This document shows, one piece after another, positions 1 through 64,000 of a stretch of DNA of 64,000 nucleotides. A program made the translations under genes and the position numbers. Numbering within the stretch: position 1 is the first letter of the stretch; every line of letters starts with the position of its first letter. The DNA lies in NCBI GenBank assembly GCA_016281495.1, contig JAEEIU010000038.1, positions 124,001-188,000 of the forward strand, written 5' to 3'. Below the pieces are notes generated by a model that worked only from the letters and a program-made list of their open reading frames with translations, was not told the DNA's origin and did no database searches. The stretch comes from Treponema sp. Lineage in GTDB: Bacteria > Spirochaetota > Spirochaetia > Treponematales > Treponemataceae.

Positions 1-1401
1 AATCAATACGAGAAAAAATCAGAAAGCGAATATGGCGACTATTATTCTGAGCCTTCTTTTGATGATTATGACAGCAGCTTTGACAAAGGCCTGGATGACG
101 CAAATGATTTTGATGATGACGGTCTGGAGGATTTTGACAGTTCAGATTACAGCAATGAGCCTCTGGAAGAATTCCCCGAAAATGATGCCTTTGATTCAGA
201 GGAAACCGTTCAGGACATACAGGAAGACTACAGTGATTACGAAAAGGATCCGGCTCCTGACTATAAAGAAAATGAACATTATCAGGAAGAGACTGTTTCA
301 GACATTCAGGATGACAATAACAGGGAAGAAATTAACGAGGAAGAAACTCAGGTCAAAAATGAATCTCCAGAGCCAGAGGATTCCTATTACTCTGATTTCC
401 AGATGCCGCAGTCTCCATCCAGCACAATCACTCAGGAAGAATATCAGGCCCTTACCCAGGACCTTCTTGATGAACCAATGCCTGAGGAAGAAAATCCAAG
501 TGAGAATGTATATTCCGACTTAAATCCGGTAGAAAGGCATGAAGACAATTTTGCAATTGAAGACGAGGATCTTGTAATACCTTCACTTCTAGATGATGAT
601 AAACCGGAAGAGACAGTAAAAGAAACCATCCATGAAGAAATTGAACCCATAAAAGCAGTGCCTGTTCAAGAAACCCATGAGGAAGATTCAACAAAAAAAG
701 AAGACATCCTTCTTGAAGAAGACCTGTTGCCTGAATTGAACCCCATACACACAAAGCTTGACATGCCGCAGGAAGAAGAGGAAAAAGAAGACAGCAAGCT
801 TCCTCCAATAAAAGAAAGCTCAAATGAAATAGAAACACCGACTAAAAAACATCCCGCAGGCCTTTTTTCACCGACCACAGGATTCGGATGGGAAGAATAC
901 ATGATTCCGCGCCTTGACAGTGAGCTTATACGAGCCGCTTCCGGAGACCAGGACCTTACAGTCATGACACTTGAAATACCAAAGATTGACTGGACTTCTG
1001 AAGAAGCCGGTGAAATATGTGAATTGATTCTTGATCTCGTAAAATTCAAGGATCTTGTATTTGAATATGGAGAATTCGGATGTACCGCAATCATCCAGAA
1101 CATGGGAATAGATGAAGCGTTAAAAGCCGCAGAAGACCTGCACACAAACATAATCGCAAGCCTTGCACGCAGGAAAAAATATTATATTGTTGCCATAGGA
1201 CTTTCTGCAAGGTCTCTAAGATTAATTTCTGGTGGACGCATAGCAAAGGAATCTGAGCAGGCATTGATCCATGCCCTTGAAGACAAATCCAATCCAGTTG
1301 TCGCATTTAAAGTCAATCCTGAAAGATACAGGAATTACATTGCTACAGAGAGCGCCAAACTAAACCAGAAGGAACCTCAGCTTTCTGCAAGTCCATCCTG
1401 A
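1..1401 (+). CDS. Acidic protein, N-terminally cut by the window edge, with a possible degenerate GGDEF-like C-terminal domain
   Basis: Frame 1 is open from base 1 to the TGA at 1399-1401, so at least 466 residues are present and the true start lies outside. Roughly residues 1-280 are low-complexity and very rich in Asp and Glu with scattered Pro, Ser and Tyr, as in a disordered linker. From about residue 290 a folded domain of about 160 residues begins. Its spacing (LDSEL-RAAS, DLTVMTLEI, then S-RSLRLISGGRI and an E-AL--ALE segment) resembles the GGDEF fold, but no GGDEF or GGEEF signature is visible, so cyclase activity is unlikely. The 3' end overlaps the convergent TPR lipoprotein gene by 25 bp. 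The coding call is secure; the domain assignment is a tentative inference. Confidence 0.8.
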   Translation, partial: NQYEKKSESEYGDYYSEPSFDDYDSSFDKGLDDANDFDDDGLEDFDSSDYSNEPLEEFPENDAFDSEETVQDIQEDYSDYEKDPAPDYKENEHYQEETVSDIQDDNNREEINEEETQVKNESPEPEDSYYSDFQMPQSPSSTITQEEYQALTQDLLDEPMPEEENPSENVYSDLNPVERHEDNFAIEDEDLVIPSLLDDDKPEETVKETIHEEIEPIKAVPVQETHEEDSTKKEDILLEEDLLPELNPIHTKLDMPQEEEEKEDSKLPPIKESSNEIETPTKKHPAGLFSPTTGFGWEEYMIPRLDSELIRAASGDQDLTVMTLEIPKIDWTSEEAGEICELILDLVKFKDLVFEYGEFGCTAIIQNMGIDEALKAAEDLHTNIIASLARRKKYYIVAIGLSARSLRLISGGRIAKESEQALIHALEDKSNPVVAFKVNPERYRNYIATESAKLNQKEPQLSASPS

Positions 1402-1988
1402 TCTTTAGGTGCAAAAAGTTTTTCAATCTCAACTACCGCACTGTCATCAGGGAATTTTACCTTAAAAATGCCAAACTGTTTTTCTGCCTCTGCTTTTTTA
1501 TTATCTGCAAGAAGAACTGATATTAGATTCTTAAGCAATGATGAATCTGTCGGATTTTCCTGAACCAAAGCAGAATATTGTTCTGCCGCTGTCTTTAAAT
1601 CCCCCTTCATGGCATTGATGTATGCAAGTGATGATTTAAGGTTTGTATTGTCAGGATCTTTTTCCAAAAGATTTTTGTATATTTCCTCGGCATGATTCCA
1701 ATCCTTTGCGAGTGCATAACATCGGCCTATGTTATAATACGCTGAATCCCCCAACTCAGCTCCAGCCTTTGATTTCATTGCCTGCTCGTAATAGGAAATT
1801 GCCTTTGGATAATCCTTTAGCTGCTCATATGCCTCAGCAATCTTAATGTATTCAGCTGTAATAGATTTATCAGCAGCCTCATCTTTACCCGGAATAACCT
1901 TATCAACGGTAGAACATGAAAAGAACAAAAACAGCAGAGCGAAAATGGTAAAATACAAAAGAAAAGTCAGTTTATTTCTGATACGCAT
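1377..1988 (-). CDS. TPR-repeat lipoprotein
   Basis: This 203-residue protein begins with a basic N-terminus and a hydrophobic stretch ending in a lipobox-like F-F-S-C, with Cys25 as the likely lipidated residue. Residues about 45-175 form tandem tetratricopeptide repeats: A-AYEQLKDYPKAISYYEQA, AYYNIGRCYALAKDW and the following helices show the W/LG/Y/A/F/P pattern. TPRs are protein-docking scaffolds, so it probably sits on the periplasmic face of a membrane and helps assemble an envelope complex. It is the last gene of a tight minus-strand unit and starts 4 bp after the uracil phosphoribosyltransferase-like gene. The partner is unknown. Confidence 0.85.
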   Translation of the reverse strand: MRIRNKLTFLLYFTIFALLFLFFSCSTVDKVIPGKDEAADKSITAEYIKIAEAYEQLKDYPKAISYYEQAMKSKAGAELGDSAYYNIGRCYALAKDWNHAEEIYKNLLEKDPDNTNLKSSLAYINAMKGDLKTAAEQYSALVQENPTDSSLLKNLISVLLADNKKAEAEKQFGIFKVKFPDDSAVVEIEKLFAPKDQDGLAES

Positions 1989-1992
1989 TTTT

Positions 1993-3033
1993 TTACAGTG
2001 CTCCCAAAACTGTCTGTTCTATTTTCCTAAGCTGCGAACGGTAAAGGCCGGTTATATTATGACCATAGTCTGCAATAAGCTGAATGATGTTGCGCGGGCG
2101 TTCCTGGGTATCCCTTCCATTGAGCCTGTCTCCCGCATCACCAAGTCCCGGCATTATGTAAGCCTTTTCATTCATCACAGGATCCATCCAGAGCGTGTAG
2201 CATGTACAGTTTTCAAGGGCTCTGGTAACACGAAGGCTTCCCTTTAGGGCTGAAATCACGTTGAAGAACTTGATGCTCTTTGGTTTTACTCCCTGAGACT
2301 GAAGGTATTTTACTACGGTGACCAGAGAACCTCCTGTGGCATTCATCGGATCTGCGAATATCAAATCCTTTCCGTCCATTTCTGCCAGGTCAAAGAATGA
2401 ATTTTTCAAATTCAGGATATACTGCATGTCGTTTTCTTTCTTTGTATCGTCACGGCTGATTTTGAACAGTTCAAACGGCGTTACATAATCTGTTGAAGAA
2501 TATTCCTGGATTTCCTTTGACATAATCATTGACGGAAGCAGGGCTCCACGAAGCATCACACACATGACGGAATCCTGAATCTTGTAGTCGATGTCCGGAA
2601 TCTTGTGCACCGCATAATTTTGAACAGGATTGTCTACTGGAGTCTTTACGATTATGTGGTTTTTCTTGTCTGAATGCTGGTCTGTAAATGCCAGGCGGAA
2701 AAGCATTTCATATGCCCTCTGGCTGTAATATATGAACTCAGAATGGTCTGTACGTACATCTCGGAGCTTTGAGATGACACGGCTTGCCTCTGCATGAGCA
2801 CCTTCCTCGGTATCAAAAGAAAAAACCTTTATGTTTGGGTGCTTTGCGCATATATCCTGCATCTTGTGCCCCATCTCGTCAAAGCTGGAGACAATCTTTT
2901 CCTGGTCCACGGGATTAAAGGCCTTTAGGGCATCCTTGTACATGGCTTCCAGAGTGCGCAAGTCATTCTGATCATCCTCCGTAAGATATCCATCCAAATC
3001 TTCTGCCTTAAGAATAATTTTTTCGTCGCTCAT
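1993..3033 (-). CDS. upp: Uracil phosphoribosyltransferase family protein with long N-terminal extension
   Basis: The C-terminal ~215 residues match UPRTase, which makes UMP from uracil and PRPP in pyrimidine salvage. The PRPP-binding loop [10 protein letters not shown] lies at residues 227-236 and the uracil-binding [12 protein letters not shown] at 292-303. Ordinary bacterial Upp is about 208 residues; this protein has 346, with about 130 extra N-terminal residues (mixed helical, [19 protein letters not shown]) that I do not recognise. The start ATG at 3033 follows a purine-rich stretch (AGGAGGC). It sits 15 bp downstream of a lipoprotein gene in the ileS unit. The catalytic-fold assignment is firm; whether the extension regulates or redirects the enzyme is unknown. 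Confidence 0.85.
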
Positions 3034-3048
3034 ACAATGCCTCCTATA

Positions 3049-3894
3049 TTAACGCAGGATATTCATAACATCCTGTTCCGATAATTTCAAGTCTTGAATT
3101 TTTAAAACATTGTCACCGACAGAAGAAACCTCAATGCCTGTCAGTGATTTAATCAGGCCTTCAAGAGATTTTTGGATTTTGGGATTAGACAGCTCAAGGT
3201 ATAATGTTGCAGAATAAGATGATGTTTTGCCGTCTTTCTTTATTTCTCCATAAACATTGTCGCACCATTTTTCTGCAATTGAACCGACTATCTTTTTCAT
3301 GAAATCCGCGGGTTCAACTACATAAAACAGTATGGCATCCTGATCATGTTCCTGACCATTAAACCATTTCTCACATTCAGGTTCTGAGGGATAAAGCGAA
3401 TAGAAATTCTCAAGCAGAGGAATAATATCGTTTGACACCATCATATTTTTCGTGGTTGGGAATGCCACTTTAAATCCTGAATCAGAATAGAAATATTCTA
3501 TTTTTACAGAAGAATCCTGTGGCACATACGAAGTTTTTTTCCATCCGTTTTTTTCCGTCAAAGCAAGACTCTGACCTATACTTGGGAAACTTCCTTCCGC
3601 ATAAATCTTTATAGATCCTCTTATATCATTTGCCAAACCAAGATAAAGCGTATCAATTCTTGAGGCCAAAAGGTCAGCATCTTTTTCTGCAATACCGCCA
3701 AGGGAACTCATCAGGTTTTCTACCAGTTCCCTATTGTCCTTTACCGGCACATAAAAATACATGTCAGAGCCTTCTCCCAACACAGAAAGCGGTTTAACCT
3801 TCGCATTTTTGGAAGAAGAAGCACAAGAGGCAATTAAAGTACATGCCATTGTCAGTGCCAGTACTCTTGACAGTTTTTTTAAGGCTTCAGGCAT
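3049..3894 (-). CDS. Lipoprotein of unknown function
   Basis: A 281-residue protein with an N-terminal signal ending in the lipobox L-I-A-S-C (Cys24) and a Ser-rich tether. The remainder alternates short strands and helices (MYFYVPVKDNRELVENLMSS, YLGLANDIRGSIKIYAEGSF) and ends in a segment about inhibition-like pairs of repeats (SLEGLIKSLTG). I recognise no family. It begins 3 bp after the ileS stop codon and is followed after 15 bp by the UPRTase-like gene, so it is co-transcribed with ileS. Location is inferred as periplasmic membrane surface; no function is claimed. Confidence 0.8.
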   Translation of the reverse strand: MPEALKKLSRVLALTMACTLIASCASSSKNAKVKPLSVLGEGSDMYFYVPVKDNRELVENLMSSLGGIAEKDADLLASRIDTLYLGLANDIRGSIKIYAEGSFPSIGQSLALTEKNGWKKTSYVPQDSSVKIEYFYSDSGFKVAFPTTKNMMVSNDIIPLLENFYSLYPSEPECEKWFNGQEHDQDAILFYVVEPADFMKKIVGSIAEKWCDNVYGEIKKDGKTSSYSATLYLELSNPKIQKSLEGLIKSLTGIEVSSVGDNVLKIQDLKLSEQDVMNILR

Positions 3895-3897
3895 ATG

Positions 3898-6800
3898 TCA
3901 AACCTTTTCAAACTTGAAAGTCCAAGTTTTTTCTTCTGTTTCGGCAGTAAATCCACCTTCTATTGAATCAACCCATTGGGCGGAAGTAGAAAGCGTTTCA
4001 CCTGAGACAAAGTCCTTGAACTGCTCAAAGGCAGCCTTTAAATCTCCGTCCCCACTTACAGAAAGATTTATCCTGTCCGTAATCTCAAGACCACTTTCTT
4101 TTCTTGAGTTTTGAATTCCGCGAACAAGATCCCTTGCATAACCTTCAAGTTTAAGTTCTTCAGAAATCTTTGTGTCAAGGCCTACGGTAAGTGTTCCTTC
4201 GTTTATTACCTTGAGGTCTTCCTTTTCAAAGCGTTCAACAATCACGTTTTCGGAGCTAAGGTCTACATCCTGATCCTGTACGGAAATGGAAAGCTTCTGT
4301 CCGTCAAGAATTGCGGCTATCTGCTCATTTGAAAGCTTTTCTATCTCGGCTGCTGCCAGCTTCATCTTTGGACCAAGCTGCTTACCAAGAACACGGAAGT
4401 TTGCCTTTGCCTTGTATTCAACAAGCTCGTCTTCCCTTTCGTGGAAAATTACTTTCTTTACGTTGAGTTCTTCAGCAATCGTATCCTCCATATCCTGAAG
4501 GACTTTCTTTTCGTCCGGATTGCGTGTAACAAGAGCTACAGATGCCAGAGGCTGCCTGTTCTTGATGTTGAACTGGTTCCTGAGGCTTCTTCCCATTGAA
4601 ACGGCCTGCTGGACTGTTGCCATCTGGAATTCAAGCTGCTCGTCACGGAAACGCTCGTCGTAAACAGGATAATCCATAAGGTGTACGGATTCCTTGTCCT
4701 CATCAGTGCGGAGGTTAAGCCACATGGTCTCCGTCAGGAATGGAATGAACGGAGATGCTGTAAGCGTAAATGTCTTTAATGCGGAATAAAGAGCTCCGTA
4801 TGCCTCAAGCTTATCGGTATCCGATCCAGACTTCCAGAAACGGCGGCGGTTGCGGCGTATGTACCAGTTGTTGATCTGGTCGATGAACGAAAGCCACGGA
4901 TCAATTGCGGCAGACAGGTCATAGTTGTCAAGGGCCTCGGTTACATCCTTTACCATCTTTTGTGCAACAGACAGAATCCAGCGGTCAAGAGGATTGTCAG
5001 GCAATTTGGAATCAAACTCATGTCCTGTACATGTGATGCCGTCGATGTTGGCATATTGGACAAAGAAACTGTAGCTGTTCCAGAGGGGAAGAATGATGCT
5101 CTTTATGATGTCTCGTACAGAATCATCTGAATAACGGATTTCATCTGCCTTGACTACAGCTGAATGCATGAGGAAAAGACGGATTGAGTCTGCTCCAAAC
5201 TTGTCTATTGCTTCAACGGGGTCCGTGTAATTGCGCAGGGACTTTGACATCTTGCGTCCGTCGCTTGCAAGTACGATTCCGTTTACGATACAGTTTTCAA
5301 AGGCAGGCTTGTCAAAAAGCTGTGCAGCAAGAACCGTAAGCGTATAGAACCATCCGCGTGTCTGGTCAAGACCTTCCGAGATGAAGTTTGCGGGGAAGTT
5401 TGCCTCAAATTTTTCCTTATTTTCAAACGGATAGTGTACCTGTGCGTATGGCATTGAGCCTGACTCAAACCAGCAGTCAAAAACCTCTGGGATACGGCGC
5501 ATTGTACCCTTTCCGCATTTTGGACACTTGAACGTGATTTTATCAACAAACTGCTTGTGGAGGTCTTCCGGATAGGTTCCGCTAAGGTCCTTGAGTTCCT
5601 GTCGGCTTCCCACACAAAGGGTATGCTTGCAATCCGGATCGTCACAACGCCAGATTGGAATCGGGTTACCCCAGTAGCGGTTGCGGCTTACTGCCCAGTC
5701 ACGGGCACCTGCAAGCCATTTTCCAAAGCGGCCTTCCTTGATGTGGTTTGGCTGCCAGTTAATCTTGCTGTTTGCACGGAGAAGAACGTCATGGTAATCG
5801 GCTACCTTTACAAACCAGCTTCCGATTCCACGGTAAATGAGCGGGCTTCCACACCTCCAGCAGTGGGGATATGAGTGAAGAACTGAATCACGCTTTACAA
5901 GCTTTCCTTCATCCTTGAGCCTCTTCATTATGTCTTTGTCCGCATCCTTTACAAAGAGACCCTGATAATCGGAAACCTCTTTTGTAAACTTACATTCTGC
6001 GTCAATCGGTTCAACTTCCGGAACTCCGCTGCCTGCAAAAACCTTGTGGTCTTCTTCACCAAAGGCAGGAGCGATATGAACGATGCCCGTACCGTCTTCT
6101 GTGGAAACATAAGCTGCATTGAACATGCGGAATGCACCCTTTGCACACTTCTGGCCGCTCATTTCCTCGCAAACCTTTGAATCCTTTAACTGTGCAAAGT
6201 ATGGGAAAAGAGGCTCGTATTCTGCATCGATGAAATCCTTTCCCTTGTGGCGCCAGATGATTTCGTAATCCGTTTCGTTTTTATAGTATGCGCCAAGGCG
6301 TGCTTCTGCAAAGATGTAGTAGTCACCGCTTTCCTTATCCAGAATCTTTACATAATCGATGTCAGGACCCATACAGAGGCCAAGATTGCTTGGAAGTGTC
6401 CATGGGGTTGTTGTCCATGCAAGGAAGTAAGTCTTTCCGTTGGCCATATCAGGATCAGGAACTCCTGCGGGGGCCTTTGTTACCTTAAAGCGGACGGTTA
6501 CAGTCTGATCCTGTACATCCTTGTATCCCTGTGCAAGCTCGTGAGTGGACAAGACAGTTGAACAGCGTGGACAGTACGGCAGGATGTATTTTCCCTCGTA
6601 AATCAGGCCCTTGTCCCAGAGAGATTTTGCAACCCACCAGATGGATTCCATATATTCCGGATTCATTGTCTTGTAGTCGTTGTCAAAATCAACCCAGCGT
6701 CCCATACGTGTGATTGTCTGGCGCCATTCTTTTGTATAACGGAGTACAGATGCACGGCAGGCATCGTTGAACTTATCTATACCCATTGCTTCGATTTCAT

Positions 6801-7116
6801 GCTTGGAGTTGATGTTAAGTTCTTTTTCGATTAAATTTTCGATTGGAAGACCGTGACAGTCCCATCCAAAGCGGCGGTCAACCTTCTTGCCCTTCATGGT
6901 CTGATAGCGTGGGATTATGTCCTTTATGGTAGACGGAATAAAGTGTCCGAAATGCGGGAGTCCGGTTGCAAATGGAGGTCCGTCGTAAAATACATATTCC
7001 TCCGCCCCTTCACGCTGAGAAACGGACTTTTTGAACGTATCGTGTTCCGCCCAATATTTGAGTATTTCTTCTTCCTGCTTAGGAAAATCAACCTTAGGAT
7101 CCACTGGTTTATACAT
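3898..7116 (-). CDS. ileS: Isoleucyl-tRNA synthetase, eukaryote/archaeal-like type
   Basis: Class I synthetase that charges tRNA-Ile and edits Val-tRNA-Ile. From the ATG at 7116 it has 1072 residues. The HIGH-class motif is HFGH (55-58) inside GPPFATGLPHFGH, and KMSKS is at 622-626. A CP1 editing domain lies between them. The opening (DPKVDFPKQEEEILKYW) and GWDCHGLPIE are typical of the eukaryote-like IleRS group found in spirochaetes. The open frame extends upstream to 7170, but AAAGGGG lies just before the ATG at 7116 and the conserved N-terminus begins there. It leads a four-gene minus-strand unit. Confidence 0.97.
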   Translation of the reverse strand: MYKPVDPKVDFPKQEEEILKYWAEHDTFKKSVSQREGAEEYVFYDGPPFATGLPHFGHFIPSTIKDIIPRYQTMKGKKVDRRFGWDCHGLPIENLIEKELNINSKHEIEAMGIDKFNDACRASVLRYTKEWRQTITRMGRWVDFDNDYKTMNPEYMESIWWVAKSLWDKGLIYEGKYILPYCPRCSTVLSTHELAQGYKDVQDQTVTVRFKVTKAPAGVPDPDMANGKTYFLAWTTTPWTLPSNLGLCMGPDIDYVKILDKESGDYYIFAEARLGAYYKNETDYEIIWRHKGKDFIDAEYEPLFPYFAQLKDSKVCEEMSGQKCAKGAFRMFNAAYVSTEDGTGIVHIAPAFGEEDHKVFAGSGVPEVEPIDAECKFTKEVSDYQGLFVKDADKDIMKRLKDEGKLVKRDSVLHSYPHCWRCGSPLIYRGIGSWFVKVADYHDVLLRANSKINWQPNHIKEGRFGKWLAGARDWAVSRNRYWGNPIPIWRCDDPDCKHTLCVGSRQELKDLSGTYPEDLHKQFVDKITFKCPKCGKGTMRRIPEVFDCWFESGSMPYAQVHYPFENKEKFEANFPANFISEGLDQTRGWFYTLTVLAAQLFDKPAFENCIVNGIVLASDGRKMSKSLRNYTDPVEAIDKFGADSIRLFLMHSAVVKADEIRYSDDSVRDIIKSIILPLWNSYSFFVQYANIDGITCTGHEFDSKLPDNPLDRWILSVAQKMVKDVTEALDNYDLSAAIDPWLSFIDQINNWYIRRNRRRFWKSGSDTDKLEAYGALYSALKTFTLTASPFIPFLTETMWLNLRTDEDKESVHLMDYPVYDERFRDEQLEFQMATVQQAVSMGRSLRNQFNIKNRQPLASVALVTRNPDEKKVLQDMEDTIAEELNVKKVIFHEREDELVEYKAKANFRVLGKQLGPKMKLAAAEIEKLSNEQIAAILDGQKLSISVQDQDVDLSSENVIVERFEKEDLKVINEGTLTVGLDTKISEELKLEGYARDLVRGIQNSRKESGLEITDRINLSVSGDGDLKAAFEQFKDFVSGETLSTSAQWVDSIEGGFTAETEEKTWTFKFEKV

Positions 7117-7295
7117 ATTATCCCCTTTATACAATAACTGATTATGTAAATTGTTTAGCCACTTAGACAATAGCAGCTAAATTTCACCTATTTTATCACA
7201 TTAGAAAGATTTAATCTACTGGTGACATGCTATTTAAAAGTTGACGATTTTGCTGAATTTGTAAAAATGTCCTTTATCTTTTTTTAAATGTATGT

Positions 7296-7301
7296 TATAA
7301 T
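7296..7301 (+). promoter_or_regulatory. Likely -10 element for the small gene at 7355
   Basis: TATAAT preceded by TG-T, 54 bp upstream of the ATG. No good -35 is visible at the right distance, so this would be an extended -10 promoter. A second TATAAT at 7331-7336 is closer to the gene and cannot be excluded. Confidence 0.4.
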
Positions 7302-7354
7302 TGGATAAATTGCTAATTCTTTAACGAAAATATAATTTGTGTGAGGATTGAATT

Positions 7355-7618
7355 ATGGATGAAGCAGCTGTAAAGACTTTTTTGAATATTAAGGCAGGAA
7401 ATACTGCTGATACCTTTGCCGGATTCATGGCCATACATGGCGGAGACTTGACCGCTTCTGTTGCCGACTATCTGGAAAATGCAGTTGATGCAGGAAGCAA
7501 GAACGGTTCCGGTGAGTATACTGCCTGGTGTGCGGCTGCCGCCAAAGACATCATGGCCGGAAAATACGGTTCTCTGGCCGATGTGCAGAAAGCCGCGGAT
7601 GCATTTGCCGCCAGCTGA
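7355..7618 (+). CDS. Small Ala-rich protein of unknown function
   Basis: An 87-residue protein with a GAGG ribosome-binding site at 7343-7346, 8 bp before the ATG. It is predicted helical, Ala/Gly-rich and acidic, with AGFMAIHGGDLTASVADYLE and a C-terminal SLADVQKAADAFAAS. It has no signal peptide, membrane segment or Cys pair and is probably cytoplasmic. It is a single gene between the divergent ileS unit and the outer-membrane gene at 7686. The codon pattern and RBS support translation. I do not recognise the family. Confidence 0.7.
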   Translation: MDEAAVKTFLNIKAGNTADTFAGFMAIHGGDLTASVADYLENAVDAGSKNGSGEYTAWCAAAAKDIMAGKYGSLADVQKAADAFAAS

Positions 7619-7650
7619 TCAAAGCAATTTTGTTCAAAAAATGACCATTC

Positions 7651-7679
7651 TTGACAATTAAAAGCCTCTTTCGTATTAT
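7651..7679 (+). promoter_or_regulatory. Consensus promoter predicting a leaderless mRNA
   Basis: TTGACA at 7651-7656, a 17-bp spacer and TATTAT at 7674-7679. Counting from the -10, the +1 base falls on 7686, which is the A of the ATG of the next gene. No Shine-Dalgarno is present between the -10 and the ATG. Confidence 0.75.
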
Positions 7680-7685
7680 AGCCGT

Positions 7686-9410
7686 ATGTGTAGGAAATAT
7701 CTTCTGATTACGGCTATAGTTTTTTTATTTGCAGGGTTACAAACTGTCGGTGCACAGGTTGTATTTGAAAAATTACAGTGGAATGACCAAAAACTCTTTT
7801 ACGAGAATTCCGACGGCTGGGTATATGACACAATAGCAGATCTTGCCTCAGAATGCGGACAGATTACCCAGTTGAATTCATCTCCCCTTCCAAAGGCACA
7901 ATTAAAACAGGCAATTGAAGTAATTGACCGCGACAGCCTCAAACCAAGTTCACAGGAACGATATGACAATCTGCTTGCCTATCTTGACACGGAATACTGG
8001 TCAATCGGTGCGGAACCCGTCATGCTGGGAATAAAGGCAAGAGGATCTTTGGAAGTCTTCAAGCGCTCGGAAGATGACATGGAAAGGGACTGGGATTATC
8101 TTGACCGTTACATAAATCAGAGTGGTTTGTTCAAGGCTCCGGTGTACCTTACCGCAGGCAATTACGTTACTGTGGAAGCAGGATTTGACAAATTCGGAAA
8201 CTATTCTAACATAACGGATGACGACAATTGGACAAACCTTCAATATGCCCCCGGAATATGGGATTGGCCCAAAACAGCCTATGCAAGCATTGGAATTCCC
8301 ATAATGGGGAAAAGTGCCGTCAATTTGCAGATTGGAAGAAACGGAATGCAGATTGGAAACACAAGCCAGCCAAGCGTAATCCTTTCCAACAGATTTACAA
8401 CGGACGCTTACGTAAGCTTTTCTTTTTATTCCCCTGCAGTCTACTATATCGGTTCTGTTCAGCAGATAGAAACTGATAAATACTTTTACCTTCATCACGT
8501 CAACCTAAAGCCATTTAAATTCCTGAGCTTGGGGCTGGTGGAAGGAACCCTGATCCACTCTGATTTCGAGCTTCGTTTCCTGAATCCCCTTATGTTCATG
8601 CATTCCTTCTATTCAAGATGGGATGAAAGCTACGATGATAAATACGGAGTTTCCGCTTATTTAGGCCTTACATTTGAATGTGTTCCAGTCAAGAACCTGA
8701 GGATTTACGGACTCTTTGCGCAGAATGAAATACAAGCCTTTGGAGAGCTTTCAACTGTTGAAGGACGAAGTACCCCCAACGGAATGGCATGGCAGTTTGG
8801 AGCCACCTACAATCTGGCAACAGACGGACCCGGAAGCTGGATTTTCAACGCGGAGGGACAATATGTTTCCCCATGGTGTTATACAAGGAGAACTCCCACC
8901 AGCACTTTTATAAGCGAACACATCACCCATTTTGGACAAAAAAAGAATACTTTTGTAGCTTCCCTCGGAGGTCCGGATTCTGCGGCGGCAACTGTAAACG
9001 CTTCTTATGAGGTTCCGGGAAAATGGAATGCAAAACTGTCCTACGATTTTGTTGCGCATGGAGAAAACTATATTGAAAAGATGATTCAACAATACAAGGA
9101 TTCAGATGAAACAAAAGGATCTAACGGATATTACTACTATCCTGATTCAGGCTATTATCAGGATGAAGGAAACACTAATTCCCCCTATGCAGACATTTAT
9201 GATGCGGCAAGAGTTGCACGCGACATGAGTTTGACCGGCACCGTTGAATGTTCGCATAAATTGACGCTTTCAGGTGAATACGTTTTTAATAAATGGCTTA
9301 CGGTTCAGGGGGCAGCCTCCTACAAATTCATGTTTAATGCCGGCAACGTGCAGGACAAATTCTTACATGGTGTAGAAGGCATGGCCTGTTTAACTGTGAA
9401 CCTGCTTTAG
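7686..9410 (+). CDS. Outer-membrane beta-barrel-like exported protein
   Basis: 574 residues starting with a clear signal peptide (MCRKYLLITAIVFLFAGLQ, cleavage near A-Q at 23-24). The mature part is rich in Tyr, Trp, Phe and alternating strands (YLTAGNYVTVEAGFDKFGNY, AVNLQIGRNGMQIGNTS) and ends in GVEGMACLTVNLL, as expected for an outer-membrane barrel. The layout recalls capsule-assembly Wzi-like proteins, but I see no decisive motif. The ATG at 7686 is the only start that gives a complete signal peptide, and it coincides with the predicted transcription start. An imperfect hairpin follows the stop. Confidence 0.8.
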   Translation: MCRKYLLITAIVFLFAGLQTVGAQVVFEKLQWNDQKLFYENSDGWVYDTIADLASECGQITQLNSSPLPKAQLKQAIEVIDRDSLKPSSQERYDNLLAYLDTEYWSIGAEPVMLGIKARGSLEVFKRSEDDMERDWDYLDRYINQSGLFKAPVYLTAGNYVTVEAGFDKFGNYSNITDDDNWTNLQYAPGIWDWPKTAYASIGIPIMGKSAVNLQIGRNGMQIGNTSQPSVILSNRFTTDAYVSFSFYSPAVYYIGSVQQIETDKYFYLHHVNLKPFKFLSLGLVEGTLIHSDFELRFLNPLMFMHSFYSRWDESYDDKYGVSAYLGLTFECVPVKNLRIYGLFAQNEIQAFGELSTVEGRSTPNGMAWQFGATYNLATDGPGSWIFNAEGQYVSPWCYTRRTPTSTFISEHITHFGQKKNTFVASLGGPDSAAATVNASYEVPGKWNAKLSYDFVAHGENYIEKMIQQYKDSDETKGSNGYYYYPDSGYYQDEGNTNSPYADIYDAARVARDMSLTGTVECSHKLTLSGEYVFNKWLTVQGAASYKFMFNAGNVQDKFLHGVEGMACLTVNLL

Positions 9411-9421
9411 AGCAATATAAT

Positions 9422-9446
9422 GGTCAGCCCAAATAATGGACTGACC
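9422..9446. terminator. Hairpin between convergent genes
   Basis: GGTCAGCCC and GGACTGACC form a 9-bp stem with one mismatch around a 7-nt loop. The flanking T-rich stretch is weak on both strands. Its position between two convergent stop codons suggests a shared terminator. Confidence 0.5.
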
Positions 9447-9455
9447 GTTTATTCA

Positions 9456-11345
9456 TTAGTTCCCTTCAAAGCTAAAATCAAGAGATGAATCGTATTCGTC
9501 CATTCCGCAGTAGACATTGTATTCCTTTCCGCGGATTGTTGTCTTTACGATGCATGTTACAGGGAATTCTGAACGAATAAAGTCATAGAGTTCCTTGATG
9601 CTTGCATTATCAAACAGATTGTCGGCACTTCTACCTTCGCTAGACTGTCCTGCAGAAAGAAGAACTGTCCTGTATACATTGTCATTTGGACCTGCAAGAA
9701 CAATACCGTAGTTATAGTCATCCTGTCCTATCCTGATGTAGACAAATGGCAATGAACTGAAAGGTGCAAAGTAGATGCTGTTTTCACCATCACTGATATA
9801 ATAGCTTTCATCAACCTTCATGCCTTCCACAGAATCCGGAACAAGGGCCGCAGTATTTTCCATCTTGGTCAAATCATGAACAAGCTGAATGAACTGTGCG
9901 CTGGTGTACTCCTCAATATCTTCGTCAAGTTCTGTAAGCTTTGCAATCTCTGTCTTTGCTGGACCAGTCTTGGCTGTCTCAGACTTTGAAGCAGATGTAT
10001 TGCCAGAGTCAGAAAGATTAAGTTCAACAACAACCTTACCGTTTTCATTCTTTGCTGCTGAAGGCTGTGTTCCTGTTGTTTTGGCATCTGATTTTTCAAA
10101 GCTGAGTTCCATTACATCGTCATCATCTTCCTCGTCATCCAGTTTAGACGGTGAGACAATTTCAAAGTCAGGGTTCAAAAGGTCAAGAATTCCAACAAGA
10201 TATTCTTCTCCGCTGATTTCAACATTGTCATATCCCGGCTTTGGACCTGAGTACCAGTAGCTCAATGTATCATAGAGGCCATATGAATACTCATAATAAT
10301 AGTCTTCATAGCTTTCATACAGATCAGGATACATATAAAGCATTATGTAATCTGCTGAATATTCATTTTGGCCTGCAACAGTGATAAGAAGATCATTCTC
10401 GTCATCATCTGCTTCTATGATGGAAAGCAGGTATGGTGTTTCACCAGAAATATCGGCAATCTGGGTAAAATCTCCGTCGGCATACCATGCGATAAGGCCG
10501 TCTGAAGTACGCTCAACTTTATCTGTCTGAGACAAGTCAAGTGTAGCAAGATTCTTTTCGATTCTGTTAAGGATATCCTGATACTGTTCAGGGGTTAAAG
10601 GATCTCCCACCATGTGAGAATATGACTCGATTACTCCAAGATAATCTTCGTAATCTGACCATTCAGAGACATCGCCCTCTGCACCCTCCGGCTCATACTC
10701 AAAATCATAGTTGTATTCCTTTGCAATAATCTCTGCCATACTTCCCTTGAAAACGTGAAGAAGAGGCTTTTTTTCAAGATCATGTGAATAGAAAACGTCT
10801 TCTGCAACTTCTACAGGACGTGGAATATGAATGTCAAGATCCGGGCAACCTGCAAAGGCATAGTCAAAAATCAAACGCAGGCTTGAAGGTATGACGGCTT
10901 TTTTAAGAGATTCACATTCAGCAAATCCCATATAGCCGATGATTCTGACACTTTCCGGAATTACAATTTCTTCCAATGATTCACAGGCAGAAAAACAGCG
11001 GTCAGGAATCAAAGTCAGTTTATTAGACAATGTGATTTTTTCAAGATTTTCACAAGACTCAAATGCAGATACTCCAAGCGAAGTAACTGTATTTGGAATA
11101 ACCAGTTCTGTGGCTGCATTGTATCTGAAGAACGCATGGTCAGCGATTCCAGTTACAGTCTTACCATCCACAGTTGAAGGAATAACCAAACGTTCGGTAT
11201 CCTCATTGGTGATTCCAGTGATGATGACGTTGCCTTTTTCATCCAGCCTGTAATTCCAGATGCCATTTGATGATGTTTCGGCTCCAAGCCAGATTGCACC
11301 AAATGCAAGCAACACGGCAAGTAAAATTCTTTTTGAAAATTTCAT
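9456..11345 (-). CDS. Exported leucine-rich repeat (BspA/TpLRR type) protein
   Basis: 629 residues with a signal peptide (residues 1-22, ending W-L-G-A-E). Residues about 40-190 contain five or six LRR_5 repeats of the BspA / TpLRR class, each with the pattern A-F--C--L--I-IP-S---I (for example AFESCENLEKITLSN and CFSACESLEEIVIPE). The rest has acidic linkers (DDEEDDDDVMEL), a Ser/Thr/Lys-rich segment and an unknown C-terminal half with many Tyr residues. Such proteins are surface or periplasmic and often bind host or matrix ligands, which is only an inference here. It stands alone, 26 bp after the ABC-F gene start region on the opposite side of the same strand. Confidence 0.85.
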   Translation of the reverse strand: MKFSKRILLAVLLAFGAIWLGAETSSNGIWNYRLDEKGNVIITGITNEDTERLVIPSTVDGKTVTGIADHAFFRYNAATELVIPNTVTSLGVSAFESCENLEKITLSNKLTLIPDRCFSACESLEEIVIPESVRIIGYMGFAECESLKKAVIPSSLRLIFDYAFAGCPDLDIHIPRPVEVAEDVFYSHDLEKKPLLHVFKGSMAEIIAKEYNYDFEYEPEGAEGDVSEWSDYEDYLGVIESYSHMVGDPLTPEQYQDILNRIEKNLATLDLSQTDKVERTSDGLIAWYADGDFTQIADISGETPYLLSIIEADDDENDLLITVAGQNEYSADYIMLYMYPDLYESYEDYYYEYSYGLYDTLSYWYSGPKPGYDNVEISGEEYLVGILDLLNPDFEIVSPSKLDDEEDDDDVMELSFEKSDAKTTGTQPSAAKNENGKVVVELNLSDSGNTSASKSETAKTGPAKTEIAKLTELDEDIEEYTSAQFIQLVHDLTKMENTAALVPDSVEGMKVDESYYISDGENSIYFAPFSSLPFVYIRIGQDDYNYGIVLAGPNDNVYRTVLLSAGQSSEGRSADNLFDNASIKELYDFIRSEFPVTCIVKTTIRGKEYNVYCGMDEYDSSLDFSFEGN

Positions 11346-11371
11346 TGCAAGTTCCCCCTATATTTTTTGTC

Positions 11372-13012
11372 CTAGAAGCGGATTTTTTTGTCAGTACCGG
11401 CATAGTATTCTTTGCGTAATGACTTAACCTGCTCGTCCTTTAAATAATCATCAAAGTTCATCATTCTGTCTATGACTCCCTTTGGTGTAATTTCAATAAT
11501 TCTGTTGGCTATTGTGCTGATGAATTCATGGTCATGGCTTGAGAACAGCACTACCCCGTTGAAGCGTACAAGTCCCTGGTTCAAGCTTTCGATACTCTCA
11601 AGATCAAGGTGGTTTGTCGGGTCATCAAGAATCAGAACATTTGCACCGCTAAGCATCATTTTACTGAGCATGCAGCGGACCTTTTCTCCTCCGGAAAGAA
11701 CCTTGACAGGCTTTAGGCTTTCATCTCCTGTAAAAAGCATCCTTCCCAGGAAACCGCGTACATATGAATCGTCCTGATCCTTTGAATACTGCTTGAGCCA
11801 GTCGGTGATGTTCAAGTCGTTGCTGAAATACTGGCTGTTGTCACGGCCCATGTATGTTTGCTTTGTGGTCTGGCCCCAGTTTACCGTCGCACCCTCGCAT
11901 TTTGCCTCACCGGAGATGATGTCAAAGAAAGATGTGATGGAATTGTGCTCCATTCCGACAAAGGCAACCTTTTCTCCCGGATGAATCGTGATGTTAAAGT
12001 CGTTAAGCAGGACGTTTCCCTCAGAGTCTTTTGAATTGAGGTGTTCTGCCGTCAGGACAAAGTTACCGATTTCCCTGTCGCTCTGAAAATGGACATAGGG
12101 GAATTTGCGGCTTGTAACGGGAAGTTCCTCAAGTTCAAGTTTTTCAAGGACCTTTTTGCGGCTGGATGCCTGTCCTGCCTTTGATACGTTTGAGGCAAAG
12201 CGCTGGATGAAGGTTTTAAGCTCTGCCATCTTGTCCTCGCGCTTTTTCTGCTGGTCCTTTGCCTGCTTCTGCATGATCTGGCTCATCTGATACCAGAAAT
12301 CGTAGTTACCCGTAAACTGGGTTATCTTTCCGTAATCTATGTCGCAGACGTAGGTGCATATTGCGTTAAGGAAGTGGCGGTCATGGCTTACTACTATGAC
12401 GCAGTTTTCTGATTCAATAAGGAAGTCCTCAAGCCATGAGATGCTTTCCAGGTCAAGACCGTTGGTAGGCTCATCAAGAAGAAGGATGTCTGGATTTCCA
12501 AAAAGGGCCTGAGCCAGAAGAACCCTAACCTTTTGTCCTTCATCAAGGTCGCTCATCATCCTGTCGTGGAATTCTTCCTCAAGACCCAGACCAGAGAGCA
12601 TCTGTTCAATCTGATTTTCCGCCTCATAACCGCCAAGCTCACCAAATTCGGCTTCCATTTCCGCGGCCTTTATTCCGTCTTCCTCAGAAAAATCGGGCTT
12701 TTCGTATATGGCATCCTTGTCTTTTCCAAGCTGATAGAGTTTAGGGAATCCCATCATGACGGTTTCCTTTACCGAATACTCATCAAAGGCAAAGTGGTCC
12801 TGACTGAGTTTAGCAAGACGTTCTCCCGGTGTCATGCTGACCTGTCCTGAATCATACTCCTGCTCGCCGGAAAGTATCTTCAGGAAAGTTGATTTACCCG
12901 CTCCGTTGGCTCCGATTATGCCGTAACAGTTTCCTTTCAAGAATTTTAGGTTTACGTCCTTGAACAGAGGCTTTTCGCTGAATTTTAATGTCAAATCTGA
13001 AACTGACAGCAT
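11372..13012 (-). CDS. ABC-F ATPase, YkpA/YbiT type
   Basis: Two ABC domains without membrane segments: a ribosome-associated ABC-F factor. From the ATG at 13012 (AAGGAG 8 bp upstream) it has 546 residues. NBD1 has Walker A GANGAGKST (34-42) and Walker B DILLLDEPTN (~175-184). The linker (~240-300) is Lys/Gln-rich. NBD2 keeps the signature LSGGE (439-443) and Walker B VLILDDPTN, but its Walker A is replaced by GMEHNSITS (353-361), lacking the Lys. As I recall, B. subtilis YkpA shares this loss. One base separates the stop of the helicase gene from this ATG, so the two are translationally coupled. Confidence 0.93.
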   Translation of the reverse strand: MLSVSDLTLKFSEKPLFKDVNLKFLKGNCYGIIGANGAGKSTFLKILSGEQEYDSGQVSMTPGERLAKLSQDHFAFDEYSVKETVMMGFPKLYQLGKDKDAIYEKPDFSEEDGIKAAEMEAEFGELGGYEAENQIEQMLSGLGLEEEFHDRMMSDLDEGQKVRVLLAQALFGNPDILLLDEPTNGLDLESISWLEDFLIESENCVIVVSHDRHFLNAICTYVCDIDYGKITQFTGNYDFWYQMSQIMQKQAKDQQKKREDKMAELKTFIQRFASNVSKAGQASSRKKVLEKLELEELPVTSRKFPYVHFQSDREIGNFVLTAEHLNSKDSEGNVLLNDFNITIHPGEKVAFVGMEHNSITSFFDIISGEAKCEGATVNWGQTTKQTYMGRDNSQYFSNDLNITDWLKQYSKDQDDSYVRGFLGRMLFTGDESLKPVKVLSGGEKVRCMLSKMMLSGANVLILDDPTNHLDLESIESLNQGLVRFNGVVLFSSHDHEFISTIANRIIEITPKGVIDRMMNFDDYLKDEQVKSLRKEYYAGTDKKIRF

Positions 13013-13013
13013 T

Positions 13014-14633
13014 TTATTTCTCCTTTCCACCAAAGAATGATTTTATTTTTGCAAAAAGACCCTTCTTCTGATTCTTCTGTGCATTCTTTACGGCAGGCTC
13101 GTTCTTGCGTTTGCCGTTGTTGTGCTGGGCGGCCGTCCTCTGGTTCTTTTGAGGCTGTTTTCTTGAGGCCTGATTCTTCTGGTTTGAACCATTCTTTTTG
13201 CCCGAAGCCTTTGCCCCGGAAGATCCCGCACCATATTTTTCCTTGTAGAGTTTCATGCGCTCTTCTGTTGACATTGATGCAAGCCTGTCGGCATCTCCTT
13301 CGCCATAGACACGCCTGTCCCTCTTGTATTCACTTGATGCGGCCTTGTTTTTGGAAGAATACCTTCCCTTTCCGCGTCCGCTTTTTCCACCACGATGTCT
13401 TTCTTCATACTCACGCTGCTTTTTCCTGCCGTATTCGCTTTTGTCGTGGTAGTCCTCGTGATAGTTTTCCGTGCGGATGTAAATTCCCTGACTCTTGTCC
13501 TCCACCATAAGGCTTGAGTCTGCAACCTGTGACGGAATTGATTTTCCGATATAGCGTTCAATTGCCGGAAGCGAATAAACGTCCTGCTCGCAGCAAAGCG
13601 TATATGCCTTTCCTGATTTTCCAGCCCTGGCAGTACGTCCGATTCTGTGGACATAGTTTTCCGCCTCATTTGGGATGTCATAGTTGATTACCATGGCAAG
13701 GTCGTTAACGTCTATTCCACGTGCCGCCACATCAGTAGCGACAAGGCACTTTATCTTTCCTTCCTTGAACCTGTCCATTATGGCAAGCCGCTTCTTCTGA
13801 GGAAGGTCACCGATTATGAATTCGCTTTCAACTCCGTTCAGGTTGAGGCGTTTTGAGATGACCTCGCAGCTTCTTTTGGTGTTGCAGAAGATTATGAGGC
13901 TTTCCGGGTTTTCCCTTGTAATGATTCCCAAAAGCAGCTTTATCTTGTCGTCACTTGAAACGTGGTAAAGAGACTGGTCTATCTCGTCTACCGTAATGTT
14001 TTCCGCCTGAATCGTGATTTCCGCAGGGTTTCTGGTGTATTCCCATGCAAGGTTCTTGACGTATGTGTTGAGTGTTGCGCTAAAGAGCATGGTCTGCCTT
14101 TTTTCCGGCACAGGGAGCACCTTCAACAGTTCCCTCAAGTCCGGATAGAAGCCCATGTCAAACATCCTGTCAGCTTCATCAATTACGAGGAATGCAACAG
14201 AACTCAAATCCATCTGTCCGCTTTTCTGAAGGTCTATTACACGTCCCGGTGTTCCAATAAGGAAATCCACGCCTTTTTTAAGTGAAGCTATCTGCTTGTC
14301 ATAGCCCACACCACCATAAAAGCTGTCACACTTTAGCGAAGTATATTTGCACAGCTTCTGTGCTTCTTCCTGAACCTGAACGGCCAGTTCACGTGTCGGC
14401 ACCATAACCAGGGCCTTTTTACCTGAGACCTCGCCCCTTGTGAGCATTTCCTGAATTATCGAAATAAGATAAGCGGCTGTTTTACCAGTTCCCGTCTGTG
14501 ACTGAACATATAGGTCACGTCCTTCCAGGGAATTCTGCAAAACCTGTTCCTGTACCGGCGTACAGCTGACATACCCTGAGTCTGAAATTCCCTTGAGCAG
14601 TTCTTCCTGCAATACAAAATCTGTAAAATTCAT
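13014..14633 (-). CDS. DEAD-box ATP-dependent RNA helicase with basic tail
   Basis: 539 residues. The RecA1 domain shows a Q-motif near residues 3-30, Walker A SQTGTGKT (45-52), PTRELA, GTPGR, and DEAD at 152-155. SAT follows. RecA2 ends with HRIGRTARAGKSG. From about residue 390 the protein becomes a Lys/Arg/Gly-rich, low-complexity RNA-binding tail (GGKSGRGKGRYSSKNKAA, then poly Q/K/N), as in RhlE- and CsdA-like helicases. It unwinds structured RNA in ribosome assembly or decay. It is followed directly by the ABC-F gene, so the two ribosome-linked ATPases form an operon. Confidence 0.93.
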   Translation of the reverse strand: MNFTDFVLQEELLKGISDSGYVSCTPVQEQVLQNSLEGRDLYVQSQTGTGKTAAYLISIIQEMLTRGEVSGKKALVMVPTRELAVQVQEEAQKLCKYTSLKCDSFYGGVGYDKQIASLKKGVDFLIGTPGRVIDLQKSGQMDLSSVAFLVIDEADRMFDMGFYPDLRELLKVLPVPEKRQTMLFSATLNTYVKNLAWEYTRNPAEITIQAENITVDEIDQSLYHVSSDDKIKLLLGIITRENPESLIIFCNTKRSCEVISKRLNLNGVESEFIIGDLPQKKRLAIMDRFKEGKIKCLVATDVAARGIDVNDLAMVINYDIPNEAENYVHRIGRTARAGKSGKAYTLCCEQDVYSLPAIERYIGKSIPSQVADSSLMVEDKSQGIYIRTENYHEDYHDKSEYGRKKQREYEERHRGGKSGRGKGRYSSKNKAASSEYKRDRRVYGEGDADRLASMSTEERMKLYKEKYGAGSSGAKASGKKNGSNQKNQASRKQPQKNQRTAAQHNNGKRKNEPAVKNAQKNQKKGLFAKIKSFFGGKEK

Positions 14634-14699
14634 TTCATATAACTATAGCAAGTTTAACGGATTATGTATAGAGGAAGTTGCAAGTATAATTCCATAAAT

Positions 14700-15845
14700 C
14701 TAGTTAACGGAGATTTTCCATGTCCTGTGGATTTTGGCGTTCCTGTAGTCGTCCGGAACGGTCTTTGCGCTTATGTCCTGGACGGCCAGCTCACTGCCTG
14801 ACGGACATTGCAGGAGTGAAGCGTCAAAACTAAGCCGCCTGCTGTTCGTACTGAAATACAGGATGCCCTTGGGTTTTAATATAGCTATACACTTGTTAGC
14901 CAAAGTACTCCAGTCCCGGTTTATGTCCAGGGTATTGTCTGTCCTTTTTGAGTTGCTGAAAGTTGGGGGATCCAGAATTATTATGTCAAAGCGGTTTGTC
15001 CCCTCCTTGTTTGGAACCTCGGCATTTTTCTGGTTTATGAAGCCTATTGCGTCCTGGCGGGTAAAAATATATTTTTCATTATCCTCAAACCCATTAAGTC
15101 GCATGTTTTCCTTTGCCCATTCAAGATAGGTTTTGCTCATGTCCACACTTTCCACACGCCGGGCCTTTCCTTCAGCGGCATAGACGGAAAAACTTCCCGT
15201 ATAGCAGAAAAGGTTAAGCACGGATTTTCCTGAGCATGTTGAACGTACAATGTCACGCAGGGGCCTGTGGTCAAAAAACAAGCCCGTGTCAAGGTATTCG
15301 GAAAGGTTCACGTTAAAAAGCTGCCCCTGCTCCTGAACAATTCCCTTTACGACAGAAGAACTTTCTATTTTTTCGTATTGCTCGGTGCGGCCATTTTCGT
15401 TTCCAGACAGCTTTTTTCTTGTCTTGGTTATTACATGGCTTTCGTCAATCTCCAGGGTTTGGGCCAGGACTTTTACCATTTGCTCAAGCCACAGCTTTTC
15501 TTCTTCCTCAGGTTTCTCATAGGGACGCTCGTAAAGATAAAGATGTATGAATGTCCTTCTTTTTTCCTCATTCAGAAGGTAATTTGCATATGAATCATTT
15601 TTGCTTATGGCGGCATTAAGTTCTTGAAGTTGAATAAGATTCTGATATTTATCCGTCACATCATCCGGAACAAAAGTATAAAGATCCACGGACAATGGAA
15701 TTTCCGGAATATCCCTGTCATAAAGCCGATAGCAGCTGATGCGGTTTTTACGAGCCCATTTTCTAAGAAGCCGGTATTGTTTCCCTATCCTGTTTGCAAA
15801 CAGTGTCTTTTGATTCTCCAGCTTTTTGTCCGCAGTGTTTTCCAA
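14700..15845 (-). CDS. Class I SAM-dependent RNA methyltransferase, RlmK/RlmI-like
   Basis: 381 residues. The Rossmann core starts near residue 205 with VLNLFCYTGSFSVYAA, followed by VESVDMSKTYLEWAKENM and the catalytic-loop motif ILDPPTFSNSKR. This order matches the 23S rRNA methyltransferases RlmI and the RlmK half of RlmL, which act on guanine or cytosine. The first ~200 residues hold a split N-terminal domain (ANRIGKQYRLLRKWARKN, FDHRPLRD). The exact nucleotide target cannot be fixed. It is monocistronic on the minus strand, between the helicase and HU. Confidence 0.88.
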   Translation of the reverse strand: MENTADKKLENQKTLFANRIGKQYRLLRKWARKNRISCYRLYDRDIPEIPLSVDLYTFVPDDVTDKYQNLIQLQELNAAISKNDSYANYLLNEEKRRTFIHLYLYERPYEKPEEEEKLWLEQMVKVLAQTLEIDESHVITKTRKKLSGNENGRTEQYEKIESSSVVKGIVQEQGQLFNVNLSEYLDTGLFFDHRPLRDIVRSTCSGKSVLNLFCYTGSFSVYAAEGKARRVESVDMSKTYLEWAKENMRLNGFEDNEKYIFTRQDAIGFINQKNAEVPNKEGTNRFDIIILDPPTFSNSKRTDNTLDINRDWSTLANKCIAILKPKGILYFSTNSRRLSFDASLLQCPSGSELAVQDISAKTVPDDYRNAKIHRTWKISVN

Positions 15846-15885
15846 TTCAGTTTCCTTTTAGCTTATTTTAGATTATTGCTTGAAG

Positions 15886-15954
15886 AAAAAAAAAGCCCCC
15901 TTGCGGTGGCCTTAATCTTGATTTCCCCAGACATTGTCATTTGTCTGGGGTTTT
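15886..15954 (-). terminator. Terminator region downstream of the HU gene
   Basis: On the minus strand a GCC...GGC stem with a GCAA loop and one mismatch (15895-15911) is followed by nine T residues (complement of 15886-15894). Next to it, CCCCAGACA (15925-15933) and TGTCTGGGG (15942-15950) form a perfect 9-bp hairpin, which is followed by TTTT on the plus strand only. Confidence 0.6.
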
Positions 15955-15987
15955 GGATAACTCAAAAAAAGTCTTTCCGGGTTTTCC

Positions 15988-16266
15988 TTATCTCTTGTTT
16001 ACGCGATCCTTGAGTGCTTTACCAGGCTTGAATTTTGGCATCTTGGCTGCAGCAATCTTGATTGTTTCTCCAGTCTGAGGGTTGCGTCCTGTACGTGCGG
16101 CACGCTTGCCTACTGTAAATGTTCCGAAACCAATGAGCTGAACGTCCTTGCCTTTGGTTAATTCCTTTGACACTGTCTCAACAAATGCCTTTACAGCTGC
16201 TTCGCTGTCTTTCTTTGTGAGGCCAGTTTCCTTTGCGATGGCTTCCACAAGTTCTACTTTGTTCAT
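15988..16266 (-). CDS. hup: HU family DNA-binding protein
   Basis: 92 residues, the normal length of HU/IHF subunits. The sequence shows the helical N-terminus ([19 protein letters not shown]), the GFGTF motif and the beta-arm [17 protein letters not shown] that inserts into the minor groove with its Pro at the tip. HU bends and compacts DNA as a dimer. The gene stands alone, is followed by a terminator and lies upstream of, and divergent from, a tRNA cluster. Confidence 0.97.
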
Positions 16267-16398
16267 ACTATTTTCTCCATGTAGTTTTTTGACTTTCCAT
16301 TTCTGAAAAGCCTTGTTTGAAAGTATAACTCATATTTAATCATATATCCAGTAGAAAATCAAGAAATTTCTTTTTTTTCTGAAAATAAAAAAACGCTA

Positions 16399-16427
16399 TT
16401 GACACAATCCTAACTTTGTGATAATTT
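16399..16427 (+). promoter_or_regulatory. Promoter of the tRNA-Val/tRNA-Pro transcript
   Basis: TTGACA at 16399-16404, a 17-bp spacer and TAATTT at 16422-16427. The predicted start near 16434 is 8 bases before the mature tRNA-Val. Confidence 0.65.
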
Positions 16428-16441
16428 TATATCACTTTAGC

Positions 16442-16514
16442 GGAGGATTAGCTCAGCTGGGAGAGCACCTGGTTTACACCCAGGTTGTCGGCGGTTCGAT
16501 CCCGTCATCCTCCA
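16442..16514 (+). tRNA. tRNA-Val (anticodon UAC)
   Basis: 73 nt with full cloverleaf: 7-bp acceptor (GGAGGAT / ATCCTCC), D-stem GCTC, anticodon stem CCTGG / CCAGG around TTTACAC (anticodon TAC) and T-loop TTCGATC. Discriminator base A. No CCA is encoded. Confidence 0.97.
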
Positions 16515-16524
16515 TAATCCAATT

Positions 16525-16597
<73 letters not shown>

Positions 16598-16603
16598 CTA
16601 AAT

Positions 16604-16629
16604 GCCCCACAAGAATAGGGGCTTTTTTT
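16604..16629 (+). terminator. Terminator of the tRNA-Val/tRNA-Pro transcript
   Basis: GCCCC and GGGGC form a 5-bp stem with a 9-nt loop followed by seven T residues, 7 bp after tRNA-Pro. Confidence 0.85.
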
Positions 16630-16638
16630 ATGTCATTA

Positions 16639-16667
16639 TTGACAAAACGGACTTTTGCTTATACGAT
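16639..16667 (+). promoter_or_regulatory. Promoter of the second tRNA-Val
   Basis: TTGACA at 16639-16644, a 17-bp spacer and TACGAT at 16662-16667. The predicted start (~16674) is at the foot of the leader/trailer helix described separately. Confidence 0.6.
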
Positions 16668-16675
16668 TATTATGT

Positions 16676-16781
16676 CGGTTACTGATGGGCGACTAGCTCA
16701 GTTGGTTAGAGTGCAAGCATGACACGCTTGAGGTCTCTGGTTCGATCCCAGAGCCGCCCATCAGTAGCCGTCTTTTTTTTT
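16676..16781 (+). terminator. Leader/trailer helix enclosing tRNA-Val(GAC), ending in a T-tract
   Basis: CGGTTACTGAT (16676-16686) pairs with ATCAGTAGCCG (16760-16770): 11 bp including one G-T, coaxial with the tRNA acceptor stem. Nine T residues follow at 16773-16781. The folded precursor would therefore carry its own intrinsic terminator. Confidence 0.6.
16687..16760 (+). tRNA. tRNA-Val (anticodon GAC)
   Basis: 74 nt. The anticodon stem CAAGC / GCTTG encloses ATGACAC (anticodon GAC). D- and T-loops are normal (GGTTCGATCC). The acceptor pairs GGGCGAC with GCCGCCC, which leaves one A-C mismatch at the 6-67 pair. CCA is not encoded; the discriminator is A. The gene is flanked by complementary leader and trailer sequences. 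Confidence 0.93.
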
Positions 16782-16897
16782 AAATTTCAATCTTTTCTCT
16801 TGAAAATTTGATGTTTCCATATATAATCTAATTGAGAGGTTATATCAAATATTTAAAAATCATCCTCTTCTCAATGGAAATTCACAAGGAGTTTTTT

Positions 16898-19192
16898 ATG
16901 GTGCACAGTGATGTTCAGATTAAAGAAATTGTTTCACAATTAACCCTTGAAGAAAAATGTTCTATGCTCAGCGGTTCAGATTTCTGGCATACTCAGGCTA
17001 TAGAACGACTTGGCATTCCGTCCATAATGGTGAGCGACGGACCTCAGGGACTCAGGAAGCAGGATGAGAATTCCTCTGGAGTAAACGACAGCATCAAGGC
17101 CATAAGTTTTCCCTGTTCCTGTGCTTCAGCTTCGTCCTTCAACAGGGAAACCCTCAAGAAACTGGGCTCAACCCTTGGAGACGAATGTCAGGCCCAGAAC
17201 GTGTCAACAATCCTTGGTCCAGCAATAAACATAAAGAGGTCTCCCCTCTGCGGCCGCAATTTTGAATATGTAAGCGAGGATCCATATCTGGCAGGAGAAC
17301 TTTCCGCCTCATACATCAACGCCGTGCAGGAAAAGCATGTCGGAACAAGCCTAAAGCACTTTGCGCTTAACAATCAGGAATACCGCCGCCTTACAAATTC
17401 ATCTGACTGCGACGTACGCACAATACGCGAGATTTATCTTCCTGCATTTGAGATTGCCGTAAAAAAATCCCAGCCTGCGACAATAATGCACAGCTACAAT
17501 CTTATAAACGGAGAATATGCCGGAGAAAGCAAATGGCTCCTTACCGATGTCCTCAGAAAAGAATGGGGATTCAAGGGCCTTGTGATGAGTGACTGGGGTG
17601 CCGTCTCAACAAGATGGAAAGGTGTCATGGCAGGTGGAGATCTGGAGATGCCTTCCTCAGGCGGAATAAACGACAGGCTCGTTCTTGAAAAGGCAAAGAA
17701 TGATCCTGAGCTTGTAAAGAAAATTGACGAGAGCGTCGAGCGCATACTCAAATGGGTCTATGACTTTGTGGACAACAGGGAGAAAGGTGAATTCGATTTT
17801 GACAAGCACCATGAGATTGCACGTGAGATTGAGGAGGATTCTATCGTTCTTTTGAAGAATTCAGGCCTTCTTCCTCTGGACATGTCAAAAAAATATGCCG
17901 TTATCGGAGAATTCGCACAGAAACCGCGTTATCAGGGAGGTGGCTCAGGTCACATCAACGCAAAGAAGGTTTCAAACGCAATTGATGCACTTAAAGCGGC
18001 AGGCCTTAAATTTGAATACGCAAAGGGATTCATGGCAGAACCTGGAAAAGACTCTGCAAAGGCAAAGGAAATAAATGAATCACTTGCAAAGGAAGCCATG
18101 GCTGTGGCGCAAAATGCAGATGTCGTCCTTGTTTTCGCAGGATTGCCTGACAGTTTTGAGAGCGAAGGCTATGACCGCACCCACATGGACATGCCACAGG
18201 AGCAGAATGAGCTTATCGACTCACTTTGCAGCTCCGGAAAGAAAGTCATAGTGGTACTGCATAACGGCTCCCCTATTACAATGCCGTGGGTAGACAAGGT
18301 TGAGGCCATACTTGAGCTTTATCTTGGTGGAGAGGCAGTTGGAGAGGCATGTGTCAACGTATTGACCGGAAAAGTAAATCCAAGCGGAAAACTTGCTGAG
18401 ACATTCCCCCTCAGGCTGGAGGACACACCGTCATACATGTCATTTGCAAACGACAAGACACACACAAGCTACGGCGAGGGAATATTTGTCGGATACCGCT
18501 GGTATGACACACGCAAGATGAACGTGCTCTTCCCGTTCGGTTACGGCCTGAGCTACACTACATTTAAATATTCAGACCTTCAGCTTGACAAAAGCGAGAT
18601 GACAGACTCAGACACGGTAAAGGCAACGGTAACAGTGACAAACACAGGCTCTGTTGACGGAAAGGAAATCGTTCAGCTTTATGTATCTGACAAGACAAAA
18701 ACCGCAGTCCGCCCGGTAAAGGAGCTCAAGGGATTTGAGAAAGTCTTTATTCCGGCAGGCAAGTCGCAGAAGGTAAGTTTTGAGATCGACAAGCGAAGCC
18801 TTGCATGGTTTGACGTTGAGCAGAACGACTGGTATGCCTCCACAGGAGAATATGAGATTCTTGTGGGTCCATCTTCCGCAGAACTCCCCTGTTCCGCCAA
18901 ATTGAATTTCAAGACATCGGTTCAGAGGCCAATCAAAATCTCCGAGAACACGACTCTGGGTGACCTCTACAGTAACGAGAAGGCCGCTGCCATACTCAAG
19001 GGACTTCAAAAGTCTGCAATGCAGGATCTTGAGAATACCAGCGAAAGTGCCTCCGAGGCCCTTAATGAGGAGATGGGTGCTGCAATGATGGACGGTTCAC
19101 CTCTTAGAAACCTCATGGTCTGGGGACGTATGTCGCTTGAAGAATACAATAGCCTTGTTGAAAAATTAAAGGATGCTGTAAAATCGGAGTAA
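16898..19192 (+). CDS. Glycoside hydrolase family 3 (beta-glucosidase-like)
   Basis: 764 residues from the ATG at 16898, chosen because AAGGAG lies 6-7 bp upstream; the frame is open earlier, to 16832. Family 3 enzymes cleave terminal beta-linked sugars by a retaining mechanism. The TIM-barrel domain carries the motif VMSDWGAV with the nucleophile Asp232. KHFALNNQE is the conserved substrate-site KH motif. The alpha/beta domain and a fibronectin-like domain (YGEGIFVGYRWYD to about 650) follow. The last ~100 residues are an extra helical segment. No signal peptide is seen, so it is probably cytoplasmic. Its TAA overlaps the ATG of the chemoreceptor gene. Confidence 0.93.
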   Translation: MVHSDVQIKEIVSQLTLEEKCSMLSGSDFWHTQAIERLGIPSIMVSDGPQGLRKQDENSSGVNDSIKAISFPCSCASASSFNRETLKKLGSTLGDECQAQNVSTILGPAINIKRSPLCGRNFEYVSEDPYLAGELSASYINAVQEKHVGTSLKHFALNNQEYRRLTNSSDCDVRTIREIYLPAFEIAVKKSQPATIMHSYNLINGEYAGESKWLLTDVLRKEWGFKGLVMSDWGAVSTRWKGVMAGGDLEMPSSGGINDRLVLEKAKNDPELVKKIDESVERILKWVYDFVDNREKGEFDFDKHHEIAREIEEDSIVLLKNSGLLPLDMSKKYAVIGEFAQKPRYQGGGSGHINAKKVSNAIDALKAAGLKFEYAKGFMAEPGKDSAKAKEINESLAKEAMAVAQNADVVLVFAGLPDSFESEGYDRTHMDMPQEQNELIDSLCSSGKKVIVVLHNGSPITMPWVDKVEAILELYLGGEAVGEACVNVLTGKVNPSGKLAETFPLRLEDTPSYMSFANDKTHTSYGEGIFVGYRWYDTRKMNVLFPFGYGLSYTTFKYSDLQLDKSEMTDSDTVKATVTVTNTGSVDGKEIVQLYVSDKTKTAVRPVKELKGFEKVFIPAGKSQKVSFEIDKRSLAWFDVEQNDWYASTGEYEILVGPSSAELPCSAKLNFKTSVQRPIKISENTTLGDLYSNEKAAAILKGLQKSAMQDLENTSESASEALNEEMGAAMMDGSPLRNLMVWGRMSLEEYNSLVEKLKDAVKSE

Positions 19193-21399
19193 TGATGAAA
19201 AAGCTTTATCAGTTTATACTTTTTGTTTTAGTACTTCTCTTAAGCTCTTGTGAATTCGATGACAAGAAAGCCTGGGATATTTCCTCTGGATGGAAGATCC
19301 ACAACGGTGACAACCTGGCCTGGGCAAATCCTGATCTGGATGACAGGGGATGGGATGACTGCCCTTCTGTACTTGACACCATCGCATTTAAGGATTCCTC
19401 AAACAGATTGTGGATAAGGAAAACCGTTAAAATCCCCAATGCTCTGGCAAATGACTCGGTGTGGCTTGGAATAAGCAAGCTGAGTGCAGCCGCAGAGGTT
19501 TATGCCAACGGAATCTATATCGGAACTGTTGGTTCTCTCAGGCAGAATCTGGACATACGTACCGAGCGTTTTGTTGAATTTCTTATTCCGTCCAACTGTA
19601 TAAATGACGGTCAGGTCATAATCGCCCTCCGCATAGCAGGTAACGCCGGAATATTCAACGCAGTGGGCATTTCCCTTGACAATGCATCTCAGGCCTCTTT
19701 CCAGCTGGATGTACACAATGTGTTCTCTGAGAAGCTGTTCAACATCCTCACATACATATGTCTTTTCATCATGTTCTACTCGCTTTTCCTGTTCTTTGGC
19801 AACAAGAATGACCTGACATATTTGTTCTTCTCCCTCTGTCTGTTTTTCATAAGCCTTTACTTCAACGATCTTGGAGCGGAACACATCTCCATCAACTATG
19901 CTGTAAACCGAATAATCGCACGTGCCTCTCTCCCGGTAAGCCTAAGCTTCATGGCTATGTTCCTTAACAATTTCTTTAAGGGAAAGCATCTTCGGGAAAT
20001 GGTTATCGGAGGAATAGTATTTGACTTAGTGATATTCATCCTCTACTTTGTGGCGATTAAGAACGGGGCACTTCAGAACCTTCTGTTCAAGCTGTTCCTG
20101 CTTCCTATTATTGTTGTAATTGTCTATGGATTCATACTTTCATCCAGGGGAATAAAGAAAAAGCGTCTTGATGCCACCATGGTTTTCATAGGCTTTGTTT
20201 TGGGAAGCCTCCTTTCACTGTATGACATCATATACATGCTGATGGGCAAGGTCCCGTTCATCTGGCTTCAGGGATTGGGATTCTTCGTCCTGAACCTTTC
20301 CATCTTCATCACGCTGAGCATCAGGTCCGCACATGACAAAAAACAGGTTGTCCTGCTTGCCGCTGAATCTGCAGCCCAAAGGGACAAGCTTTCTGAGATT
20401 TTTGCCGCCGCCAAGCTTATGGCCAACGAAACATCAAAGATTTCCAACGAGCTTGAACAGTCTGTAGAATCGGTATCCAAGGCAACAAAGCAGTCACAGG
20501 ACAAGGTTTCTGTCATCAACAGTGCCATCGTTGAGCAGAACAGGATCCGTGAGGAAACAGCTGACGCCGTAAAGGCCCTTACAGATTTCCTTGGAAGAAT
20601 GAATGATGAATTTGCCCTTTCAACTGCCAGCATAGAAAAGACAGCATTAAGCACCCGCCAGGTTATGGACGGAATAGAAACCGTCGGTGTGGGAATCAAC
20701 ACTGCGGCCGGATTCTCCAACTCACTCAGCTCGCTTACAAATGACGGTACCCACGACATGAAAAAGCTTGATGAGCTGATGAAGGAGATTCAAAAGTCGT
20801 CAAACGAAATCCTTTCGGTAGTTACAACTCTCGATGACTTTGCACAGCAGACAGACCTTCTTTCCATGAACGCCTCTATCGAAGCGGCTCACTCAGGTGA
20901 AGCAGGAAAAGGTTTCTCTGTCATCGCACATGAAATAAAGAATCTTGCCGCACAAAGCTCAAGCTGGTCTGCAAAAATCGGTGAAATCATCATGACCGTC
21001 ATCCAGACTATCGGTGAAGGCGTAAAGCTTACGGACAAAGTAAACTCAACCCTTGACATGATCAAGAATGGAGCAAGCCAGAGTGCAAAGGAAGTGTCTC
21101 TTGCGGCTCAGGGCATGGAAGAACAGCGTGATGCGGGAAAAGCGGTTACCGAGGAATCCATCGCCCTTTCAGAATCTGCAGTAAGAATGAAAAACGAGGT
21201 GTCCAGCCAAAGTTCATTTGCAACTCAGGTTATGGGAAACATGCAGGAACTTTCAAATGCATCGGAACTTGTTACGCGTGCAAGCTCAGACATTTATACA
21301 GATTCACAGATTCTGGCACAGACTGTTGAATCACTTAAATCGCTTGCACAGAGAAGTCAGGTTGCGGCAAAGAAACTGCTCGAGCTCATGGAGCAATAA
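19192..21399 (+). CDS. Chemoreceptor: lipobox, putative sugar-binding domain, 7 membrane helices, MCP signalling domain
   Basis: 735 residues. The N-terminus has a lipobox L-L-S-S-C (Cys20). Residues ~30-170 look like a galactose-binding-type jelly roll (DLDDRGWDDCPS, LWIRKTVKIP, AEVYANGIYIGTVG), as in glycosidase accessory domains. Residues ~175-400 contain seven hydrophobic helices, as in 7TMR-DISM sensors. Residues ~430-735 are the MCP coiled coil with the hairpin tip MNASIEAAHSGEAGKGFSVI and EIKNLA, which docks CheA/CheW. The start ATG (19192) overlaps the stop of the GH3 gene, indicating coupling. The likely job is chemotaxis toward oligosaccharides or their products (inference). Confidence 0.9.
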   Translation: MMKKLYQFILFVLVLLLSSCEFDDKKAWDISSGWKIHNGDNLAWANPDLDDRGWDDCPSVLDTIAFKDSSNRLWIRKTVKIPNALANDSVWLGISKLSAAAEVYANGIYIGTVGSLRQNLDIRTERFVEFLIPSNCINDGQVIIALRIAGNAGIFNAVGISLDNASQASFQLDVHNVFSEKLFNILTYICLFIMFYSLFLFFGNKNDLTYLFFSLCLFFISLYFNDLGAEHISINYAVNRIIARASLPVSLSFMAMFLNNFFKGKHLREMVIGGIVFDLVIFILYFVAIKNGALQNLLFKLFLLPIIVVIVYGFILSSRGIKKKRLDATMVFIGFVLGSLLSLYDIIYMLMGKVPFIWLQGLGFFVLNLSIFITLSIRSAHDKKQVVLLAAESAAQRDKLSEIFAAAKLMANETSKISNELEQSVESVSKATKQSQDKVSVINSAIVEQNRIREETADAVKALTDFLGRMNDEFALSTASIEKTALSTRQVMDGIETVGVGINTAAGFSNSLSSLTNDGTHDMKKLDELMKEIQKSSNEILSVVTTLDDFAQQTDLLSMNASIEAAHSGEAGKGFSVIAHEIKNLAAQSSSWSAKIGEIIMTVIQTIGEGVKLTDKVNSTLDMIKNGASQSAKEVSLAAQGMEEQRDAGKAVTEESIALSESAVRMKNEVSSQSSFATQVMGNMQELSNASELVTRASSDIYTDSQILAQTVESLKSLAQRSQVAAKKLLELMEQ

Positions 21400-21405
21400 T
21401 CTGTT

Positions 21406-21894
21406 TTATTGATTTTCTGTGGAACAATGTGCTGCGCTTGCCTCTGCGCTTGTGCGGCCGTTCTTCAGCATTTCCTGCATCGTATGCCATCCAAGGACAG
21501 CACATTTTACGCGAGCCGGCATGAAGCTGATGTTCTTTAATGCGGCTGCCTCATCCAGTTCCTCAAGCTGACCGTCATCGGTCACCTCGCCCTTTATCAT
21601 TCCGATAAAAAGATCCGCAAGGCGAAGTGCCTCATCCTTTGGTTTTCCGATTATGTCATCAAGCATCATGTCAACGGAAGCCTGGCTTATGGCACATCCC
21701 GAACCGTTGAATGTTCCTTCCTCTACAATTCCCTGGTCATTTATCTTAAGCTGAAGATAGATAGTGTCACCGCAGCTTGGATTAACACCCTTAAGGGTAT
21801 AGGTCGGCTGCTCCAGAACGCCTTTGTGTGTCGGGTTTATATTGTGTTCATTTAGAATTTCTGCATATAAAGATTTCAGGTCCATTTTTTCCAC
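21406..21894 (-). CDS. sufU: SufU-type Fe-S cluster scaffold / sulfur acceptor
   Basis: 162 residues, within the usual SufU range. The three ligand cysteines are C41 (NPSCGD, with Asp43), C67 (GSGCAIS) and C131 (RVKCAVLGW). The ~20-residue insertion before the third Cys, typical of SufU rather than IscU, appears to be present. SufU accepts sulfur from the SufS desulfurase through a Zn-dependent exchange. No other suf gene is in the window. The stop is only 6 bp from the stop of the convergent chemoreceptor gene. Confidence 0.92.
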   Translation of the reverse strand: MEKMDLKSLYAEILNEHNINPTHKGVLEQPTYTLKGVNPSCGDTIYLQLKINDQGIVEEGTFNGSGCAISQASVDMMLDDIIGKPKDEALRLADLFIGMIKGEVTDDGQLEELDEAAALKNISFMPARVKCAVLGWHTMQEMLKNGRTSAEASAAHCSTENQ

Positions 21895-21944
21895 CTACAT
21901 TTCAGACTATAACACATTCAATTGCAAGGTACAATAGCAGTTTT

Positions 21945-22757
21945 TCATTCGACCGTAATGTTTCCGGTTTCTGTGGAAGCGTTGATTTTTTTTGGTCCGC
22001 CGTCCACCTTGCAGCTTTTGCCCTGTTTTTCTCCTCCCAGAATGATGCTGCCGATTCCGACATTCAAATCAATGGAATAATCCGACAAGAGTTTGATTCC
22101 CCTGATCCTGACGTTTCCCAATTTAGAACTGGCATTAAGCTCGTCGAAGCTTGTGTTGGAGATGCTCTGGTTTCCGGTTGCCGTCTTGACCGTAAGGATA
22201 GAAGATGAGAGGTTTTCAACGGAAATGTTGCCCGTATCCGATTCTACACTGGACTCTGCGGAAAAACAGTCCGAGACCTTCAGGTTTCCTACACCACAGT
22301 TAACCATTATGGCATCCGATGACACACCCTGAACTGAAACGTTTCCCACTATGCTTGCAAGATCTATCTCCGAAAACCGCTTTCCCCCGGCCTTTCCGCT
22401 TTGACAGGTAATCTCCACCACACACATGATGTTTTCCGGGAATTGCTTCCTGCGGACTTTTTCCGACTGGCTTATTGTAAGTTTTCCGTCTGATTCCCTT
22501 ATTTCTGGCATCAGTTCCTTGTAGGAGCAATCTGCCCTGACAGAAAAGGCATCTCCTGCCAAGAGCTTTAAGTCCCCAAAATAAAGCTTTGCATCAATCG
22601 AGTGGATTTCGGAGGACACCGGCTGCTCTATTGAAAAGTTCCCCTTCATCCTGCTCAATTCCTTCCTTCTCCTGGCATTTTTATCGCAGCCCAAAACAAG
22701 CAGTCCAAAGAGAATCAGGACCCCAAAAAAACTTAGGAAATTGTCAATTTTTTTCAT
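21945..22757 (-). CDS. DUF4097-like beta-helix lipoprotein
   Basis: 270 residues with a lipobox L-V-L-G-C (Cys24). The body is built of short repeated strands with G-N turns (ISVENLSSSILTVKTATGNQ, NVRIRGIKLLSDYSID, GNITVE), typical of the DUF4097 / putative auto-transporter adhesin head GIN family. These are envelope proteins of poorly defined role. Single gene; its start lies 99 bp from that of the divergent H1-like gene, so the two promoters share that interval. Confidence 0.8.
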   Translation of the reverse strand: MKKIDNFLSFFGVLILFGLLVLGCDKNARRRKELSRMKGNFSIEQPVSSEIHSIDAKLYFGDLKLLAGDAFSVRADCSYKELMPEIRESDGKLTISQSEKVRRKQFPENIMCVVEITCQSGKAGGKRFSEIDLASIVGNVSVQGVSSDAIMVNCGVGNLKVSDCFSAESSVESDTGNISVENLSSSILTVKTATGNQSISNTSFDELNASSKLGNVRIRGIKLLSDYSIDLNVGIGSIILGGEKQGKSCKVDGGPKKINASTETGNITVE

Positions 22758-22856
22758 AAATAACTACTCCATCTTTTTAAAGTCTACCATGTCTTTAAGG
22801 ATTTTTCCACCTTTTTCCCCTTTACAAAACCGCAGATAAAAAGTAAAATTCAACTC

Positions 22857-23573
22857 ATGAAAGTCACTTTAAAAGAAATCCGCAGACTGCAGGAAGATAT
22901 CACAGACGAAATCGATTCAATCAGCGATGTTCCAGACGTTGATTATGACTTGCTTACTGAGCTCAGGACAATCAACTTCAACATAACAATGCTTTTCCTC
23001 CGTTACAGCATGGAAAAAGACACCACTGTGATTGAGCTTGATGACAATGCTGACATAAAGATAATTGAGGCCTTGAAACCAAGACGCAAGCATATCAGCA
23101 CTAAAAAAGGAAACACAGATGCGTTCATCACCCATCTTACACCTCTCCTGCAGAATCTTTTGAATGACATTGACGATTTACGCTCAACCTTGCCCAGCGG
23201 ATCAAGAAACTATCTCGCAAAAAACATAGATGCACAGCTTATGAGGGCCAAAGAGCCTATTGAAAAAATCATCAGCCTTGAGGGAGACGAGGATACCCTT
23301 GCCGCCTGGAAGAAAACAGTTGTATCCAGCGTGGTGAATGCCGCAGCGACCATGGGTAAAACCCGCACGGAGAAAAAAGCCGCAGCCGCACGTGAGAACG
23401 GAAGGAAAGGTGGCCGTCCCAAGAAAGAGACTGAAAAAAAGAGCGGATCTTCCAAAGCAAAAAAGACCGCTTCAAAAGCTCCTGCCAAAAAAGCCTCAAA
23501 AACAGCGGTAAAAACCAAGGCAAAAGCCAAGACCACAGAAAAGAAGGCTTCCAGGTCAAAAACCAGAAAATAG
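22857..23573 (+). CDS. Helical protein with histone-H1-like Lys/Ala-rich C-terminal tail
   Basis: 238 residues. The first ~155 are a helical acidic/neutral domain (EIRRLQEDITDEIDSIS, FNITMLFLRYSMEKD) that I do not recognise. From about 165 the protein becomes very basic and low-complexity, with an AT-hook-like GRKGGRPKK and repeats of the KKA/KTA type (AKKASKTAVKTKAKAKTTEK). This resembles H1-like nucleoid proteins. DNA or RNA binding by the tail is an inference. It is a single gene with no terminator visible before the next promoter at 23595. Confidence 0.8.
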   Translation: MKVTLKEIRRLQEDITDEIDSISDVPDVDYDLLTELRTINFNITMLFLRYSMEKDTTVIELDDNADIKIIEALKPRRKHISTKKGNTDAFITHLTPLLQNLLNDIDDLRSTLPSGSRNYLAKNIDAQLMRAKEPIEKIISLEGDEDTLAAWKKTVVSSVVNAAATMGKTRTEKKAAAARENGRKGGRPKKETEKKSGSSKAKKTASKAPAKKASKTAVKTKAKAKTTEKKASRSKTRK

Positions 23574-23594
23574 CGGAAATTTTTTTAAAACAAA

Positions 23595-23623
23595 TTGACA
23601 TAACGCTACATATAGTGTATAAT
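23595..23623 (+). promoter_or_regulatory. Perfect consensus promoter of a candidate small RNA
   Basis: TTGACA at 23595-23600, 17-bp spacer, TATAAT at 23618-23623. Both hexamers match the sigma-70 consensus exactly. Predicted start near 23630. Confidence 0.85.
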
Positions 23624-23629
23624 ACAAGG

Positions 23630-23721
23630 TAGATTCAGTATAAATCCACTATTTATATTGAACGATTCCCACTCAGCTCTGTCAGTTTTCCCACTAATCC
23701 CGCTGGCAGAGCATTTTTTTT
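23630..23721 (+). ncRNA. Candidate small RNA, about 92 nt
   Basis: It runs from the start predicted by the consensus promoter to an intrinsic terminator: GCTCTGTCAG (23676-23685) and CTGGCAGAGC (23703-23712) form a 10-bp stem with one G-T pair, followed by eight T residues (23714-23721). No open frame of credible length lies inside. The motif CCCACT occurs twice, once before the stem and once in its loop. It matches no RNA class I know (not 4.5S, 6S, tmRNA or RNase P). Read-through into the lipoprotein gene at 23814 is possible, in which case it would be a 5' leader with an attenuator. Confidence 0.65.
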
Positions 23722-23813
23722 ATCTTATGGAAATCAGGATGTAACAAATCTTTTTACATATTGTTTATTTATTTGAATTGACCGATGGGCATTTTATGGA
23801 GTATTATGGAAGT

Positions 23814-24902
23814 ATGGTTAGACGTAGTTTGATTTTTTGCGCAGCTGTATTCATTCTCCTCCTGGCATCTTGTGCTTCAAAACAAGAAGAAGAAAGCAAT
23901 GTCGCAGTGCCGCCAGCCAATATCATACGGCCACTGCCTGCGAAGAACAAGACGACAGTAAAACCAAAGACCGAAAAGGCCACAGCTAAAACAGAGGAAG
24001 CACCTGCTCAGAAAAAATCCGCGGATCCGCCAGTTGAATCCGAGGTAAAAAAGGAGCCCGAACCTGTAGTTGAACAAGAGGTTGAACCGGAGGTTGAAGA
24101 GCCCAAGAAGGAAGTTGCAGAAAAACCGGTTAGCGAGCCGGAACCTGTATACGAGGATCCTGATGTAGCGCCAGCTGCCCTGACTTTTGCTGTACAGACA
24201 CAAAGGGAAAAAGCACCCGTGCCGATTGATGATCCGGAACCGGAGCCTGTAGCAAAAACACAGACAGCCGCACCAAAAACGGAAACAAAGGTTCAGCCGA
24301 AAACTGAAACCAAGCCGAAAACCGAGACCAAGACGGAGACTAAAACAACAACCGTAACGACTCCAAAGAAGGAAACAAGCACAACCCCTAAAACAGAGGT
24401 TAAAACAGAAACAAAGACACCAGCTAAAACGGAGGTCAAGAAGGAAGAAACCAAGCAGGATGTCCAGAAAAACGAGGAATATGAGCGTTCTGTCGGAAAA
24501 TCCACGACATCTGCGGTAACCATGCAGGTTTTTGAGGAAGACAAGAAGGATATCCTTAATATCATCAGCAAACTGGACACGGTCATGAAAAACCGGGATT
24601 ATAAGTCATGGCTGACATATCTTAACGATGAGAGCATACGCTACTGGTCAAACCGGAAAAATCTGGCAAAGGCAGAATCACGTCTTCCAGTAAAAGGGCT
24701 TCAGCTCTCAAACCTTGAGGACTACTTCAAGTACGTGTTCATACCGTCAAGAAGTGGCCGGCGTGTGGATGAAATCCGTTACGAGAATGACAAGCAGGTA
24801 AAAGCGGTTCAAGTCAACGGTAGCACGGATGTTGTATATTACAATTTTGAAAAGAATGCAAATGGCGTATGGAAATTGCGTTTGCCTTCTAATTCAGATT
24901 GA
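23814..24902 (+). CDS. Lipoprotein with long Pro/Glu/Lys/Thr-rich linker and folded C-terminal domain
   Basis: From the ATG at 23814, which gives a clean lipoprotein signal with lipobox L-L-A-S-C (Cys20), it has 362 residues; earlier in-frame ATGs at 23778 and 23796 would add unneeded residues. Residues ~30-235 are an extended, charged, repetitive linker (KTETKVQPKTETKPKTET), able to span the periplasm like TonB-type linkers. The last ~120 residues form a compact domain (IISKLDTVMKNRDYKSWLTY, VNGSTDVVYYNFEKNANGVW) resembling NTF2/SnoaL-like folds. Function unknown. Confidence 0.8.
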   Translation: MVRRSLIFCAAVFILLLASCASKQEEESNVAVPPANIIRPLPAKNKTTVKPKTEKATAKTEEAPAQKKSADPPVESEVKKEPEPVVEQEVEPEVEEPKKEVAEKPVSEPEPVYEDPDVAPAALTFAVQTQREKAPVPIDDPEPEPVAKTQTAAPKTETKVQPKTETKPKTETKTETKTTTVTTPKKETSTTPKTEVKTETKTPAKTEVKKEETKQDVQKNEEYERSVGKSTTSAVTMQVFEEDKKDILNIISKLDTVMKNRDYKSWLTYLNDESIRYWSNRKNLAKAESRLPVKGLQLSNLEDYFKYVFIPSRSGRRVDEIRYENDKQVKAVQVNGSTDVVYYNFEKNANGVWKLRLPSNSD

Positions 24903-24960
24903 AAATTAACCGATAATATATTATAATTTATTGGTATATTAATTCAGGAGGAATTGATAA

Positions 24961-25650
24961 ATGAAAAAAGCAAAATTATTCTTGGCTGGCTTTCTCTGCC
25001 TTGCTGTTGCCGGAGGTGCATTTGCACAGTCAAAGTCAAGAAATGAAACAACTGTAGAAGATGAATATCTTAGCAGTGTGGAAGATGTCATCATCACAGA
25101 ATTGGCATCATCCCCAGAATATGACAATAAGATAATCGCACTGCAGTATTTGGAGAATGCTCTGGGAGAAGGTCGTTCAACTCCTGATATGGTTAGGGCA
25201 TTGACAGGACTTGCCGGAGAAGGCGTTACAACAAAAGCACGCACAAACGGCCGTCTTATGAATAACTACCCGGACATCCGCCGCAAAGCATGTGAGCTTT
25301 TGGGTCAGGTTCCGACAGAGGAGTCCAAGAATACTCTGGTTCAGATCATCGCCGATGATACTGAGTCTATGGTAGTTGCCGCCGCTGTTCACTCTCTTGG
25401 AGACATCGGCCTCAACGAAAATGATGAGGTTGTAAGTGCCATCGAGTTCGTACAGCGCCGCTATGCTGCCCTTAATCCATCAAGCTCACTGGCTCTTGAG
25501 ATTCTGTTCGCATATGAGAAGCTTGCAGACTCTGTAACAGACAAGGCTCCGATGATTGAGTCAATCGCAGCAATTGCAGCAAACTACCGCTTTGCTACAA
25601 CTGTACGCACAAAAGCATACGATTTGATCAGAGATCTTCAGTCTAAATAA
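24961..25650 (+). CDS. Exported HEAT-repeat protein
   Basis: 229 residues with a signal peptide (MKKAKLFLAGFLCLAVAGG, cleavage after AFA-Q). The rest is all-helical with HEAT-like repeats (DIRRKACELLGQVPTEESK, ESMVVAAAVHSLGDIGLNE), a protein-docking superhelix. A strong GGAGGA ribosome-binding site precedes the ATG. A terminator follows the stop. It is likely periplasmic; partners are unknown. Spirochaetes carry several such exported HEAT proteins, so this is not unusual. Confidence 0.85.
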   Translation: MKKAKLFLAGFLCLAVAGGAFAQSKSRNETTVEDEYLSSVEDVIITELASSPEYDNKIIALQYLENALGEGRSTPDMVRALTGLAGEGVTTKARTNGRLMNNYPDIRRKACELLGQVPTEESKNTLVQIIADDTESMVVAAAVHSLGDIGLNENDEVVSAIEFVQRRYAALNPSSSLALEILFAYEKLADSVTDKAPMIESIAAIAANYRFATTVRTKAYDLIRDLQSK

Positions 25651-25663
25651 AATGACAAAAAAA

Positions 25664-25698
25664 ACGGGCTGCTGTTTTGGCAGTCCGTTTGCGTTTTT
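25664..25698 (+). terminator. Terminator of the HEAT-repeat gene
   Basis: ACGGGCTGC and GCAGTCCGT form a 9-bp stem (one G-T) with a 7-nt loop, followed by TTTGCGTTTTT. Confidence 0.75.
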
Positions 25699-25699
25699 A

Positions 25700-25773
25700 C
25701 GGGAGATACGGGACTCGAACCCACAACCTTCGGCTCCGGAGGCCAACGCTCTATCCAATTGAGCTAATCTCCC
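25700..25773 (-). tRNA. tRNA-Arg (anticodon CCG)
   Basis: On the minus strand: acceptor GGGAGAT / ATCTCCC, D-stem GCTC / GAGC, anticodon stem TTGGC / GCCGA around CTCCGGA (anticodon CCG), T-arm GTGGG-TTCGAGT. 74 nt, discriminator G, CCA not encoded. It faces the terminator of the HEAT gene tail to tail. Confidence 0.95.
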
Positions 25774-25908
25774 CTTTTTTTCTTAAACAAGTCGTTTTAG
25801 ACCTAGACAGAATAGCCTTAATGTATTAAATTGTCAACCGTAGAGAAAAAAGTTAGATGGAAAGGCAGGGAGAGTTTTGCCTTGATTTTATTTATTGTAG
25901 GAGCATAA

Positions 25909-26499
25909 ATGGAACCTATCATCCTTGCGTCATCTTCTCCACGTCGCCAAGAAATCTTAAAGCTTTTAAACATTCCGTTTCAAGTTCATCCGTCTCAAAT
26001 TGAAGAAGCCTACCCTTCTGATATTGACACTTCCAAGGTTGCCCTGCATGTTGCAGCGAACAAAGTAAAAGCCGTGATTTCCTCACTTCCAGCGGGGCAA
26101 GAAGTCCAATGGATTCTTGGTGCAGACACGACAATAGTTCTTGATGGAAAAATATATGGCAAACCAGGATCTGCAGAGGAAGCCTCAGACTTTATGCGTA
26201 AATTCCAGGGACGTACACATCAGGCGATTACAGGCCTTGTCCTTTACAACGGGGCTTGCCACAAAAGCACGGAAAGATGCTCAATCACCGAAGTAACTTT
26301 CTCCCCTATGAGTGACCAGGAAATTGACTGGTACGTCAGCACGGGAGAATGGCATGGAGTTGCCGGTGGGTACCGAATTCAGGGGCTGGCATCTTGTTTT
26401 ATCAGAGAAATTAAGGGTTCAGAAAGTGGCGTTATGGGCTTGCCTATATTTGAACTTTATGATATCCTCAAGGAGCAAAATTATTCTTTGCTTGAATAG
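25909..26499 (+). CDS. maf: Maf-family nucleoside triphosphate pyrophosphatase
   Basis: 196 residues, the usual length. The N-terminal ILASSSPRRQEILKLL is the family signature that binds the triphosphate, GADTTIVLDGKIYGKP holds the catalytic Asp, and GVAGGYRIQG is the conserved C-terminal motif. Maf proteins hydrolyse canonical (dTTP/UTP) or modified nucleotides; the SSSPRR form is typical of YhdE-like dTTP/UTP pyrophosphatases. A TAGGAG ribosome-binding site precedes the ATG. It is followed by rpsB after 148 bp. Confidence 0.93.
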   Translation: MEPIILASSSPRRQEILKLLNIPFQVHPSQIEEAYPSDIDTSKVALHVAANKVKAVISSLPAGQEVQWILGADTTIVLDGKIYGKPGSAEEASDFMRKFQGRTHQAITGLVLYNGACHKSTERCSITEVTFSPMSDQEIDWYVSTGEWHGVAGGYRIQGLASCFIREIKGSESGVMGLPIFELYDILKEQNYSLLE

Positions 26500-26646
26500 T
26501 TTTGCCGGGCACTGACAGCGGGCTGTTGGCTCAGCACAGTGTTACGAAATCTTCCGGGTCCATTTTTATGGATCACGAGTAAAAGGTCAGGTGGAAAATA
26601 GCGGGTAGTCTTATATCCGTTAAATTTTCCGGTGAAGGAGTTAATC
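26500..26646 (+). promoter_or_regulatory. Structured leader of rpsB-tsf
   Basis: The 147 bp before rpsB contain GGTCCAT / ATGGATC (26557-26574), a 7-bp hairpin with a TTTT loop, and other G/C-rich inverted segments. rpsB mRNA leaders are commonly bound by S2 for feedback control; whether this one is cannot be shown here. A GAAGGAG ribosome-binding site ends it. Confidence 0.35.
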
Positions 26647-27519
26647 ATGGCAGTAGTAACCATGAAGAGTCTGCTTGAGTCCGGCGTACATTTCGGACAT
26701 CAGGTTAAGCGTTGGGACCCGCGCATGAAGAAGTACATCTTCGCAGAGCGCAACGGTATTCACATCATCGACTTGCAGAAGACAATCACTGCAATCAAAG
26801 ACAGCTACGAGGAAATCCGCAAGGTAGCTTCAGCAGGCAAGTCAGTTCTTTTCGTAGGAACAAAAAAGCAGGCACAGCAGGCAATCCAGAAGGAAGCAGA
26901 GCGCTGCGGCCAGTTCTACGTAAACAACCGCTGGTTGGGCGGTACACTCACCAATTTTGCAACAATCAAAAAATCACTTTTGCGCCTCAAGAAAATCGAA
27001 AAGATGGAAGTAGACGGCACTTTTGACAACCTTACAAAGAAGGAAGTCGCATCCATCCTCAAGGAAAAGGAAAAGCTGCAGAAAAACTACGGTGGAATCA
27101 AGGAAATGAAGGAACTGCCAGGTGCAATCTTCATCATCGACACCCACAAGGAACAGATTGCAGTTAAGGAAGCGCACCGCATGGGCATCCCGATCATCGC
27201 AATCGTAGATACAAACTGCAACCCAGAGGGCATTGACTTCCCTATTCCAGGAAATGACGATGCTATCCGTGCAATCAGCCTCTTTACATCAATCATTGCC
27301 AACGCCGTAATCGAGGCAGACAATGAGCAGGGCCTCAAGATCATCGAGACATTGGGTGATGACGATGACGTTATGACCGATGCTTCAACAAAGCGTGAGG
27401 ATGAAGAGATTGTTGACTATTCAAACTACACTCCGACAGAAGAAAAGGAAGAGGATGTAGAAGCCGACAAGAGAGACGAAGAAGACCTGATCGATGAAGA
27501 CAGGGCATATTCAAAATAA
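26647..27519 (+). CDS. rpsB: Ribosomal protein uS2
   Basis: 290 residues from the ATG at 26647, placed 8 bp after GAAGGAG. The opening ([20 protein letters not shown]), [11 protein letters not shown] and [19 protein letters not shown] are hallmark S2 segments. After the conserved body, an acidic tail of ~45 residues ([17 protein letters not shown]) extends beyond the E. coli protein. It opens the cluster and is followed by tsf after 17 bp. Confidence 0.97.
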
Positions 27520-27536
27520 AAAACAGGGGTAATAAA

Positions 27537-28370
27537 ATGGCTATTTCAGCTTCACAGGTAAAAGAACTGCGCGATTTAACCGGTGCAGGCATGATGAACT
27601 GCAAAAACGCCCTTGAGGAATCAAACGGCGACATTGAAGGCGCAATCAAGATTCTTAAGGAAAAGGGACTTGCTGCAGTTGCAAAGCGCTCAGAAAGATC
27701 AACAAATGAAGGCCGCATTTTCCTGCGCCAGGTAGGAAACAAGATTGCCGCAGCTTCACTTGTTTGTGAGACAGACTTTGTTGCCAAGAACGAAGAATTC
27801 ATCGGATGTGGCGAAAAGATTCTGGATTTGGTATTCGAGAAGGGATATACGGAAGTTGTTCCGGAACTTTCTGATGTACTCATGGGATTTGCCGCTAAGA
27901 CTGGCGAAAACATGTCAGTAAGCAAGATTACAGTTGTAGAAGTTCCTGCAGATTCTGTTTCAGGTACTTATGTACACACAGACTTCAAGACCGCTGCAAT
28001 TACAGTAGTCAAGGGATCTTCAGACGACAAGGTAAAGGAATTTGCACGTGACTGCTGCATGCACCTCGTTGCATTTACTCCGGCTTACCTCAAGCAGGAA
28101 GAAGTTCCACAGAGCTATATCGACGAGCAGAAGGAAATCTTCCGCACTCAGATGGCAAACGATCCAAAGGACGCTTCAAAGCCAGAGAATGTAAAGGAAA
28201 ACATTCTTAACGGAAAAATCAAGAAGCATCTTGCAGAGATTTGCTTTGTTGACCAGGCATTCGTAAAGGATGACAAAAAGACCGTTACACAGAAACTGGA
28301 TGAAATCGGAAAGGATGTAGGCGCACAGCTTTCATTCGGCGATGTTCAGCTTTTGCTTCTCGGAAAATAA
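27537..28370 (+). CDS. tsf: Elongation factor Ts
   Basis: 277 residues, standard length. The N-terminal UBA-like domain (VKELRDLTGAGMMNCKNALE) and the core motif CETDFVAKNEEF identify EF-Ts, the nucleotide exchange factor for EF-Tu. GGGGT lies upstream of the ATG. Downstream there are 132 bp before frr; many bacteria have pyrH there, but no open frame is present in this gap. Confidence 0.97.
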   Translation: MAISASQVKELRDLTGAGMMNCKNALEESNGDIEGAIKILKEKGLAAVAKRSERSTNEGRIFLRQVGNKIAAASLVCETDFVAKNEEFIGCGEKILDLVFEKGYTEVVPELSDVLMGFAAKTGENMSVSKITVVEVPADSVSGTYVHTDFKTAAITVVKGSSDDKVKEFARDCCMHLVAFTPAYLKQEEVPQSYIDEQKEIFRTQMANDPKDASKPENVKENILNGKIKKHLAEICFVDQAFVKDDKKTVTQKLDEIGKDVGAQLSFGDVQLLLLGK

Positions 28371-28502
28371 AACAAACGGGCTGCCCGCATCATGTTGCAA
28401 ACAAAGCAGTAATGGTGAGGACAGCCTTGTCTTTTAAAATCTGAAAAAAGTTTCATAAGGCGAAGGCTTTTTGGAATAAACTAGTTTTTTAAGGGGGATA
28501 TT

Positions 28503-29042
28503 ATGGCAGATAATGAAAGCCGCATGGAAAAAACTGTAAATGCACTCAAGGAAGAATACAACACAATCCGCACAGGACGTGCAAGTGCATCTATTTTTGA
28601 TAAAGTCCGCGTAGACTATTACGGCACACCTACTCCACTGGCTCAGGTCGGAACAATTTCCATTCCAGAGGCACGCATGGTGGTTATCTCTCCGTTTGAC
28701 AAGTCTCTTATCTCTGACATCGAAAAAGCCATTCAGAAAGCAGAGCTGGGACTTAACCCAAGTAACGACGGTAAAGTAATCCGCATTGCAATTCCCCCGC
28801 TAACAGCAGACCGCCGCAAAGAACTTGTAAAGCAGGCTAAGGCAACCGCAGAGAATTACAGGACAACAATCCGCAACATCAGGCGCGATGGAAACGATGA
28901 CCTCAAGAAGCAGCAGAAGGCCGGAGAGATTACCGAAGACCAGCTGAAGACAGAAACTGACAAGCTTCAAAAACTTACAGACAAATACATTGACGAAATC
29001 AACAAGGTTTATGAAGCAAAAGAAAAGGAAATAATGGATTAA
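28503..29042 (+). CDS. frr: Ribosome recycling factor
   Basis: 179 residues with the RRF signature: LKEEYNTIRTGRASASIFD, YYGTPTPLAQVGTISIPEAR and the helical C-terminal RRKELVKQAKATAENYR. It splits post-termination ribosomes with EF-G. The ribosome-binding site AAGGGGG is 6-7 bp before the ATG. uppS starts 6 bp after the stop, so the two are co-transcribed. Confidence 0.97.
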   Translation: MADNESRMEKTVNALKEEYNTIRTGRASASIFDKVRVDYYGTPTPLAQVGTISIPEARMVVISPFDKSLISDIEKAIQKAELGLNPSNDGKVIRIAIPPLTADRRKELVKQAKATAENYRTTIRNIRRDGNDDLKKQQKAGEITEDQLKTETDKLQKLTDKYIDEINKVYEAKEKEIMD

Positions 29043-29047
29043 AACCC

Positions 29048-29767
29048 GTGGATTCCAATTCTTTGATAGATCCGTCTGCCGTACCCGTTCATGTCGGAAT
29101 AATAATGGACGGAAATGGCAGATGGGCGAAAAAACAAGGTCAGCCTCGAACTTTTGGCCATACAGAAGGCCTGAAGCGAGCCAAGGAAATTGCCAAGGCA
29201 GCATCTGACTTGGGCATCCGTTACCTGACCCTATACGTTTTTTCAACAGAAAACTGGAAGCGTACCCAGGAAGAGACAGGGTTCCTGATGGGCTTGATTC
29301 ACTCCCATATACGTCAGGAGCTTGATTTCTACCGCAAGAACATGATTCGCGTCCGTCTTATAGGAGACAGAAGCGGATTACCGGAGCAGATTCAGGACGA
29401 CATTCTGCAGGCGGAAAAAGATACGGAGACATTTACCGGAATGTCAATATGCCTTGCAATCAACTATGGTGGAAGGGATGAGATAGTACGCGGAATAAAA
29501 AAAATTATTGACAGCGGAATAAAAAGTGAGTCAGTCAGTGAAGACAGTATCTCAAAGATGTTTGACCAGCCGGAACTTCCTGATGCAGATTTGATCATTC
29601 GCACGGGTGGAGAGCAAAGGCTCAGCAATTTCCTGATGTGGCAGTCAGCCTATGCAGAACTGATTTTTTCTGATATACTATGGCCGGATTATGACAAGAA
29701 AGCATTTTATGAGGATATTGTTCGTTTCCAGCATAGAAACCGCAGATTTGGAGCAGTACCAGTATGA
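29048..29767 (+). CDS. uppS: Undecaprenyl diphosphate synthase
   Basis: 239 residues from a GTG start. The catalytic motif IIMDGNGRW (Asp21) begins the conserved core, followed by TLYVFSTENWKR and the C-terminal LIIRTGGEQRLSNFL. The enzyme makes the C55 lipid carrier for peptidoglycan from FPP and IPP. No strong ribosome-binding site is seen at the GTG, which fits coupling to frr. The stop overlaps the cdsA start (ATGA). Confidence 0.95.
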   Translation: MDSNSLIDPSAVPVHVGIIMDGNGRWAKKQGQPRTFGHTEGLKRAKEIAKAASDLGIRYLTLYVFSTENWKRTQEETGFLMGLIHSHIRQELDFYRKNMIRVRLIGDRSGLPEQIQDDILQAEKDTETFTGMSICLAINYGGRDEIVRGIKKIIDSGIKSESVSEDSISKMFDQPELPDADLIIRTGGEQRLSNFLMWQSAYAELIFSDILWPDYDKKAFYEDIVRFQHRNRRFGAVPV

Positions 29768-30657
29768 GTAAAGTTGTTTCCCGACTCTTGATTTTTTTTA
29801 TTGGTGTACCCATAATTATTGCCATTGCACTTTGGCCTTTTTGCAATCATCTTGCCCTTCATGTTTTACTCATACTTTCATCAATTTTTGGTGCCAACGA
29901 ATTATACAACCTATTTAAAACCAAGGTATCGCTTTTGTCCAAGCCCCTTGTAATATGCTGCACGGCTATTTTGCCTACAATTGCGGCTGTTACGGCCATT
30001 TTCCCTGACCATGTTCCAAGCATCCTTACAAGAAGCGGAGACATAATCACGACTTCATTTGTCTTTGTCATCCTGCTCCTCCTTTTAGTTGAAGTAATAT
30101 TCGCCAAGGAATTTGAAAAATCCATCCAGAGGATTTCTGCCTCATCGTTCATCGTACTTTATGTAGGCTACCTCATTTCATTCATCTCAAAAATGACGAC
30201 AATCTCTGAAACCGGACAGGAATATCTTTCCAGCATATACATAGCGGTTTTCCTCCTCATGGTCTTTATGTGCGACAGTCTTGCATGGCTTTTCGGTGTA
30301 CTTCTTGGAAAAAACAACCGCGGATTTATCAAGGCAAGCCCCAACAAAAGCATTGTCGGCTTCATCGGGGGATTTGTGGGTTCTATTGGAATAGGTTTAA
30401 TTGTATATTACTTCTATCCCAATTTTTTCCCGGGAACAGATACAGGTTCAGTCGCAAAAATAATCCTTCTGGGACTGGCAACGGCGTTCAGTTCCATTGT
30501 CGGCGACCTTGCTGAATCTGTAATAAAGCGTTCTGCCGGGGTAAAAGACAGTGGACGGTTGATTCCCGGAAGAGGCGGCCTTTTGGATTCCATGGATTCC
30601 ATCCTCATGTCTGCCCCTGTTTACTATGTATTGATAACCCATTTTTATTCACTATGA
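29764..30657 (+). CDS. cdsA: Phosphatidate cytidylyltransferase (CDP-diacylglycerol synthase)
   Basis: 297 residues with about eight hydrophobic helices. The C-terminal signature GDLAESVIKRSAGVKDSGRLIPGRGGLLDSMDS is diagnostic, with its paired Asp residues for metal binding. It converts phosphatidic acid and CTP to CDP-diacylglycerol in the inner membrane. Both ends overlap neighbours by 4 bp (ATGA), so uppS, cdsA and dxr are translationally coupled. Confidence 0.95.
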   Translation: MSKVVSRLLIFFIGVPIIIAIALWPFCNHLALHVLLILSSIFGANELYNLFKTKVSLLSKPLVICCTAILPTIAAVTAIFPDHVPSILTRSGDIITTSFVFVILLLLLVEVIFAKEFEKSIQRISASSFIVLYVGYLISFISKMTTISETGQEYLSSIYIAVFLLMVFMCDSLAWLFGVLLGKNNRGFIKASPNKSIVGFIGGFVGSIGIGLIVYYFYPNFFPGTDTGSVAKIILLGLATAFSSIVGDLAESVIKRSAGVKDSGRLIPGRGGLLDSMDSILMSAPVYYVLITHFYSL

Positions 30658-31757
30658 AAAAGAAAGTTTTAGTCCTCGGCTGTACGGGCTCAATTGGAAG
30701 CCAGACACTGGACATCATCAGGCACGAAAAAGATTCATTCGAGGTTGCAGGCCTTTCCGTAGGACACAATCAGGAAGCCCTTGAATCCTTATGCTCAGAA
30801 TTCAAATGCAAGGGAACATGCTGGAGCAATGACGGTCTTTCCGGATTGAAAAAACTGCTGGATGAATGCGGTGCTGATATTGCTGTTAACGGTGTGGCAG
30901 GCTCTCAGGGCCTTTTGTCTTCGGTTGAGGTCCTTGAGCGTGGCATGAATCTTGCACTTGCAAATAAGGAAAGCGTGGTCATGGCTTGGCCGGTCATAAA
31001 GCAGCTTGCCCTTAAAAAAAATGCATCTATCGTACCTGTGGACAGCGAGCACAGTGCGGTATTCAATCTTGTGAATCAGCTTGGAAAAGATAATACTGCA
31101 GAGATTGTGATAACTGCCAGCGGAGGACCTTTCAGGAACTTTACAAGGGAACAGCTTGAATCGGTTACTGTAGAGGATGCCCTGAAGCACCCCACCTGGA
31201 ACATGGGGAAAAAAATAACGATAGACAGTGCAAGCCTTGCAAACAAGGGTCTTGAGGTAATTGAGGCATGCAGGCTGTTTGACGTAGACACGGACAAAGT
31301 AAAGGTTCTTGTGCATCCCCAGAGCATAGTCCACAGCCTTGTAAGGAGCAATGACGGCATGCTTTATGCCCAAATAAGCGACCCTGACATGAGGCATCCG
31401 ATTTATTCCGCACTTGTGTGGCCTGAAAACCGCAGGAACTACCTTAAGCCGTTTACACTTGCGGGACACGAACTTTCTTTCTTTGAACCAAGGACAGATG
31501 ATTTTCCGATGCTGGCGCTGGCCTATGAATGTGCAAGAAAATCAGGATCATACACAATCGCCTTTAATGCCGCAAATGAAATAGCTGTTGAGGCATTTAT
31601 AGACAAAAAAATCGGATTCCTTGACATTCCTGGAATTGTAGGAGCAACCTTAAGCGATGACTGGACAAAGGAACCGGCTTCTGTAGAGGATGTCCTAGAG
31701 GCAGACAGGCTTTCTCACGAAAGAGCAAGAAATATTCTGGACGGAAGGACTTTTTGA
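30654..31757 (+). CDS. dxr: 1-deoxy-D-xylulose 5-phosphate reductoisomerase
   Basis: 367 residues. The NADPH loop is GCTGSIGSQTLDIIRH near the N-terminus. ALANKESVVMAW, the metal-binding VDSEHSAVF and SLANKGLEVIEA follow in the family order. It is the committed step of the MEP isoprenoid pathway, feeding UppS next door. It overlaps cdsA by 4 bp and its TGA shares one base with the rseP ATG. Confidence 0.96.
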   Translation: MKKKVLVLGCTGSIGSQTLDIIRHEKDSFEVAGLSVGHNQEALESLCSEFKCKGTCWSNDGLSGLKKLLDECGADIAVNGVAGSQGLLSSVEVLERGMNLALANKESVVMAWPVIKQLALKKNASIVPVDSEHSAVFNLVNQLGKDNTAEIVITASGGPFRNFTREQLESVTVEDALKHPTWNMGKKITIDSASLANKGLEVIEACRLFDVDTDKVKVLVHPQSIVHSLVRSNDGMLYAQISDPDMRHPIYSALVWPENRRNYLKPFTLAGHELSFFEPRTDDFPMLALAYECARKSGSYTIAFNAANEIAVEAFIDKKIGFLDIPGIVGATLSDDWTKEPASVEDVLEADRLSHERARNILDGRTF

Positions 31758-32887
31758 TGAAGATTCTTTTAGGACTTTTAGGCCTTAGTTTTTTAGTATT
31801 TTTTCATGAGCTGGGACATTTTTTGATAGCCAGGGCGATGGGCGTCACTGTAGAGGCATTTTCAATCGGAATGGGGCCGGTGCTGCTTCATCATAAATGG
31901 GGGGCAACTGACTACAGGATTTCCCTTATTCCCATCGGCGGATACTGCAGCATGAAGGGAGAAAAGGATTATCAGAACGCCCTGGAAACCAAGCAGAAGG
32001 AAATACGAGGCGACAAAGACTCTTTCTATGGAGTACATCCGTTCAAGAGGCTTTTGATTGCCTTTGCAGGTCCTTTTTTTAACGTGCTTTTTGCATTCAT
32101 CGCATTCTCTGTAATCGCAATGATGGGCTACACTTATACAACTGCAGGAAACAAGGTTATAATGGTCACAGACACCGAGGAATACAAGGATTCCCCCTCA
32201 CCCGCAGCTGAAGCCGGCATGAAAAGCGGTGACATCATCGTTTCCATAGATGGCGAGGAAGTAAATGATTTTACGGAAATAAAGCAGCTTATAACCTTGA
32301 ACGGTGGCAAAACAGTCCGTGCAAAGGTCCTTCGTGATGGTGAATATCTTGAGATTGATGTACCTGTAGGCCTTGACAAATCAACTGGCGCAGGTTTCAT
32401 GGGAATCACCTGGGACAAGGACTCAATAATAAAAAAAGAATATGGCCCCTACTCGTTTTTCCCGGCATTGGGACAGGGTGCGGTACAGGCTGCAAAAACC
32501 ACGGGCATTGTCGTGCAGAGTGTCGGAGTCCTTTTCAAGGGGATAGACCTTTCATCGGCAGTCTCCGGTCCCATCAGAACAACTGTCATGATTGGAGAGG
32601 GCATTTCCAGCGGATTTGATGAAGGTACAAAAATCGGAATAATGAACGCCCTTGAATTCCTTGCCATCATAAGCATTTCACTATTCCTTACAAACCTGCT
32701 CCCCATTCCCGTACTGGACGGAGGCCTGATTCTTTTTGCACTAATCGAATGCATAACCAGGAAAAAAATGAATCCAAAGCTTTTGTACTACATCCAGATT
32801 GTGGGTCTTGTAATTATAGGAGCCCTTCTTGCTCTTGCAATAGTTGTGGATATGAGTTATTTTATAAAGAAGATATCTGGTTCTTAA
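31757..32887 (+). CDS. rseP: RseP-type site-2 intramembrane metalloprotease
   Basis: 376 residues from the ATG at 31757 (TGATG overlap with dxr; a TTG one codon earlier is less likely). The zinc motif HELGH is at residues 17-21, a PDZ domain spans about 190-275, and the third metal ligand lies in NLLPIPVLDGG near residue 320. Four membrane segments are visible. Site-2 proteases release anti-sigma factors or clear signal-peptide remnants. Only one PDZ domain is apparent, against two in E. coli RseP. Confidence 0.94.
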   Translation: MKILLGLLGLSFLVFFHELGHFLIARAMGVTVEAFSIGMGPVLLHHKWGATDYRISLIPIGGYCSMKGEKDYQNALETKQKEIRGDKDSFYGVHPFKRLLIAFAGPFFNVLFAFIAFSVIAMMGYTYTTAGNKVIMVTDTEEYKDSPSPAAEAGMKSGDIIVSIDGEEVNDFTEIKQLITLNGGKTVRAKVLRDGEYLEIDVPVGLDKSTGAGFMGITWDKDSIIKKEYGPYSFFPALGQGAVQAAKTTGIVVQSVGVLFKGIDLSSAVSGPIRTTVMIGEGISSGFDEGTKIGIMNALEFLAIISISLFLTNLLPIPVLDGGLILFALIECITRKKMNPKLLYYIQIVGLVIIGALLALAIVVDMSYFIKKISGS

Positions 32888-32911
32888 AACTATCCTTGAG
32901 GAGATGTGACA

Positions 32912-34876
32912 ATGAAAAGACAACTGTACAAATATTTAAGTGGAATTTGCCTGGCTTTTATATTTTCTGCAAGTTTCGTGTTTGCACAGCAGGGACAGGT
33001 TTCAACTCAAGTACATGACGGCAGTGTGGCATATATAGTGCCATGTGAGAATTCAACTGCATTTATTTCTGCTGGAAGCGACGGAAATGTAATCAAATGG
33101 ACTCAAAACGACAAACAGGAACACTATCAGATGAGTTCCTCTCCTCTATTAAAGCTTCAGTTAAACCCAAAGAACAATGATTTTGTAACAACAGAAGCGG
33201 ACAGTTTCGGCATTTACAGGATGACAGTAAGCGACTGGTCAACTTTTGCAAAAAAGTATTCAAAGCAGTTCAAGGACCCGATTGAATCAGTTTCCTATTC
33301 AGCAAAGGGCTCACTTTTGTTTGTCACGACTTCCGCTGTAAACGGATCATACATATTGAATGCAAATACCGGCAACCTCATAAAGAGGATTGATTCAGTC
33401 TCAAGCAAAATATCTCTGGTTCAGACTGCCGACTCAGAAAAGAGCGCCATGTTCTACTGCGAGTCAGGTGACATCTATTATTTTAACCTCCAGAAAATGG
33501 AGCTTTTTGAACAGCCACACTGGAAGACGGAATCCTCCCTTAAGCAGACACAGACATTTGGAAGCGGAAACATGAAAAACCGTTTCCTTGCCGGCGTAAA
33601 GAAAGATACGGTTTACATCATCGACTCCCAGACAGGAAAGACAGTATGCTCATACAAGGGTCCCGAACCACACATTGTAGTATCAAACAAGAACAAAACA
33701 CAGGGCCTGTATTTTACCGTACTTGACGGCTCAAAAATCAATCTGATGCACTATCCTGAAAATGCAATAGCTGCAAAAGCATCAGGAAACGGTGCCAGCC
33801 CGACACCCAAACTGATTGCATCATTCACTGGAATCGGCTCAAACCTGTCATCAGTTGCATGTCAGAATGACAGTACATTCATGTTTGGAACAGACAAGGG
33901 AAACCTTTATTCAACAGTAAAAAACGGAAGTTCCCTGAGCCTTTCTTCTCTCACTAAAGAGACATTTGAATCAATTATTGACATAGCTGGTACTGAGGAT
34001 TCTGTTTTGCTCCTTACAAAGGATTCCCTGTATTCAACAAGCTATGACAAAAAGGAACTTACAAAAGTTGCAAAGAGCAATGGTGCAGACAAGATTACGC
34101 TTGTAAATGACAGCTCTGCGGTCTTGTGGACAAAGAAAGCAAGAAAAGACGTATACCTTGTCACATTCTCCGAGGAAAATCCAAAGTCAGGACAGTTCCT
34201 TTTCACTCCAAAAGGCAACGTAAACAATCTGCATGTTTTTGGAAGAAAGCTCATCTATGTTTCAGGTGGAAGCAGGGTTTACATATTTGACCTGGACACA
34301 AAACGCGAAAACCTTGTTTATACCGGCGTTTCAATAGAGGATTCAATTATAGTCAACTCAAATACGATTTATGTAGCCAAGGCAAATACGGGAAACAAAG
34401 ACTCTTCCGTCATTTCCGTCGGCATCAACTCAAAGGAAACACTAGCCCTCAAGACACCGGGATTCATTGCATTTGACCTTTTCCTTGACTCAGGCAAATC
34501 AGGAAACCTCTATGGCATAACGCTCGAATCCATAGGCTCTTCAACTGTTACGCACGCATTCTCCTTTAATTCAGCGGAAAGAAAGAGCATGATCATGTTC
34601 CAGCATAACCAGGAGGATTCGGAGTCATTCATTAAGGTTGAATACCCTGTTGTATACTCAAACCTCGGAAACAATCAGATTTATGCCTATGATGTAGAGT
34701 CAGGCCGTACAAAGATTTACAGACGCACTGCCTCAGCACCGGTCAAGATGGCCATGCACAAGGATAAGTTTATATGCCTCAATGCAGATGGCGGATTAAC
34801 CTGGTACAAGCTTGATTCCCTTACACCGATTTCCCAGTGTTATCTGACAGCAAATAACGAACTGGTTGAATTTTAA
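32912..34876 (+). CDS. Exported beta-propeller-like (WD40-type) protein
   Basis: 654 residues from the ATG at 32912, chosen because GAGGAG lies 8 bp upstream. The signal peptide (residues 1-26) ends at SFVFA-Q. The mature protein shows repeated blade-like segments (AFISAGSDGNVIKWTQND, SVACQNDSTFMFGTDKGNLY, SVISVGINSKETLALKT) as in WD40/PQQ-type propellers. It is periplasmic or surface-exposed by inference. It is the last gene of the cluster, 24 bp after rseP. Function unknown. Confidence 0.8.
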   Translation: MKRQLYKYLSGICLAFIFSASFVFAQQGQVSTQVHDGSVAYIVPCENSTAFISAGSDGNVIKWTQNDKQEHYQMSSSPLLKLQLNPKNNDFVTTEADSFGIYRMTVSDWSTFAKKYSKQFKDPIESVSYSAKGSLLFVTTSAVNGSYILNANTGNLIKRIDSVSSKISLVQTADSEKSAMFYCESGDIYYFNLQKMELFEQPHWKTESSLKQTQTFGSGNMKNRFLAGVKKDTVYIIDSQTGKTVCSYKGPEPHIVVSNKNKTQGLYFTVLDGSKINLMHYPENAIAAKASGNGASPTPKLIASFTGIGSNLSSVACQNDSTFMFGTDKGNLYSTVKNGSSLSLSSLTKETFESIIDIAGTEDSVLLLTKDSLYSTSYDKKELTKVAKSNGADKITLVNDSSAVLWTKKARKDVYLVTFSEENPKSGQFLFTPKGNVNNLHVFGRKLIYVSGGSRVYIFDLDTKRENLVYTGVSIEDSIIVNSNTIYVAKANTGNKDSSVISVGINSKETLALKTPGFIAFDLFLDSGKSGNLYGITLESIGSSTVTHAFSFNSAERKSMIMFQHNQEDSESFIKVEYPVVYSNLGNNQIYAYDVESGRTKIYRRTASAPVKMAMHKDKFICLNADGGLTWYKLDSLTPISQCYLTANNELVEF

Positions 34877-34899
34877 GGCATGACAATCGCACTTACACC

Positions 34900-34929
34900 T
34901 TGACATTCAAGGGGCTAATTCGATATAAT
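34900..34929 (+). promoter_or_regulatory. Promoter of tRNA-Leu
   Basis: TTGACA at 34900-34905, an 18-bp spacer and TATAAT at 34924-34929; predicted start near 34936, 8 bases before the tRNA. Confidence 0.8.
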
Positions 34930-34943
34930 ATATCATACTATCT

Positions 34944-35027
34944 GCCCGGATGGTGGAATTGGTAGACACGCTAGTTTCAGGTACTAGAGCCAGTAATGGT
35001 GTGCAAGTTCAAGTCTTGTTCCGGGCA
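34944..35027 (+). tRNA. tRNA-Leu (anticodon CAG)
   Basis: 84 nt with the long variable arm of class II tRNAs. Acceptor GCCCGGA closes with TCCGGGC, the anticodon stem CTAGT / ACTAG encloses TTCAGGT (anticodon CAG), and the T-loop is TTCAAGT. Discriminator A. It is the last chromosomal-type gene before the CRISPR region. Confidence 0.95.
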
Positions 35028-35031
35028 CTCA

Positions 35032-35057
35032 CCGCTTCATTTACTTGGGGCGGTTTT
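35032..35057 (+). terminator. Terminator of tRNA-Leu
   Basis: ACCGC and GCGGT form a 5-bp stem with a ~14-nt loop followed by seven T residues. Confidence 0.7.
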
Positions 35058-35097
35058 TTTATTTTCGTTATTTCCTGACATGTATTATTACCCTATG

Positions 35098-35239
35098 AAA
35101 AAAAAAGAGGAAGCCGTGGCTTCCCCTTTGCATTTTAGAGCTATCTATATTCACGTAAAGGAATATCAATGAATATAAAAGCATTTTACGGAAACTTAAA
35201 GTTTCCTTGTTAGCAGGTTGACTAGAAAAATTAATCAGT
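35098..35239 (-). ncRNA. tracrRNA of the type II-C CRISPR-Cas9 locus
   Basis: The anti-repeat occupies 35209-35238: on the minus strand CTGATTAATTTTTCTAGTCA onward is complementary to the first ~29 bases of the repeat in crRNA sense, with a mismatch or bulge at the AGCA/GCGG position. A promoter is in place upstream: TTGACA (complement of 35269-35274), 17 bp, TAAAGT (35246-35251), giving a start at about 35239, the first base before the anti-repeat. Downstream come a hairpin GGAAACT / AGTTTCC (35190-35206), a second ATATTCA / TGAATAT (35147-35176), and a terminator stem GGAAGC / GCTTCC (35109-35124) followed by nine T. Predicted length about 142 nt. Confidence 0.88.
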
Positions 35240-35245
35240 AATTTA

Positions 35246-35274
35246 ACTTTACATCTTTTTAACAGTTTTGTCAA
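35246..35274 (-). promoter_or_regulatory. tracrRNA promoter
   Basis: Minus strand: perfect TTGACA (35274-35269), 17-bp spacer, TAAAGT (35251-35246). Confidence 0.7.
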
Positions 35275-35304
35275 ATTTTTTTCCAAAAAATCCATATTAC
35301 ATGT

Positions 35305-35328
35305 TATACTTAATGATATAATCTGGAG
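35305..35328 (+). promoter_or_regulatory. cas9 promoter -10 elements and ribosome-binding site
   Basis: TG-T-TATACT (extended -10, hexamer 35305-35310) and TATAAT (35317-35322) lie before the cas9 ATG; the second is too close for a leader with an RBS. GGAG (35325-35328) is 8 bp from the ATG. No clear -35 is visible. The tracrRNA promoter diverges from the same interval. Confidence 0.45.
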
Positions 35329-35336
35329 ATTTTAAT

Positions 35337-38300
35337 ATGAGATTAAACAAATGGCGTTTAGGCTTAGATTTAGGAACGAATTCAATTGGATGGAGCGTTT
35401 TTTCTTTGGACAGAGAAAACGCTGTTGAACAACTGATAGACATGGGCGTGCGTATTTTTTCTGACGGAAGAGATCCCAAAACAAAAGAACCTCTCGCCGT
35501 AGAACGAAGAAATGCAAGATCTCAAAGAAAACTCATTTACCGCAGGAAATTAAGAAGGAAACAGGCATTCAGATTGTTGCAATCTCAGGGACTTTTTCCC
35601 ACAAGAAAAGAAGAATGCATGGCTCTCAAATCATTAAATCCATATGAATTACGAATAAAAGCCCTTGACGAAAAACTTGAGCCCTTTGAACTAGGTAGAG
35701 CCCTGTTTAATCTAGCGGTAAGGAGAGGCTTTAAAAGCAATAGAAAAGATGGTAGCCGAGAAGAAACAACAGAAAAGAAAAATTCTGATGAAATAAAATC
35801 TCAAGCTGACATGCAGAGTAATCTTGAAAAAGCTATAAAAGAAAGCAACTGTAGAACAATAACAGAATTCTTGGTCATGAATGAAAAAGAAAACAAAGGA
35901 TTAAGATTTGTTCCAGGCAGAATGACTTACTATCCGACCAGAAAAATGTATGAAGAAGAGTTTGCCCAAATACAAAAAGAACAAATAAATCATTATCCAG
36001 ACATTGACTGGGATGCAATTCATAAAGCCATTTTTTATCAACGACCATTAAAAGCTCAAGCACGCGGATATTGCATTTTTGAAAATGACAAGGAAAGAAC
36101 TTTTAAGGCGATGCCTTGCTCACAAAAGCTTAGAATCCTACAGGATATAAAAAATCTTGCTTATTATGATTCTGCCAAGACAAAGAAAGAGCTTAATGAT
36201 GATCAGGATCATATCTTATATGAACTTTTTAATTCAAAAGATAAGATTTCTTTTGACCAGATCAGAAAAGCTCTTAGTCTTTCTGAAAACAACAGTTTTA
36301 ACCTTGAGGAAAACAGGGAATTCCTTATTGGTAATCCCACAGCGGTTAAAATGCGCAGCAAGAACCGTTTTGGAAAGCTTTGGGATGAAATTCCATTGGA
36401 AGAACAAGACCTAATAGTTGAAACTATAATTACTGCAGATGAAGATGAGCAGGTTTTAAAAGTATTGGAAAAATACAATCTTTCTCAAGAACAAAAAGAT
36501 TTTATAGTAAAAAATACTATACTACAGACTGGAACTGCAATGATCTGCAAAGAAGTTTCAGAAAAACTAGTAAAACGATTGGAAGAAATAGCTGATTTAA
36601 AATTTCATGAAGCCGTGCAATCGCTGGGTTATAAATATGCTGATCAGAGTGTGGAAAAATGCGATTTGCTACCCTATTATGGCAAAATCTTGACAGGTTC
36701 AACAATGGGCGTAAATCCATCTGAACCAGAGTCAATGCCAGAAAAAAGATATGGCAAAATAAGTAACCCGACTGTTCACGTAGCCTTAAACCAGACTCGT
36801 GTTGTTGTGAATGCATTGATCAAAGAGTATGGAAAGCCAAAGCAAATCGCTCTAGAATTAAGTCGGGATCTTAAGAACAGCGTACAAGAACGCGCTGAAA
36901 TTCAGAGAAAACAAAATCAAAGGGCCAAAGAAAACATTGTTATAAATAATACAATCGGAGAACTCTATAATACAGTATATCCAGGAAGAACATTCTATCC
37001 AAATAGAAATGACCGATTAAAATACAGGTTGTGGAAGGAATTGGGATTGGGAAACAAATGCCTCTATTGCGGGAAAGGTATAACAGCATCAGAGCTTTTT
37101 ACCAAAGAAATAGAAATTGAACATATCCTCCCCTTTAGCAGAACTCTTCTTGATGCTGAATCAAATCTTACCGTTGCCCATTCTTCATGTAACGCCTTTA
37201 AAGCAGAACACTCACCTTTTGAAGCATTTAGTTCAAATCCAAAAGGCTATAATTGGAGTGAAATAGTTGCCAGAGCCAATTTATTAAAGAATATATCAAA
37301 GAAGAACAAGTTTTCTCCTACAGCAATGGAAAGCTTTGAAAAAGATTCAAGTTTCATTACAAGACAGCTTTCGGACAATCAGTATATTGCAAAAGCTGCT
37401 CTCCGTTACTTAAAATGTCTTGTTGATAATCCTGCCGATGTTTGGGCCACAAATGGAAGCATGACAAAGATTCTAAGAGACAAATGGGAAATGGATTCTA
37501 TTCTTTGCCGCAAATTCACAGAAAAAGAAGTTGCATCCCTTGGTTTAAAACCTGAGCAGATAGGAAATTATAAGAAAAACCGCTATGACCACAGGCATCA
37601 TGCTGTAGATGCCGTTGTTATTGGCCTTACAGACAGAAGCCTTGTACAAAAGCTTGCGACAAAGAATTCTCATAAATCAAACAGAATTGAAATACCCGAA
37701 TTCCCGATTTTGCGAGCTGATTTGATTGAAAAGGTTAAGAAAATTGTCGTAAGTTTTAAGCCTGACCATGGTGCAGAGGGTAAGCTTTCTAAAGAGACTT
37801 TACTGGGAAAGATAAATGTACACGGAGAGGACAAATATGTCTGCCGTCAAAACCTTGTAACTCTTTCTGAGAAGAATCTAAATGACATTGTTGATGATAA
37901 GATAAGAAAAGATGTCATTGACTATGTTTATAACCATAAGGGAGAAAAAATTGATTCAATTCTGACGAAATTTTCAAATAAAACCGGAATTAAAAAAGTC
38001 CGTTGTATAAATCGTGTTCAGACACTAATAGAAATAAACTCCAATGGAATATCACGTTATCTGGCACCTGAGGACTATTTTGCCGCTATTATATGGGAAA
38101 TACCTGGAGAAAAGAAAACTTATAAAGCACAATATATAAGACGAAATGAAGTAGAAAAAAATGAAAAAGGCCAGAACGTTGTAAAACAGGAAGTATTAAC
38201 TAAGGGAAAACCTCATCCTGCCGCAAAACAAATATGCATGCTCCATAAAGATGATTATTTGGAGTTTACAGATAAAGGGAAAATGTATTTGTGTAGAATA

Positions 38301-38516
38301 GCGAGCTTTTCTGCAACAAACAATAAAATAGACATACGTCCAATTTATTCTGTAGCAGATAATTCAGATTGGATTTATTCTACAAATGAAACAATGCTAT
38401 CTGGATATTGGAAACCTATATCTGGTCATAACTGGATTTCTGTGAATGTTATGTTTTCACTGCTCAATGCACACCCGGTAACAGTTTCTCCAATTGGAAT
38501 AGTTCATCGGAAATAA
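35337..38516 (+). CDS. cas9: Cas9 endonuclease, type II-C
   Basis: 1059 residues, in the compact II-C range. RuvC-I is GLDLGTNSIGWSVF with Asp11. An Arg-rich bridge helix follows (RRNARSQRKLIYRRKLRRKQ). RuvC-II is QIALELSRD with Glu507. The HNH core is IEHILPFSR with catalytic His596; RuvC-III is YDHRHHAVDA with His755 and Asp758. All nuclease residues are intact. A CLYC pair precedes HNH and a third Cys lies in SSCNAFK, suggesting a zinc-bound HNH. DHRHHAVDA and the ending VSPIGIVHR recall alphaproteobacterial II-C Cas9 (Parvibaculum type). The gene is AT-rich compared with flanking genes; one sampled line (36181-36240) has 16 G/C in 60 bases. cas1 follows. Confidence 0.97.
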   Translation: MRLNKWRLGLDLGTNSIGWSVFSLDRENAVEQLIDMGVRIFSDGRDPKTKEPLAVERRNARSQRKLIYRRKLRRKQAFRLLQSQGLFPTRKEECMALKSLNPYELRIKALDEKLEPFELGRALFNLAVRRGFKSNRKDGSREETTEKKNSDEIKSQADMQSNLEKAIKESNCRTITEFLVMNEKENKGLRFVPGRMTYYPTRKMYEEEFAQIQKEQINHYPDIDWDAIHKAIFYQRPLKAQARGYCIFENDKERTFKAMPCSQKLRILQDIKNLAYYDSAKTKKELNDDQDHILYELFNSKDKISFDQIRKALSLSENNSFNLEENREFLIGNPTAVKMRSKNRFGKLWDEIPLEEQDLIVETIITADEDEQVLKVLEKYNLSQEQKDFIVKNTILQTGTAMICKEVSEKLVKRLEEIADLKFHEAVQSLGYKYADQSVEKCDLLPYYGKILTGSTMGVNPSEPESMPEKRYGKISNPTVHVALNQTRVVVNALIKEYGKPKQIALELSRDLKNSVQERAEIQRKQNQRAKENIVINNTIGELYNTVYPGRTFYPNRNDRLKYRLWKELGLGNKCLYCGKGITASELFTKEIEIEHILPFSRTLLDAESNLTVAHSSCNAFKAEHSPFEAFSSNPKGYNWSEIVARANLLKNISKKNKFSPTAMESFEKDSSFITRQLSDNQYIAKAALRYLKCLVDNPADVWATNGSMTKILRDKWEMDSILCRKFTEKEVASLGLKPEQIGNYKKNRYDHRHHAVDAVVIGLTDRSLVQKLATKNSHKSNRIEIPEFPILRADLIEKVKKIVVSFKPDHGAEGKLSKETLLGKINVHGEDKYVCRQNLVTLSEKNLNDIVDDKIRKDVIDYVYNHKGEKIDSILTKFSNKTGIKKVRCINRVQTLIEINSNGISRYLAPEDYFAAIIWEIPGEKKTYKAQYIRRNEVEKNEKGQNVVKQEVLTKGKPHPAAKQICMLHKDDYLEFTDKGKMYLCRIASFSATNNKIDIRPIYSVADNSDWIYSTNETMLSGYWKPISGHNWISVNVMFSLLNAHPVTVSPIGIVHRK

Positions 38517-38564
38517 TCTCTTTCTGCAATCAAATATTTGATTATTTATGCCGAAAAAATAATT

Positions 38565-39485
38565 GTGCTGAATAGAGTAATAGAGATTGCAGAAGAAAAC
38601 CGCTATCTTTCTCTAAAGCGTGGCTTTATGGTCGTCCAGCAGGGTGAACAGGAACTAGGGTCTGTACCATTGGACGATATTGCCGTTCTATTGCTTTCTG
38701 CACAGGGCATTACAATTACTAAAAATGTTTTAAATGCGCTATCGGAGCAAGGCTGCATCACTATTTTCTGTGGTTCAAATTATAAACCGGTCAGTATGGT
38801 TTTACCCATAGCAAGTCATACCTATTTTACAAAAATAATAAAAACACAGATAAATGCATCAGAACCTTTTAAAAAGAGAATCTGGCAGCAAATTGTCATT
38901 CAAAAAATAAAAAATCAGGCTTTAAGCCTCAAATACTGCAAAAGAGAAGATAACATTACCCTTGTTGAAAAAATTTCCAGAATGGTAAAATCCGGTGATC
39001 CAGATAACCGTGAAGCCTATGCAGCAAGAATGTACTGGAAATCTTTATTTGGAGACTCTTTTAAGCGGGACAAGGAGGGAGATGGCATTAATTCGTTTTT
39101 GAACTATGGATATGCCATAATGCGGGCAGGAATGGCAAGGGCAATATGCGCACACGGTTTAATTCCATCCCTTGGCATACATCATGATAACAACATGAAT
39201 CAATTTTGTTTGGCCGATGATTTTTTTGAAATATACAGGCCCATCGTAGATACCTTTGTTTATAAGCTTTTTGAAAATGGAGAAACAGAACTATCACCAG
39301 ACAACAAGAAGTTTTTGGCAACTATACTAAAAGTTAATGTTCATACTTCAGAAGGAGAGACAACTGCCGTTCAAAGTATGCAATATATGATGTCTTCTTT
39401 TGTAAATGCATTAGAAGAAGGGAAACCGGACATTGAATTACCCATTTGGGAAGGAAATGAAAATGGAATTACCATTATTGAATAG
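38565..39485 (+). CDS. cas1: Cas1 integrase, type II
   Basis: 306 residues from a GTG at 38565. That start aligns best with type II Cas1, which begins a few residues before the first strand (VIEIAEENRYLSLKRGFMVV); a TTG at 38538 would give 315 residues. No clear ribosome-binding site is seen for either. The conserved catalytic region includes EAYAARMYWKSLFG (Glu), ICAHGLIPSLGIHHDNNMN (His) and CLADDFFEIYRPIVD (Asp/Glu). With Cas2 it integrates new spacers. It starts 48 bp after cas9 and overlaps cas2. Confidence 0.95.
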   Translation: MLNRVIEIAEENRYLSLKRGFMVVQQGEQELGSVPLDDIAVLLLSAQGITITKNVLNALSEQGCITIFCGSNYKPVSMVLPIASHTYFTKIIKTQINASEPFKKRIWQQIVIQKIKNQALSLKYCKREDNITLVEKISRMVKSGDPDNREAYAARMYWKSLFGDSFKRDKEGDGINSFLNYGYAIMRAGMARAICAHGLIPSLGIHHDNNMNQFCLADDFFEIYRPIVDTFVYKLFENGETELSPDNKKFLATILKVNVHTSEGETTAVQSMQYMMSSFVNALEEGKPDIELPIWEGNENGITIIE

Positions 39486-39798
39486 GTATGAGCTTATGTG
39501 GATGATTGTTTTGTTTGATTTACCAGTCATTGAAAAAAAAGAAAGAAAGGACGCAAGTGATTTTAGAAAATTCCTTCTAAACCATGGTTTTTCCATGATT
39601 CAATACTCAATTTATACCAAGCTTTTTTCCGGCAAAGATTCTTGTGAAAAATACTATAAAATGATCAAAGAAAACTTGCCAAGAGAAGGAAAAGTCGATA
39701 TTATAACAATTACGGACAAGCAGTATGGCAATATCATCAGTTATCAATCTTCTGAAAAAGTCGAAAAAAAACAGCCTGAACAGCTCACATTATTCTGA
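39463..39798 (+). CDS. cas2: Cas2
   Basis: 111 residues from the ATG at 39463, which has GGAAGGAA 8 bp upstream; the frame is open back to 39433. The first strand MIVLFDLPV has the conserved Asp. FLLNHGFSMIQYSIYTKLFSG and the C-terminal dimer strands follow. It overlaps cas1 by 23 bp. No csn2 or cas4 follows, which makes the locus type II-C. The array begins 68 bp downstream. Confidence 0.95.
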   Translation: MELPLLNRYELMWMIVLFDLPVIEKKERKDASDFRKFLLNHGFSMIQYSIYTKLFSGKDSCEKYYKMIKENLPREGKVDIITITDKQYGNIISYQSSEKVEKKQPEQLTLF

Positions 39799-39807
39799 TT
39801 TTTCCGT

Positions 39808-39868
39808 AAAAAAAATACGCCTGACACAACCTAATTCATTATTTTACAAGAGGTTATATCAGACGTAT
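39808..39868 (-). terminator. Terminator of the CRISPR array transcripts
   Basis: Read on the minus strand (leftwards out of the array): ATACGTCTGA (39868-39859) pairs with TCAGGCGTAT (39824-39815), one mismatch-type G-T. Inside, AACCT and AGGTT pair again. Eight T residues follow (complement of 39808-39815). This places the end of array transcription between cas2 and the first repeat. Confidence 0.75.
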
Positions 39869-40826
39869 TATACCTGATTAATTTTTCCAGTCAACCCGCA
39901 ACGCATCGATACGTTAAATCTTGTAGGTTGAAATTATACCTGATTAATTTTTCCAGTCAACCCGCAACGTATTTTTCCTTGTATTATAAGAAAGAAAAAT
40001 TATACCTGATTAATTTTTCCAGTCAACCCGCAACCGACGACATTACGGGGCTGTCTGCAGTCGCATTATACCTGATTAATTTTTCCAGTCAACCCGCAAC
40101 CACCACCGATGGTTCTTTGTCTCATTGTGAATTATACCTGATTAATTTTTCCAGTCAACCCGCAACACATCATCAGCTTTCACAATTTCTGACCTTATTA
40201 TACCTGATTAATTTTTCCAGTCAACCCGCAACAATAAAGGAGGTAACCTTTACGAAGGTTATATTATACCTGATTAATTTTTCCAGTCAACCCGCAACGA
40301 ACATGGCAGATTTCTACAGCTGGAACATATTATACCTGATTAATTTTTCCAGTCAACCCGCAACTATGCGGACCGTACCAATTCTACACAGAATATTATA
40401 CCTGATTAATTTTTCCAGTCAACCCGCAACATAATAAGTCTTGTTTTCAGCATCAATTGAATTATACCTGATTAATTTTTCCAGTCAACCCGCAACGATA
40501 AGGGAACAAGATTGTATTATTGCTCTATTATACCTGATTAATTTTTCCAGTCAACCCGCAACAAGAAATTGTAACAGTTGTTCCAATGTTCAATTATACC
40601 TGATTAATTTTTCCAGTCAACCCGCAACACAATTGATTCTGAGGGTGTTGAAGTTTCTATTATACCTGATTAATTTTTCCAGTCAACCCGCAACGAAAGA
40701 ATACAACGCTCATATTCGACAATAATTATACCTGATTAATTTTTCCAGTCAACCCGCAACAAAGCATACTAAAACAATACAAGTCGCGGAATTATACCTG
40801 ATTAATTTTTCCAGTCAATTCATTAA
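39867..40826 (-). CRISPR. CRISPR array: 15 repeats of 36 bp, 14 spacers of 30 bp
   Basis: Repeats start at 39867 and every 66 bp to 40791. The first 14 are identical; the 15th (40791-40826) matches only to 40818. All 14 spacers are exactly 30 bp and all differ. The crRNA strand is minus: there the repeat begins GTTGCGGG, complementary to the tracrRNA anti-repeat, and ends GGTATAAT. Within each repeat TTGACT and TATAAT are 16 bp apart, an internal promoter for the spacer that follows. A start 7 bases after the -10 leaves 24-nt guides. The rightmost, degenerate repeat is therefore first in transcription order. Confidence 0.98.
40791..40818 (-). promoter_or_regulatory. Promoter kept inside the degenerate terminal repeat
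   Basis: Minus strand: TTGACT (complement of 40813-40818) and TATAAT (complement of 40792-40797... last repeat bases) are intact while the eight bases upstream, GTTGCGGG in other repeats, read GTTAATGA. Confidence 0.8.
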
Positions 40827-40839
40827 CTTTTTAAAGCTC

Positions 40840-40868
40840 TTGACATACGTATTAAATACGTGTAAAAT
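40840..40868 (+). promoter_or_regulatory. hicAB promoter with palindromic operator
   Basis: TTGACA (40840-40845), 17-bp spacer, TAAAAT (40863-40868). The spacer holds ACGTATT-A-AATACGT (40847-40861), a perfect 7-bp inverted repeat with a one-base centre, as expected for binding of a ribbon-helix-helix antitoxin. Confidence 0.8.
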
Positions 40869-40887
40869 GATGACATGGGGGAACGAG

Positions 40888-41064
40888 ATGACTAAGCTTG
40901 AAATTGAACGGAAGTTCAAGAAAGCCGGCTGGAAAATCGTTCACGGTGCGGCGCATGACCTTGCGGTAAGTCCAACAGGTCAGAAAGTACCGCTTCCACG
41001 CCATGCAGGAGATATACCGACGGGTACAGCTCAAAAAATCCTTAAACAGGGCAACCTGAAATAG
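40888..41064 (+). CDS. hicA: HicA-family mRNA interferase toxin
   Basis: 58 residues from the ATG at 40888, preceded by GGGGG-AACGAG; an in-frame GTA/TTG-type extension to 40840 would run through the promoter. The fold is the small dsRBD-like HicA: KKAGWKIVHGAAHDLAV carries the catalytic His, followed by VPLPRH and GTAQKILKQ. HicA cleaves mRNA when not bound by HicB. It lies directly upstream of hicB and 70 bp from the array end. Confidence 0.9.
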   Translation: MTKLEIERKFKKAGWKIVHGAAHDLAVSPTGQKVPLPRHAGDIPTGTAQKILKQGNLK

Positions 41065-41111
41065 GGTTTTCTGGTGGGCAGAAATGCCCGCCTTTTCTTG
41101 GAGGTTTTTAC

Positions 41112-41504
41112 ATGAAGTATGTTTATCCTGTTATTTTTGAAGAGGACGATGGGAAAATAGGTGTTACTGTACCTGATATTCCATCAACATTTACATTCGG
41201 AGATGATATGGCAGACGCTATTTACATGGCACAGGATGTCATTGCCATGATGATTGCATCCTGCTATGAGGATGAAGGAAAAGAGCCTCCTAAGCCCAGC
41301 AAAATTGAGGACATAAAGACAACCGGCATAGTCTCTCTTGTTGTGGCGGATACTGATGAATGGCGAAAACTGGTAGACAATAAAGCTATAAAGAAAACCT
41401 TAACCATACCAAGCTGGCTCAACAGAAAAGCAGAAAATGCTGCCATCAATTTCAGTCAAGTTTTGCAGGAAGCCCTCTGTAAGAAACTGAAAATTTCACT
41501 ATAA
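41112..41504 (+). CDS. hicB: HicB-family antitoxin
   Basis: 130 residues. The N-terminal partial RNase-H-like domain (YPVIFEEDDGKIGVTVPDIP, FGDDMADAIYMAQDVIAMMI) binds HicA. The C-terminus (KKTLTIPSWLNRKAENAAIN, then SQVLQEAL) is a ribbon-helix-helix DNA-binding domain, suited to the palindrome in the hicA promoter. TTGGAGG precedes the ATG. It follows hicA by 47 bp; its stop faces the convergent pseudouridine synthase gene 6 bp away. Confidence 0.92.
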   Translation: MKYVYPVIFEEDDGKIGVTVPDIPSTFTFGDDMADAIYMAQDVIAMMIASCYEDEGKEPPKPSKIEDIKTTGIVSLVVADTDEWRKLVDNKAIKKTLTIPSWLNRKAENAAINFSQVLQEALCKKLKISL

Positions 41505-41510
41505 AGGCTT

Positions 41511-42227
41511 TTAAATCTTTATAGAAAAATGGTCTCCTTGTGGCATTGGAAAACTCAACCCCGTAGCAGAAAACAACATTTCTCCATCTGCTTTTGCAGG
41601 GTTATACAGTTTGTCGCCGATTACGGGGAGGCCCAGCCAGGCTAGATGGCACCTTACCTGATGACGGAAACCTTTTGCTATTTTGCATTCAACTTGAACT
41701 GTATCCCTATCCATACTCATTATCTTTACATTTGTTTCATATAAAACGCTACCCGCCTTTTTCCTTGCCATCATGCTGCTTTCATCTGTGACGGGTCTTA
41801 CGCTTTTTCTTGAGGGGCCGTAATGCCTGAAATATGAACTTATCTTGTATTCTTTTCCTTTTTCCATGTTGATTATGGGGCATGGAGGATAAGAATCATC
41901 GTCATGGTTCAAAAGTTTTGTGCATGAGGCGCTGTAAGTCTTAATGAATTGTCCCTCATCCTGAATCTGCTGTATGAAATCATAAAAGTCCTGGGTCACG
42001 GCAATAAGCAAAAGTCCGGAAGTGTCTGTGTCCAGCCTGTGTACGAGTCCTCCCTCTACGTCCTTTTTTCCTCTGACCTCAAGACATGATGGAAATTTTC
42101 CTGAGGCCATAGTCAATGCCGACACATCATCTTTTTTAAGGGGTGCGCTTGGAAGTCCCCTTGGTTTATTAAGGATTATGAAAGGCTCTTTTTCTGAAGG
42201 CTCATGAATTATAAAGTTACTTTTCAT
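41511..42227 (-). CDS. RluA-family RNA pseudouridine synthase without S4 domain
   Basis: 238 residues. The catalytic motif GLVHRLDTDTSGLLLIA supplies the Asp, and KGFRHQVRCHLAWLGLPVIGD is the conserved C-terminal substrate motif. It starts directly with the catalytic domain (EPFIILNKPRGLPS), with no S4 RNA-binding domain. The target, rRNA or tRNA, cannot be told. One base separates it from the second synthase gene upstream; co-transcription is certain in practice. Confidence 0.92.
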   Translation of the reverse strand: MKSNFIIHEPSEKEPFIILNKPRGLPSAPLKKDDVSALTMASGKFPSCLEVRGKKDVEGGLVHRLDTDTSGLLLIAVTQDFYDFIQQIQDEGQFIKTYSASCTKLLNHDDDSYPPCPIINMEKGKEYKISSYFRHYGPSRKSVRPVTDESSMMARKKAGSVLYETNVKIMSMDRDTVQVECKIAKGFRHQVRCHLAWLGLPVIGDKLYNPAKADGEMLFSATGLSFPMPQGDHFSIKI

Positions 42228-42228
42228 G

Positions 42229-43212
42229 TTAAGAATCCTTTTTATCCATGACAGTCTTCTTGAACAGTTTCTTAAGCCGCTTTTCCACTTGAATGAATCT
42301 TTCCGGTATCCTTGCTATAAAAACACTTTGTTCTTTTTGTCCCGGTAAAACTATTTTAAGCATGCGTGCGTGCAGCATGAGTGTTGCGTTTGGAAAAGTG
42401 CTGTCCTTTTTATAATAGATGTCGTCTCCCAGAATCGGACAGTTAAGATGCTTCATGTGAACCCTTATCTGATGGGTGCGACCTGTATGCAAATGCAGGA
42501 CCATAAGAGAATATTGTCCGTAGCAGGCAATGCATGTATAAGCTGTCTCTGCGTATTTCCCCTGCGTCTCGTCCATTACAGCCTTGAATCTGCGTCTATG
42601 CTTTGGGTCACGGATAATATTTGTCCTGATGATGCCGCTTCTTGAAGGAGGTCTTCCGCAACAGATGGCGATGTACTCTTTTGTCATATTCCTTCTGTGG
42701 CGGAACTGCTCCTGAAGGTATTCCTCTGCATCACGATTTTTTGCAGTTATGATTATTCCTGAGGTTTCCTTGTCCAATCGGTGAACGATTCCAGGCCGTC
42801 TGCGCAAAAGTATTTCTGATTCTTTACCTTCTTTTAGCTGAGGAATGCTTTCCCTTCCCCAATGATAAAGGAGTGCGTTTACAAGTGTGCCGGTCCAGTT
42901 TCCACATGCAGGATGAGTTACCATGCCCTGCTCTTTATTCACGACGCATACGTCATCATCCTCGTATACTATGTCAAGTGGAATGTCCTGTGCCTCAATA
43001 TCATCGGGAATGCTGTCTTCCCATCTGATGTCGATCTGATCGCCTGCCTTTACTTTAAAAGAAAGTTTCCTGTTCTTTCCGTTTACAAGAATCTCCGTGA
43101 CACCGCTTTTCAGCTTACTTCTGTTCATTCCATTGGGGAGAGTTGCAATATAAGAATCCAAACGTTGGGTTTCGGTATAATCTTCCGGAACTTTTACACT
43201 AAAATAATGCAC
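42229..43212 (-). CDS. RluD/RluC-like 23S rRNA pseudouridine synthase with S4 domain
   Basis: 327 residues. An N-terminal S4 RNA-binding domain (LDSYIATLPNGMNRSKLKSG) precedes the catalytic motif GIVHRLDKETSGIIITAKN and the C-terminal LHTGRTHQIRVHMKHLNCPILGD. This architecture matches RluC/RluD, which modify helix 35-69 regions of 23S rRNA. It shares one base with the stop of the upstream membrane gene (43212), indicating coupling. Confidence 0.93.
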   Translation of the reverse strand: MHYFSVKVPEDYTETQRLDSYIATLPNGMNRSKLKSGVTEILVNGKNRKLSFKVKAGDQIDIRWEDSIPDDIEAQDIPLDIVYEDDDVCVVNKEQGMVTHPACGNWTGTLVNALLYHWGRESIPQLKEGKESEILLRRRPGIVHRLDKETSGIIITAKNRDAEEYLQEQFRHRRNMTKEYIAICCGRPPSRSGIIRTNIIRDPKHRRRFKAVMDETQGKYAETAYTCIACYGQYSLMVLHLHTGRTHQIRVHMKHLNCPILGDDIYYKKDSTFPNATLMLHARMLKIVLPGQKEQSVFIARIPERFIQVEKRLKKLFKKTVMDKKDS

Positions 43213-43706
43213 TACTTTTCTTCCGTGTCCTGTATCTGCTCACTAACTGTCGGATGCTGTCCGCCGGGCACATATTCAACCGTTGGGATAATCGTTATGT
43301 TGTTGGATTCATGCAGTATTTTTTGCTGAATCTTTTTTTGCTTTTTTTGTTTTACAAGGTTTATCACCAAATCTACAATGCCGATAACAAAACTTATTCC
43401 CAAAGAAAAGCCTACTATCATCTTAATGTCATCCTGCGAGTAGTTTGCATTCTTATTGAATGGACTCGGGAAACTTGATGTTCTTCCTGTGGCATATTGG
43501 AATGTGCTGTATGTAAGTGATACGGCCAGTGTTGTAAAAGGAACAGAACCTAAGGTTACGATTTCCGTACGCCTAAGATTCAAAAGCCATGTCGGGAATT
43601 CAGTTTTTTCATAGGGCTCCGGTTCTTTATTCTCATTATCCTCTGCAAACACCTGTGAGGAAAAAATCATTGCAAAAACTGCAAGAATCAAAAAAAACTT
43701 TTTCAC
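43212..43706 (-). CDS. Exported or membrane protein of unknown function
   Basis: 164 residues: a signal peptide (MKKFFLILAVFAMIFSSQVFA), a Glu-rich stretch, then two hydrophobic segments (TLGSVPFTTLAVSLTYSTF and MIVGFSLGISFVIGIVDLVI) and a Lys/Gln-rich tail (KQKKQKKIQQKI). Likely inner-membrane with a charged cytoplasmic part. It overlaps the start of the pseudouridine synthase gene by 1 bp and the end of yggS by 4 bp. I do not recognise the family. Confidence 0.75.
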   Translation of the reverse strand: MKKFFLILAVFAMIFSSQVFAEDNENKEPEPYEKTEFPTWLLNLRRTEIVTLGSVPFTTLAVSLTYSTFQYATGRTSSFPSPFNKNANYSQDDIKMIVGFSLGISFVIGIVDLVINLVKQKKQKKIQQKILHESNNITIIPTVEYVPGGQHPTVSEQIQDTEEK

Positions 43707-44434
43707 TGGTAATTCCTCTCTCCAAAAATTGCAGTTCCAATCCTTACCATGGTGCTGCCCTCTTCTATTGCAATCTTAAAGTCACCACTCATGCCCATGC
43801 TCAACTCACGCATCGGCAAGGAAGGAAACCGTGAATGTATTGAATCACGAAGATTCCTTAATGTTATGAAAGATTTTCGTATCGGTGCCTCTTCTGTAAC
43901 AAACGGAGCCATCGTCATAAGGCCCACTGGGATTACATGGGGAAAATCTCCATTTGCACATCGTTCAAGCGTCTTGAACAGATCATCTTCATTTTCGTAG
44001 CCTGACTTTGAATCCTCTGCGGTATGATACTCAAAGAAGACCGAAATCTGTTTTCCGAGGTTTGCACAGTGTTTTTCAATTTCCTCTACCAGTCCCATTC
44101 TGTCAACTGACTGTATGCATGAGGCTATTGCAACGGCCTTTTTTACCTTATTGCTTTGAAGCGAGCCGATTATGTGAAGTTCCGGCAGATTCTTGATTCC
44201 CTTATCTGAAAGCTCTTGGTTTACCTGAAGGAATTTTTCGCTTGCCTCCTGTACCCTGTTTTCGCCAAAAAGGAACTGTCCCGCATCAAAGGCATCCATT
44301 ACTGCCTGGGCCGGATGAAATTTGCTTACTGCACATAGACGAACCGAACCTGTCTTTACGGACGCTTTTTGTTCTGCCTGATGAATCTGATTCTTTATGT
44401 TGTCCAGGTTTTCCGCTATCATTGAAGAAGCCAT
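43703..44434 (-). CDS. YggS/PLPBP-family pyridoxal phosphate homeostasis protein
   Basis: 243 residues from the ATG at 44434, where AAGGAG lies 7 bp upstream. VRLCAVSKFHPAQAV holds the PLP-binding Lys. FGENRVQEASEKF, LHIIGSLQSNKVKKAV and SMGMSGDFKIAIEEGSTMVRIGTAIFG are the family motifs. It buffers free PLP in the cytoplasm. It begins a minus-strand unit that continues through the membrane protein and both pseudouridine synthases. Confidence 0.94.
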   Translation of the reverse strand: MASSMIAENLDNIKNQIHQAEQKASVKTGSVRLCAVSKFHPAQAVMDAFDAGQFLFGENRVQEASEKFLQVNQELSDKGIKNLPELHIIGSLQSNKVKKAVAIASCIQSVDRMGLVEEIEKHCANLGKQISVFFEYHTAEDSKSGYENEDDLFKTLERCANGDFPHVIPVGLMTMAPFVTEEAPIRKSFITLRNLRDSIHSRFPSLPMRELSMGMSGDFKIAIEEGSTMVRIGTAIFGERNYQ

Positions 44435-44450
44435 ATGCAATCTCCTTGTT

Positions 44451-45314
44451 TTATGACATTATAGCAGATGCACAGGTTTCAGACAACCGCACATAGTCTG
44501 CGACCGACAGATTTTCAGCACGCATGTTTTTGTCTACCGAGGCTTTTTCCAGAACCTCCAGAGAATCAAGGCCAGAAGGTAAAACACCCTTTATGTTGTT
44601 CAAAACGGTTTTCCTGCGGCTTGAAAAAAGTGCATGAATCAGCTTTACAAGGAATTTTGGATCTGAGCATTCAAGGGGATTTTCCTTTTTCTTTAGTAGC
44701 ACAGTCTGGGATGAGACATTTGGACGTGGCCAGAAATTCCCGGCAGAAATCTCGGAACCAAGGCTTACATCATACTGCCACTGGCATAACACAGAGAACG
44801 AAGAATAATTTTTTGTGGATGATGAGGCGCATATCCTTTGTGCAACCTCTTTTTGCACGGTAAACACACATCGCTCAAAAACAAAACCGTGTTCAATGGT
44901 GTCCGCGATAAAAGTCGATGCAATATTATACGGCAGGTTACCGAACAGCTTCAAAGGCTTTTTGTCCTGAACCTCTTTTTGCCAAGTCTTAAGGACATCA
45001 CCGGAGACGATGCGGAAATTTCCTTGATTAATCTCTGCGGAAAAAATCTCGTTAAGCACGGATATAAATCCCCTGTCTATCTCAAAGGCAGTAAGGTTGA
45101 CCTTTCTGTCAAGTATTTCTCTTGTCATGCAGCCCAGACCTGGACCTATTTCCCAGATGGCCTCTCCTTCCTTTATCTCAAGCATGTCGACTATGCGTGT
45201 CCTTGCCTTGGGGTTTACAAGGAAATTCTGTCCGAATTTTTTCTGCATGGCCATGTCTTTTCCATCCAGAAAATCCTTTAGGGCAACAGGCGAATTATAA
45301 TCTATCTGAATCAT
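44451..45314 (-). CDS. rsmA: 16S rRNA dimethyladenosine transferase
   Basis: 287 residues from the ATG at 45314 (GGGG 7 bp upstream); upstream ATG/TTG codons to 45326 are in frame but overlap the ribosome-binding site. The opening KKFGQNFLVNPKARTRIVDM, the SAM motif WEIGPGLGCMTREIL and NLPYNIASTF are diagnostic of KsgA/RsmA, which dimethylates two adenines near the 3' end of 16S rRNA. Confidence 0.96.
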   Translation of the reverse strand: MIQIDYNSPVALKDFLDGKDMAMQKKFGQNFLVNPKARTRIVDMLEIKEGEAIWEIGPGLGCMTREILDRKVNLTAFEIDRGFISVLNEIFSAEINQGNFRIVSGDVLKTWQKEVQDKKPLKLFGNLPYNIASTFIADTIEHGFVFERCVFTVQKEVAQRICASSSTKNYSSFSVLCQWQYDVSLGSEISAGNFWPRPNVSSQTVLLKKKENPLECSDPKFLVKLIHALFSSRRKTVLNNIKGVLPSGLDSLEVLEKASVDKNMRAENLSVADYVRLSETCASAIMS

Positions 45315-45337
45315 ATGCATCCCCAACTATCAATAAA

Positions 45338-46609
45338 TCAAACATACACCGGCGGACATAAGGCAAACAGGCTTACAATCCGGACAATGCAGTTATATAA
45401 CATACCCAGTATACCACCAAACACATCAGAAAGAAAAGGCATGCAAAGGCATAAAATCGTAGCGATGATGGCAAGGGCAAAGAAAACTGAAACCAAAGGA
45501 GCCACAAATACGGTTGCGATTACCCCGATTGGAGCAAATGAGCCGAACAGCGATATGGAGATGGGAATACCAAAAACCTGGGCACCCGTTGAGGCAGAAA
45601 TGGATGAGGAAAGCTTTGGCGGAAACAAAACTGATATAAAACGCATGATTAACTTTGAGAACAAGAGAATTCCTGCCAGCGCACCATAAGAAAGCATGAA
45701 TGCGGCACTCATCACATCCCCCGGAATAACACATACATGAATCAAAAAAGAAAGTGAAAGGATTTCCAGAGTATCGGCGGCACAGCAGAAAACACCCTTA
45801 GCAATGATGGCCAGTGCTGAACACAAAAATGCCCTGAACAGTGACGGAGAAAGTCCGGCAAACCATATGAAAAAAAGTATTCCAAGAGCCTGGAAAAGAT
45901 TTGACCATCGTTTACCGAACATGGAAGTTCCCGCTTTGGATGACAGGCCGGAGAAAAATGAAAGATGCATGCCGCTTAGGGCAAGGATATGTGAAAGCCC
46001 CGCATTCCTGAATGATTCTGCAACATGATCTCCCAGATATTCCCTGGATCCTGACAACAGGGAGAGAATGAGTCCGCCAGCATCTTGCCACGAATACATC
46101 AATCTTTTGAATATAAGGCGGCACATGGCCCTGAAATGCTCAACTGTACCCCAAAAACCTGTTCCATGCCCCATATAATCAAGTGAAGAAACGACAAAAC
46201 ACTCGTAAGAACTGTTCCAGTAACCGTGACAGCTTATCCTTTCGCCCTTTTCTATCAAGGCGGTTTTACCTGAAAGTGAGTACAGTTTTCCAGGATACAC
46301 AGCCTCAACAATATCGCTAGGAATCCACAGCTTTACCACTCCAGATGCATCCGAAGAAACAAGCGAGGAATTTTTTACAGACGAAACATTATTGACATTC
46401 AATGTTGAAGAATAATACTTTCCGGAAGAAAATTTTGAGGGATTTGATCCTATGCTTCCGTTCATGACAAAAGCATCTTCTATCGGAATTAGTGAACAAT
46501 ACGGCCTTTGTGGACGCAGGGGTACTATGCCGCCATATAAAAGGACTGCAACAATGACGGCGGCAATCATAAAGGGATTTTTCAGGTATTCAATTGTATT
46601 CTTGAACAT
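45338..46609 (-). CDS. ComEC/Rec2-type DNA-uptake channel lacking the nuclease domain
   Basis: 423 residues. An N-terminal OB-like DUF4131 region (~30-130) is followed by the polytopic Competence domain with the signature NAGLSHILALSGMHLSFF and about eight membrane helices. Full-length ComEC (700-800 residues) ends in a metallo-beta-lactamase-like domain, absent here; the protein stops right after the last helix (CPPVYV) with no frameshift visible. Natural transformation is possible but the truncation leaves that unsure. It ends 24 bp before rsmA. Confidence 0.87.
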   Translation of the reverse strand: MFKNTIEYLKNPFMIAAVIVAVLLYGGIVPLRPQRPYCSLIPIEDAFVMNGSIGSNPSKFSSGKYYSSTLNVNNVSSVKNSSLVSSDASGVVKLWIPSDIVEAVYPGKLYSLSGKTALIEKGERISCHGYWNSSYECFVVSSLDYMGHGTGFWGTVEHFRAMCRLIFKRLMYSWQDAGGLILSLLSGSREYLGDHVAESFRNAGLSHILALSGMHLSFFSGLSSKAGTSMFGKRWSNLFQALGILFFIWFAGLSPSLFRAFLCSALAIIAKGVFCCAADTLEILSLSFLIHVCVIPGDVMSAAFMLSYGALAGILLFSKLIMRFISVLFPPKLSSSISASTGAQVFGIPISISLFGSFAPIGVIATVFVAPLVSVFFALAIIATILCLCMPFLSDVFGGILGMLYNCIVRIVSLFALCPPVYV

Positions 46610-46633
46610 TTGGCCTCTTTGAGCCGAATAAAA

Positions 46634-46667
46634 AACCGGCCTATCTATCTAATAGTACCGGTTCTTG
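46634..46667 (-). terminator. Terminator of the PilZ-protein gene
   Basis: Minus strand: AACCGGTAC...GGCCGGTT with a loop rich in A/T, followed by six T residues. It separates the PilZ gene from comEC. Confidence 0.7.
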
Positions 46668-46702
46668 TATTTTTAACACAAATTGGAAAAAAAAATGAAT
46701 TT

Positions 46703-48067
46703 TTATTTTTGAAGTGGATTACCGATTCCACCCAGGAATGACTGAGCCTCTGTGTTTGGAACTCCACCCATGCCGAAAGAATCGTCTCCCGCAACGATTT
46801 CAACGCTCGGGTCAATTGCCGGATTCAGCTTTGGCTTTGGAGCGCTTTTGTTCAGCTTTTCAGGTTCGCTTTCCACAGTGGAAGATGCATCGGAGTCAGG
46901 CTTGTCCTCGGTATTGGCTGGTGGCACCTCATCGGCATTTTTATTTTCTGGTACGGCCGTTGAGTAATCCGGATTGATGTCTATAACCACACCTGACGGA
47001 AGCTCTTCTTCATTGTAGCTGTCTTCCTCAGAAGCAATCAGGGCCTCGTTTATTTCCTTCTCGTTTTCCGGAATTACATTGTATACGTAAGAGAGGATGG
47101 CATTCTTCATTGTCGGGTCAATATGGGTGCATTCAAAATGCAGGCGTGACTGATCGATTACCTTGTTGTATTCAACTGCACGAATGATTCCGTACATCAT
47201 GATGAAGGTATCCTGCAGTTCAAACTGAAGCTTGATCCTTGCATTTGCCTTACCGATTCCACCGATGCGTATCATCGCTCCATCTTCGCTTATATCCTCA
47301 AGAAGACAGCGGTATCCTTCCTCTGTATCCACGGCATTAAAATCAACTACCTCGGACTTTATCATGTACATCTGGGCATAGATGTTGCACACACAACGGA
47401 CTGACTGCCTTTTTTGCGCACGGTCAAGCTTGTTGCTGTGCCTTAGGAAAAGACAATCCTGACCCTGGAAAACACCTGCGCTGAACACCTCTGTATCAAA
47501 GGCATATCCTGCATCACCCTTGCGCCAGAAATAAACGGAAATATGATGATCTTCCCACATTTCCCCCTCAAGAACTGTAAAACGCTTGTTCTTCTTGTCT
47601 TCCTGACGTGGAAGGGAAACCACTATCTCGCGGCCGTTATTCAGGACAACGGATGCAAACACACCCTTTCCCGGAAGTATAATCCTGAGCCTCTGGCCTA
47701 CATCAAGGGAACGTGTATCCTCCAGGCCTTTTTTACCCTCATGGTCAAGGGTAATCCTTGTGCGGTATTTGTACAGTTTTGAAAGGAACTGCTGGGTCTG
47801 ATAGCTGTTCTCCGTGTTGTTTTTCTTTGCTTCGGAAATAATCTGGGCAATGCAGTCATTAAGCACGTTTGTAGAAAGGAACAGGGAAATTGGTTCCTCC
47901 AGCTTTGTTTTTTTTGCAAGCTTCCAGAGCGTGTTTATCTCACTGAACTTAAAGTCAGAATCCATGCCCTTTGTATAAAATTTTATCTTTGCGTCATTTA
48001 CCACATAAATCCGGGCAAAAATCGCGACTACTGCAACTATAATTATAAATGCTATCAGGCTACTCAA
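46703..48067 (-). CDS. Membrane-anchored PilZ-domain c-di-GMP receptor
   Basis: 454 residues. One N-terminal membrane helix (residues 2-22) precedes a helical linker, a PilZN/YcgR-like domain (~110-215: RLRIILPGKGVFASVVLNNG) and a PilZ domain (~230-350) with the c-di-GMP motif R-x-x-x-R (KRQSVR) and DISEDGAMIRIGG. The last 100 residues are acidic and Pro-rich, unlike flagellar brake YcgR. It suggests c-di-GMP control of motility or envelope functions. Monocistronic, with its own terminator. Confidence 0.88.
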   Translation of the reverse strand: MSSLIAFIIIVAVVAIFARIYVVNDAKIKFYTKGMDSDFKFSEINTLWKLAKKTKLEEPISLFLSTNVLNDCIAQIISEAKKNNTENSYQTQQFLSKLYKYRTRITLDHEGKKGLEDTRSLDVGQRLRIILPGKGVFASVVLNNGREIVVSLPRQEDKKNKRFTVLEGEMWEDHHISVYFWRKGDAGYAFDTEVFSAGVFQGQDCLFLRHSNKLDRAQKRQSVRCVCNIYAQMYMIKSEVVDFNAVDTEEGYRCLLEDISEDGAMIRIGGIGKANARIKLQFELQDTFIMMYGIIRAVEYNKVIDQSRLHFECTHIDPTMKNAILSYVYNVIPENEKEINEALIASEEDSYNEEELPSGVVIDINPDYSTAVPENKNADEVPPANTEDKPDSDASSTVESEPEKLNKSAPKPKLNPAIDPSVEIVAGDDSFGMGGVPNTEAQSFLGGIGNPLQK

Positions 48068-48124
48068 ATTGACCTCTCTTTATAATTCATTTATAATGTT
48101 CTGCATAGAAAGTCAACATTAAAA

Positions 48125-48808
48125 ATGAAGAATAAATATATTATTATCGAATTTATTGCAATTCTGGTTTTCCTCATCATTCCGCCGCTTTTGGTAAATC
48201 CCGGTACCGCGGCAACCATTGCAAACAACGGGAAAATCAGCCCATTTCTCTTCCTACGTTTGATTATCGCCATTTTTTTATATTATCAACAGATATATAT
48301 CATAAAAAAAGCCCAAAAACAGCAAAACGGACCAAAAGAATCGTTTCGGAAACTGATCCTTTTCTTGTCGTGGTCTGCGCTTTGCTTTGGCATCCTGATG
48401 ATAATTCAAGCCGGAATGCAGGCACTTTCCATGGTGCTTCCCGTGGAATATAAGGAAAATGCCCTTAACCTGAATTTAGACGGAATCGACTGGATGATAA
48501 TGCTCTTTAACCTGCTTGCCGGTGCATTTTATGAGGAAGTCATCTACCGTGAATTTCTTCCGGAAACCCTCCTCTCATTCTCAAAGGACAGAAAAGCCGC
48601 CATCATAATGATTGAATGTGCCTGTGTGCTGGTTTTCGCATTGTCCCACCGCTATCTTGGCATACTTGCCGTAATAAATGCCCTGCTGGGTGGAATTATC
48701 CTCAGGGTATGCAGGAGGAAGTCTCATGACATTTGGGCCGGAACCCTTGCACATTTCCTGTACAACGCCATTCTGCTGATTTTTACCCTTCTTCAGAAAA
48801 ATGCCTGA
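48125..48808 (+). CDS. CPBP-family intramembrane metalloprotease
   Basis: 227 residues, polytopic (six or so helices). The motif FYEEVIYREFLPETLL carries the EExxxR core, FALSHRYLG supplies the second His, and HFLYNAILL the third. CPBP (Abi/Rce1-like) proteins cleave or process membrane peptides. No clear ribosome-binding site precedes the ATG. The gene is divergent from the PilZ gene, with 57 bp between starts. Confidence 0.85.
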   Translation: MKNKYIIIEFIAILVFLIIPPLLVNPGTAATIANNGKISPFLFLRLIIAIFLYYQQIYIIKKAQKQQNGPKESFRKLILFLSWSALCFGILMIIQAGMQALSMVLPVEYKENALNLNLDGIDWMIMLFNLLAGAFYEEVIYREFLPETLLSFSKDRKAAIIMIECACVLVFALSHRYLGILAVINALLGGIILRVCRRKSHDIWAGTLAHFLYNAILLIFTLLQKNA

Positions 48809-48888
48809 CATTTTCATGCCGTACTTGTTTTTTATTCGAATATGTATTAGAATTTTATATATAATACCATTGAATTATGGAGGTTTTT

Positions 48889-50040
48889 ATGAAGAGCTTT
48901 AGGAAATATATTTTTGCCGCCATTCTTTTTGCATCCACGGCATGCGCATTCTCACAGGTACTTACCCTTAACCTTAACGAAGAACAAAAGGAAAAAATCT
49001 CTGAGGGATTGACCGACTTTGCAAATGAAGTAATGGTTGCAGCACCAGAGGCCGCCACACAGATGAACGTATGGCAGGAAGCCCATATCGGAAACCTGTA
49101 TCCTTCCATCCATCCGCATTTTGGCGGAGGACTTTCCCTTGGAGGAACAGCCATAAACATGAAGGGCTTTAAGGCCGCCGCTGAAGAAATTGGAAATAAT
49201 TTCAATAATTACAACGGCTTTGACTCTTTTTGGAATCACTTTGGAGGAGGAAATCACGAGGATGTTAACTTTGGAAGCATTCCTGACAAATTCTTCCTGC
49301 CGACAGCATCCCTGGACCTTCGCATAGGAGGCTTTGTACTGCCGTTCGATTTTGGCATTTTCGTAATCATGACAAACCCGAACATCTTTGCGCTTCATCT
49401 TGACGATCCAAGTTCAATTTACAACATGAGCCAGGCCATAAAATTCAGTTTCCTCGGCTTTGACGGTTCAATCGACTATTTCAGCATCGGTGGAGACTTC
49501 AGGATCCGCCTGTTTGAGGAAAACGGTTTCATTCCTATGGTTTCCGTTGGAGCCGGTTATGCATACACAAAGGGTATCGTAAAAGTTCATACAGACCAGG
49601 ATGTAGAATATGGTGGCATAACTGCAAATACATCAATGGATCTGGGGTTCGGCTATCAAACTCAGGTTATTTTCATTCAGGGACAGGTTTCCAAAGATTT
49701 GAGCCTGCTTCACCTCTTTGCCGGTGTGAGGGGAATACTCAGCAATACGACAAGCGACTGGAACTGGGCGATAGACACAAGAAGTGCGGATTATCCATCG
49801 ATATCCATTTCTGACAGTGATTCAGGATGCGTAACCTCCACAGGTCTTTCTGAACTCCATCAGGACGGAAAATGGGATTTCTCCGGCATACAGCCGCAGA
49901 TTTTCGCAGGTTGTGGTTTCAACCTGACCAAAGTGCAGCTTACACTCAGCCTCTGTGCCGATGTCCGAAGCCTCTTTGACAAGGGCAACTACACAGACTT
50001 TATCTGGAGCGGTGCGCTGGGCATCCACTTTAAGATTTGA
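48889..50040 (+). CDS. Exported outer-membrane-like barrel protein
   Basis: 383 residues from the ATG at 48889, with GGAGG 5 bp upstream; an ATG at 48877 would overlap it. A signal peptide (residues 1-21, AFS-Q) is present. The mature protein is rich in Gly, Phe and Tyr with alternating strands (SLGGTAINMKGFKAAAEE, YAYTKGIVKVH) and ends in SGALGIHFKI, typical of a barrel C-terminus. I know of no family name. Stand-alone gene. Confidence 0.75.
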   Translation: MKSFRKYIFAAILFASTACAFSQVLTLNLNEEQKEKISEGLTDFANEVMVAAPEAATQMNVWQEAHIGNLYPSIHPHFGGGLSLGGTAINMKGFKAAAEEIGNNFNNYNGFDSFWNHFGGGNHEDVNFGSIPDKFFLPTASLDLRIGGFVLPFDFGIFVIMTNPNIFALHLDDPSSIYNMSQAIKFSFLGFDGSIDYFSIGGDFRIRLFEENGFIPMVSVGAGYAYTKGIVKVHTDQDVEYGGITANTSMDLGFGYQTQVIFIQGQVSKDLSLLHLFAGVRGILSNTTSDWNWAIDTRSADYPSISISDSDSGCVTSTGLSELHQDGKWDFSGIQPQIFAGCGFNLTKVQLTLSLCADVRSLFDKGNYTDFIWSGALGIHFKI

Positions 50041-50042
50041 TT

Positions 50043-50127
50043 TGTCATGCTGAACGTCTGTCGGCAGACAGGTGATTCAGCATCCAAACATATCACGTCA
50101 AGATTCCGGATCAAGTCCGGAATGACA
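50043..50127. repeat. REP-like intergenic palindromic element
   Basis: Ends are inverted: TGTCAT (50043-50048) and ATGACA (50122-50127). Inside are GCTGAA...TTCAGC and a nested palindrome GATTCCGGA-TCAAG-TCCGGAAT. The CCGGATCAAGTCCGG core is a common intergenic palindrome in unrelated bacteria, as I recall. Confidence 0.5.
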
Positions 50128-50148
50128 TGGTAAAATATGACAGACTAC

Positions 50149-50177
50149 TTGACATTATTATTTCAATCTGATATAGT
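50149..50177 (+). promoter_or_regulatory. Promoter of tRNA-Gly
   Basis: TTGACA (50149-50154), 17-bp spacer, TATAGT (50172-50177). Confidence 0.75.
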
Positions 50178-50192
50178 AATGTCATAAGTTTT

Positions 50193-50265
50193 GCGGTAGT
50201 CGTATAACGGCTCATTACCCCAGCCTTCCAAGCTGGAGACGAGGGTTCGACTCCCTTCTACCGCT
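50193..50265 (+). tRNA. tRNA-Gly (anticodon UCC)
   Basis: 73 nt: acceptor GCGGTAG / CTACCGC, anticodon stem CCAGC / GCTGG around CTTCCAA (anticodon TCC), T-loop TTCGACT. Discriminator T. Confidence 0.96.
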
Positions 50266-50267
50266 TA

Positions 50268-50299
50268 AAAGTCCTTCCTTAAACGGGAGGGCTTTTTTT
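50268..50299 (+). terminator. Terminator of tRNA-Gly
   Basis: AGTCCTTCC and GGGAGGGCT pair with two G-T pairs around a 6-nt loop, followed by a run of T. Confidence 0.75.
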
Positions 50300-50381
50300 T
50301 TGCCATATGAAACCTTTAACATGTAATTTTGTCTAATATATAGAGATATAGTACCAGATTCTTGACAGGATGGTTTTGAAC

Positions 50382-53300
50382 ATGAGGAAGAATTTGAGAA
50401 AAATACCTTTCATTCTCACCGCAGGAGCCAGTCTTTTACTGAGTCTTTTCTTTTCTTGCAAAAATGAGTTCATAACGGCTCCAACACCACTGCAGGGCAG
50501 CTCTTTATCCAGAAATGCATCACCACAGAACCTTAGCGCAAGCAACGGCCGCGAAAAAATCTATCTTTCATGGCAAGAACTGACGGGTGCCTCACGCTAT
50601 TACATCTATGCCACAGACGCCTCCACACCAAGGGAGGAAGATTTCATCCAGATAACGCAGACAACGGCAACATCCATAGAGCTTGACGTTAACCCCGGCT
50701 CAACAGTCTGGTACAAGGTAAGCGCCGTAGATTCCTCCTTCACAGAGTCAAAGAGAAGCCTTGCGGTAAGGGGCTCAACCCTTGCAAGACCTGAAATCAC
50801 CGCAATAGAAAACTCAGAGGACAAGATTACCGGAGAGATTTCTGTAGAGCTTGACTGGTTCATGTCCAACTGCAACAAAAACACATACCTGTCCAGCCTT
50901 GAATATGACATCAAATTCATTCCAGAAGGCGGAACAGAACAAACTCAGACATACAGGGCAAGCGATCTGGAATTGACTCATGTCGTTCTGGAAAACCTTG
51001 ATCCGCATACAAAATATACTTTCCAGATTGTTGCAAGGAATAGTTTATACGGAGACACAAGGGAAAGCCTTGCGTTGAACCAGGAAACCCTTCACAGGCT
51101 GCGGCCTGCTGCCCCAGAAAATCTTTCGGCCACACACGGAAGCGACAAAGACAAGGTAATCCTTAGTTTCACACTGCCGGAAGGTGCCGACGTAATGAAG
51201 AAAAGCGACGGAAGCTACCAGCAGGTACCGCTCAAGTTTGAGGTTTACAGAAAGGAACATACTGCAGAATCATGGCCGTCCACACCAATAAATACAATCA
51301 CCCCCGCCAGTTATAAGAGGGGCAATGAAATACAATGGAATGACAATACATCCGGATTGATAAGCGGAGTCATCTACGACTATAAGGTAAAATCCGTTGC
51401 AGACATACCAAATTACATAAACAGCAGTGAATATACATTCATGGAGACATCGGAGAATTCTGCTGCAGTGGCAACCGGCTGGAAAATGAAGGCCCCTGCC
51501 CTTTACATAAAGGATTATACTCCGATACTGGCCGATGACGGTCAATCCTTTGCCTATGCAACAATGGGCCTGAACTTTGTCTGGGACAACTTCCACGAGG
51601 ACAGCGTTGAGCTTGAGAACATGGCAAGGGAAAAATACAAGTTCCTGCTTTATTATATGAAAAAGGGATTCAACGACGGAGCCTCCTATTCAGATCCTGC
51701 TTTCATACAGGAATTCAATTCTGTTTCATCCTTAAACCAATATGCAAAGACATTTACCTTACCGGCTGATAACGGCTACTACAGATTTTCCGTATACATC
51801 GCAGAAAAAAACATACAGGCACCTGAGGAAGGAAGCACTGTTATTCCAACTCACGTACACCATGCTACTACCGCAAATGAGCAGATCGTTACAGACAACA
51901 CGACGGAAATAGAAGACTTTACGGTAACTGGCGGATACAGTGACAAATTCATAATCACATGGAAAGCTGTACAAGGTTGGACATATACGCTCAGCTATAC
52001 CCAAAGCATCGACGGCACACCAGACGGAATAACCTATGTCGTAAACATAAGCACTCCTGGAAACGTCACTGACACAAATGTTGATCCTCGAGGTGTTGAA
52101 CGCACCTATACATTGTCTGCAAAGACTAATGGAGCGCCCATAAGCACCACAAAGGATCCAGTGGCATCCCTGGGAGAACCTTCTCCGACATTTGACGCGG
52201 AAAGCCCGAAATACGACTCAATCTCCGTGACATGGAAAAAACTTGCGGCGGCAAACTCCTACACGGTTAAATCCGGCAGTTCCCAGGCGGTTAATGTTGT
52301 CCTTCCGGAAGATGATCCTGAAAACGCCAACGTGACCGAAAAAACAGACAGCATGGGACAGACCTTCTATACATATACTTTTGACAGGACGGCACTTGGA
52401 GACTACTGCACGAATGCAACAACATCCGGTACAGACATAGGAATAACCGTAAGTGCAAGTTCAGAAAAAGACAGCACATCAGCATCGGTACAGGCACGCA
52501 CGCTTGGACCTGCAACTGTAGGCCTAAGTTCTGAAGTTGCAAAGGCAGAAAGCCAGATCACCTCAACATGGAAGAAAGTTCAGGGAGCCAAAGGATATTT
52601 CATTCAGCGCAACCGTTACAAATATGAGAACGATAAATGGGTAAAGGAGAGCTCAACTCCAGAAGCCTTCTACCTTGACGCAGAAACCCTGGGAATTGAA
52701 AGCAACGGTGAATCTGTTCCAGGATATCAGATGGAAGTTTATTATAACGGCTCACAGTTCAGGCTTATTGACAAATATGTCTCAATACCGGAAGGCGCAG
52801 AAAACATTCCACAGTCACAGATAACACAGTCAAGAATTCCTTGGGGCATTCCAATTGAATATACAGTGTTCCCTGTTTTAAGTTCCGCAGATAAACTGAA
52901 CAAAAACGGTGAGCTTCAATCAAAAACATTAAAGGGAAACCTTCCCTACACAAATATTGACTCAATTTCCAAAAAAGGAAGTACATTCGGCTATGGCCTT
53001 AACGTAAGGGCATCTAAGTCTGAAAGCTCCCAGCTGGTAACCGTCACATGGGATTTGCCATACGGAAACAAGACTGGAGCATCTTCACTTAAACCAATGG
53101 TCTACAGAAGGATTAAAGGAAGATCAAGTGAATTTACAGACACGGACATTACGGTAAAAACAATTACCGATCCTAATGCAAAAACAGCAAATGCCCAATG
53201 TACGACAGATGAAACCAAAACCAAACCTTATGAATATGTCGTAAAATATCTTTCGACAGCCTCTGATGTTAATCCTAAAAAACCCTTTGTTCCTGAATAT

Positions 53301-54524
53301 GTTGAATTCAATAAAACAATATTGGATAAAACCTATTCTCCAACTGAACCGGCTAATGTGGGATATGCATTCAACCTGCCATATTTTGCGGCTGAAAATG
53401 TTCCTTCCGGTGCAAACGAAGGCTTCTCTGAGACTGTAAGCTGGGAAACATGGGATTATGCCACACGCAGCATCGGACCTGAGGATGAAGGAAGCACTCC
53501 CGCCTACACTGTATGGATTAAGAACAAGAATAATGCAGCCGGATGGTACCAGATTGCCTCCATAAGCCAAAACGGTGAAATAAGCATAACAAGTGCACTT
53601 GACTGGTATAAGACGGATGTCGTCGCCATTCCAAAAGGACTTAAGCTTACTCCAAAGACGGACAGTAATGCAGAACTTACCGATGGAAGCGGATGTAACA
53701 ACGGTCTTTTAAAAGTCCAGAGGGATTACAAGCACTACTACATGATAAGGGCACAGCGCAAAAACAGCGAGGGAAAAACGATTTATACATATATCGGCCG
53801 TGATGAAAGCAAATGGGCATACAGAAAGATAAGCGGTGAAGAACTGTCAAAGGCTGCCATGCTTACCGTTGCAGATCTTGTTAACACTCATGTTACGGGA
53901 CATGGAACAGGAACCGGTACACTAGGTTCAGGAACTACAGAATGGCAGATTGGCAATGCTTCAAGCATACCTCGGTTCGGTTTTGGACAAAATTCTCTAA
54001 GCCAATTCAAGTGGTATATTAAAGATTATAACCAGACGTATTCAGAATTACCTGGTGAAAAGGATTCAACACCAGTACAATTAGAAGTACCATTAAAAAA
54101 CTTTATAAAGGTTTCTGATGAAAACTCAAGTGGTACCTATCGAGGTAAACGAGAGGGATCAACACTTCATTATTTATCAACTGAAACCAGCACTAATTTC
54201 TGGGGAAGGCCTGATTTCGGCATAGACAAACGGATTCCTCTTATTGTTGAACCTTATGAAATAAACGGTCCATGTGTTTCTTATGGCGGTACAGTCAATT
54301 TTGCAGTTTCAAAAAATGACATAGCAATTACCCTGGTAAGAAACGGTGCAACTGTTTTTGAAAAAAAGATTACCAGTAATGCTGGAGACAGACTCAAATG
54401 GTGTCCTATGAATCTGGAGGACAGCGGCTACAAGGGTAAAGACTCATCTTCCGGATGGTGGCCTACAAATGATATTATAAACAGTTCAACTCCTGATTCA
54501 TCTTTTGTATTGGAGGATGAATAA
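50382..54524 (+). CDS. Large fibronectin-type-III lipoprotein
   Basis: 1380 residues from the ATG at 50382, giving a lipobox L-F-F-S-C at Cys26. At least six Fn3-like modules are visible (ASPQNLSASNGREKIYLSWQ; RPAAPENLSATHGSDKDKVI; TEIEDFTVTGGYSDKFIITW; and others), each with the W near strand B and the Y-x-V strand F pattern. The last ~350 residues look different, with a Gly/Thr-rich stretch (VTGHGTGTGTLGSGTTEW). It is a lipidated surface or periplasmic scaffold by inference. The stop is immediately followed by the ATG of the next Fn3 lipoprotein. Confidence 0.85.
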   Translation: MRKNLRKIPFILTAGASLLLSLFFSCKNEFITAPTPLQGSSLSRNASPQNLSASNGREKIYLSWQELTGASRYYIYATDASTPREEDFIQITQTTATSIELDVNPGSTVWYKVSAVDSSFTESKRSLAVRGSTLARPEITAIENSEDKITGEISVELDWFMSNCNKNTYLSSLEYDIKFIPEGGTEQTQTYRASDLELTHVVLENLDPHTKYTFQIVARNSLYGDTRESLALNQETLHRLRPAAPENLSATHGSDKDKVILSFTLPEGADVMKKSDGSYQQVPLKFEVYRKEHTAESWPSTPINTITPASYKRGNEIQWNDNTSGLISGVIYDYKVKSVADIPNYINSSEYTFMETSENSAAVATGWKMKAPALYIKDYTPILADDGQSFAYATMGLNFVWDNFHEDSVELENMAREKYKFLLYYMKKGFNDGASYSDPAFIQEFNSVSSLNQYAKTFTLPADNGYYRFSVYIAEKNIQAPEEGSTVIPTHVHHATTANEQIVTDNTTEIEDFTVTGGYSDKFIITWKAVQGWTYTLSYTQSIDGTPDGITYVVNISTPGNVTDTNVDPRGVERTYTLSAKTNGAPISTTKDPVASLGEPSPTFDAESPKYDSISVTWKKLAAANSYTVKSGSSQAVNVVLPEDDPENANVTEKTDSMGQTFYTYTFDRTALGDYCTNATTSGTDIGITVSASSEKDSTSASVQARTLGPATVGLSSEVAKAESQITSTWKKVQGAKGYFIQRNRYKYENDKWVKESSTPEAFYLDAETLGIESNGESVPGYQMEVYYNGSQFRLIDKYVSIPEGAENIPQSQITQSRIPWGIPIEYTVFPVLSSADKLNKNGELQSKTLKGNLPYTNIDSISKKGSTFGYGLNVRASKSESSQLVTVTWDLPYGNKTGASSLKPMVYRRIKGRSSEFTDTDITVKTITDPNAKTANAQCTTDETKTKPYEYVVKYLSTASDVNPKKPFVPEYVEFNKTILDKTYSPTEPANVGYAFNLPYFAAENVPSGANEGFSETVSWETWDYATRSIGPEDEGSTPAYTVWIKNKNNAAGWYQIASISQNGEISITSALDWYKTDVVAIPKGLKLTPKTDSNAELTDGSGCNNGLLKVQRDYKHYYMIRAQRKNSEGKTIYTYIGRDESKWAYRKISGEELSKAAMLTVADLVNTHVTGHGTGTGTLGSGTTEWQIGNASSIPRFGFGQNSLSQFKWYIKDYNQTYSELPGEKDSTPVQLEVPLKNFIKVSDENSSGTYRGKREGSTLHYLSTETSTNFWGRPDFGIDKRIPLIVEPYEINGPCVSYGGTVNFAVSKNDIAITLVRNGATVFEKKITSNAGDRLKWCPMNLEDSGYKGKDSSSGWWPTNDIINSSTPDSSFVLEDE

Positions 54525-56798
54525 ATGAAAAAAAGACTTCTTCCAATTGCATTGATTACGATTTACACATCCTTGTTCATCTGCTCATGTACGGACCTGT
54601 TTCAGGGGAAAGTTGACATAGACACTTCCTCCACCCTTTCTTCTCTTGGCGACATACTCAAGGAACCCGTCAAAATAAGTGAGCTTGAAGCTCCGGCACA
54701 GATTTTTGTTTCTGACGGTGACAGCTCAGGCACCATAAGGGTTTCATGGAGTGCAGTTGAAGGCGCACAGTCATACCGTCTGGAAAGGGCTGTTGTAAAG
54801 CCAGAAAATGGATATTATGAGGAACCATCCGAGGCTGATTTTGCTCCAGTAACGACAGGATTCGGAAATACGGCCCACATCTACGGAAACACAAGCTTTG
54901 ACGATGTGATACTGAACGACCCCACATACAAAAGCCCTGAATACGCCTACAGGTATTATTACCGCGTATGTGCGGAAAATGAATCAAGGGGCTACGCATC
55001 AAGCGAATATACACCTATGACACCGGGAACGCTTTTTGCTCCTCCGACAGGTCTTGTTGCCAGCGCAGGCTCATTCAAGGACCGTATTGAAATAAAATGG
55101 AATCCTTCTGAATCTGACTCAACCACATCCTACATAATCTACAGAAGCATGTATTCCGACGGTTCAAATGCAAACGCCATTGCAACCGTAAAGGCAAACA
55201 TGAGGAACTTTACGTGCTCCGTATCTGATGCAGACCGCGGCATAGAATATTATTTTTACGTAAGGGCCCAGAACAGCGCAAGACAGCAGTCGGTCAATTC
55301 TTCTCTTGCTCTTGGATACGCACAGGCAGAAGGCGCACCGGCTCAGGTTACTGAAGTGACTGTCACCCGTGCAAAGAAATCGGTTACCGTAAGTTGGTCC
55401 GGTGATACTGAGACAAAATATGCCCTTTACCGTTCAAGCTCCAAGGATTCGGCATTGACACTTGTAACCAACAATCTTTCAGGAAAAACAGAGTATGTCG
55501 TTGACACGGAAGATTCAAGCTCTCTGGAATACTCAACATACTATTACTACATGGTTCAGCCTTCAAAAACTGCGGAGGACGGCACTCTGGTAAAAGGCCC
55601 GCTTTCTGATACAGGACCGACCTCAGAGCACCCCGCGGAAGCATACCTCATAAGCCCCCCGGAAACCGTTACAGTTACAAAGGGAGCACAGGGACATCAG
55701 ATTTCATGGTCGCCTGCAATCGGTAATGATGAAGAAAAGAATTCATTCAGCTACAGTATACTTGGCTCAAACTCAAGCACCGGAGCATTTACTGAGCTGC
55801 AAACCGTTCCGGCATCATCACTCACTTTATTCAACGGCCTTTATTACTATGACATCACGACCCCAAAGAATTTCTACAAGATATGCACTGTAAATGTAAA
55901 TGATAATCAGCTAAGCCCTGAAAGTGCGGTTCAGGCTCCGGCCCCATATGCACCGCGTTCTATTACGGCATCCACATATCAGAACCTTAGCGGCGAAATG
56001 GGAAGCAGCTGGCAGGCAAACGTAAACGAGGTTTATCCAGTAAAGATAACATGGCTTCCTCCGGAAGATTCAAGCGATGTGGCAGGTTATTATGTATTCC
56101 GCTCGGACAAAAAGGACCGCGGATACAAGAAGCTTTCCGTGAACAATGACGAAAAAACCTTTGTCATTACTGGAAACACCTTCTATGACATAAATCCGAC
56201 GGCAAGGCCAAAACAGGTCTACTACTACAAGGTAATGTCATTGAACAGCCTTTATGGCGGAGCAAACTATTCAGACACAAAAATAGGATATGGTGCACTT
56301 ACGGCAAACCAGTACATGAGGGAATACAACCTTACCTCCGTGGGCTCACACAAAAAACTCACGCTCATGCACAAGAGCGGCAACATGGACAAACTTGGAG
56401 AAGAAACAGGCTACGGTTCAATAAGCGGAACACTCCATTACAACGCAAGCGTACAGGGAATGGGTGGCCGTGTCATAATGGAGTATACCAATTATGCAGA
56501 TTACTACATCCACAATGACGGCAAGATGAATTCAACTCCTCTTGGTCCTGATGAAGACATAGTCGGTACTGCAAAAGGCGTTTATTTCCTGTTTGTTAGT
56601 GGAAACACAAACACATCAGCCGGAATGGACACAAACGGAACCATGGATGGAACCGTTACATGTCAGGGAATGTATCCCGGCTCGGTTGAATATGACAACA
56701 TTCAGATAAAAGGCGGAGCTGCCGGTGGCGGATACTATATAGTGACAAGACAGGGCTTTGCACCGGAAAACGTCCACTGGTCTGTTGCGGAAGAATAA
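54525..56798 (+). CDS. Fibronectin-type-III lipoprotein, second
   Basis: 757 residues, lipobox I-C-S-C at Cys22. Fn3-like modules recur (GTIRVSWSAVEGAQSYRLER; FKDRIEIKWNPSESDSTTSY; KSVTVSWSGDTETKYALYRS; YPVKITWLPPEDSSDVAGYY). The final ~170 residues form a Gly-rich, non-Fn3 domain (GSHKKLTLMHKSGNM, GGAAGGGYYIV). Architecture is similar to the gene before it, so the two are likely paralogues. It starts one base after that gene's stop and ends 15 bp before the small lipoprotein. Confidence 0.87.
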   Translation: MKKRLLPIALITIYTSLFICSCTDLFQGKVDIDTSSTLSSLGDILKEPVKISELEAPAQIFVSDGDSSGTIRVSWSAVEGAQSYRLERAVVKPENGYYEEPSEADFAPVTTGFGNTAHIYGNTSFDDVILNDPTYKSPEYAYRYYYRVCAENESRGYASSEYTPMTPGTLFAPPTGLVASAGSFKDRIEIKWNPSESDSTTSYIIYRSMYSDGSNANAIATVKANMRNFTCSVSDADRGIEYYFYVRAQNSARQQSVNSSLALGYAQAEGAPAQVTEVTVTRAKKSVTVSWSGDTETKYALYRSSSKDSALTLVTNNLSGKTEYVVDTEDSSSLEYSTYYYYMVQPSKTAEDGTLVKGPLSDTGPTSEHPAEAYLISPPETVTVTKGAQGHQISWSPAIGNDEEKNSFSYSILGSNSSTGAFTELQTVPASSLTLFNGLYYYDITTPKNFYKICTVNVNDNQLSPESAVQAPAPYAPRSITASTYQNLSGEMGSSWQANVNEVYPVKITWLPPEDSSDVAGYYVFRSDKKDRGYKKLSVNNDEKTFVITGNTFYDINPTARPKQVYYYKVMSLNSLYGGANYSDTKIGYGALTANQYMREYNLTSVGSHKKLTLMHKSGNMDKLGEETGYGSISGTLHYNASVQGMGGRVIMEYTNYADYYIHNDGKMNSTPLGPDEDIVGTAKGVYFLFVSGNTNTSAGMDTNGTMDGTVTCQGMYPGSVEYDNIQIKGGAAGGGYYIVTRQGFAPENVHWSVAEE

Positions 56799-56813
56799 TA
56801 GGGGTAAAGACTT

Positions 56814-57164
56814 ATGAAGAATAAAATCAAGACAATAACAATAGCAGTTCTTACATTTTTTGCCGTGGGCATGCTTGCATCATGTTACGCTCCATCTCCC
56901 CTTTACGGCACATGGGCGGACAATATCGGAAACAAGATAACGTTCACGTCTGATGGAAGCTTTAATGCCACAGTCACAATCAACGGAACAAAAGAACAAA
57001 GCATGGGAACATACCTTGTGCTCAAGAACATACTTACATTTACCCGTGAATCCGGAACCACAACCAGCACGGAATGGGACATAAGGGGCAACATACTTTA
57101 CCTTAACTGGGTTGACTCATCCGGAAGCACAAAGCAGATTCAGCTCTTTAAGATATCAAACTAG
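56814..57164 (+). CDS. Small lipoprotein, lipocalin-like
   Basis: 116 residues with a lipobox M-L-A-S-C (Cys24). The rest is a run of beta strands (YGTWADNIGNKITFTSDGSF, MGTYLVLKNILTFTRESG, LYLNWVDSSGS) as in small lipocalin-like barrels that sense or bind hydrophobic or cell-wall ligands. GGGGT precedes the ATG. Third gene of the Fn3 operon; the next gene begins 9 bp later. Confidence 0.75.
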   Translation: MKNKIKTITIAVLTFFAVGMLASCYAPSPLYGTWADNIGNKITFTSDGSFNATVTINGTKEQSMGTYLVLKNILTFTRESGTTTSTEWDIRGNILYLNWVDSSGSTKQIQLFKISN

Positions 57165-57173
57165 GAGCACGAC

Positions 57174-57923
57174 ATGAAGAAATCACTTTTGCTTTTATGC
57201 CTGATATTGTTACCAGCATTCTCCCTTGTCGCACAGGACTCAAAGGAAACGGAGGAACTTGACGAAGTGACCGGCTTCCCTGTCATAAAGGAAAAACCCT
57301 ACCTCATGTTTGACTGGGGTGCGGCCGTAGACTTTAACACAAGAATCAAGTTTCAGGAAAAAAGGAGCAACTTTGTAATGCAGGACACCATGGTGGGGGC
57401 ATACTTTACCATGGAAACCGTAAACATAAAGCCGTTGGACTCAATAACCCGAATTGCAGCCTATTATCCGCTTGCAAGCACGTTCAACAAGGTTCCGCAG
57501 ATTTCCGCACAGGTTCTTCTTTATGCCTTTGACTTGATTTTTGCACCGCTGTTCCGGCTGGACATGTGGAATTATGTGGGAATCAACATTGCACCCGGAA
57601 TCCACTTCATGTATCAGCTGACCGATGATTACCACTACATGCAGCTTGGTGCGGCAGTTCTTGCAGGACTTGAATTTCCCGTATTTGAACGGTGGACTTT
57701 CCTCCTGAACGGTGTATTTGCAGTCGATTATCCAAACCTCGGCTCCAACAAGGACATCTTCCCCATAAGCCTTGCGTGGGACTATCAGGTATCCATTGGG
57801 GCACGTTACAGCAAGAAGGGAGCCAACAAATACTCTTACGTTAAAAGCAGGAAAGATGCAAAGGATAAAAAGGCCAAAGAGGATTCTTCCGATTCAACCA
57901 AGGCAGAAACAGCCTTAGAATGA
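57174..57923 (+). CDS. Exported protein of unknown function, likely barrel-like
   Basis: 249 residues with a signal peptide (MKKSLLLLCLILLPAFSLVA-Q). The mature part has long amphipathic strands (PYLMFDWGAAVDFNTRIKFQ, YYPLASTFNKVPQISAQVLL, RWTFLLNGVFAVDYP), then a basic Lys/Asp-rich tail (RKDAKDKKAKEDSSDSTKAE). GGAGCACG precedes the ATG. It closes the Fn3 operon and may be the membrane partner of the lipoproteins (inference). The tail makes a classical outer-membrane barrel terminus unlikely. Confidence 0.75.
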   Translation: MKKSLLLLCLILLPAFSLVAQDSKETEELDEVTGFPVIKEKPYLMFDWGAAVDFNTRIKFQEKRSNFVMQDTMVGAYFTMETVNIKPLDSITRIAAYYPLASTFNKVPQISAQVLLYAFDLIFAPLFRLDMWNYVGINIAPGIHFMYQLTDDYHYMQLGAAVLAGLEFPVFERWTFLLNGVFAVDYPNLGSNKDIFPISLAWDYQVSIGARYSKKGANKYSYVKSRKDAKDKKAKEDSSDSTKAETALE

Positions 57924-57957
57924 AAGCCCCGTGACCTTATGTTAGAGTAAGGGTTAC

Positions 57958-58704
57958 CTATTCAATCTTCAGGATTTTACATGCAGCTCTGGCAGCTTCC
58001 TGTTCCGCGGCCTTTTTGCTTTTTCCACTCTCAGGGCCATAGGATGTGTTTCCCAGGTGTACGGTCACCCAGAATGTCTTGTCGTGATCGGGACCCGTCA
58101 TTTTTACAAGCTCATATCCCGGACACTCACGGTACTTTTTCTGATAGTATTCCTGCAAAAGTGACTTGTAATCCTTGTTTCCCTTGTCCTGCTGCACCTT
58201 GCGTATTTCAGGGACAATCAGCTTAAGGACGAGTTTTTCCGCCGCCTCGTATCCTGAATCAAGGTACAGGGCTCCTATGACGGCCTCCACGGCATCTGCA
58301 AGAATCGCGGGCTTTTCCCTTCCACCAGACATTTCCTCACCCTTTCCAAGGATAAGATACTGGTCTATGTGCATCACGTTTTTTGCTATTGGAGCAAGGG
58401 ATTTTTCGCTTACAACGTTTGCCTTTATCTTTGCAAGGTCACCCTCGGGATTGTCCATCATGTCCTCGTAAAGGAATGCGGCCGTAACAAGCCCCAGCAC
58501 TGAGTCACCGAGGAATTCCAGCCTCTCGTTGTTGTAGCGCCTATGCTCGGTATTTTCGTTGGAGAATGACCTGTGGTGAAAGGCCAGATCCAGAAGGTTC
58601 AGGTTGGAGAAAGAAAGCCCAAGTTCCCTGCAGAATGTTTTGAGGGCCTTTTTGCGCTCCGGGTCAAGCTTCTTTTTCTCGTAAAACAAATCGCGTGCGT
58701 TCAT
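57958..58704 (-). CDS. rnc: Ribonuclease III
   Basis: 248 residues from the ATG at 58704 (MNARDLFYEKK); the frame is open to 58725 but that part lies in the acpP terminator. The catalytic signature NERLEFLGDSVLGLV is near residue 59, the second acidic site is ILADAVEAVIGALY, and a C-terminal dsRBD ends the protein. RNase III is also the enzyme that trims crRNA-tracrRNA duplexes in many type II systems, which links this gene to the CRISPR locus in function only. Confidence 0.95.
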   Translation of the reverse strand: MNARDLFYEKKKLDPERKKALKTFCRELGLSFSNLNLLDLAFHHRSFSNENTEHRRYNNERLEFLGDSVLGLVTAAFLYEDMMDNPEGDLAKIKANVVSEKSLAPIAKNVMHIDQYLILGKGEEMSGGREKPAILADAVEAVIGALYLDSGYEAAEKLVLKLIVPEIRKVQQDKGNKDYKSLLQEYYQKKYRECPGYELVKMTGPDHDKTFWVTVHLGNTSYGPESGKSKKAAEQEAARAACKILKIE

Positions 58705-58713
58705 CTTTTGCCA

Positions 58714-58744
58714 AAAAAAAAGCACAGTAACAAGTACCGTGCTC
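58714..58744 (-). terminator. Terminator between acpP and rnc
   Basis: Minus strand: GCACGGTA and TACTGTGC pair with one G-T around a short loop, followed by nine T. It lies immediately upstream of the rnc start, so rnc is expressed by read-through or from its own promoter. Confidence 0.7.
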
Positions 58745-58765
58745 TTTTAATAATCCTAAAATAGA

Positions 58766-59002
58766 TTACTGCTTCTGAGACTTGATGTATTCGTATGCAT
58801 CCCTTACGGTTTCAAATTCGTTAGCCTTTTCATCAGGGATATGTACACCAATTTCTGCTTCGATAGCAAATACCAAATCATAAAGATCCAAGCTATCTGC
58901 ACCCAAATCACCACGGAAAGTTGCATCAAGAGTAATCTTGTCTTCGCTGATACCGAGCTTGTCTGCAATCAATTTCTGGATTTTCTCAAACATTTCGTCC
59001 AT
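58766..59002 (-). CDS. acpP: Acyl carrier protein
   Basis: 78 residues, standard length. The phosphopantetheine site is Ser37 in GADSLDLYDLVF. The rest shows the usual acidic four-helix pattern. It carries fatty-acid intermediates. It lies 16 bp after rpmF, and the cofactor attached to Ser37 is derived from CoA, whose biosynthesis gene coaD is next upstream. Confidence 0.97.
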   Translation of the reverse strand: MDEMFEKIQKLIADKLGISEDKITLDATFRGDLGADSLDLYDLVFAIEAEIGVHIPDEKANEFETVRDAYEYIKSQKQ

Positions 59003-59018
59003 TTTAATCTCCTACCAC

Positions 59019-59207
59019 TTAGCCGTTGACTTCTGGAGTAATCACCTGACGTCCACGATAGAAACCGCATTTTGGGCACACATGGTGCGGAAGAACAAGG
59101 TTTCCACAGTTGGCACAGGCAACAAGAGTCGGTGTAGCAAGATGCATGTTAACACCTCTTCTTCTTTTTGTAACGGCCTTTGATGTTTTTGATCTAGGTA
59201 CTGCCAT
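59019..59207 (-). CDS. rpmF: Ribosomal protein bL32
   Basis: 62 residues. The N-terminus MAVPRSKTSKAVTKRRRG and the zinc ribbon C-ANC...CPKC (CANCGNLVLPHHVCPKCG) identify L32. The rpmF-acpP order recalls the conserved rpmF-plsX-fab cluster. Two tandem promoters lie upstream. Confidence 0.96.
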   Translation of the reverse strand: MAVPRSKTSKAVTKRRRGVNMHLATPTLVACANCGNLVLPHHVCPKCGFYRGRQVITPEVNG

Positions 59208-59255
59208 ATTATATTACCTCGCTATATTATTTTAGTCGTCTGTATAACGTTGAAT

Positions 59256-59317
59256 ATATTACTACAGATTCCTATATCATGTCAATAATTATATAGAAAA
59301 AAACGCATAATTGTCAA
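59256..59317 (-). promoter_or_regulatory. Tandem promoters of rpmF-acpP
   Basis: Minus strand P1: TTGACA (59317-59312), 18 bp, TATAAT (59293-59288). P2: TTGACA (59285-59280), 18 bp, TAATAT (59261-59256). Confidence 0.7.
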
Positions 59318-59387
59318 TAGATTTTCTGACATTTTTTTAAATTTTGTCAAAAAAAAATATTTTGCTTTTTTTCCAGTTTTTTTTGCC

Positions 59388-59864
59388 CTAATTCCTATAT
59401 TTTTCCTTTATCGCCTTCTCCACACATGGAGGAACCATTGCAGAAATGTCACCGCCAAAACGTGCAAGCTCCTTTATGCTGCTTGAGCGGATAAGGAAAT
59501 ACCTCTGCTCTGTTGGAACAAAAAGGGTTTCGACATCCTGGTTTATAGAACGGTTGATAAGTGAAAGGTCAAACTCATAGGAAAAGTCGTTTGTGTTGCG
59601 GATGCCCCTCAAAAGGACCTTGGCCCCCACAGTACGGCAATACTCGCTTATAAGGGTGTTGCAGATGTGTACGGTTACGTTGTCAAGGTTCCGCGTCATC
59701 TCCTTTAGAAGCGCCAACCTTTCCTCTGCGGAAAAAAGGTATTTCTTTTCCGGGTTGACTGCGATTGCCACGTCTATTGTGTCAAACAGGCGGCTAGTGC
59801 GCTCGATTATGTTCAAATGTCCAAAAGTAGGCGGATCAAAGGATCCTGGAAAAACTGCCAGCAT
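59388..59864 (-). CDS. coaD: Phosphopantetheine adenylyltransferase
   Basis: 158 residues, the family length. The nucleotidyl-transferase motif GSFDPPTFGHLNII (T-x-G-H at 13-16) is at the N-terminus, and the second motif near the end is RYFLIRSSSIKELARFGGD (ISSS-type). It adds AMP to phosphopantetheine in CoA synthesis. Stand-alone on the minus strand; it is separated from rpmF by an AT-rich 180 bp that holds the rpmF promoters. Confidence 0.96.
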   Translation of the reverse strand: MLAVFPGSFDPPTFGHLNIIERTSRLFDTIDVAIAVNPEKKYLFSAEERLALLKEMTRNLDNVTVHICNTLISEYCRTVGAKVLLRGIRNTNDFSYEFDLSLINRSINQDVETLFVPTEQRYFLIRSSSIKELARFGGDISAMVPPCVEKAIKEKYRN

Positions 59865-59989
59865 AATGCCACTTTAGCATAAAAAGGAAACTTGGGCAAT
59901 ATTCACGGCACCCTGGTGCAAACAGGCCTGCACTTGAAAAAATGGCCGAATTGGGGTAAACTGATTGTGTTTTTTAGAGGGAGAGTGTT

Positions 59990-60967
59990 ATGGATCGAGG
60001 TACTGACATGATATGGGTTATTGGTAGCAAGGGGATGCTTGGACAGGAGCTTACGAAGCAGCTTGAGGAAAAATCAATTGCATGGGTTGGAAGCGATTCC
60101 GAAGTTGACATAACAAATCCTGAGGCGCTTGATGACTTTGCAGAGTCACATGACCGTTCCGCAAACAGAACAGGAAGCACGGCTGCAAAAGGCTTTGTTC
60201 CGCAGAAAATAACCTGGGTTGTAAACTGTGCCGCCTACACTAAAGTTGACGAGGCAGAGGAAAACCAGGAGCTTGCCCAGAAACTGAACGCACAGGGAGC
60301 ATTGAACATTGCCCGTGCCACACGAAAGATCGGTGCAAAGCTTATCCACATTTCAACCGACTATGTTTTTGACGGTAAAACAAACATGCCTTACAAGGAA
60401 GAAGCCCCCAAGGCCCCGTTATGCGTTTATGGCCGCACAAAAAGCGAGGGCGAGGACCTGATTCAAAAGGAAATGACGCAGTACTACATTCTAAGGACCT
60501 CATGGCTCTATGGCTTTGACGGAAACAACTTCGTGTACACGATGACAAAACTGATGAACCAGAACCCTTCGATAAAGGTCGTAAATGACCAGAAGGGATG
60601 CCCCACAAGCGCCGTGGACCTGGCTTCCCTGATAATAAAGATAATCGAAACCTCCGCAAACGCAACACGCCTTTTCGGAAAGAATTCCGCAATTCCCTAT
60701 GGACTTTACAACTACACTAACCTTGGCGAGACAACCTGGTACGATTTTGCACGCCGCATCTGTGAGTTCGGAAAAAAATACAAGAGGATCACAAACGAAT
60801 GCATCGTGGAGCCATGTGCAACCACAGATTACCCCACCCGCGCCCTAAGGCCTTATTATTCAGTTTTGAGCAAGGACAAGCTGCTTTCGTCCATGAAGAT
60901 AAAAATTCCGTCATGGGAAGACAGCCTTGAGAAATTCATCAAGTCTACAAGATTCTGCCCGAGGTAA
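59990..60967 (+). CDS. rmlD: dTDP-4-dehydrorhamnose reductase
   Basis: 325 residues, slightly longer than usual. The NAD(P)-binding motif GSKGMLGQELTKQL is at 13-26. VNCAAYTKVDEAEEN, STDYVFDG and the catalytic Y-x-x-x-K in YGRTKSEGEDL follow in family order. It makes dTDP-L-rhamnose. GGGAG lies 7 bp before the ATG. rmlB follows after 14 bp; rmlA and rmlC are not in the window. Confidence 0.94.
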   Translation: MDRGTDMIWVIGSKGMLGQELTKQLEEKSIAWVGSDSEVDITNPEALDDFAESHDRSANRTGSTAAKGFVPQKITWVVNCAAYTKVDEAEENQELAQKLNAQGALNIARATRKIGAKLIHISTDYVFDGKTNMPYKEEAPKAPLCVYGRTKSEGEDLIQKEMTQYYILRTSWLYGFDGNNFVYTMTKLMNQNPSIKVVNDQKGCPTSAVDLASLIIKIIETSANATRLFGKNSAIPYGLYNYTNLGETTWYDFARRICEFGKKYKRITNECIVEPCATTDYPTRALRPYYSVLSKDKLLSSMKIKIPSWEDSLEKFIKSTRFCPR

Positions 60968-60981
60968 TAGGAGTTAATCGA

Positions 60982-62058
60982 ATGAAAAGACGTCTTCACA
61001 ACATTCTGGTAACCGGTGGCTGCGGCTTTATAGGAAGCAACTTCATCAACTATCTGTTTGGCAAAAGCGCTACAGGCAGCAGGGAATTCATGGATTCAGG
61101 ATTTGAAGGCAACATAATCAACGTGGACTGCCTTACCTATGCGGGGAATCCGGCTAACCTTGCCCAGGTTGAAGAAGAATTCGGCGGAAAGAGATACTTT
61201 TTTGAAAAGGTTGACATCTGCGACAGGGAAAATATTGAGGCGATCTTCAAAAAATACGACGTGGACACCGTAATTCATTTTGCGGCGGAAAGCCATGTGG
61301 ACCGCTCCATAATGGGGCCTGAGGCATTCATCAGGACAAACGTGATGGGAACCTACACCCTTCTTGACGTGGCACGCAGGTACTGGAACGTTTCGCTTGA
61401 CAACACCAGGGAAGATGTCCTCTTCCACCACATTTCAACGGACGAAGTTTACGGCTCACTCGGAAAGTACGGATACTTCAAGGAAACCACGCCTTATGAT
61501 CCGCGATCCCCCTACTCGGCAAGCAAGGCATCCAGCGACCACATAGTGATGTCATACTACCACACCTTTGGACTTCCCATAACCCTTTCCAACTGCACCA
61601 ACAACTACGGCCCCTACCAGTATCCGGAAAAAATGATTCCGCTCATGATACTGAACATCAGGGACGGAAAGAGGCTTCCGGTCTACGGCAAGGGAGAAAA
61701 CATCCGCGACTGGATTTACGTAGAAGACCACAACCGCGCGGTATGGCAGATCGTCAACAGCGGCCGCACCGGAGAAAAATACAACATCGGCGGCGAAAAC
61801 GAATGGCAGAACATCCGCCTGGTAAACAAGCTGATTGAGCTTGCATCAAGGCATCTGGGCAAAAGCGAGGAAGAAGTCCGCTCCACAATAGATTACGTAA
61901 AGGACCGCCCGGGCCATGACCTCCGTTACGCCATCGACTGCACCAAAATCAAGACCGAACTCGGCTGGCAGCGCAAGCTCCCCTTTGAGCAGGGCCTGGA
62001 AATGACGGTGAACTGGTACCTCACCAGCGATGAATGGGTGAAGGGAGTTAGGGGGTGA
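60982..62058 (+). CDS. rmlB: dTDP-glucose 4,6-dehydratase
   Basis: 358 residues. The NAD loop GGCGFIGSNFINYLF is followed by HFAAESHVDRSI, STDEVYGSLG and the catalytic YSASKASSDH. SNCTNNYGPYQYPEKMIPL and GKGENIRDWIYVEDH are further family motifs. GAGTT precedes the ATG. It acts before RmlD on the way to dTDP-rhamnose. Its sequence is GC-rich (33 of 60 bases in line 61681-61740), in sharp contrast to the next gene. Confidence 0.95.
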   Translation: MKRRLHNILVTGGCGFIGSNFINYLFGKSATGSREFMDSGFEGNIINVDCLTYAGNPANLAQVEEEFGGKRYFFEKVDICDRENIEAIFKKYDVDTVIHFAAESHVDRSIMGPEAFIRTNVMGTYTLLDVARRYWNVSLDNTREDVLFHHISTDEVYGSLGKYGYFKETTPYDPRSPYSASKASSDHIVMSYYHTFGLPITLSNCTNNYGPYQYPEKMIPLMILNIRDGKRLPVYGKGENIRDWIYVEDHNRAVWQIVNSGRTGEKYNIGGENEWQNIRLVNKLIELASRHLGKSEEEVRSTIDYVKDRPGHDLRYAIDCTKIKTELGWQRKLPFEQGLEMTVNWYLTSDEWVKGVRG

Positions 62059-62090
62059 GATAGGCTCCACAAAAAAATATTCTTGATTTA

Positions 62091-63899
62091 TTAAAATGAT
62101 TCTTTAAAAGCCGTATGAGAAGGATAATCTAGAACAATGTAGTAATCATCCTTGTATACCTCCTTTCCAGCTTTTACGGATGAATCTTCCATATTTATTG
62201 AATACTGCTCGGTCGACAGCAAAAGAAATATGTGCTCATCATTTTTATAATCTCCATAATATCTTTCCGGTGTAAGCCATTTATCATATTTATACTCTTT
62301 TGTAATAACATCACCACTTTTAAACAGATTTCCAACTTCAACTTTCCCATCGGTTAAATAAGTTATTACATTAGCATTCCAAAAAGTCGCATAACCAAAG
62401 GTGTAATTGTTTTCCAAGTATTCGGACACAGCATGCATTCCCTTATTTTCATCTGTTGTAAACTGATGTTGAAGAGTTGCGAATGTAGAAGAAAGAATTA
62501 CAACTGACAGTATGACTCCGACAGCATACCGTTTTAATCCAGATATTTTTTCATTATCCAGTAAAATAGCGGAACAAGGGAAAAACAGTAGTAGTATCGG
62601 GTAATAATACCGGCTTATAAACTCAGTATGAAGATATACAAAGGTATTGAATAGGTAGCTGGAAATAAAATAAATCACCAAAATTTTCTGTCCGTTTGAT
62701 AATTTATTTTTCAATGAATATATGATTAACATTATAAAAAGAATTATAAGTAAATAAACAAGAACATTTATTATTCCATTAGGTGTAAAGACTGCAATAT
62801 GATCAATATAACCGAAAAACTCTAGAACTGAGTGTATAATATCACTTATTCTTACATCACCATACCCACAAAAAGATATGTCATTCCATTGTGAAAATGA
62901 AAATAGCGGTTGAAGGATAACATTGTTGCATACATAACCAAAACCAGAGATAAACAAACCGAGAACACTATATTTTATTATTTGTGTATTCTTCCAGAAT
63001 GCGTTAAAATTGTTAATCATACAATTCTGATCTTTTTCAAGACATTTATCTATTATCATTATCAGTGCAAGTGGGAAAACAAAAATCATTATATATCTGA
63101 TTGAAGATAGTCCTGATAGGAAGGCCCAAATGTAAAAGAAGACAACAAGAAGCTTTTTGTGTTTCCTGTTAGTATCCGTAACAACTCTAATAAATGTTCC
63201 AATATAGATTAGATTAAAAACAACATGAGGAATATAGTATGTCCCCCATGAACCTACATACCAAGCCATTTCGGAAAATGGAAGCACTGCAAGCACACAT
63301 ATAAGATACTTAACCCAAAACCTTTTTATTCTTATCTGAGTCAAAACATAGTAAACAGCAAAAAAAAGAATAGCCATCGAAAAAAAGGTTGTAAACAATT
63401 TCGCTATGTTCCAATTATCAGTAAAAATGAAAACAGGAGCAGTTATTAGCTGTGTATTGAACAGCCTTATCTCTGTTGAATAATTCCATGTCCTTGGCCA
63501 AAAGCTTTTTTCTTTAACACATTCTTTTGCAAGTAATAATTCAGATGCCAGATCCGAATTAACATGCTGCTTTGTGGCTACGGCAGTGCAGTATAACACA
63601 CAAAAAAGAACACTCGCAAAAAAAACAGATATAATTACTATTTTAGATTTATCTGTAAATTTATGAAAGAAAAGTGCTGTTGCCACTATTGAGACAAAAG
63701 CAGGGATAAGAAAAAAAGATTCTATTGTATGAAGCCATTTATCCAAATCAAAAGATCGATGGAAAATTTTTTCCGACAAAAAGGCATAAGCCAAATCAAT
63801 AAAACTACGTGAAAAACATATTAGAATGGCTCCCACTATAATACACAAAAAAGAAAAGAACATGAAAACTAAACTTTGTTTTTTTGTAAAATAATTCAT
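62091..63899 (-). CDS. Polytopic glycosyltransferase-like membrane protein
   Basis: 602 residues with about 12 hydrophobic helices and a soluble C-terminal domain of ~110 residues (DSSVKAGKEVYKDDYYIVLD). Near residue 125, NSDLASELLLAKECVKEKSF resembles the acidic first-loop motif of GT39/PMT-type lipid-linked sugar transferases. AAGGAG is 7 bp before the ATG. Very AT-rich: line 62701-62760 has 7 G/C in 60. It follows a truncated membrane protein at 26 bp, so the two form an operon that enters from the right. The substrate is unknown. Confidence 0.75.
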   Translation of the reverse strand: MNYFTKKQSLVFMFFSFLCIIVGAILICFSRSFIDLAYAFLSEKIFHRSFDLDKWLHTIESFFLIPAFVSIVATALFFHKFTDKSKIVIISVFFASVLFCVLYCTAVATKQHVNSDLASELLLAKECVKEKSFWPRTWNYSTEIRLFNTQLITAPVFIFTDNWNIAKLFTTFFSMAILFFAVYYVLTQIRIKRFWVKYLICVLAVLPFSEMAWYVGSWGTYYIPHVVFNLIYIGTFIRVVTDTNRKHKKLLVVFFYIWAFLSGLSSIRYIMIFVFPLALIMIIDKCLEKDQNCMINNFNAFWKNTQIIKYSVLGLFISGFGYVCNNVILQPLFSFSQWNDISFCGYGDVRISDIIHSVLEFFGYIDHIAVFTPNGIINVLVYLLIILFIMLIIYSLKNKLSNGQKILVIYFISSYLFNTFVYLHTEFISRYYYPILLLFFPCSAILLDNEKISGLKRYAVGVILSVVILSSTFATLQHQFTTDENKGMHAVSEYLENNYTFGYATFWNANVITYLTDGKVEVGNLFKSGDVITKEYKYDKWLTPERYYGDYKNDEHIFLLLSTEQYSINMEDSSVKAGKEVYKDDYYIVLDYPSHTAFKESF

Positions 63900-63925
63900 A
63901 AACGCTCCTTACAATACTAACTTCT

Positions 63926-64000
63926 CTATATAACATAAATTATTATCCCAGCCAGGATAAGAACAATGGCAAGATACTGTTTCAAAGATATTTTTTCTTT
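63926..64000 (-). CDS. C-terminal end of a membrane protein cut by the window edge
   Basis: On the minus strand an open frame enters from the right edge and reads LKQYLAIVLILAGIIIYVI before a TAG at 63926-63928. The hydrophobic tail is like the last helix of EamA/small-multidrug-type or ArnE-like flippase subunits. Only 24 residues are seen, so the identity is open. It is 26 bp upstream of the glycosyltransferase-like gene. Confidence 0.5.
   Translation of the reverse strand, partial: KEKISLKQYLAIVLILAGIIIYVI

Follow-up and report, generated by a model that had tools for sequence, protein, structure and literature searches.

The 64,000-nucleotide window of Treponema sp. DNA analysed here carries a CRISPR-Cas locus in which cas9 (35337..38516, plus strand), a type II cas1 (38538..39485, plus strand) and cas2 (39433..39798, plus strand) are followed by a CRISPR array (39867..40826, minus strand), with a predicted tracrRNA gene (35098..35239, minus strand) lying upstream of cas9 and pointing away from it. 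The Cas9 is a compact, type II-C-like protein of 1059 aa with RuvC and HNH domains; it matched profile TIGR01865 at 550 bits, as well as RuvC_III and HNH_4, and its best PDB matches by sequence were Cas9 chains of ~1080 aa such as 6jdq and 8ja0. cas1 and cas2 were recognized by profile matches, and all three reading frames are open. Judging by gene order and profiles, the operon has the type II-C content of cas9, cas1 and cas2 without csn2 or cas4, the flanking genes having been assessed from their translations, with profile scans for part of them. Two neighbors frame the locus. Just past the tracrRNA terminator lies a tRNA-Leu(CAG) gene (34900-35054, plus strand) with a perfect TTGACA-18-TATAAT promoter and a terminator of its own, and by the old end of the array lies a pair of genes for a HicA-like toxin (40840-41064, plus strand; PF07927) and a HicB-like antitoxin (41112-41504, plus strand; PF15919).

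The array has 15 copies of a 36-nt repeat, separated by 14 spacers that are all exactly 30 nt long. Fourteen repeats are identical, and the last, at 40791, is truncated. Read on the minus strand, which is the crRNA sense, the repeat is GTTGCGGGTTGACTGGAAAAATTAATCAGGTATAAT, and each copy holds a minus-strand promoter, TTGACT-16-TATAAT, predicted to initiate transcription a few bases inside the following spacer. Type II-C systems of Campylobacter and Neisseria are known to have such promoters within each repeat (PMC3656092), and the “extra” oldest repeat of type II-C arrays has been found to need its promoter but not the ability to pair with tracrRNA (PMC12080349). The window shows the same type II-C pattern of a promoter in every repeat and a mutated oldest repeat, which here (40791..40826, minus strand) has lost its first 8 crRNA-sense bases and kept TTGACT...TATAAT intact. 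That the oldest repeat kept the promoter and lost those eight bases suggests that crRNAs come from the minus strand, and the anti-repeat of the tracrRNA gene therefore has the required sense.

The tracrRNA gene reads, on the minus strand from 35239 to 35098, ACTGATTAATTTTTCTAGTCAACCTGCTAAC first, then two hairpins and then a terminator, giving a predicted primary transcript of 142 nt that is supported by its fold, by a covariance model and by covariation. Its promoter (35246..35274, minus strand) is composed of a −35 box TTGACA (35274-35269), a 17-nt spacer and a −10 box TAAAGT (35251-35246), matches the consensus at 10 of 12 positions and puts the predicted start on base 1 of the anti-repeat (35209..35239, minus strand). 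The anti-repeat is followed by a first hairpin, GGAAACT...AGTTTCC (35190..35206, minus strand), with a stem of 6-7 bp and strong covariation, by a second, also covarying hairpin, UUUAUAUUC...GAAUAUAGA (35144..35179, minus strand), the loop of which is longer than that of most relatives, and by an intrinsic terminator, GGAAGCC/GGCTTCC (35098..35129, minus strand), made up of an 11-bp stem (35129-35104) and a T9 tract. The gene thus has, by sequence and conservation, its own promoter and intrinsic terminator, together with conserved hairpins 3′ of the anti-repeat. The folding energy of the 142-nt RNA was −37.7 kcal/mol (z = −4.9), and no shuffled sequence folded equally well.

A sequence-only reading of this DNA had already proposed such a gene, and the anti-repeat, promoter, hairpins and T9 terminator were each recovered where it had placed them. 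Its claim that the anti-repeat suits minus-strand crRNA agrees with the array promoters and with the pattern of the oldest repeat. It had located the anti-repeat correctly but given it as 35209-35238, one base short of the 31 nt (35239-35209) that we found. It had also described the gene as antisense to cas9, which holds in the sense of the opposite strand, the two genes being divergent and non-overlapping with 98 nt between the predicted tracrRNA start and the cas9 ATG.

The anti-repeat complements the array repeat, pairing with crRNA repeat positions 1-29. The predicted duplex has 29 pairs and one bulged U, and its energy is −43.7 kcal/mol, whereas 2000 shuffled anti-repeats gave a mean of −10.7 and a minimum of −23.9 kcal/mol. 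Both base substitutions in the anti-repeat retain pairing as G-U. In a cross matrix of eight loci, the native pairing of repeat and anti-repeat was usually the best or near the best. Across ten loci, repeat and anti-repeat have co-evolved, with double changes at 5 of the 29 pairs (10 cells, a result matched by 0 of 500 shuffles) and with 97% of cells paired, versus 18-48% in slid controls.

The promoter match by itself is weak evidence, as there were 3 such matches in the region and 1.8 were expected. This near-chance level, together with a decayed tracrRNA copy in a relative (G183, described below), is what could be said for a stray or decayed CRISPR repeat that acquired its promoter and terminator by chance and is no RNA gene. 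Against that explanation, the stems covary, the anti-repeat co-evolves with the repeat, the distance to the promoter is fixed and linkage to cas9 is maintained across the genus. Among 27 distinct sequences, the internal stems showed double changes in 11 of 26 pairs (60 cells, versus 15.0 in shuffled alignments), with 99% of cells paired and covariation far above shuffles and slid controls; this alignment was fitted to the model and hence leans towards structure, but a 12-sequence alignment made without the model agrees with it (double changes in 10 of 33 pairs). The covariation among related loci that had been suggested as a check is therefore strong for stems and anti-repeat alike. In 24 of the 25 distinct loci, TTGACA has its first base 35 or 36 nt ahead of ACTGATT; the one that deviates is an orphan copy whose genome lacks cas9. 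This constant spacing upholds the earlier proposal that transcription would begin with the first anti-repeat base. A stray repeat has virtually no chance of being the right explanation, having already been refuted by the covariation.

Searching 200 genomes of the same genus with the covariance model, to which the window and 11 relatives had each contributed a sequence (12 in all), we found the tracrRNA in 25, or about one in eight, and a Cas9 relative (E ≤ 1e-50) likewise in 25. The two occurred together in 24 genomes (Fisher P about 1e-28, with relatedness ignored). The sole genome with Cas9 only (G101) has just C-terminal Cas9 fragments on its contigs, and the adjacent tracrRNA region is therefore missing. 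In position, too, the RNA is linked to cas9, nearly every copy neighboring the cas9 of its own genome: wherever the cas9 start lay on the fetched stretch, the tracrRNA match was divergently upstream of it, mostly at about 75-130 nt and at up to about 700 nt. At one locus (L009) there is no tracrRNA upstream of cas9 because the contig starts there; the genome in question carries the RNA on a different contig (G016:C189).

When the repeat was searched against the 3.2-Mb genome, the anti-repeat was the sole significant match besides the array (E = 2e-4), the next having E = 0.2. The covariance model gave one strong tracrRNA match in the same genome, at an E-value of 2.4e-22 that is flattering because the window sequence is in the model; the remainder were array repeats and noise. 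Matches in genomes that contributed no sequence to the model are independent of it. Neither search found a second anti-repeat or tracrRNA, and the better anti-repeat elsewhere against which the sequence-only reading had cautioned is absent from the 3.2-Mb genome. The Rfam 15 covariance models gave no match to the tracrRNA even at E ≤ 1, which shows only a lack of coverage for this group of sequences. A pattern search of IMG/VR found no virus-borne copies of the anti-repeat with the pattern used, and a literature search of incomplete coverage found no paper on a Treponema II-C tracrRNA. Taken together, these sequence comparisons lead us to conclude that 35098-35239 almost certainly encodes the tracrRNA of a type II-C system.

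Several relatives depart from the usual arrangement. One genome (G222; 99% complete, 2 contigs) carries an orphan tracrRNA (L063 7997-8122) with fold and anti-repeat well preserved and the −35 box decayed to GTGACA from TTGACA; no Cas9 match was found in the genome, nor any cas1, cas2 or array nearby, and the orphan is either a relic or a reused RNA. In another (G183), the tracrRNA is present twice (L043 140-256 and 1501-1626), with 1.4 kb between the copies and similar sequence flanking each; the distal copy has a decayed anti-repeat and promoter. In a third (G002; L017 896-3963), cas9 is split over several frames, by either pseudogene formation or assembly error, and a run of N interrupts the tracrRNA. 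At L016 (6295-14094), cas1, cas2 and the array form a block with inverted orientation with respect to cas9 and the tracrRNA; inside the block the array still runs towards cas2, as though everything had moved as one module. A match to Rfam RF02975 (DUF3800-XI RNA; L016 9873-9922, 67 bits, gathering threshold 38) lies in the stretch that separates cas9 from the inverted array, close to the probable breakpoint of the inversion.

The broken cas9 and the orphan tracrRNA in such nearby relatives, and a −10 box (TAAAGT) that is weaker in the window than in most of them, raise the question of whether the gene, though a true tracrRNA gene, might be silent or nonfunctional in this genome. This seems very unlikely, given that cas9, cas1 and cas2 are open in the window, that 14 repeats are identical and that neither of the two substitutions in the anti-repeat disrupts its pairing.

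Transcription, RNase III processing, Cas9 binding and cutting are inferred here from known type II-C systems. The housekeeping promoter would start the RNA of ~142 nt on the first anti-repeat base, heading away from cas9. Since every repeat has its own minus-strand promoter, short crRNA precursors would begin inside each spacer, and each would end in a repeat able to pair with the anti-repeat. RNase III would then trim the crRNA:tracrRNA duplex, Cas9 would bind it by way of the two hairpins that follow the anti-repeat, and the spacer would be used to locate and cut matching phage DNA. In Streptococcus pyogenes, a long form of the tracrRNA represses the cas genes as a natural guide. The window tracrRNA gene lies opposite the promoter region of cas9 at a distance of 98 nt, and a similar additional role might be imagined for it; this is extremely unlikely, as the conserved start on the first anti-repeat base leaves no 5′ guide sequence and the sequence upstream of the start varies among relatives.

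Spacer 3 (window 40035-40064) offers one candidate target, matching IMG/VR contig 3300033463_000523 at 30 of 30 positions (L067 208-247). The protospacer lies inside a 664-aa open frame, which by position and look may encode a phage structural protein, and its 3′ flank in the crRNA sense is GGGTTACC. This was the one full match among the seven spacers scanned in IMG/VR; a 20-base match of another spacer extended to only 23/30 overall and was set aside as probably due to chance. We found no convincing self-targeting spacer in the genome itself and no convincing spacer match in phage and plasmid records. A single convincing target among the spacers is too little for deriving a PAM.

At the cas2 end of the array, a conserved, covarying hairpin that is probably a terminator (39808..39868, minus strand) abuts the newest repeat downstream in the crRNA direction, between the array and cas2. 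A long hairpin with a T-rich tract was present at the cas2-array junction in all 11 loci examined (the window, L009, L010, L012-L016, L019, L020 and L034), with compensatory double changes in 10 of 15 stem pairs. We see about even chances that this terminator is an insulator, stopping RNA from the newest-repeat promoter and array read-through from going antisense into cas2-cas1-cas9; alternatively, the hairpin may be an adaptation (leader) signal. An insulator, if that is what it is, would be a built-in answer to the problem made by having promoters in every repeat, and it would sit at the acquisition end, whereas previous study has concerned the old end. The work on the extra repeat dealt with terminators upstream of the array, at its old end (PMC12080349), and our literature search, which was incomplete in coverage, found no paper on terminators at the newest-repeat end.

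The tracrRNA described here is an ordinary part of a standard type II-C system; everything about it fits published type II-C biology, and it leaves knowledge of CRISPR unchanged. What it offers is a well-supported tracrRNA that can serve directly as guide-RNA scaffold for a family of compact type II-C Cas9 proteins from gut and rumen Treponema, a family outside Rfam coverage, and the covariance model allows such loci, and orphan copies, to be found.

Among the closest known systems is that of Treponema sp. JC4 (L011), whose Cas9 is 80% identical to that of the window. JC4 and the rumen Treponema MAGs have the same RNA fold and promoter spacing, and most share the gene order, L016 with its inverted block being different; the loop of the second hairpin is longer in the window and its nearest relatives than in most of the others. 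The type II-C systems of Campylobacter jejuni and Neisseria meningitidis resemble the window in having cas9-cas1-cas2 only, a promoter in every repeat, an array transcribed opposite to the cas operon and a separate tracrRNA with its own promoter (PMC3656092, PMC3936727), but their sequences differ, and the C. jejuni tracrRNA lies downstream of the array (PMC4607530), whereas that of the window is upstream of, and divergent from, cas9. Treponema denticola shares the genus name and a Cas9-based system but is listed as II-A, with a Cas9 of 1395 aa, an extra Csn2-type protein and the repeat GTTTGAGAGTTG... (PMC4607530), all unlike the window.

Follow-up and report, generated by a model that had tools for sequence, protein, structure and literature searches.

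The window analyzed here, a 64-kb stretch of Treponema DNA, contains a complete type II-C CRISPR-Cas9 system consisting of cas9, cas1, and cas2, a tracrRNA encoded divergently upstream of cas9, and an array oriented opposite to the three cas genes. A spirochaete host had been predicted from the letters alone, and the locus does lie in a Treponema. No csn2, cas4, or any further gene was found between cas9 and the array, and cas2 directly precedes the array. An RNase III gene is encoded in the same window. The features are as follows.

35104-35129, minus strand: predicted tracrRNA terminator, an 11-bp stem followed by a T tract
35209-35238, minus strand: tracrRNA anti-repeat, which pairs with positions 1-29 of the repeat, TATAAT remaining unpaired
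35246-35274, minus strand: predicted tracrRNA promoter, TTGACA-17-TAAAGT
35337-38516, plus strand: cas9, 1059 aa (TIGR01865, 550 bits against a cut-off of 100)
38538-39485, plus strand: cas1, type II (TIGR03639)
39433-39798, plus strand: cas2 (TIGR01573)
39808-39866, minus strand: leader-end hairpin and T tract, read as an intrinsic terminator, beginning at the first base past the last repeat
39867-39902, minus strand: leader-side (newest) repeat, perfect and with no spacer after it; its promoter points at cas2, with a predicted start near 39860
39867-40826, minus strand: type II-C CRISPR array, 15 repeats (36 bp each) and 14 spacers (30 bp each), repeating every 66 bp exactly
40791-40826, minus strand: outermost repeat, degenerate, changed at positions 1, 3, 4, 5, 7, and 8; positions 9-36, the whole promoter, are exact
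57976-58629, minus strand: RNase III gene (TIGR02191, 253 bits)

The same system was present in relatives of the same genus, with Cas9 identities of up to 81-82%. Comparison of the 18-19-nt 3' ends of five spacers with viral contigs gave only chance-like partial matches, of at most 24/30. The Cas9 profile also had a weak second match in the same genome, over its HNH region (G000:C53:34528-34803), in a 349-aa open frame that is possibly another HNH protein. The genes hicA (PF07927) and hicB (PF15919), at 40888-41504 on the plus strand, begin approximately 60 bp past the outermost repeat, face away from the array, and have their own promoter at 40840-40868. A ParDE pair is described for the II-C locus of F. 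columnare (PMC8092290), and toxin-antitoxin neighbors of II-C arrays may recur.

The repeat-borne promoter sequence and known type II-C systems

On the minus strand, the repeat reads GTTGCGGGTTGACTGGAAAAATTAATCAGGTATAAT. Fourteen of the 15 repeats were identical, the odd one being the outermost copy, and all 14 spacers were exactly 30 bp long. In every repeat (15/15), positions 9-14 read TTGACT and, after a gap of 16 bp, positions 31-36, the last six bases, read TATAAT, which together match the sigma-70 consensus at 11 of 12 positions. Among 200,000 shuffled repeats, 40 had a site of at least 11/12 with a spacing of 16-18 bp, and 177 had a TATAAT end. The array holds 15 of the 11/12 sites, all on the minus strand, compared to only nine in the rest of the window, and no promoter site of this level was found on the plus strand inside the array. 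Because one sequence has been copied 15 times, there is a single coincidence to account for and not 15, and the decisive evidence therefore has to be comparative.

The repeat-promoter mode is marked by a -10 box at the repeat 3' end, and here all repeats have one. The box is preceded by AGG and lacks the TG found in extended -10 boxes. The TTGACT hexamer is weaker evidence, since it falls within the core that pairs with tracrRNA and is conserved on that account; its likeness to a -35 box may partly be a by-product of this pairing stretch, and its own contribution is unproven. The original prediction had placed this promoter in each minus-strand repeat, with a start 7 nt past the -10 box, at spacer position 7, leaving 24 nt of each spacer. 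The promoter sequence was confirmed and the arithmetic holds; a purine was found at spacer position 7 in only 5 of the 14 spacers, so starts may shift by one or two bases. The 14 starts expected then have to be corrected to 15, as there are 15 promoters, one of them in the spacer-less repeat by cas2.

The anti-repeat ends at repeat position 29, and co-folding (-44.4 kcal/mol) left TATAAT outside the repeat:anti-repeat helix. A general rule that TATAAT is unpaired with tracrRNA was rejected, because the anti-repeat reaches positions 33-36 in several other loci.

Synthesis of crRNAs from repeat promoters is an already published II-C mode (C. jejuni, N. meningitidis), to which the Treponema array adds a member. 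Campylobacter jejuni (Dugar et al. 2013, PMC3656092) resembles Treponema in having cas9-cas1-cas2 only, a tracrRNA that pairs with the repeat, and a repeat 3' end that forms a -10 box (GGTAAAAT). Its transcripts were shown to start within the spacers, at position 5, whereas in Treponema they are predicted near position 7. The C. jejuni box was described as an extended -10 box, whereas Treponema has a perfect TATAAT without TG and with the -35-like TTGACT; the repeat sequences differ, and strain NCTC 11168 has four spacers compared to 14 here. According to three reports (PMC5052741, PMC5006608, PMC7038990), Neisseria meningitidis likewise has a promoter within each repeat and an array opposite to the cas genes, and its short crRNAs, whose transcripts were mapped, are made directly. 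In Clostridium cellulolyticum H10, which belongs to another phylum, the last nine repeat bases resemble an extended -10 box and the array is opposite to the cas genes, as in Treponema; sequencing of small RNAs after expression in E. coli revealed crRNAs with 23-26 nt of spacer (PMC7038990). Studies of Flavobacterium columnare and F. psychrophilum (PMC8092290, PMC10309648) describe repeat-encoded promoters that transcribe toward the leader, the direction also read in Treponema.

The predicted likeness to Neisseria and Campylobacter, with one promoter per repeat, is well supported by comparison of the sequences, although some details that came with it need correction. That crRNAs would arise without RNase III is too strong, since RNase III makes the crRNA 3' end in C. 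jejuni (PMC3656092) and, in N. meningitidis, acts but is dispensable (PMC5052741). The array had also been correctly read as opposite to the cas genes, but this is no peculiarity: it is the rule in type II-C (PMC3936727) and was seen in 54 of 54 arrays from named loci. The presence of an RNase III gene in the window makes 3' processing of the crRNA likely, and its product is probably the trimmer of crRNA-tracrRNA duplex 3' ends. Nor is the repeat unrelated to others, as had been proposed, because a GTTG 5' core and a TAnnnT end are common to II-C repeats of many phyla. With the Treponema repeat, the Neisseria repeat presumably has only these two elements in common, GTTG at the start and TAnnnT at the end.

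Repeat ends across phyla

The arrays of Treponema relatives and of other spirochaetes, together with those of named genomes from many phyla, gave 54 non-redundant II-C repeats; many of the compared genomes were metagenome assemblies. TAnnnT was found at positions 31-36 in 46 of the 54, compared to 1.4 expected and a maximum of 6 in 2000 shuffles, and on the other strand in none (0/54). The base frequencies were T31 94%, A32 96%, T33 30%, A34 76%, A35 50%, and T36 89%, and G29, at the -14 position, occurred in 87%. These preferences are those of a -10 box and support the reading of II-C repeat ends as promoter elements. The TG of an extended -10 box was present in only 24 of the 54 repeats, so TG does not define the repeat-promoter mode. 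A trade-off between TG and -35 strength was considered and dropped, because repeats with TG had a mean of 3.6 matches to the -35 box and those with only G a mean of 3.9, which is not a clear effect. One exception to the pattern within the genus is the metagenome-assembled Treponema genome Th196P3bin148 (L125), whose II-C repeat ends in AAACTGTATT, without TAnnnT in register.

The primary sigma factor of Bacteroidota recognizes TAnnTTTG at -7 and TTTG at -33 (PMC7366714). Our Bacteroidota set comprised 23 II-C repeats, including one from an Ignavibacteria locus (L198); they had a similar 5' core, of the GTTGTGATTTGC type, and were mostly 44-47 bp long. TAnnnT at positions 31-36 was found in 2 of the 23, compared to 45/53 elsewhere. 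Six of the 23 carried a perfect TAnnTTTG with TTG 17-22 bp upstream (0.07 in shuffles, 0.16 with the core kept), and 14 of the 23 carried TAnnTTTG and the upstream TTG at a level of at least 5/6 (0.96 expected, 2.2 with the core kept). Nine repeats fell below 5/6, two of them having TAnnnT, so the sigma-motif rule has exceptions. For L222 and L185, whose repeats are of the other class, transfer or misassigned contigs could be the explanation. L222 is a short contig in the Bacteroidia sample with the repeat GTTGTAGCTCCC...GGCTACAAT, which may reflect transfer or contamination and which we take to resemble the Neisseria repeat.

In Riemerella, whose II-C repeats are 47 bp long, a study found no repeat promoter and put forward another pathway (PMC5006608). 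The accessible parts of the Flavobacterium studies (PMC8092290, PMC10309648) name only a TTG approximately 33 bp upstream of the spacers and do not report TAnnTTTG, which was found here in Bacteroidota repeats; our literature search likewise found no earlier report of TAnnTTTG in CRISPR repeats. That many Bacteroidota repeats carry the Bacteroidota sigma motif offers an answer to the Riemerella puzzle.

The two ends of the array

None of the array's crRNAs takes its handle from the outermost, oldest repeat, which can serve only to start the oldest crRNA. Among 28 listed outermost II-C repeats, two of which are intact copies from split arrays, positions 1-8 were kept in 46% of cells and positions 31-36 in 99%. 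Little of the L051 end repeat was kept except CAGTTATAAT, exactly 30 bp ahead of the next repeat, and the -35 was lost in some decayed end repeats. Feussner et al. (PMC12080349) report that mutations of the outermost repeat concentrate in the first 15 nt and suggest that this repeat must keep its promoter, in line with our end repeats. Since repeats decaying from the outer edge inward would show a similar gradient, the retention pattern is support and not proof.

At the leader side, the hairpin that follows the spacer-less repeat has a 16-17-bp stem and then eight T on the minus strand (z -5.8). A hairpin in the same register, with no base between it and the leader-side repeat, was found in 14 Treponema loci, with compensatory changes in 10 of 16 pairs and a covariation score of 0.419, compared to 0.287 when shuffled and at most 0.144 when slid; the T tract downstream was nearly invariable among these loci. 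Outside the Bacteroidia sample, 19 of the 55 non-redundant II-C loci had a terminator-like site beyond the last repeat, compared to 3.3 expected, under a relaxed search rule that was set after the hairpins had been seen. The control counts were 8 against 2.7 expected on the other strand and 3/38 against 1.9 upstream of the array. The Bacteroidota sites showed no strand preference (7 and 9 of 22 on the two strands), and the terminator claim is therefore confined to Treponema and some others; the idea that every II-C locus has a terminator at this place was rejected, since 19/55 loci of mixed phyla had one. Feussner et al. (PMC12080349), in the part available, studied terminators upstream of II-C arrays, and that part held no treatment of the leader-side end that we could find.

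Transcription from the spacer-less promoter would end at this hairpin instead of continuing antisense into cas2 and cas1. A fifteenth promoter capped in this way would explain how an outward-firing array sits tail to tail with its cas operon.

Proposed crRNA synthesis and alternative explanations

We propose, with a probability of close to 0.9, that each repeat serves as the promoter of the next spacer in a complete type II-C CRISPR-Cas9 system whose array is probably functional. The -10 profile of II-C repeats, the decayed end repeats, the limit of the anti-repeat, and the motif switch in Bacteroidota all support this function. RNA polymerase with the housekeeping sigma factor would bind the -10 box at the repeat 3' end, aided by TTGACT 16 bp upstream, and start approximately 6-8 nt into the spacer, producing an RNA with a guide of approximately 24 nt followed by the next repeat. 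The tracrRNA, transcribed from the divergent promoter upstream of cas9, would pair with repeat positions 1-29; RNase III would probably trim the 3' end, and Cas9 would bind the repeat:tracrRNA duplex. Spacers are expected to join at the cas2 side, which leaves the newest repeat without a spacer, so that its promoter would fire into the leader. The hairpin terminator there would end the spacer-less RNA after approximately 50 nt, before it becomes antisense to cas2-cas1. Repeat-driven crRNA synthesis would in this way be extended to Treponema, with comparative support.

The TATAAT end might instead be conserved for recognition by Cas1-Cas2, which would act at the repeat 3' end, the leader-side end; the promoter likeness would then be incidental and the array transcribed from elsewhere. 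The newest type II-C spacer is added at the TATAAT end (PMC12080349), and the sequence of the leader-repeat junction matters for insertion in the II-A system of S. thermophilus (PMC8092290). The conserved positions, however, are those of a -10 box (T-12, A-11, T-7, and G-14), with position 33 nearly uninformative, and many Bacteroidota ends differ and carry another promoter motif further inside the repeat. A conserved end that follows the host transcription machinery would not be expected of a mere integrase site, and the outermost repeat, at which no insertion occurs, retains precisely the TATAAT part; we consider this explanation very improbable. Scarcely any weight is given to transcription of the array as one precursor from a conventional end promoter, with internal promoters weak or silent. 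Outside type II-C, arrays are as a rule transcribed as a single precursor, and a leader site, TTTACA-17-TATTAT (10/12), is directed into the array on the plus strand. This candidate promoter was nevertheless rejected, because its -35 lies in the variable hairpin loop and is not conserved. RNA of the plus strand would also be antisense to the partner that pairs with tracrRNA, the T tract of the leader hairpin is on the minus strand, and no minus-strand promoter of at least 9/12 was found between the array and hicA.

A different doubt concerns the terminator step only. The hairpin might be part of the integration leader, for example an acquisition cruciform, since in 14 relatives it starts right after the leader-side repeat, where the integrase must bind, and in Riemerella the corresponding leader contains a palindrome that has been called a leader feature (PMC5006608). 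The compensatory changes and the near-invariable T tract, however, are what a terminator needs, and the excess of terminator-like sites after the last repeat (19/55) points the same way. This possibility appears plausible but unlikely, and termination is the preferred reading of the hairpin.

The more interesting part of the evidence concerns how repeat promoters follow the sigma factor of their host and how the leader-side promoter is capped. The comparisons lead us to favor, with some reserve, a view in which II-C repeats are portable promoters tuned to the host primary sigma factor, with TAnnnT for sigma-70-type factors, TAnnTTTG and an upstream TTG in Bacteroidota, and a similar tracrRNA-pairing 5' core, and in which Treponema and some of the other lineages cap the unavoidable spacer-less promoter by cas2 with a terminator of its own whose structure is conserved. 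Should a match between repeats and host sigma factor be required, movement of a II-C system between phyla would need all repeats to be changed, which would limit horizontal transfer.

Other arrangements were seen among the compared loci. Loci L058-L068 of the same genus carry a second Cas9 family, approximately 1260 aa long, and their repeats differ (for example, GTTGTGGTTTGATTTC...GATGTAAAATAAT); in several of these loci a -10-like motif is shifted by a few bases relative to the TATAAT of the window's family. In L049 (7956-10101), the array runs in the same direction as cas9; its degenerate repeat is the one closest to cas9 and its leader hairpin lies at the opposite end, as would result from inversion of the adaptation genes and array as a block.
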